Virus record (IMG/VR): IMGVR_UViG_3300021371_001392
Location: 1 to 20,045 of that record
Reading direction: 5' to 3' (one strand)
Source: a virus
DNA: 20,045 nt
Shown here: positions 1-20,045 of the stretch, piece by piece
Numbering within the stretch: the stretch's first letter is position 1
How the letters are laid out: each line of letters begins with the position of its first letter
Program-made: the position numbers and the translations under genes
The notes under the pieces: model-generated
What the model was told of the DNA's origin: nothing
Seen by the model: only the letters and a program-made list of their open reading frames with translations
Database searches by the model: none

Positions 1-1440
1 GTGGTCCCAGCTAATTTTGTGGCTGAGGTAGTTGGGACAACGGTGGTATTGGGTTGGGATTTTCCTTTACCGTTAGAGACTCCGCTAGTGCAGATTCACC
101 GCCGCCCGGACTTCCGCGAGGGGGATGGTGGTTGGACTTCCATCACCAAGGAGGCGGTTGAGGGTTACGTGGATGAATATTTACCTGCGTTCCCACAGGC
201 CAACTCTGACGCCAAATGGGAGTACCGTATTCGTGGTTTCAGCTACAAGCTGGATGGTACGCCTATTGCTTCGGTTTGGAGTGACACTATCACGGTGGAG
301 GACGTAGATCGAACGCCGCCTGTTGTCGATCCTGAGCCTGAGCCTAGTGAGTTTAGGGCATTAGATCGTATAGGTAAAACGTCGGCGGAAAACAAGTTGT
401 GGCGTGCGCCCGCGATGCGTGCTGGTCGGACTGGTCGCGTTGCTCAAGGTAATATTGGGGATGTGCGGCGTGGGGACTGGACTGAGGGGGATCTTCTTAC
501 AGAGGACATTGCGGCGACTTGTCAGTCGCAGTGGGCGAGTAACATGCATGTTGATACTGCGCCGCGTCCTGGCACGTATACGTGGAAGAACATTGAGTGT
601 ACTAACTCAGATGGAGACGTAGGGCAAACTCAAAACCTTTGGGGCGCTAGGGAGCATTACGTTCCAGAGAGGGTCATTGAGGATTGCGATTACTCTTGGA
701 TGAAAGAGCACGGTATGTACATTTCTCCTCAAGAGGGTTCTACGGTAAAGAGGTCTACGTTTGTAAACGTAGGTGCTCAGGGTCTTCAGTATGCTCACCG
801 TCCGGCTGCGAAGCCTGACAAGCCTAGTTCTTACCCGAACAACCATTCGTACACCAAGAAGCCGACGTACATCGTAGATGACTGTCACATGATTGATTGT
901 GGTAAGTTCGCGGGGCGAGGATCTTTTTCTCTGACCTACTTTACTTGCGGGTCAGTGAACTATCCAGGCACCATCAAGGTTAGTAACTCTTCGTTCGTAG
1001 CTAACTGGGACGAACCTAACCCGGACTACTTCGGTGATTACCATGCTACGGGTGCATTTGTATGTACTCATGGTGGTTGGTCTGACTCCAATGTCTGGAC
1101 GGGTGGGTGCCAGTATGAGCTAGTAGAATTAAAGAACAATCTTTATGACTACACCACTCCTGACCGTAACATTGTTGCTATACGATCTGCTGACAACATT
1201 GTAATTGAAGATTGTGCTTTCATTATTCGTGAAAACCATCGGAACAAGGCTGCTGTATCCATTGACTCCTATGTTGACGATCCTACAATCAAGAGTAACA
1301 CGATTACGTTACGTAACGTACACGCTCCTGGAGAGGTGGTTAAGGTAACCGGAGCAGGAAGCACAAGTTTGCATTGCCCTGGAGAAGAGGTTATCATTGA
1401 CGCGCGTACTGGTGTGGAGATTTCAAGGAGTTCTCTTTGA
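1..1440 (+). CDS. Tail adhesin/tail fibre with FN3-like and beta-helix regions (5' end cut by window)
   Basis: The reading frame is open from the first base, so the gene probably begins upstream; the GTG at position 1 may be an internal Val codon. Residues about 3-105 look like a fibronectin type III domain: an initial P-x-N motif, alternating beta strands, a W in strand B (LGWDF), a Tyr-Arg strand (WEYRIRGF) and a closing S-x-W-S-x-x segment. A short Pro/Glu linker (PEPEPSEF) follows. From about residue 195 to the end there are repeated short strands of the type found in right-handed parallel beta-helices (VIEDCDYS, VDDCHMIDCG, IKVSNSSF, IVIEDCAF, ITLRNVHA), as in phage tailspikes and polysaccharide-binding fibres. 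The likely role is host-surface recognition at the tail. No catalytic residues could be assigned. G+C is higher than in the following genes, especially in the first 600 bases, which would suit a laterally exchanged adhesin. The stop overlaps the start of the next gene. Confidence 0.65.
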   Translation: MVPANFVAEVVGTTVVLGWDFPLPLETPLVQIHRRPDFREGDGGWTSITKEAVEGYVDEYLPAFPQANSDAKWEYRIRGFSYKLDGTPIASVWSDTITVEDVDRTPPVVDPEPEPSEFRALDRIGKTSAENKLWRAPAMRAGRTGRVAQGNIGDVRRGDWTEGDLLTEDIAATCQSQWASNMHVDTAPRPGTYTWKNIECTNSDGDVGQTQNLWGAREHYVPERVIEDCDYSWMKEHGMYISPQEGSTVKRSTFVNVGAQGLQYAHRPAAKPDKPSSYPNNHSYTKKPTYIVDDCHMIDCGKFAGRGSFSLTYFTCGSVNYPGTIKVSNSSFVANWDEPNPDYFGDYHATGAFVCTHGGWSDSNVWTGGCQYELVELKNNLYDYTTPDRNIVAIRSADNIVIEDCAFIIRENHRNKAAVSIDSYVDDPTIKSNTITLRNVHAPGEVVKVTGAGSTSLHCPGEEVIIDARTGVEISRSSL

Positions 1441-1664
1441 GGCGTAAAACCCTCAGTAGAAAGCAATACAGAAACAAGGACGGCAAGTTTTTTGAGAAGC
1501 AAGAAAACTTTAGAAAAAAGCTTACCTACCTTACCATACTAAATAATAAAAGAAAGTTCGGAAAGGACTTCAAACATCAGCATAAGACTGATAGGATAAA
1601 TAATGAATGTACCCAAACTGATGAGACGTTTAGCTGTCTTGCCCGTAAAAAGTGGACACCGTAA
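1437..1664 (+). CDS. Small basic hypothetical protein (75 aa, TTG start)
   Basis: The product is not recognised. The start is TTG and overlaps the adhesin stop (TTGA). It is supported by an excellent Shine-Dalgarno AAGGAG at 1425-1430, six bases upstream. The N-terminal half is strongly basic (MRRKTLSRKQYRNKDGKFF), with many Lys/Arg and few acidic residues. That is compatible with nucleic-acid binding, but no fold is visible. The 3' end overlaps the next gene by 62 bases, which is long for a phage gene pair, so one of the two could be non-coding. The strong ribosome binding site favours this one being translated. It is probably co-transcribed with the adhesin. No Met lies within the frame, so no alternative ATG start exists. 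Confidence 0.5.
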   Translation: MRRKTLSRKQYRNKDGKFFEKQENFRKKLTYLTILNNKRKFGKDFKHQHKTDRINNECTQTDETFSCLARKKWTP

Positions 1665-1806
1665 GGTGTTAGCTCGTAGGTTAGGTGTAGACCCTATAAC
1701 TATGAAAGCACCTGAAGCTAAGGTTAAGGCTGCTGTAGTAGAAGAACCTAAGAAAAAGGTCAGAAAGAAGAAAACTCCGACGCAAGTTAAAAAAGATTTA
1801 GATTGA
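1603..1806 (+). CDS. Small basic Lys-rich hypothetical protein (67 aa)
   Basis: The product is not recognised. The ATG is preceded by AGGA at 1593-1596, six bases upstream. The N-terminal 35 residues are basic and amphipathic (KLMRRLAVLPVKSGHRKVLARR). The C-terminal part is an Ala/Glu/Lys-rich, probably disordered tail containing KKKVRKKKTPTQVKK. The composition resembles histone-like or nucleic-acid-binding tails, but that is inference from composition only. A rho-independent terminator begins nine bases after the stop, so this is the last gene of the + strand unit. It overlaps the preceding frame by 62 bases, and its last nine bases overlap a convergent small gene on the - strand. Confidence 0.5.
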   Translation: MNVPKLMRRLAVLPVKSGHRKVLARRLGVDPITMKAPEAKVKAAVVEEPKKKVRKKKTPTQVKKDLD

Positions 1807-1941
1807 GTCTACAGGGGCTGGAGAGGTATTGTTCCCTCCGGTCCTTTTTCTCTTCCTTCGTCTGCCTATGGGCTTGGTATTATCTCCTAAGACCTTAGAC
1901 TTTGTTCGCATACCCTTGATTTTAGGTTTTCGTCTCTTCAT
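1798..1941 (-). CDS. Tiny Arg/Lys-rich protein (47 aa) coupled to the glycosyltransferase
   Basis: This short - strand frame starts with ATG at 1941-1939, overlapping the TGA of the glycosyltransferase gene in an ATGA arrangement, and ends in TAA at 1800-1798. The product is extremely basic: MKRRKPKIKGMRTKSK at the N-terminus and GRRRKRKRTGG in the middle, with a short Ser/Pro/Asp tail. The family is not recognised. The ATGA overlap suggests translation by re-initiation, because no clear Shine-Dalgarno is seen. It fills the otherwise empty 130-base gap between the convergent units and overlaps the + strand terminator and the last nine bases of the + strand small gene. Composition suggests nucleic-acid binding. 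A chance frame in a purine-rich stretch remains possible. Confidence 0.45.
   Translation of the reverse strand: MKRRKPKIKGMRTKSKVLGDNTKPIGRRRKRKRTGGNNTSPAPVDSI
1815..1850 (+). terminator. Rho-independent terminator after the adhesin/small-protein unit
   Basis: A 12-base arm (1815-1826) can pair with 1833-1844 around the six-base loop TATTGT. The pairing includes one A-C mismatch and three G-T wobbles. The run TTTTTCTCTT follows at 1845-1854. It lies nine bases after the last + strand stop. The hairpin also lies within the small - strand frame, so it would matter only for + strand transcripts. Confidence 0.55.
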
Positions 1942-2627
1942 ACAGACATAGGTAGTTCAGTATTATCTATAAATGCAGTGCGGTTAGCGTGCCAAGACTC
2001 ACGACCCACCAAATTCCCTAAAGAATGGTGTATCATGTTGATAAATACGGCTTTGTTAGTGAGTCCGGCCTTAAAAGCTTCAACAGTGTAGTGAATATCG
2101 TAGAAATCCCACTCTCCGCTGAAGTATTTGGGCTTTTGGAGACCTATTTTCTTGATTGTACTTGCTTTTGCGGCTAAAAACAAGCCATCAAGGCATACTA
2201 CGCTACCTGGGTTCCCGTAAACGGTCTTGAGTATCTCCCCAGCACCATTTTCCTGGTGATGAACACACCCACGATGCAATCCTTTCTTCCAATTGTCTTG
2301 GTTCCACCACACAGCGTCCTCACTAAGTAAGGTAGTACCTGCTGGTCCAATGAATCCGGTGCTAGGGTTAGCTAATTCTTCCTGTAGTTTGGCTAAAAAC
2401 TGCTCAGAGCTATCAAGAATCTGTATGTCATCATGACAAAGTATCCATGTATCATCAGGGTTATACTCTACAGAAGAAAAAGCCTTATCATAAGCTTCAA
2501 ATATTGATTTTTGGTTGACCAAGATTTTTGTTTTGATACCACAAGAAGCAAAGAATGTAACTAAATTACTTGTCGTTAAGGTTATTTCTTCACGGGAACG
2601 GGTACATATAGCAGCATAGATGGTCAT
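1938..2627 (-). CDS. StrF-like family 2 glycosyltransferase (229 aa)
   Basis: This is a predicted cytoplasmic glycosyltransferase of the GT-A/StrF-like type (Glyco_tranf_2_5 family by recognition). It begins with a short beta strand (MTIYAAICTRSREE), has a central HDDIQIL motif at residues 65-71 corresponding to the DxD-like nucleotide-sugar/metal site, and a VVCLDGLFLA segment at 143-152 typical of the second half of the fold. A GEWDFYDIHY motif at 171-180 and a late IHHSLG at 199-204 match the acceptor side and C-terminal His. There is no signal peptide or membrane segment. The length is normal for the family. In phages such enzymes can glycosylate virion proteins or modify bases or host surface sugars; the target here is unknown. 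Location between an adhesin and the terminase makes virion or fibre glycosylation a reasonable inference. No good Shine-Dalgarno is seen; a -10-like TATTAT lies about 18 bases upstream of the ATG, implying a very short leader. Confidence 0.75.
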   Translation of the reverse strand: MTIYAAICTRSREEITLTTSNLVTFFASCGIKTKILVNQKSIFEAYDKAFSSVEYNPDDTWILCHDDIQILDSSEQFLAKLQEELANPSTGFIGPAGTTLLSEDAVWWNQDNWKKGLHRGCVHHQENGAGEILKTVYGNPGSVVCLDGLFLAAKASTIKKIGLQKPKYFSGEWDFYDIHYTVEAFKAGLTNKAVFINMIHHSLGNLVGRESWHANRTAFIDNTELPMSV

Positions 2628-2693
2628 GATTGATATTTAAACACTATAATAAAATAAGGTTATAATATAAGAGTAGTTTTTATAGAGGAATTC
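2628..2693. promoter_or_regulatory. Divergent promoter region (glycosyltransferase / terminase)
   Basis: This is the 66-base gap between divergent starts. It contains ACACTATAATA at 2641-2651, which also occurs exactly between the UvsW and gp26-like genes. Read on the + strand it holds the -10 hexamer TATAAT; read on the - strand it holds TATTAT. A second TATAAT is at 2661-2666 and suits the + strand terminase, whose Shine-Dalgarno GAGGAA is at 2685-2690. No convincing -35 box was found. Confidence 0.5.
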
Positions 2694-4241
2694 ATGGAAA
2701 AAAATCAAATTGTAGAAGAATTTAGGAAGTGTAAGGAGAATCCCTCACACTTCATCAGTGAACACATAAAAGTAACCCACCCAGTGCGTGGGTTAGTGCC
2801 GTTCAAGCTTTATCCTTTTCAAGAGACTATTCTAAGTGATTTACAGGACCATCGGTTCAACATTCTACGTAAATTCCGTCAGGCGGGGTGTACCACTATT
2901 GCCGCAGCGTACAGTCTTTGGATGATCATTTTCCAAAAGCACAAATCAGTTATTATTTTGTCTAAAGGTGATGCTGAAAGTACTGAGGTTCTTGACCGAA
3001 TCAAGATTATGTATGACGAACTTCCTTCCTGGCTAAAGCCTGGGATTGCTGAGGATAACAAACACACTCTGAAGCTCAAAACAGGATCTACCATCAAGTC
3101 TCGTCCCAGCGGTAAGCAGTCAGGTCGTTCTCTAGCTGGTTCTATGCTTATTATTGACGAGGCTGCGTTCATTGAGCATATTGATACGATTTGGGCTGCT
3201 GTATATCCAATTATCTCTACTGGTGGTCGAGCATTTGTTCTCTCTACGGTAAACGGTATCGGTAACTGGTATCACGATGTCTACACCAAAGCCTTGGCTG
3301 GAGAGAACTCCTTCAACCCCATCGACATTGAGTGGACAGAGCATCCTGAGTATAGGCGCAATAACGACTACCAGCATCTTTACGATGAGATGGGGGAAAA
3401 GGGTCTCAACATTGATGATTGGGAAAAAACTACTCGCTCCAATATGCCCCACAAGCAATGGCTTCAGGAGTACGAATGTAACTTCCTTGGCACAGGTGAA
3501 ACGTATATTGAGGGACAAATACTAAAAAATATAAAAGATTCTGTATCAGAAGAATGGTTCAGTAAATACAATAACAGGATGCGTGTTTGGCAAGACCCTC
3601 AACCGCATTATTCTTACATAATCGCCGTTGACACTGCTTTGGGGCGGGATCGAGACTATTCAGCGTTTCAGATCATAAATACGTACAATGGGCAGCAGGT
3701 AGCAGAATTTTATAGCAATAAAACCCCTATCAACGATTTTGCTCAGATACTTTCTAATGAAGGTACACTATATAATACAGCCCATATAATCTGTGAAAGG
3801 AATACTATAGGCAACAACTTAATTGATTGGCTTTATAATGTTCTTGAGTACGAGAACCTTTGGGCAGACGATAAGGGTGACCTTGGGTTCCAAGTCACTG
3901 CTAGAAACAGGGACAGCATCTTAGCTGAACTTGAGGAAGCAGTTAGAACAGACTTGGTAAAGATAAACTCTTCTCGAACTGTAGACGAGCTATTCACTTT
4001 TGTAATTACTGAAAACGGGAAGGTTGAAGCGGAAAAGAATTGTCATGACGACCTAGTTATGTCCTTGGCATTAGCTGTCCACTGTTATCGCAATCTTCTT
4101 GACTCCACTCCCCTAGAGTTTATCTCTAATAACGAAAACCTTGAGCAAAAACCACTTCCACTATCGCGCTCTACTGAGGTTACCCTCACAACTGCTGGTG
4201 GACAAATCAAAAAGGAAGATTATAGATGGCTGATGAATTAA
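2694..4241 (+). CDS. terL: Terminase large subunit, T4 gp17-like (515 aa)
   Basis: This is the DNA-packaging motor: an ATPase that translocates DNA through the portal, plus a headful nuclease. The N-terminal ATPase shows an adenine-binding-type FKLYPFQ at 37-43, a deviant Walker A RKFRQAGCTT at 59-68, Walker B MLIIDEAA at 151-158 and the coupling motif STVNG at 184-188. The C-terminal RNase H-like nuclease has three acidic clusters: D313 in AVDTALGRDRDYS, E368 in ICERN, and D452/D453 in HDDLVMSLALA. The usual Walker A lysine is replaced by Cys65; K60 or R62 may serve instead, as in other deviant terminase loops. The length is somewhat shorter than T4 gp17. Shine-Dalgarno GAGGAA at 2685-2690 fixes the start. 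The 3' end overlaps the portal gene by 16 bases. No small terminase gene was recognised in the window. Confidence 0.95.
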   Translation: MEKNQIVEEFRKCKENPSHFISEHIKVTHPVRGLVPFKLYPFQETILSDLQDHRFNILRKFRQAGCTTIAAAYSLWMIIFQKHKSVIILSKGDAESTEVLDRIKIMYDELPSWLKPGIAEDNKHTLKLKTGSTIKSRPSGKQSGRSLAGSMLIIDEAAFIEHIDTIWAAVYPIISTGGRAFVLSTVNGIGNWYHDVYTKALAGENSFNPIDIEWTEHPEYRRNNDYQHLYDEMGEKGLNIDDWEKTTRSNMPHKQWLQEYECNFLGTGETYIEGQILKNIKDSVSEEWFSKYNNRMRVWQDPQPHYSYIIAVDTALGRDRDYSAFQIINTYNGQQVAEFYSNKTPINDFAQILSNEGTLYNTAHIICERNTIGNNLIDWLYNVLEYENLWADDKGDLGFQVTARNRDSILAELEEAVRTDLVKINSSRTVDELFTFVITENGKVEAEKNCHDDLVMSLALAVHCYRNLLDSTPLEFISNNENLEQKPLPLSRSTEVTLTTAGGQIKKEDYRWLMN

Positions 4242-5986
4242 AAGATCTAGAGGAAGGGTATACTAATTTCGGTAACTCCGGGCAAAATACTAGTACTTAT
4301 TACGTACCTACGGGACCCATTGGAAAATTCTTCGCTAAGTTTTTTGCTACAAAAGCAATTCCTGCACTAAATCGAGAAATAAGTGGTTCTGGGGGTCCTG
4401 TCCCCGCCCAAGGTGACACAATCGTAACGACGGATGTTATCAAAGAAGGTGGGGTCGCAGGGTCTGTATCACGAAACCCCGTAATGCCTCAGACGGAAAT
4501 GAACCGCAAGAAGCGTTACCGCGACTATGAAGAGATGGACGAGTACCCTGAGATTGGTTCAGCGTTCGACATCTACGCAGACGATTGTTGTCAGAAAGGA
4601 CAGAAGGGAGAGCGGTGGACGATTGATGCAGACAATAGTGCCGCAGTGGAAGAGGTAAATCGGTTATTTGAGCATATTAGGATGGATAAGATTATCTGGG
4701 ATATTGCTCGTAACACCTGTAAGTATGGTGATTGCTTCACCGAAATGATTGTCAATGTAGATAAGCCGAAAGAAGGTATCAAAAAACTAAAAGTCCTTAA
4801 CCCCAATTTCATTATTAGAGTTGAGGATGAGTACGGCTATCTCAAGAAGTTCCTTCAGGAGGTTCCTGATTTGAATTCCGTAGACACTTACGGGGCGGGA
4901 TACGGGCCTGAAAAGCCCGTAAAGTATATTGAATTAGATCGCCACCAGATAGTTCACTTCAGACTCCACACCAGTGATCCGCTCTTTTACCCTTATGGTA
5001 AGAGTATCGCAGCATTATGCCATCGCACCTTCCGAAATCTAAAGATGATGGAAGATGCTATGATGATTTACCGCTTATCCCGCGCTCCTGAGCGCAGGAT
5101 TTTTTATGTAGATACAGGCAACCTGCCCACCAGTAAGGCTGAGATGTTTATCGAGCGTATCAAACAAAAGTTCAAGAAAGAGAAATTCTATCAAAACAAC
5201 TCCAGTCAAGTAAACGCACGATACAACCCAATGTCTATGGACGAGGATTTCTTTGTTGCTACTCGTAATGGAAAGGGGACTAAAATTGACACGCTTCCTG
5301 GAGCACAAAACCTTGGAGAAATTGAGGATGTTCGCTACTACCGTGACAAGCTCCTTGCGGCTCTAAAGATTCCTAAAGACTTTATTGTTGAAAAGGATAG
5401 CTCTCCTGAGCGTAAAGCTAACCTTGCTTCTCTAGATGTAAAGTTTGCCAGGACTATTCAGCGTATTCAGATTGACGTACAGACGGGTCTTGAGAACATT
5501 GCCAAGCGACACCTTCAGCTTCGTGGATACCCTGCTTCTATTATAAAGAAGCTGCGTATCTTCTTACCTGAGCCTTCAGACATGAGTGCTAAGCGTAAGC
5601 TGGACTTGGATGAGCAGAAGACTAGGGTTGTACAGGCTGTCAAAGGTCTTGACCTTATTCCTGACGAGCAACTTTACAAAGAATATTTCGACTACACTGA
5701 GCAAGAAATAGAAGTTATAAAATCTCAGATGGAAGAACAACGTGAGAAAGCGCAAGAGATGGAAGCTAAGTCAGCTTCAGTAGCTGGCGGCGGCGGCGGT
5801 GCTCCTCCTGGTGGAGGGCCCGGATATGGGGAAGCTGGATTGAATGGAGGAGCCGAGGGAGCAGAAAATGTTCCGCCTACCGCAAACGAATCTATCGACC
5901 CCATAGCATATGTACTTGAGTCCAGTTTGATGGACGAAAACCAAAGGCGGGTTCTTACTCGCATAATAGAAAAACAGAACCTATAA
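4226..5986 (+). CDS. Portal protein, T4 gp20-like (586 aa)
   Basis: The product forms the dodecameric portal ring at the unique head vertex, docking terminase and later the neck. It shares characteristic stretches with T4 gp20: an RYRDYEEMDEYPEIGSA helix near residue 98, GDCFTEMIVNVDKPKEGIKKL near 170, IYRLSRAPERRIFYVDTGN at about 281-299, a DTLPGAQNLGEIEDVRYY segment near 355, and a long C-terminal helical region. After the core there is an unusual Gly/Pro-rich linker at about residues 517-545, encoded by a GGC repeat near 5786, then a helical tail of about 40 residues ending IIEKQNL. The start is supported by AAGGAAG about seven bases upstream, inside the terminase gene. Overlap with terminase and an 11-base gap to the next gene indicate one operon. 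Confidence 0.93.
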   Translation: MADELKDLEEGYTNFGNSGQNTSTYYVPTGPIGKFFAKFFATKAIPALNREISGSGGPVPAQGDTIVTTDVIKEGGVAGSVSRNPVMPQTEMNRKKRYRDYEEMDEYPEIGSAFDIYADDCCQKGQKGERWTIDADNSAAVEEVNRLFEHIRMDKIIWDIARNTCKYGDCFTEMIVNVDKPKEGIKKLKVLNPNFIIRVEDEYGYLKKFLQEVPDLNSVDTYGAGYGPEKPVKYIELDRHQIVHFRLHTSDPLFYPYGKSIAALCHRTFRNLKMMEDAMMIYRLSRAPERRIFYVDTGNLPTSKAEMFIERIKQKFKKEKFYQNNSSQVNARYNPMSMDEDFFVATRNGKGTKIDTLPGAQNLGEIEDVRYYRDKLLAALKIPKDFIVEKDSSPERKANLASLDVKFARTIQRIQIDVQTGLENIAKRHLQLRGYPASIIKKLRIFLPEPSDMSAKRKLDLDEQKTRVVQAVKGLDLIPDEQLYKEYFDYTEQEIEVIKSQMEEQREKAQEMEAKSASVAGGGGGAPPGGGPGYGEAGLNGGAEGAENVPPTANESIDPIAYVLESSLMDENQRRVLTRIIEKQNL

Positions 5987-5996
5987 GGAGATATAA

Positions 5997-7712
5997 ATGT
6001 TTACCCACCTATTTGAAGAGCGAGATAAAAAAATTACCCAGCTAGTAAAGCTTGGAGATTGTATTGGTCGTAGCTTACGTGAAAACGTAATGCTGTTTAG
6101 TATTGATGGTGATAATCATCAAGTTACTTATCTTACTGAGAGCCGTAAGGTTATCTCAGGAGACTATTCCTTAGATGGAGATGTTAGTATTACTAACATT
6201 ACCGTAGAGGATGCCTCAGTATTTGAGGATGGAACTCGTTTTGATGAGTTTGTATCAAAGAAAATTGAAAGCTTTGTAGAGAGCGTCCATTACGGCGAAT
6301 ACGCCTCTGCTGACAGTAGCTTCTCTGACGTTCTCAGTCTTTGGGAAAACCGCTTGAAGTTAGGAGGTATTCAACAGCGTCTTTCTGAGCAAAGTAATCG
6401 TTTATCTTCTGTTGAAAAAATCATTGAGTCAGAGGAATTCCAGCAAGTCCTGGAAGTTACTCCTCAACTAATCAGCTTCTTGAGTGAGAACATGGAAAAG
6501 ATTACTAAGGTTCCTGAAGTACGAAACGCTGTAAATCTTTCCAACTCAGTATCTCAGGCTTTCGATTTCCCTCGTCTTACTCTTGAGGAGATTGAGGAGA
6601 ACGGTGAGTATGTTCTTGTAGATGGTGTAAACGAAAGTATTTATGAAATGGTTTGCCGACAGGAATTAGTCAAGCGCGAACTTCTAGAGTCCAAGCGAGA
6701 GTTTGATGTTGTTTGGGCTAGTAACCCTACGATCTCTACGCTTGCTTCTTGTATCTTTGAGAATGAAGAAACTACTGTCATGGCTTTAGCTGAAGCTATC
6801 CGTGAAGTTCCTTATATCTGTTTAGCTTCTAAGCGTAGTCTATTCAACACGTTCAGCAACTGCTTGAGCCAAGTCGATGGTGCCACTGCCGTAAACGAGC
6901 GTGAGATCCAGGCATTTGCATCAAAGATATTTGAATACAAGAAGGATGCCCGCGAAGTATTCGTAAAGCAAATTAATGAGAAGTATGGTGTCAATGTACA
7001 AAACCTTACGGATCCCGCTTCCTTCCGCAGTCTCGCTAACACGCAGGTTGTTATTTTTGAGGCTTTAAGTCGTCTTGCTCCTAAGGCTACTGTACTTAAG
7101 AGTGTTCTGTCAGAAATGGCTACGTCCCTCAAAGGTAAGCATGGCGTTGAATGTATTGATATCAACGAGTACCTTTTAGAAACCTTTGTTCAGGCTGGTT
7201 ACGATAAGCTAATCTCTGAGGGAGAAAAAGAAAAGAAAATAGACTTCAAGCGCGTATCCCAGGAGATTAATGACATCCAAGATCTAGTTCTTTCACTAAA
7301 AGAGAAGCTTGCTACTAAAGATTCTATGAATCCAGAAGACGAAGCTACTGATGATATGAAAGACGATCATGACGACGGCTCTAAAAAGGCCCCTGCTAGT
7401 TCCGAGGAGATAGGGGTAGAAGAAGCCGTAGACTCTAAAAAAGGCGAAGAGAAGGCAGCACAGAAACCTGAGAGCGAAGCTTCTGGTGAAGAGGACCTTG
7501 TTAGTCAGGTAGCCTCTGCTGTATCTGCTGAACAACGAGCCGAAGAAGAAAAGGCTGCTCAGGAAGAAGACCCTGCTAATGAGTCTGGTGTAGAAGAATT
7601 ACAAGCTGAGATGGGAGACAAGACTACCGACGACATGGTAGATGAGTTATCCGATCTAGAAGCTATTGTGGCAGACCTAGCTAGTCAGTTTGATGATGAA
7701 GATAAAGACTGA
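5997..7712 (+). CDS. Putative head-core/scaffold-like protein with acidic tail (571 aa)
   Basis: The family is not recognised. A perfect ribosome binding site, AAGGAG at 5985-5990, precedes the ATG. Residues 1 to about 435 look mostly helical with coiled-coil-like stretches (for example LGGIQQRLSEQSNRLSSVEK near 123-142 and VSQEINDIQDLVLSLKEKL near 419-437). From about residue 440 to the end the chain is low-complexity and very rich in Glu, Asp, Ala and Ser (PEDEATDDMKDDHDDG, ending FDDEDKD). There is no signal peptide or membrane segment and Cys is rare. The position directly after the portal, where T4 has its prohead core and protease genes, and the helical-plus-acidic build suggest an internal scaffold or head-core protein. 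No protease motif was found. Other structural roles are possible. A 27-base gap separates it from the next gene. Confidence 0.45.
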   Translation: MFTHLFEERDKKITQLVKLGDCIGRSLRENVMLFSIDGDNHQVTYLTESRKVISGDYSLDGDVSITNITVEDASVFEDGTRFDEFVSKKIESFVESVHYGEYASADSSFSDVLSLWENRLKLGGIQQRLSEQSNRLSSVEKIIESEEFQQVLEVTPQLISFLSENMEKITKVPEVRNAVNLSNSVSQAFDFPRLTLEEIEENGEYVLVDGVNESIYEMVCRQELVKRELLESKREFDVVWASNPTISTLASCIFENEETTVMALAEAIREVPYICLASKRSLFNTFSNCLSQVDGATAVNEREIQAFASKIFEYKKDAREVFVKQINEKYGVNVQNLTDPASFRSLANTQVVIFEALSRLAPKATVLKSVLSEMATSLKGKHGVECIDINEYLLETFVQAGYDKLISEGEKEKKIDFKRVSQEINDIQDLVLSLKEKLATKDSMNPEDEATDDMKDDHDDGSKKAPASSEEIGVEEAVDSKKGEEKAAQKPESEASGEEDLVSQVASAVSAEQRAEEEKAAQEEDPANESGVEELQAEMGDKTTDDMVDELSDLEAIVADLASQFDDEDKD

Positions 7713-7739
7713 ACTACATAAAGGGTAGGAGAGAATTTT

Positions 7740-9089
7740 ATGCCTGACCCGGAAATAATTTCCAATATTGTATTCGTTAAGTTTGACGACTTAGGTCGTC
7801 CTACAGGACTTGTCGCAGCCTCAGAGGGAGATACACTTGACCCTGAGCTTGTAAACGTAAATTCCCCTATACGGATAGAAGGGCAAGAAGTAGTTCTTAG
7901 TCCCGAAGCTGTTGGATTAGATTTTAATCTTGCTGGAGTGGATAATTTAACTACTTCCGGTGATACAAAAACTATACTTGAGTACTCTACCAAAAGTAGA
8001 GTAGCTTTAGGACGTAACGCTGTTCCCTTAGAGATATTCTCTTTAGGAGAGGCTGACATTCATCTGGAATCAGAAGGCGCAAGCGGAGCATACGTTCTTC
8101 TAAAAGGGTCAGATATAGCAACGCCTAATTCTAGACTCTACCTAGAGAACGCTGATCTGAGTGCTAACTCAACATGCCAAATTAATTTCGACGCAGATAT
8201 CAACATGAGCGATAACTCATATCTTCGTGGAGATACGATTGGCAGTAACTTTTTAGAATGTAAGAATGTTCAAAGTTTTGATCTAAGCGCAGGAACCCCT
8301 GTACATATTACAAACTTCTTTGGAGATACTAAAGTAGAAGTTATAGAAGCTTCAGCAGGTGTGTCAAGTTCTATGCCAGCCGTAGGCATTCTTGCTCAAG
8401 ATCTAACCCCTAATCAACAAGGTTTAGTTGATATTTTTGGTGTAACTGATGGTATTGATACTAACAGCTTTGACGAAGGTGATGTTTTATATGTTGCTGT
8501 TTCAGGAGGAATAACAAATGTAAGACCTACGGGAACAGGAGAACTAGTTCAAAACATCGGTATTGTAGCTAAGGCTAGTAACAATGGTCGAATAGTTGTT
8601 CTTGGTGCTGGAAGAACGAATGACGTACCTAACACTCCAACAAAATTACTTTCAACTAACTACACTGGAACTGGCAATATACCCACATCTCTAACTACTG
8701 TGGATTGGGCTTCTCCGACACTGAATAACGGAAATATTACTTATAGTGCTGGAGAGTTCACTATTCCAGCGGCTATGGCTGGAGACTACTTAGAATTTAA
8801 TATTCAACTTGGAACAGACACGGGAATAACTCCAGGTAGAATTAAGCTAGAGATGGAGCTACAAAAAGATACTGGTTCTGGATATACCACAGAGGCAGCA
8901 GCGGCAGACTATGTGGTTAGGAATGATAGTATTGATAGAGGCTCTATCAGTATTTCTGGGTACATCGACCCCGCTGCGGTATCTTCTGGAGATAAGTATC
9001 GTGTTCAAGTTCTACAGGTTGCAGAAGGTAACGCTGGGCAATTTTGGCCTGATGCTTGTAAGATCTCTATCAAGTCTCACCACCCTTAA
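7740..9089 (+). CDS. Beta-rich virion protein, probable head decoration/fibre (449 aa)
   Basis: The ATG has AGGAGA at 7727-7732. Three regions can be seen. Residues 1 to about 180 are irregular and beta-rich, with repeated Asn/Asp/Ser strand patterns (LYLENADLSANSTCQINFDADINMS). Residues about 178-300 match a module common in environmental phage virion proteins, with signature segments VGILAQDLTPNQQG, FGVTDGIDTNSFDEGDVLYV, ELVQNIGIVAKAS and NGRIVVLG. Residues about 305-449 have alternating strands in a compact domain resembling C1q/TNF-like jelly rolls, a type often found at the tips of phage fibres; this part is fold-level inference. The position after head genes suggests a head fibre or decoration protein, though a tail fibre is possible. 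The gene ends one base before the stop of the convergent unit. Confidence 0.6.
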   Translation: MPDPEIISNIVFVKFDDLGRPTGLVAASEGDTLDPELVNVNSPIRIEGQEVVLSPEAVGLDFNLAGVDNLTTSGDTKTILEYSTKSRVALGRNAVPLEIFSLGEADIHLESEGASGAYVLLKGSDIATPNSRLYLENADLSANSTCQINFDADINMSDNSYLRGDTIGSNFLECKNVQSFDLSAGTPVHITNFFGDTKVEVIEASAGVSSSMPAVGILAQDLTPNQQGLVDIFGVTDGIDTNSFDEGDVLYVAVSGGITNVRPTGTGELVQNIGIVAKASNNGRIVVLGAGRTNDVPNTPTKLLSTNYTGTGNIPTSLTTVDWASPTLNNGNITYSAGEFTIPAAMAGDYLEFNIQLGTDTGITPGRIKLEMELQKDTGSGYTTEAAAADYVVRNDSIDRGSISISGYIDPAAVSSGDKYRVQVLQVAEGNAGQFWPDACKISIKSHHP

Positions 9090-9104
9090 TCACAGCATGT
9101 GATT
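9088..9104. repeat. Small hairpin at a convergent gene junction
   Basis: The perfect inverted repeat AATCACA (9088-9094) / TGTGATT (9098-9104) with a three-base loop sits exactly on the abutting stop codons of two convergent genes. There is no T-run on either side, so it is at best a weak terminator or mRNA 3'-end stabiliser, and it may be coincidental. Confidence 0.3.
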
Positions 9105-9314
9105 CTGCTTGGCGGCTCGGAGTAGACGCCACATAAAGTTATCTTTCATACTTGCTACTGATGTGTAGACGTTGTTAAGCTTTCTTACAACGTCTTCATC
9201 TATTTCTTTACTTTGTAGGACAACTTTAAGATCTTGTACTAAAGACTCGATTTTTTTTCTCTCGTCTTCGGAAACACCCATCAAGCTTTTTTTTATGTCT
9301 TGTGCAGTTTTCAT
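9090..9314 (-). CDS. Small helical protein coupled to UvsW-like helicase (74 aa)
   Basis: The family is not recognised. The ATG at 9314-9312 overlaps the helicase stop in an ATGA arrangement, so translation is probably coupled; no strong Shine-Dalgarno is present. The sequence is charged and predicted to be helical throughout (SEDERKKIESLVQDLKVVLQ, then IDEDVVRKLNNVYTSVASM), with an aromatic/basic C-terminus (FMWRLLRAAKQN). T4 also carries a small gene, uvsW.1, directly after uvsW. The position and size match, but I see no convincing sequence similarity, so a role as helicase partner is inference. The stop abuts the stop of the convergent virion gene with no bases between. Confidence 0.6.
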   Translation of the reverse strand: MKTAQDIKKSLMGVSEDERKKIESLVQDLKVVLQSKEIDEDVVRKLNNVYTSVASMKDNFMWRLLRAAKQNHML

Positions 9315-10681
9315 TTGATTATATTTACCGTGTGACCTTCTCTCTCATAGTGCCGCTTGCGTGCCTTGCTATGATCTCTGAGATAGTGTTCTTTATCCAT
9401 GAAATCGTAAACATATACGACCTCCTTAGACTCATGTTTACGTAAAGCTCGCCCAAGAGCTTGAATAGTGGCAATGTCACTTTTCATTCCGCGAGCGTTG
9501 ATTAGGTGAGTTATTTCTTGAATATTGATTCCAGTTTGGAGGATCTTAGTTCCAATGAGAACGCTACATCCTTCAAACTCTCTGAATCTAGAAATAGCTG
9601 AATACCTTTCTTTGATCGAATCAGCCCCTTCGAGAAACTCACACTGGCCTCCAATAAGTTCCTCCAGGGTTCTTCCGTGATCAAGTGATTTGGTAAGAAT
9701 AAGTATGCGTGCCGATTTGTTGTTTTCTCTAATTCCATTTACAATATCCTTTATGCTGTTATTTCGTCGTTTATTGCAAACGACATATTCCTCATAGACT
9801 CCTTGGAAATCTAAAGTATCATCGTGACCATTAGCTTCGTACTTCTGGTCTATTAGTTGTATAATTGGTTTGGTCAAGGTTCCGTCCTCAACAAGGTTCA
9901 GGGTAGTAACGGCTTCATTGATAGGCCCTGTAGCGCCCTCTAGGTTGTATAGGCGTAGATTGTCACTGGGAGGCGTAGCAGTAAGCCCGAAGCGATACAG
10001 GGCCTTAGGGAAGGACTGGATGGCTGCTAAGGTGTTTTTGCCGTTTGAAAACTCATGAGCTTCATCAATAAACAAGGCTTCTGCCTCTTCCAGATGCGTA
10101 TCTAGTATCTTTTCGATGCTCTGTACGGTACAAAGCATAATGTCGCCATAGATATAGCCATCTCCATAACAGAGACCTACGTTTTTTATTCCACAAGTTT
10201 CTGATAAAAAATCATAGGTTTGAGTCAGTAGTTGCTTTTGAGAGAACAAAACAACCATTTTACGTCCTTCAAGAGCCTTTATCATGCCCGCTAAGATGAG
10301 TGTTTTTCCACTTCCAGTAGGAGATTTGATGATACACCTCTGCATGGCGAGGCTAGTTTGGATCAAATCTTCTTGATAATCGTAATAAGTGAAGCCTTCA
10401 ATCTGATGATCTTTTAGATTTGTGTCTGTTATTACGGGTTTTTCTAGCTCTGGGGTGCAGTCAATCTTCTTTAAATCGTTTAGAAGTCTAGATAAAAGGC
10501 CAGTACGGAATACTCCTGCTTTAGTAATAAAGTGTTGTTTTCCGTCCCAGCGCCTTCTTTTATAAGCGGGGGAATACTCGGCCCCAGGAATTTTGAACGA
10601 ATAAAGGTCTATCAGAGCCTTCAATAATTCTGTATTGTCTGTCTTTATCAGACTTTTTTGTAGTCCTACTAAGATTTTCAT
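9311..10681 (-). CDS. uvsW: UvsW-like SF2 helicase (456 aa)
   Basis: This is a predicted ATP-dependent DNA/RNA helicase for branch migration, R-loop unwinding and the switch from origin- to recombination-dependent replication, by analogy with T4 UvsW. Residues 1-75 form the UvsW-type N-terminal substrate-binding domain (SFKIPGAEYSPAYKRRRWDGK at 28-48). The helicase core follows: Q-like motif YYDYQEDLI at 99-107, Walker A SPTGSGKT at 120-127, DEAH at 206-209, TATPP at 234-238, and motif VI QALGRALR at 407-414. All catalytic residues are intact. I chose the ATG at 10681-10679 rather than the in-frame ATG 57 bases upstream, because the shorter form starts like UvsW proteins and the longer one would run across the divergent promoter into the gp26-like gene. 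A TATTAT motif lies immediately upstream, giving a near-leaderless mRNA if used as the -10. Confidence 0.9.
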   Translation of the reverse strand: MKILVGLQKSLIKTDNTELLKALIDLYSFKIPGAEYSPAYKRRRWDGKQHFITKAGVFRTGLLSRLLNDLKKIDCTPELEKPVITDTNLKDHQIEGFTYYDYQEDLIQTSLAMQRCIIKSPTGSGKTLILAGMIKALEGRKMVVLFSQKQLLTQTYDFLSETCGIKNVGLCYGDGYIYGDIMLCTVQSIEKILDTHLEEAEALFIDEAHEFSNGKNTLAAIQSFPKALYRFGLTATPPSDNLRLYNLEGATGPINEAVTTLNLVEDGTLTKPIIQLIDQKYEANGHDDTLDFQGVYEEYVVCNKRRNNSIKDIVNGIRENNKSARILILTKSLDHGRTLEELIGGQCEFLEGADSIKERYSAISRFREFEGCSVLIGTKILQTGINIQEITHLINARGMKSDIATIQALGRALRKHESKEVVYVYDFMDKEHYLRDHSKARKRHYEREGHTVNIIK

Positions 10682-10705
10682 CACACTATAATAGTAAGAA
10701 GTATT
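10682..10705. promoter_or_regulatory. 24-base divergent promoter region (uvsW / gp26-like)
   Basis: This very short divergent gap contains ACACTATAATA at 10683-10693, identical to the element at 2641-2651. On the + strand TATAAT lies at 10687-10692, 13 bases before the ATG. On the - strand TATTAT ends six bases before the UvsW ATG, so a transcript starting at the normal distance from it would be leaderless. Any -35 or activator sites must lie inside the flanking coding sequences. Confidence 0.5.
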
Positions 10706-11443
10706 ATGAATACCCAACAACAAGATCAAGAAAAACAAGCAATAATTGCTGCTATCCTAGAAAAAGCTCCTTCTAACGTAGCTGTAGAAGTGGATCTCCC
10801 TTCAGAGAGCCGTGTATATCGCCTGGAAGATCCGGGTTCTCCTATAACTATCCGTCCTATGACATATGAGGATGAGAGGGCTATGGTCTCGCAAAGCAGT
10901 GATGATCCGATGAATATTGTCTTGTCCAGGTGTGTAGGGAATGTAAAAGTACATGATCTACTACTTATGGACAAAATGTTCTTAATTATGAAGCTCCGTG
11001 AGATATCTTTTGGGGATGATTATGAAGTTCTACTTATATGTCCTGATTGTGGGGAGGAAAATCCTGCTACCATAAAGCTATCTCAGTTACCAATTAACCC
11101 TGTTCCTGATGATTTTGTTGACCCCGTAACTATTTCTTTGAAAGGTATTGATAAAGAGTGTAAGGTTCGTTTACCCCGTGTAAGAGACACTAAGCACCTA
11201 TCAGGAGAAGAAGGATATTTTAATGATTTATGGAGGTTCGTAGAGTCTATTGATGGGCATACAGATAAAAGCATTATTCACCCAGTGGTAGAAGGTCTTC
11301 CTGTTATGGACCGCCGTGCTATTGTAAATGCTATGTTGGTAGATTATGGAATAGAAACTAAAGCAAAGTTGGATTGTAAAAAGTGCGGAGGGGTGAACGT
11401 TGTAGAACTGCCGATTGGAACAGGTTTTTTCGGCGGGAACTAG
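10706..11443 (+). CDS. Baseplate hub/assembly protein, T4 gp26-like, zinc-ribbon (245 aa, zero-frame product)
   Basis: It resembles the T4 baseplate protein family that includes gp26 (PF12322-type). Features are an N-terminal strand region (ITIRPMTYEDERAMVS, 47-62), a first zinc knuckle CPDC at 112-115, a SGEEGYFNDLWRF stretch at 166-178, and a second knuckle CKKC at 224-227. Together these give four Cys for a metal ribbon. The predicted role is assembly of the central baseplate hub, inferred from family and from downstream tape-measure, tube-cap and gp53 genes. The zero-frame product ends FFGGN at a TAG. A slippery T TTT TTC at the FF codons followed by a stem-loop strongly suggests that some ribosomes shift to -1 and add 58 residues. 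The ribosome binding site is weak (AAGAAG about four bases upstream). Confidence 0.7.
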   Translation: MNTQQQDQEKQAIIAAILEKAPSNVAVEVDLPSESRVYRLEDPGSPITIRPMTYEDERAMVSQSSDDPMNIVLSRCVGNVKVHDLLLMDKMFLIMKLREISFGDDYEVLLICPDCGEENPATIKLSQLPINPVPDDFVDPVTISLKGIDKECKVRLPRVRDTKHLSGEEGYFNDLWRFVESIDGHTDKSIIHPVVEGLPVMDRRAIVNAMLVDYGIETKAKLDCKKCGGVNVVELPIGTGFFGGN

Positions 11444-11476
11444 AAGCAGCAATAAATTTAGACAATCTGCTTCTAG
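11425..11476 (+). promoter_or_regulatory. Candidate programmed -1 ribosomal frameshift signal
   Basis: The slippery heptamer T TTT TTC is at 11425-11431, in the correct zero-frame register (codons TTT TTC, Phe-Phe). The spacer is eight bases (11432-11439). A perfect 10-bp stem CTAGAAGCAG (11440-11449) / CTGCTTCTAG (11467-11476) with a 17-base loop follows. The zero-frame TAG (11441-11443) lies inside the first arm of the stem. All three parts match the standard layout of bacterial and phage -1 frameshift sites. Confidence 0.75.
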
Positions 11477-11607
11477 AGGCATACATACTAGTAAAGCGTG
11501 CTAAGTTCACTTACTCGGATGTAAAGACAATGACACGCTTTGAAAGGATGATGTTCCTAAAGTTCCTAAAGGACGAATCGGAGAGAGAAGCCAATGCTAG
11601 TAAATAA
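11431..11607 (+). CDS. C-terminal extension of the gp26-like protein reached by -1 frameshift (58 aa; fusion 300 aa)
   Basis: After slippage at 11425-11431 the -1 frame runs RRELEAAINLDNLLLEAYIL and on to ANASK before TAA at 11605-11607. The fused chain is 242 + 58 = 300 residues. The extension is helical with a conserved-looking core (AKFTYSDVKTMTRFERMMFLKFL) typical of short phage tail-assembly segments. It has no plausible start of its own: a GTG at 11383 lies deep inside the zero-frame gene without a ribosome binding site, and the only Met codons after the slip are near the C-terminus. Its last 14 bases overlap the next gene, as expected for a translated frame in an operon. The alternative is a T-run miscall or natural mutation (T7 read as T6), which would give one continuous 300-residue protein. 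Confidence 0.7.
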   Translation, partial: RRELEAAINLDNLLLEAYILVKRAKFTYSDVKTMTRFERMMFLKFLKDESEREANASK

Positions 11608-12520
11608 TACAGAGTGTGTAGACAGAAATAATAGGCCCACAGTACTACAAAAAGTTGCCCTTCGTGCGCTCTTCGTAAACGATGGAGTATATTCAGACCC
11701 TAACGATATTTCAGGAGTAACCATCTTCCGTAGGCAGGATACTTATACTCCCAACGAAGTTATAAGTAAGAATCTAATTTCAAAAAACTTAGATACCGAC
11801 TTAGTGCAAATGCACTTTGATGGCCCTGCTATAGATGCAGCTAGTTACGATCCAGGAGATCCTCTAGCACTGTCTAGTATTTATAAGACAGGTACAGGTC
11901 AGTATGTCGTCATCTTAGACGGCACACAAGACCTCTCAGGAGTTTATGATTTTCATGGCGAAAATGTAACCATGAAGAATGGTGCTTCTGCTATTGGGGA
12001 ATACGTAGATGCTTGGACTGTACAACAGATAGCTAGTGGTCCGTATCACACGCTCCTACAGCAATTTGAGCTATATGAAGACACGTTCTTTGTTTCTACG
12101 GAGCCTATCCAGGTAAGAGCGGCTAACAAATTGGTTAATAAACGTGTCACGTTGGGGTCAGTAACTAATTTAAAAGTAGAGACTGAGCTTACAGTAACCA
12201 ATAGAACTATCGACGAAGCTACCAAAAACCTTTTCCGTCAATCAGCAATCACTAATGCCAGCGTTCAAATAGACAAAATAAACTCTAACGTTGGTGGGCT
12301 CCCCTGTCACGTTGAGGTCTCTGGGTATGCGGATACCTCGGCTCTGGTAGATATTACGTCTTGTAACACGATTATTCTAAACTTCGATACCAGAAACTTA
12401 GCCACACACCCGAATGTCGCAGACTTCGGTGGACTCGTCGGGGACTATAGGATTACTGTTAAGTATTCCTTACTTGACGAAGTTATTGTTACTCCTCCGT
12501 TCTACTTCACAGTGAGCTAA
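11594..12520 (+). CDS. Virion structural protein of unknown function (308 aa)
   Basis: The family is not recognised. The ATG has GGAGAGAGAAG at 11580-11590 just upstream and overlaps the frameshift extension by 14 bases. The protein is beta-rich with no signal peptide, membrane segment or coiled coil. The N-terminal part carries VLQKVALRALFVNDGVYSDP and a FRRQDTYTPNE segment; the middle has a SGVYDFHGENVTMKNG strand pair; the C-terminal 120 residues look like one or two immunoglobulin-like or jelly-roll domains (RVTLGSVTNLKVETELTVTN, then DYRITVKYSLLDEVIVTPPF). Placement between a hub protein and the tape-measure unit suggests a tail or baseplate component. Its 3' end overlaps the convergent primase gene by 14 bases. 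Confidence 0.55.
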   Translation: MLVNNTECVDRNNRPTVLQKVALRALFVNDGVYSDPNDISGVTIFRRQDTYTPNEVISKNLISKNLDTDLVQMHFDGPAIDAASYDPGDPLALSSIYKTGTGQYVVILDGTQDLSGVYDFHGENVTMKNGASAIGEYVDAWTVQQIASGPYHTLLQQFELYEDTFFVSTEPIQVRAANKLVNKRVTLGSVTNLKVETELTVTNRTIDEATKNLFRQSAITNASVQIDKINSNVGGLPCHVEVSGYADTSALVDITSCNTIILNFDTRNLATHPNVADFGGLVGDYRITVKYSLLDEVIVTPPFYFTVS

Positions 12521-13514
12521 GAGAAGCTAGAGAAGCTAGAGCCTTATATTCAAAATCGTATAGAGAACTTTTCTGGGTAACCCACTTGGAAAGGTTCTCG
12601 CCTTTTATATGGGCTTCGTTCCAGTCCTTGCTTCCATCAGGAGGAGAACATACATAGAAGGCATCCATGTTACGGTACTTGCGTAGCTTATCAAACCTGT
12701 CGAACCCTCTTCGACCAGCTTCATCATTATCAAACCCTAGAATGACTCGTCCTTTGAACGACGCCAACATCTCTGCCTGTACTGGGCTGATGATGTTTTT
12801 CATGGCCGCTGTAGCGTTGACGCCCTGTAGCTGGAGTGACTTAGCATCCAAGGGACCCTCACACACCACAACGTGATCAGCGTCCTCGTCGTAAGGATAC
12901 AGGATCTCAGAGGGCTTAGCAGCAATGTCGATGGACGGGTTAAGATATTTAGGCATTTGGTCGTCGGACAGAGCGCGGGCCTGGAAGTAGTAGGTCTTGC
13001 CATCCTTTTCAAAGGGAATGATAATGCGGTTGGCAAACTTACCCTCCACACACAGGTAGTATTCTGCTTCGGGGGCATCTACCTCGGTGAGCAGGTGGCG
13101 GTCCCAAAGCTGGCTCCATGCGTTCAGGAGTTTCGGATCGTCGGAGTAGCCTGACTCGATGTTGATGGGGATCAGCTTGCTGGTGTCTAGCTCTAGCTCT
13201 TTGCGCTCCTGATCAGCCTGAATAAACTCTTGATCCTGGAACTCAAAGTTTTTAAGTATTAATTGCCTTTGAGCCTTGAAGTATGGAATGTCTTGTAAAG
13301 CTGCATACAGGCTAACAAAATTACCAGAACGACTCGTCTTGAAGCATTGCCACAAACCACTATCTACATTAACAGAAAGGTGCTTCTTCCAATCATTCTG
13401 TACGAAAGGAGACTCCATAACAAATTCACGCCCAGAGCCAGAAAATCGGCCAATGTTGCTGAAGTTTGCGACTAGATAGTCTCTAATGAATTGAGGACCA
13501 AAGATGACATTCAT
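12507..13514 (-). CDS. DNA primase, Toprim-type, T4 gp61-like (335 aa)
   Basis: Predicted to make RNA primers for lagging-strand replication. Residues 1-75 correspond to the primase zinc-ribbon domain by pattern (SPFVQND ... SVNVDSGLWQCFKTSRSGNFVSL), but the usual Cys/His ligands are absent except Cys57. The catalytic Toprim part shows the RIIIPFEKDGKTYYFQAR segment at 163-180, VVVCEGPLDAKSL at 215-227 with the catalytic Glu219, and GFDNDEAGRRG at 260-270 with Asp262/Asp264. The C-terminal KDWNEAH at 296-302 is typical of the family. I chose the ATG at 13514-13512 because the N-terminus then aligns with gp61-like primases; the longer in-frame start at 13571 would lie far inside the divergent nuclease gene. 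The 5' end overlaps that gene by 11 bases. No strong Shine-Dalgarno is seen. G+C is locally high. Confidence 0.85.
   Translation of the reverse strand: MNVIFGPQFIRDYLVANFSNIGRFSGSGREFVMESPFVQNDWKKHLSVNVDSGLWQCFKTSRSGNFVSLYAALQDIPYFKAQRQLILKNFEFQDQEFIQADQERKELELDTSKLIPINIESGYSDDPKLLNAWSQLWDRHLLTEVDAPEAEYYLCVEGKFANRIIIPFEKDGKTYYFQARALSDDQMPKYLNPSIDIAAKPSEILYPYDEDADHVVVCEGPLDAKSLQLQGVNATAAMKNIISPVQAEMLASFKGRVILGFDNDEAGRRGFDRFDKLRKYRNMDAFYVCSPPDGSKDWNEAHIKGENLSKWVTQKSSLYDFEYKALASLASLSSL
12521..12538. repeat. Two tandem copies of a 9-base unit
   Basis: GAGAAGCTA occurs twice in perfect tandem (12521-12529 and 12530-12538), followed by a partial GAG. It encodes the SLA repeats at the extreme C-terminus of the primase (LASLASLSSL), next to the convergent overlap. 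Slippage in copy number would change the primase tail in steps of three residues without breaking the frame. Confidence 0.7.
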
Positions 13515-14289
13515 AAATACTATTTCCGAATCTAAAATGCAGACGCACAAACAGTGTGGTCTAAAGTACAATTTCCGTTACGTTGAGAGGCTCCCAGAGC
13601 CAGAGGATGCTGATACCACTGCTCTTCAGTTCGGTAGCTATATCCACCAAGTTCTAGAAGATGGCGTAAAAGCCACCACTCTTGAGGAGATGGTTGAGAT
13701 TGCTGAAGAAGTGAAGGGAACATACACTATATCAGAGAAGTACGAGGGCAAGGATTTAAGGTGTTTCGAGAACTTCTTGTCGTTTAACAAGGATCTGGGT
13801 AAGACTGTTGGGGTTGAGCTAGTGTTCAAGGTAGACATTATGAAGGATGCTACTGTCAACGGAATTATTGACCGCGTAATCCAGGGCGAAGACGGTGGAT
13901 ATCTAATTATCGACTACAAAACTAGCAAGAGGCAAAAGACGAAGGTTGACCTTTATCAAGACTCGCAGTTAAAGGGTTATGTTTTTGCTATATCAAAAAT
14001 GTATAATGTGCCAGTATCCAAGATTGTGGCAGCACATTACTACCCTTTAACTAATACCTTCACTCATGTTAGGTACAGTCAACCACAGATCAACGCTCAT
14101 GTCAAAAAGGTAATTGATGAGATTTGGAAGATCCGCAAAAAGAAAAAAGAGGACTTTAAGCCATCGAGGAATGAATTCTGTAACTGGTGTGCGTACAAGA
14201 GCATTTGTCCAGAATACAATGATGGAAAGACCTGTAAGGCAAACAAAGATTTACTGCTGGAGCTAAAGGCCAGCAAAAAGAAGAAATAA
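13504..14289 (+). CDS. Cas4/RecB-like PD-(D/E)XK nuclease with Fe-S cysteines (261 aa)
   Basis: Predicted single-strand-specific exonuclease of the RecB/Cas4 group, acting in phage recombination or DNA-end processing. Motifs in order are Cys18 in THKQCGLKYNFRY, FGSYIHQVLE (His48) at 43-52, ELVF (Glu105), GIIDR (Asp123) at 120-124, the catalytic IIDYKTSK (Asp137, Lys139), and QLKGY (Gln154). A C-terminal CNWCAYKSIC supplies Cys226, Cys229 and Cys235, which with Cys18 would bind a [4Fe-4S] cluster as in AddB and Cas4. The C-terminus is Lys-rich. The start is supported by GAGGA about eight bases upstream, within the primase gene on the other strand. No CRISPR array or other cas gene is present, so a CRISPR adaptation role is not indicated. 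A bidirectional terminator follows six bases after the stop. Confidence 0.85.
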   Translation: MTFINTISESKMQTHKQCGLKYNFRYVERLPEPEDADTTALQFGSYIHQVLEDGVKATTLEEMVEIAEEVKGTYTISEKYEGKDLRCFENFLSFNKDLGKTVGVELVFKVDIMKDATVNGIIDRVIQGEDGGYLIIDYKTSKRQKTKVDLYQDSQLKGYVFAISKMYNVPVSKIVAAHYYPLTNTFTHVRYSQPQINAHVKKVIDEIWKIRKKKKEDFKPSRNEFCNWCAYKSICPEYNDGKTCKANKDLLLELKASKKKK

Positions 14290-14294
14290 GAATA

Positions 14295-14328
14295 AAGCCC
14301 TGGTTAGGACCAGGGCTTCTTTCATTTA
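14295..14328. terminator. Bidirectional rho-independent terminator
   Basis: A perfect 10-bp stem AAGCCCTGGT (14295-14304) / ACCAGGGCTT (14309-14318) has the loop TAGG. The + strand continues CTTTCATTT and the - strand continues into a T-rich run (CTTTATTCTTATTTCTT). It lies between the stops of convergent genes and would terminate both. Confidence 0.85.
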
Positions 14329-14618
14329 GATAGTGTTCCATAGATGAATGGTCGATATATCTCGATTTCTATATCCTGAAAGAATTGCTTAACCTGATTC
14401 TCATGATATTTACACTTCTTTGTTAGGTAATTGAATAGCACATCAATAGCTAAAGGTTTTTGTTTTGTCATGCTGTCAAGCACCTTCATCTGGTAATGCT
14501 TGATGAACTTCTCGCTGTACTTGTAGCGCCATTTTTCTACCATAGAGTAACTCAGAGAAAAATCAATAAGCTCCATGAAGTCGATTAGTTCTATATCAAG
14601 ATTATTAGTATTGAGCAT
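14322..14618 (-). CDS. Small hypothetical protein (98 aa; start uncertain)
   Basis: The family is not recognised with confidence. The conserved-looking part is SLSYSMVEKWRYKYSEKFIKHYQ followed by KPLAIDVLFNYLTKKCKYHENQV and an acidic-aromatic end (IEIEIYRPFIYG). It is helical and basic-aromatic. The layout (a short helical bundle, then an acidic hydrophobic C-terminus) is loosely like the late-transcription coactivator gp33 of T4-like phages, but this is weak speculation. Three in-frame starts are possible: 14678, which would add a hydrophobic FCSICSTVFFFFL stretch; 14618 (chosen); and 14576. None has a clear ribosome binding site. It is the only gene in this short - strand island, bounded by a terminator and a divergent promoter region. 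Confidence 0.5.
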   Translation of the reverse strand: MLNTNNLDIELIDFMELIDFSLSYSMVEKWRYKYSEKFIKHYQMKVLDSMTKQKPLAIDVLFNYLTKKCKYHENQVKQFFQDIEIEIYRPFIYGTLSK

Positions 14619-14754
14619 AAGGAAAAAGAAGAAGACTGTAGAGCATATAGAACAGAAAAGGTTTAGGAGGGTTATCATCTAAAACTTGAATCCCACTAAT
14701 ATCCTTTCAAAGCACTACATATTGTTATAGTATATTTGACTATATTTTTTGTTC
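14619..14754. promoter_or_regulatory. Divergent promoter region before the tail operon
   Basis: An AT-rich gap of up to about 136 bases (shorter if the - strand gene starts at 14678). It contains TGTTATAGTAT at 14723-14733, whose complement ATACTATAACA differs by two bases from the ACACTATAATA element in the other two divergent gaps. TATATTTGACTATATTTTTT follows. The + strand gene has no Shine-Dalgarno before its ATG. No RNA gene was seen here. Confidence 0.4.
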
Positions 14755-15087
14755 ATGAACACTTTCTTTACAAAAATAAAACACTCCATAGGTAAATGGG
14801 CCATAGTACCTAGGTCTATGTCTACAGCCATCCCAGGAGACTACTTGGTGTTCAAGTATACTGATGGGAATAGTAGAGTTGTTTTGGTCACCCAGCCTAT
14901 CGTGAAACGTGCAGGAACGGGTAACTTACTCGTTACTGGGTTCAAGGTAGGATCTAGTAGCTACAGAATGGATGCTTTGGAATTATACAGTCTATATACC
15001 CAGGGAGAACTAGATGAAGGTGAGTATCGTACTTACAATCTAAAAAATATAAAAGGAATGATTATGAGGATGAGGATTAAAGACTAA
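14755..15087 (+). CDS. Small beta-rich hypothetical protein upstream of tape measure (110 aa)
   Basis: The family is not recognised. After a basic N-terminus (FFTKIKHSIGKWAI) the chain is beta-rich (GDYLVFKYTDGNSRVVLVTQ, then NLLVTGFKVGSSSYRMDALE), like a small SH3-type barrel, and ends in a basic MRMRIKD. The frame could start at a TTG two codons earlier, but ATG at 14755 is simpler; a further ATG at 14818 (MSTAIPGDY) is also possible and has a weak AGG upstream. Its TAA overlaps the next ATG (TAATG), so it is translationally coupled to the probable tape measure gene. That makes a tail-assembly role likely by context only. Confidence 0.55.
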   Translation: MNTFFTKIKHSIGKWAIVPRSMSTAIPGDYLVFKYTDGNSRVVLVTQPIVKRAGTGNLLVTGFKVGSSSYRMDALELYSLYTQGELDEGEYRTYNLKNIKGMIMRMRIKD

Positions 15088-16556
15088 TGCTACCCCTGAT
15101 AGCAGCGGCTGGAAAGCTGAACACGACAGGATCAAACCTAGTTCGTTCTACAAAAAGCCTTACTGATGCTTTTGATAAGTACCAGAAGGCGACCCTCTCT
15201 ATTGGTGTAGATTATCAGGTAGCTTCAGCAGCCTTATCTGGGTCGATGAAGGATCTGAAGGGATCTCTAGACGATAGATTCACCCCAGCCTTCCTCACTC
15301 TAAAAGCTGGCTTGGGTATGAATTCGGCCGGAGTAACCAAACTAGTTCATGAACAGAAGCTTACCAATATAGCCTTCCAGAACACTGCCGCTGCGCTTAA
15401 AGACGTACAAATAAGCACAGGTATGAGTATAGAGTCCTTGAATGCTTTAGCTTCTACCACCACGAAAGCAGCTAATAAGTATTTTATGTCTTCTGATCTC
15501 TTGGTAAAAGCTATAGGAGACCTGAAGCAAATAATGCCCAGCGTGATGTTATCAGGAAATACTAAGATGATCGAGGGTCTTAGGGATTGGATGGCTAGTC
15601 TTGGTCCTGGTATGCAGGAAACAGCTACCAGGATAGCTAACGAGTTCCTTTCTCCTGAGTATGAAAAAATGGGGCTTTTGAGTCAGCTAAACATTGAGCA
15701 TTTGCGCGAACAGATTTTTGTGTCTAAAGATGCAAAAACTACAGCGAATATAATGAACAAAGTGGTCATGCAGGGTATGAAGGCCATGAATAGTTTTGCT
15801 GACACTCAGCAAATGAGCTTCCGTGACATACAGTCTTTTTCTAAGGTTTATGGAAAACTTGGAACCGATATAGTCGTAGCAGCTAATCAGCTAGGAAAAG
15901 CTGCTTCTAGACGAGAGGATAGCTTAGCAGAAGCGGGCAGAGATTTCGGTACGGCTATGAATACTCTGAAGCAACCTTTTGAAGACCTTTTTATGACTAG
16001 ACTAATGCCTTCTTTGTTGAATCTCACTCAAAGCGAGACGTTCAATCTTGATCACATAGTAGACAAGGTAGAAAAGGTTGCTATTATTGTGGGTGGACTT
16101 TTAGATCCAAAACAATTTGCAATTGCTATGGATTATTTAAAGTCACAGGTTGCTTTGTTGGGAACAGAATTTAAATTAGCAGCTTTTGGGGATCTTGCAT
16201 TTTTTGGTCCTGATGTAAAGGCGACTAGAGCAAAAATAGATTCACTTGATAAGACCGCGCACGAAGCAATGGGAAAACTGTTTGATGCTAACGAAGAGCG
16301 TTTAGCCGAGTTGGCAAAACAAACAGGCATTCTAGAAAATATAGATGAAGGAATTAACAAATCTGATATTGATACTGCTGGAGCAGGGTATCTAAACATG
16401 AGTCAGAGATTGATAACAGATCAAATTATGAGTGTTTTAGATCCTACAGGAGGAGGGGATCCTAACGCTGAGGTAGTATTTCATCTAAAAATAATGCAGG
16501 AAGCTTTATTAAAAGATAAACAAGGAACTAGCGCAGCAGTTAAGTTTGGAGACTAA
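15087..16556 (+). CDS. Probable tape measure protein (489 aa)
   Basis: The chain is Ala-, Ser-, Met- and Lys-rich, largely helical, and lacks enzyme motifs. It has long amphipathic stretches typical of tail tape measures (GKLNTTGSNLVRSTKSLTDA near the N-terminus; AANQLGKAASRREDSLAEAG in the middle) and a hydrophobic segment VAIIVGGLLDP near residues 331-341. It is followed by tube-cap-like and gp53-like genes, the expected place for a gp29-type tape measure. If tail length scales as in other phages (about 0.15 nm per residue), the tail would be roughly 70-80 nm; this is inference. It could instead be another hub-interior protein. The start overlaps the preceding stop by one base. Confidence 0.6.
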   Translation: MLPLIAAAGKLNTTGSNLVRSTKSLTDAFDKYQKATLSIGVDYQVASAALSGSMKDLKGSLDDRFTPAFLTLKAGLGMNSAGVTKLVHEQKLTNIAFQNTAAALKDVQISTGMSIESLNALASTTTKAANKYFMSSDLLVKAIGDLKQIMPSVMLSGNTKMIEGLRDWMASLGPGMQETATRIANEFLSPEYEKMGLLSQLNIEHLREQIFVSKDAKTTANIMNKVVMQGMKAMNSFADTQQMSFRDIQSFSKVYGKLGTDIVVAANQLGKAASRREDSLAEAGRDFGTAMNTLKQPFEDLFMTRLMPSLLNLTQSETFNLDHIVDKVEKVAIIVGGLLDPKQFAIAMDYLKSQVALLGTEFKLAAFGDLAFFGPDVKATRAKIDSLDKTAHEAMGKLFDANEERLAELAKQTGILENIDEGINKSDIDTAGAGYLNMSQRLITDQIMSVLDPTGGGDPNAEVVFHLKIMQEALLKDKQGTSAAVKFGD

Positions 16557-16558
16557 TT

Positions 16559-17572
16559 ATGAGCAGCAATAGACACATAGTAGACAGAGCATTACCGAGC
16601 CGATCTATGCTAAAATTTTACTTCCCTACTCCGGGGGAGAGTAAGATTGTAGTAGACCTACCCTTCTTCCAAAACATAAAGATTTCTGAAAGCAAACGTG
16701 CTCGATACGATACGCACTCTTTACTTTCTAGAAGCAGTAACCTGTATACTTATCTGGGAGCAGAATCAAGGAGGTTTAAACTGGATTTCTCTATGTCTTT
16801 ACCTCATATGGAGGAGGAGCATCCTGGATTGAATTTCGATCAGTATATCAATGCTCCTGTAGTGGGTAAGAATACAGAAGAGGAGAAGCGTAGATTCTTT
16901 GAGCCCAGTATACCTCCTACTAGCCGTAAGGGTACAGCATTCAAGCACGGCTTAGATTACACCGCCAACCTAGCCCGTGAGTCTGCGCGTCAGGTAGTAC
17001 AATCTGATTGGTTCAAGAATAGTATTCCTCCTGAAGACCGCCAAGTATTTTACAGCACTTATAATTTAGAAGATCAGGAAGATCGAAGTGGCCCTGATAT
17101 TGTATCACCTCTCAAATCCGCTGTAGGAGACTTTCTTCCTATTCCATCCTCTGACCTATCCCAAGCCCTCCAATTCTCTTACAACGTAGATGAGCGCACT
17201 ATGAAGCGTCTCAAGACTGTAGACATGATTGTGTATTGGGTAAACATTGTTAGAGCCTCTATGTTGAATAATGCTTTAGACACTTCCCTTGGACCTCCTA
17301 TTGTCCGTATACGTCACGGTGTCATGTATCAGGATGTGGCTTGTATTTGTACCGACTACAGCATAAAACACGATGAGAGTGCTGGGCACGACATCCGCAC
17401 ATTACTTCCTCGTATGTTGAACGTAAGCATGACTTTAGAAGAAGTTCGAGCAGGAGACTTCGGTGAGTTCGATCCTAATGATCAAGTAAAAAAAGATAAC
17501 CTAGCGGGATGGGAGAGCGTCCTAATGACTGATTGGAATAGCACTGACCCAGGATCAGCGAACTTACGATGA
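16559..17572 (+). CDS. Baseplate tail-tube-associated protein, gp48/gp54-like (337 aa)
   Basis: It resembles proteins that cap the baseplate hub and start tail-tube polymerisation. Diagnostic segments are VVDLPFFQNIKISESKRARY at 31-50, SRSSNLYTYLGAESRRFKLD at 57-76 followed by FSMSLPHM, a central variable linker (90-200), and a C-terminal domain with VDMIVYWVNIVRASMLNN, GPPIVRIRHGVMYQDVACIC and a closing MLNVSMTLEEVRAGDFGEF. The C-terminal domain suggests a tube-like beta fold. Assignment to gp48 versus gp54 cannot be made by eye. A Shine-Dalgarno GGAG lies about nine bases before the ATG, and only two bases separate it from the tape-measure stop. It overlaps the gp53-like gene by ATGA. Confidence 0.6.
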   Translation: MSSNRHIVDRALPSRSMLKFYFPTPGESKIVVDLPFFQNIKISESKRARYDTHSLLSRSSNLYTYLGAESRRFKLDFSMSLPHMEEEHPGLNFDQYINAPVVGKNTEEEKRRFFEPSIPPTSRKGTAFKHGLDYTANLARESARQVVQSDWFKNSIPPEDRQVFYSTYNLEDQEDRSGPDIVSPLKSAVGDFLPIPSSDLSQALQFSYNVDERTMKRLKTVDMIVYWVNIVRASMLNNALDTSLGPPIVRIRHGVMYQDVACICTDYSIKHDESAGHDIRTLLPRMLNVSMTLEEVRAGDFGEFDPNDQVKKDNLAGWESVLMTDWNSTDPGSANLR

Positions 17573-17874
17573 ACAATTTAGGAAATAATAGAGGCCCATT
17601 CAGCCTTAGCTATAATACTGTTAGACACAAAGACAAAACAATATCAACCATAGTAAATGATCCTTTCTTCGACAAAATGGTAGGGAATCTAGAAAATGCT
17701 TATGAATATGAGGTGGGGTATGTACCAGCAGGATATGAGAATAGACCAGACCTAATTTCAAATGTGTTTTACGGTACACCTATTAATTGGTGGTTACTAA
17801 TGTTGGTAAATAATATAACAGACCCTTCAGAAGGGTTTACTCAGAACCAAAGAATACTTATTCCTAAGATATGA
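17569..17874 (+). CDS. Baseplate wedge protein, T4 gp53-like (101 aa)
   Basis: The sequence fits the gp53/LysM-like wedge domain: a strand preceding YEVGYVPAGYENRPDLISN, then the signature FYGTPINWWLLMLVNNITDP and a terminal G-x-x-x-x-x-R-I-L-I-P-K-I. In T4, gp53 joins wedges to each other and to the hub to form the hexagonal baseplate. The present protein is about half the length of T4 gp53 and represents the minimal domain, as in many smaller contractile phages. Its ATG overlaps the upstream stop (ATGA), and its own stop overlaps the next start (ATGA), indicating tight translational coupling. Confidence 0.8.
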   Translation: MNNLGNNRGPFSLSYNTVRHKDKTISTIVNDPFFDKMVGNLENAYEYEVGYVPAGYENRPDLISNVFYGTPINWWLLMLVNNITDPSEGFTQNQRILIPKI

Positions 17875-20045
17875 TTAATACTAGTCATGTGCTTGTTTCT
17901 ACTAGCTATGGTTCTTTGAGGGATGCTTTGGAGACTGGAGCTAACATAGGCCAGAGTTTAAACATACTTAGAGAAGAAAATACTCTTTTGTTTTCTACGA
18001 TAGACAACCCTAATTTTGTTTCTTTTGAAGCAGAATTTTTGTCAGGAGGAAGTTCTCAGTATGGCGCTACGTTGGTTTTGCTTGATCCTTTGGGGGAGTT
18101 TGAGGAACGGCTACTGAAGGGTAGACTTCTTGATAAGTATAATAATTGGGAAGCGATAAAGGATACTCCTGATACCGAAGACGCGGCTAGTAAACAGGAC
18201 TCCAAACAAGCATTATCTGATTTAGAGAATCCCGTGCTAACGCCGTTGGATCCAGGAGACGGGCATTGGTTGTATATTGTATTTGGTACTGGTTCTAATA
18301 CAGAGCAGTGGAGTTCCATTTATAGATTTGTTATAGATACTGCCTTTATAGACTTCTCTAGTGGAAGAAAGATTATTTTGGGACTGAAGGCATCTAATGC
18401 TATAAGCAAAGACGAGGAGGAACAAGTAGAGAAGATGGAACCTTCTCTAGGTATCACCTACGAAAGTAAAGGAAGATCAAAGGCTTTCAATTTTTCTGAC
18501 TCAAAGAAACCTGTTTACTCTTATACTACTAATATTCAAGGTTTTACTGGAGAAGAACCAATAGAGTTTCACGGTATAGTTTGTGATGTTGTAAGAGAGT
18601 TAGCCCGTGTAGCCTTCCGTAATGAAAATGTTATAGTGTTGTTGCCTGATATAGATAAGTACTGCTCTAACTTTATAGAACAAAGAAAGAAAGAGTACTT
18701 TTCTATTGCAAATTCTAGCAAAACTCCTATAGGATCAAAATCAAAACAAAAGGCACCTAAGTTCTCAACAGACGCAATAAGTGACAATCTTGGTTTTATT
18801 TATGATGTATTGGAGAAGTTCAATATTAGTATTACCAAGAGTACAGGCAGGTCTTTATCTTTAGAAGAAAGAGCAAAGGTTATTCCTACGGCTGCTGTTA
18901 ATGTTTTTGCTGAGGCGGAACAGTTCTCTAATGCGGAAGACAGGTACGCAGGGTTCTTTGAGCAAATATACAAGGCTGAGGCTAGAACAGAAACCACCAA
19001 AGGTACGACTCCTCCTGCGTTCAAATTACTTCAAGCTATTTACAGTGGGCTTAGAAGTAATGCAAATGTTACCAGCGAAGGAAGGCGTTTAGTAGCGTAT
19101 ACTGAGTCTGATGTGGATGTTTGCAATATTTTCAGGAGGTTTAATAGGTTTTATCCATTGCTTAAGGGTATTACTTACCCTGGGCCTATAAGTATAGTTG
19201 GTGATGAGGAGTTGATTAGAGAGTTTTTGTATGCTCAAGATAATCCTATAGACTCAGACTTGTTACATCTTCAGGATAGGAAATGTACTGAACAGTTTTA
19301 TTCGTTTATGAGAGACTTAAAAACTACTAATTTTAGTACTCCAAAATCTGATCCTGGTTGGCGAGGGTTATATGATTTTCCTAAAGAGTATGTTGAAAAA
19401 ATACCGGAGTTAGCAGGAGAAGCAAAAAAAGAAAATATACCTGTGTTCAAATATGGAACGGACAAGCCCAACACTATTAGTATGAATTACACTGATCGTA
19501 ACTTCTTACTTGCCTCTATGGCCTCTACTTACTCAAAGATAGTAGGTGGAATAAATAGTGCTGTAGCTCAAGGATCTTTGCCTGTTGGATTCAGCAGCTT
19601 CCCAGCAGAAACAAAAGCCAGACTAGATTATTTAGATAAAACAAAAAAGAACAAAGAGAGCCAAATAGAAAGATTTGATGATCTAATAAAAAAAGAAAAG
19701 TTTGCTAAGACTGCGCTAAACTCTTTTTTTGGAACTAACTTAGAAACAGAAAAACCAAGTGATCAATTTCTTGCTGCTAAGGAGTTTGCTGTAAGGTCCG
19801 CAGACAGAGAAATTTACGCCCCTATAGCCCAGATACAACAAGAGTCTCCCAACTTGCCTGTAGATATTCAGGGTGCTATTGCTAGGGATATGAACAATAA
19901 GATAAACCAAGTCAATATAGAGACCCTTCCTTTCTTCCATATTTTCGGACAAAAGGATGTAGGCACCAAATGTATATTGTTTTCTCAAGCTCCTGCATAC
20001 GTAGGAGTGAAAGGAGGAGATTCTTTACGTTTAGGAAAACTTACT
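17871..20045 (+). CDS. Large baseplate/hub-like virion protein (3' end cut by window, at least 725 aa)
   Basis: The frame opens with ATG at 17871 overlapping the gp53-like stop and stays open to the last base, giving 725 codons without a stop. The exact function is not recognised. There is a beta-rich N-terminal domain (NPNFVSFEAEFLSGGSSQYG, then GHWLYIVFGTG, then IDFSSGRKIILGLKAS), a long mixed middle region with FNRFYPLLKGITYPGPIS, and a lysine-rich linker near residues 585-610. The last visible part (LPFFHIFGQKDVGTKCILFSQAP) looks like the beginning of a compact beta domain found near the end of large hub proteins of gp27/gp5-type systems in other contractile phages. It probably forms or extends the baseplate hub. 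No lysozyme motif is visible in the part present. Codon use is AT-rich like its neighbours. Confidence 0.6.
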   Translation, partial: MINTSHVLVSTSYGSLRDALETGANIGQSLNILREENTLLFSTIDNPNFVSFEAEFLSGGSSQYGATLVLLDPLGEFEERLLKGRLLDKYNNWEAIKDTPDTEDAASKQDSKQALSDLENPVLTPLDPGDGHWLYIVFGTGSNTEQWSSIYRFVIDTAFIDFSSGRKIILGLKASNAISKDEEEQVEKMEPSLGITYESKGRSKAFNFSDSKKPVYSYTTNIQGFTGEEPIEFHGIVCDVVRELARVAFRNENVIVLLPDIDKYCSNFIEQRKKEYFSIANSSKTPIGSKSKQKAPKFSTDAISDNLGFIYDVLEKFNISITKSTGRSLSLEERAKVIPTAAVNVFAEAEQFSNAEDRYAGFFEQIYKAEARTETTKGTTPPAFKLLQAIYSGLRSNANVTSEGRRLVAYTESDVDVCNIFRRFNRFYPLLKGITYPGPISIVGDEELIREFLYAQDNPIDSDLLHLQDRKCTEQFYSFMRDLKTTNFSTPKSDPGWRGLYDFPKEYVEKIPELAGEAKKENIPVFKYGTDKPNTISMNYTDRNFLLASMASTYSKIVGGINSAVAQGSLPVGFSSFPAETKARLDYLDKTKKNKESQIERFDDLIKKEKFAKTALNSFFGTNLETEKPSDQFLAAKEFAVRSADREIYAPIAQIQQESPNLPVDIQGAIARDMNNKINQVNIETLPFFHIFGQKDVGTKCILFSQAPAYVGVKGGDSLRLGKLT

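Follow-up and report, generated by a model that had tools for sequence, protein, structure and literature searches.

A gp26-like gene of an uncultured virus carries a conserved -1 frameshift signal and very probably encodes short and long forms of a tail assembly chaperone

We studied a stretch of 20,045 nt of viral DNA (IMG/VR record IMGVR_UViG_3300021371_001392, positions 1 to 20,045), referred to as the window. The locus of interest holds a gp26-like open reading frame (ORF), a candidate -1 frameshift signal at its end, and a second ORF in the -1 frame that reaches into the next gene. The respective features, with TAC denoting the proposed tail assembly chaperone, are the following.

10706..11443, + strand: gp26-like ORF, predicted short form TAC-N, 245 aa (PF12322, phrog_150, AF2 model)
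11425..11431, + strand: slippery heptamer T TTT TTC, in register (sequence and relatives' loci)
11432..11439, + strand: spacer, 8 nt
11440..11449, + strand: 5' arm of the stem, holding the zero-frame stop (fold, shuffles, relatives' pairing)
11441..11443, + strand: zero-frame stop TAG (same codon position in 79/79 relatives)
11467..11476, + strand: 3' arm of the stem (fold, shuffles, relatives' pairing)
11425..11607, + strand: -1 extension, predicted C-terminal domain of the long form TAC-NC, 300 aa (homologous -1 peptides, third-position bias)
11594..12520, + strand: next gene, 308 aa, without assigned function (ATG at 11594)

The zero-frame ORF ends with GGT TTT TTC GGC GGG AAC TAG, as read directly from the sequence. 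The -1 ORF extends 58 codons past the FF pair to a stop at 11605-11607 (242 + 58 = 300 aa) and shares its last 14 bases with the next ORF. A first-pass annotation had described an in-register heptamer, an eight-base spacer and a perfect 10-bp stem that takes in the zero-frame stop, all of which are present exactly as claimed; its length for the -1 frame and its overlap are correct to the base. A gene similar to the 308-aa ORF is also found downstream in two relatives (L002, L003). On the other side, a UvsW-like helicase gene (9311-10738, - strand) diverges from the gp26-like gene, and its listed TTG start overlaps the start of the latter.

Taken alone, the 58 open codons of the -1 frame are weak evidence, as such a stretch is expected by chance with P about 0.02. 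We therefore turn to homologues, whose comparison settles the matter at the level of sequence and excludes a chance origin of the signal. A profile search with the window's -1 peptide alone yielded 80 viral loci, 79 of them usable (one begins too near a contig end). In all 79, some of which are near-duplicates, the zero frame is open upstream, a heptamer is found in register (T TTT TTC in 56, T TTT TTT in 23) and the zero-frame stop sits at the identical codon. Since the query contains only the -1 frame, this survey comes close to a blind test, with the limit that one of the two search patterns includes the FF of the slip site. The homologue alignment that the first-pass annotation had proposed is thus favourable to its claim, i.e., upstream frame, heptamer and stop position are kept throughout.

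Similar results are observed for the cyanophage-type loci that a search with S-SM2 gp26 returned. Here, 79/80 show T TTT TTC together with one fixed stop position, while the remaining locus ends before the site; a complete -1 ORF of 61-68 codons is present in 78. The same arrangement occurs in Ochrobactrum phage ORM_20, S-SM2, S-SKS1, C48C1, Atu_ph07, XacN1 and uncultured jumbo phages, and two distant relatives (38-40% identity) share both the layout and a homologous -1 peptide. Past the heptamer, substitutions are most frequent at the third position of the -1 codons (3, 3, 9 and 30, 23, 42 for the three positions), and the only invariant residue among 18 aligned gp26-family proteins is an F of the slippery site. 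That is, the aligned sequences show the signal, the two frames and the conservation of both. Neither a profile built from three gp26 sequences nor a search with L002 added further loci, and a scan of genome contigs found no relatives.

One could ask whether the run is really T7, such that a sequencing or assembly error splits one continuous 300-aa frame, given that homopolymer errors are generally common. Yet T6 and the stem are identical in a near-identical IMG/VR contig that was assembled separately (L001; 6 mismatches in 4356 bases, none within the gp26-like gene), more than 150 loci share the frame offset as well as the conserved zero-frame stop, and among the loci compared we have seen no homologue with both parts in one unbroken frame. 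This reading, already refuted by the homologues, is rejected, its probability being practically negligible.

Next, we evaluated the stem, which consists of 10 Watson-Crick pairs around a 17-nt loop. The distance of 8 nt between slip site and downstream structure lies inside the 5-9 nt range for -1 frameshift stimulators. A perfect 10-bp stem at that position arose in 1/5000 dinucleotide shuffles and is found in 0.07% of the window's stretches of the same size. With regard to total folding energy, the window is unremarkable (z -1.8 and z -1.4 in two computations). Since the arms of the stem overlap conserved codons, we also applied a null model based on synonymous recoding of the -1 frame. Here, the window reaches z -3.0, and the 67 distinct loci, two controls among them, are on average more stable than the null (mean z -1.2).

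RNAalifold reported no consensus stem for all 60 aligned sequences, in which T TTT TTC and T TTT TTT loci are mixed; subsequently, we counted the window's predefined stem directly. In the window's register, 81% of the cells are paired compared to 42-56% in slid registers, and 19 cells are changed on both sides compared to 7.7 expected, a value matched in none of 500 shuffles. Within the T TTT TTC subgroup (37 distinct sequences) pairing rises to 88%, and 32/37 retain at least 8 of the 10 pairs, while the T TTT TTT subgroup shows a lower pairing of 67%. Given this difference and the missing RNAalifold consensus, the stem is conserved in the window's subgroup and not universal. Within that subgroup it is, judging from the pairing statistics, retained through compensatory changes. 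Co-variation of heptamer, spacer and stem, which had been suggested as a check, is therefore favourable as well: the heptamer is kept throughout and the stem covaries within the window's subgroup.

These features also bear on whether the shift might take place during transcription, i.e., by RNA polymerase slipping on the T run instead of the ribosome. Runs of at least seven T, eight in some, are present in 23/79 relatives and would suit such slippage. Most loci have just six T, however, and show the hallmarks of ribosomal slippage, namely an X XXY YYZ phase in register, a spacer and a stem, such that we regard a transcriptional origin as very improbable.

Alternatively, the gp26-like ORF and the -1 ORF could be separate genes, the second one being translated via coupled re-initiation or from an internal start. 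Annotators have indeed split the two (as SSM2_011 in S-SM2, as another ORF in S-SKS1 and as a gene of its own in C48C1), and 76/78 cyanophage -1 ORFs hold a Met within their first 16 codons. For the window, the earlier statement that the -1 frame has no start of its own stands in part: we found no possible start from the slip site up to the conserved core, while the -1 frame has a GTG at 11383, 5' of the slip site, that lacks a convincing Shine-Dalgarno sequence. Against two genes, no ATG, GTG or TTG able to start the -1 ORF before the conserved core exists in 47/67 distinct loci. Furthermore, separate translation leaves both the invariant heptamer and the stop-spanning stem unexplained, and in T4 gp51 a domain of this kind follows a gp26 domain within one protein. 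We thus consider the two-gene reading very improbable and keep the -1 ribosomal frameshift as the preferred explanation.

To name the gene, we compared its two parts with known families. The 245-aa ORF matches PF12322 (E=2.4e-17) and phrog_150 'baseplate hub' (E=6.8e-21), and its AF2 model (pLDDT 84) matches the SP-15 baseplate hub subunit with a TM score of 0.77. No PDB relative was found by sequence, and a PDB fold search gave nothing meaningful. Such a result would be expected of a protein absent from virions, although it does not prove this absence. T4 gp51 matches PF12322 with 4e-52 over residues 1-201, followed by about 48 further residues. On phrog_150, T4 gp26 covers 14-235 and T4 gp51 13-280, while S-SM2 gp26 covers 5-232 and the S-SM2 -1 ORF 231-281. 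The latter also matches phrog_634 'baseplate hub assembly catalyst' with E=3e-29, and a profile built from the -1 domains of cyanophage-type loci matches the C-terminus of T4 gp51 with 89%. These profile comparisons show homology of the N-terminal part to both T4 gp26 and gp51, and of the cyanophage C-terminal part to gp51.

For the window's own -1 extension the match to the gp51 family phrog_634 is weak (E=0.07). In hhalign comparisons, its C-terminal domain matches the cyanophage domain with 48% (E=1.8e-4) and T4 gp51 alone with a probability of 1.5%. Given the weak direct match, the link to gp51 rests on position, the intermediate families and a motif common to the C-terminal domains, [FY][ST]xx[DE][VI]xxM...ER. 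From position, motif and the weak scores we infer that the window's C-terminal part is homologous to gp51, too.

T4 gp26 and gp51 are paralogues encoded by separate, divergent genes (L010:3803-4429 and L010:4480-5229). Since gp51 is composed of a gp26-like domain and the same kind of C-terminal domain, it corresponds to the frameshift product, while gp26 resembles the short form. That is, T4 uses two genes, 26 and 51, for what the window phage would make from one, and in T4 the FF pair is coded TTC TTT, which is not slippery. A 2022 study by Vladimirov et al. is said to describe frameshifting in several T4-like groups and genes 26 and 51 as separate in T4. We prefer the name tail assembly chaperone because of the -1 extension, which is similar to the gp51 family; T4 gp51 itself consists of a gp26 domain followed by an extension of this kind. 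The first-pass label of a structural zinc-ribbon baseplate protein is therefore replaced by TAC-N/TAC-NC, which fits better.

Given these observations, we conclude with a probability of about 0.93 that the gene is a tail assembly chaperone predicted to make a short and a long form by -1 ribosomal frameshifting, with TAC-NC carrying a gp51-like C-terminal domain. Slippage at the site, the product ratio and the roles of both forms are what we infer for the following mechanism. The majority of ribosomes would terminate at 11441 and yield TAC-N (245 aa). A minority would shift back by one base on T TTT TTC, assisted by the downstream stem-loop, and yield TAC-NC (300 aa), i.e., TAC-N plus the gp51-like domain. 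In lambda, gpG covers the tape measure, the tube protein is brought in by gpGT and both leave (PMC5009743). By analogy, the N-terminal part would cover the tape measure protein, tail-tube subunits would be recruited through the rare C-terminal domain, and both forms would depart before tail completion; such a lambda-like division of labour between the predicted forms is most likely. The comparison of loci strongly supports both the programmed -1 frameshift with predicted products of 245 and 300 aa and the predicted chaperone-like dual role, as put forward by the first-pass annotation.

The arrangement parallels lambda G/GT and P2 E/E', where a -1 shift near the end of the short form likewise provides a short and a long chaperone (PMC5009743). 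The window differs in that its N-terminal part is a gp26 domain with two CxxC pairs and the adjoining gene is not a recognised tape measure gene. In the TAC of Vandenendeviridae and Andersonviridae, a different phage group, it is the slip signal that is alike, i.e., an invariant GTTTTT close to the TAC-N end at which a -1 shift takes place (PMC12846349). A 2016 review considers G/GT frameshifting widely conserved with the exception of T4 (PMC5009743). According to PMC12846349 and PMC10885494, TAC genes of T4-like phages were identified in 2022 by Vladimirov, Gautam and Davidson (Virology 566:9-15). Poly-T -1 signals in T4-like TAC-N genes are credited to the same work in a 2025 paper (PMC12846349). 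The first-pass view of a so far undescribed frameshift does not hold in light of these citing papers; as far as they report the 2022 work, the window's gene is a further example of a known device. It shares with those chaperones the TAC-N gene and the poly-T -1 signal; a possible difference is that its group is marine and uncultured and keeps a conserved stem.

With regard to gene order, the homologues in SP-15, LIS04, LuckySocke and Mel-JY01 directly follow the tail tube gene and precede a long ORF in the place of the tape measure, annotated as such in LIS04. This is, by annotation in LIS04 and probably in the other three, the position of lambda G/GT between tail tube and tape measure. In the window, no tape measure gene was identified adjoining the gp26-like gene, its neighbour being the 308-aa ORF. 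Further downstream, two ORFs (489 aa and 337 aa; 15087-17572) with no significant match to any family lie just before a gp53-like gene. By position, it is possible that they encode the tape measure and tube-cap proteins; sequence searches with both ORFs found neither a tape measure nor a tube protein.

A different frame relation is observed in seven relatives (SP-15, LIS04, SagM-GXN1, Mel-JY01, LuckySocke, Slickus01 and LR756508; ends of the gp26-like ORFs in L005, L006, L008, L102, L103, L106 and L107), where the C-terminal ORF lies in the +1 (equivalently -2) frame. No one motif is shared: NCC CGA ends three of the genes, T7 is found in Mel-JY01 and TTT C in LuckySocke. This frame may represent a second solution within the gp26/gp51 family. 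None of these loci is annotated as a joined gene.

In cyanophage-type records, the C-terminal half is given as a separate small gene (L009:3705-3878, L105:3226-3330, L109:3196-3375), and in C48C1 it is labelled 'baseplate hub assembly catalyst'. Our results correct an annotation habit, as the annotated relatives examined omit the C-terminal half or split it off as a small gene and never join both parts. Furthermore, the more than 150 loci provide a dense comparative set, including a testable stem, for chaperone frameshifting in T4-like phages. Tentatively, and as a possibility we favour less than its opposite, the orthologous gp26/gp51 family may obtain its long chaperone in three ways, i.e., by a -1 shift (window, cyanophages, several jumbo phages), by a +1/-2 shift (seven relatives) and by duplication (T4), where the frame switch and the covarying stem of the marine group are maybe undescribed. 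For T4 itself, the comparison shows genes 26 and 51 to match the two predicted products of a single gene elsewhere.
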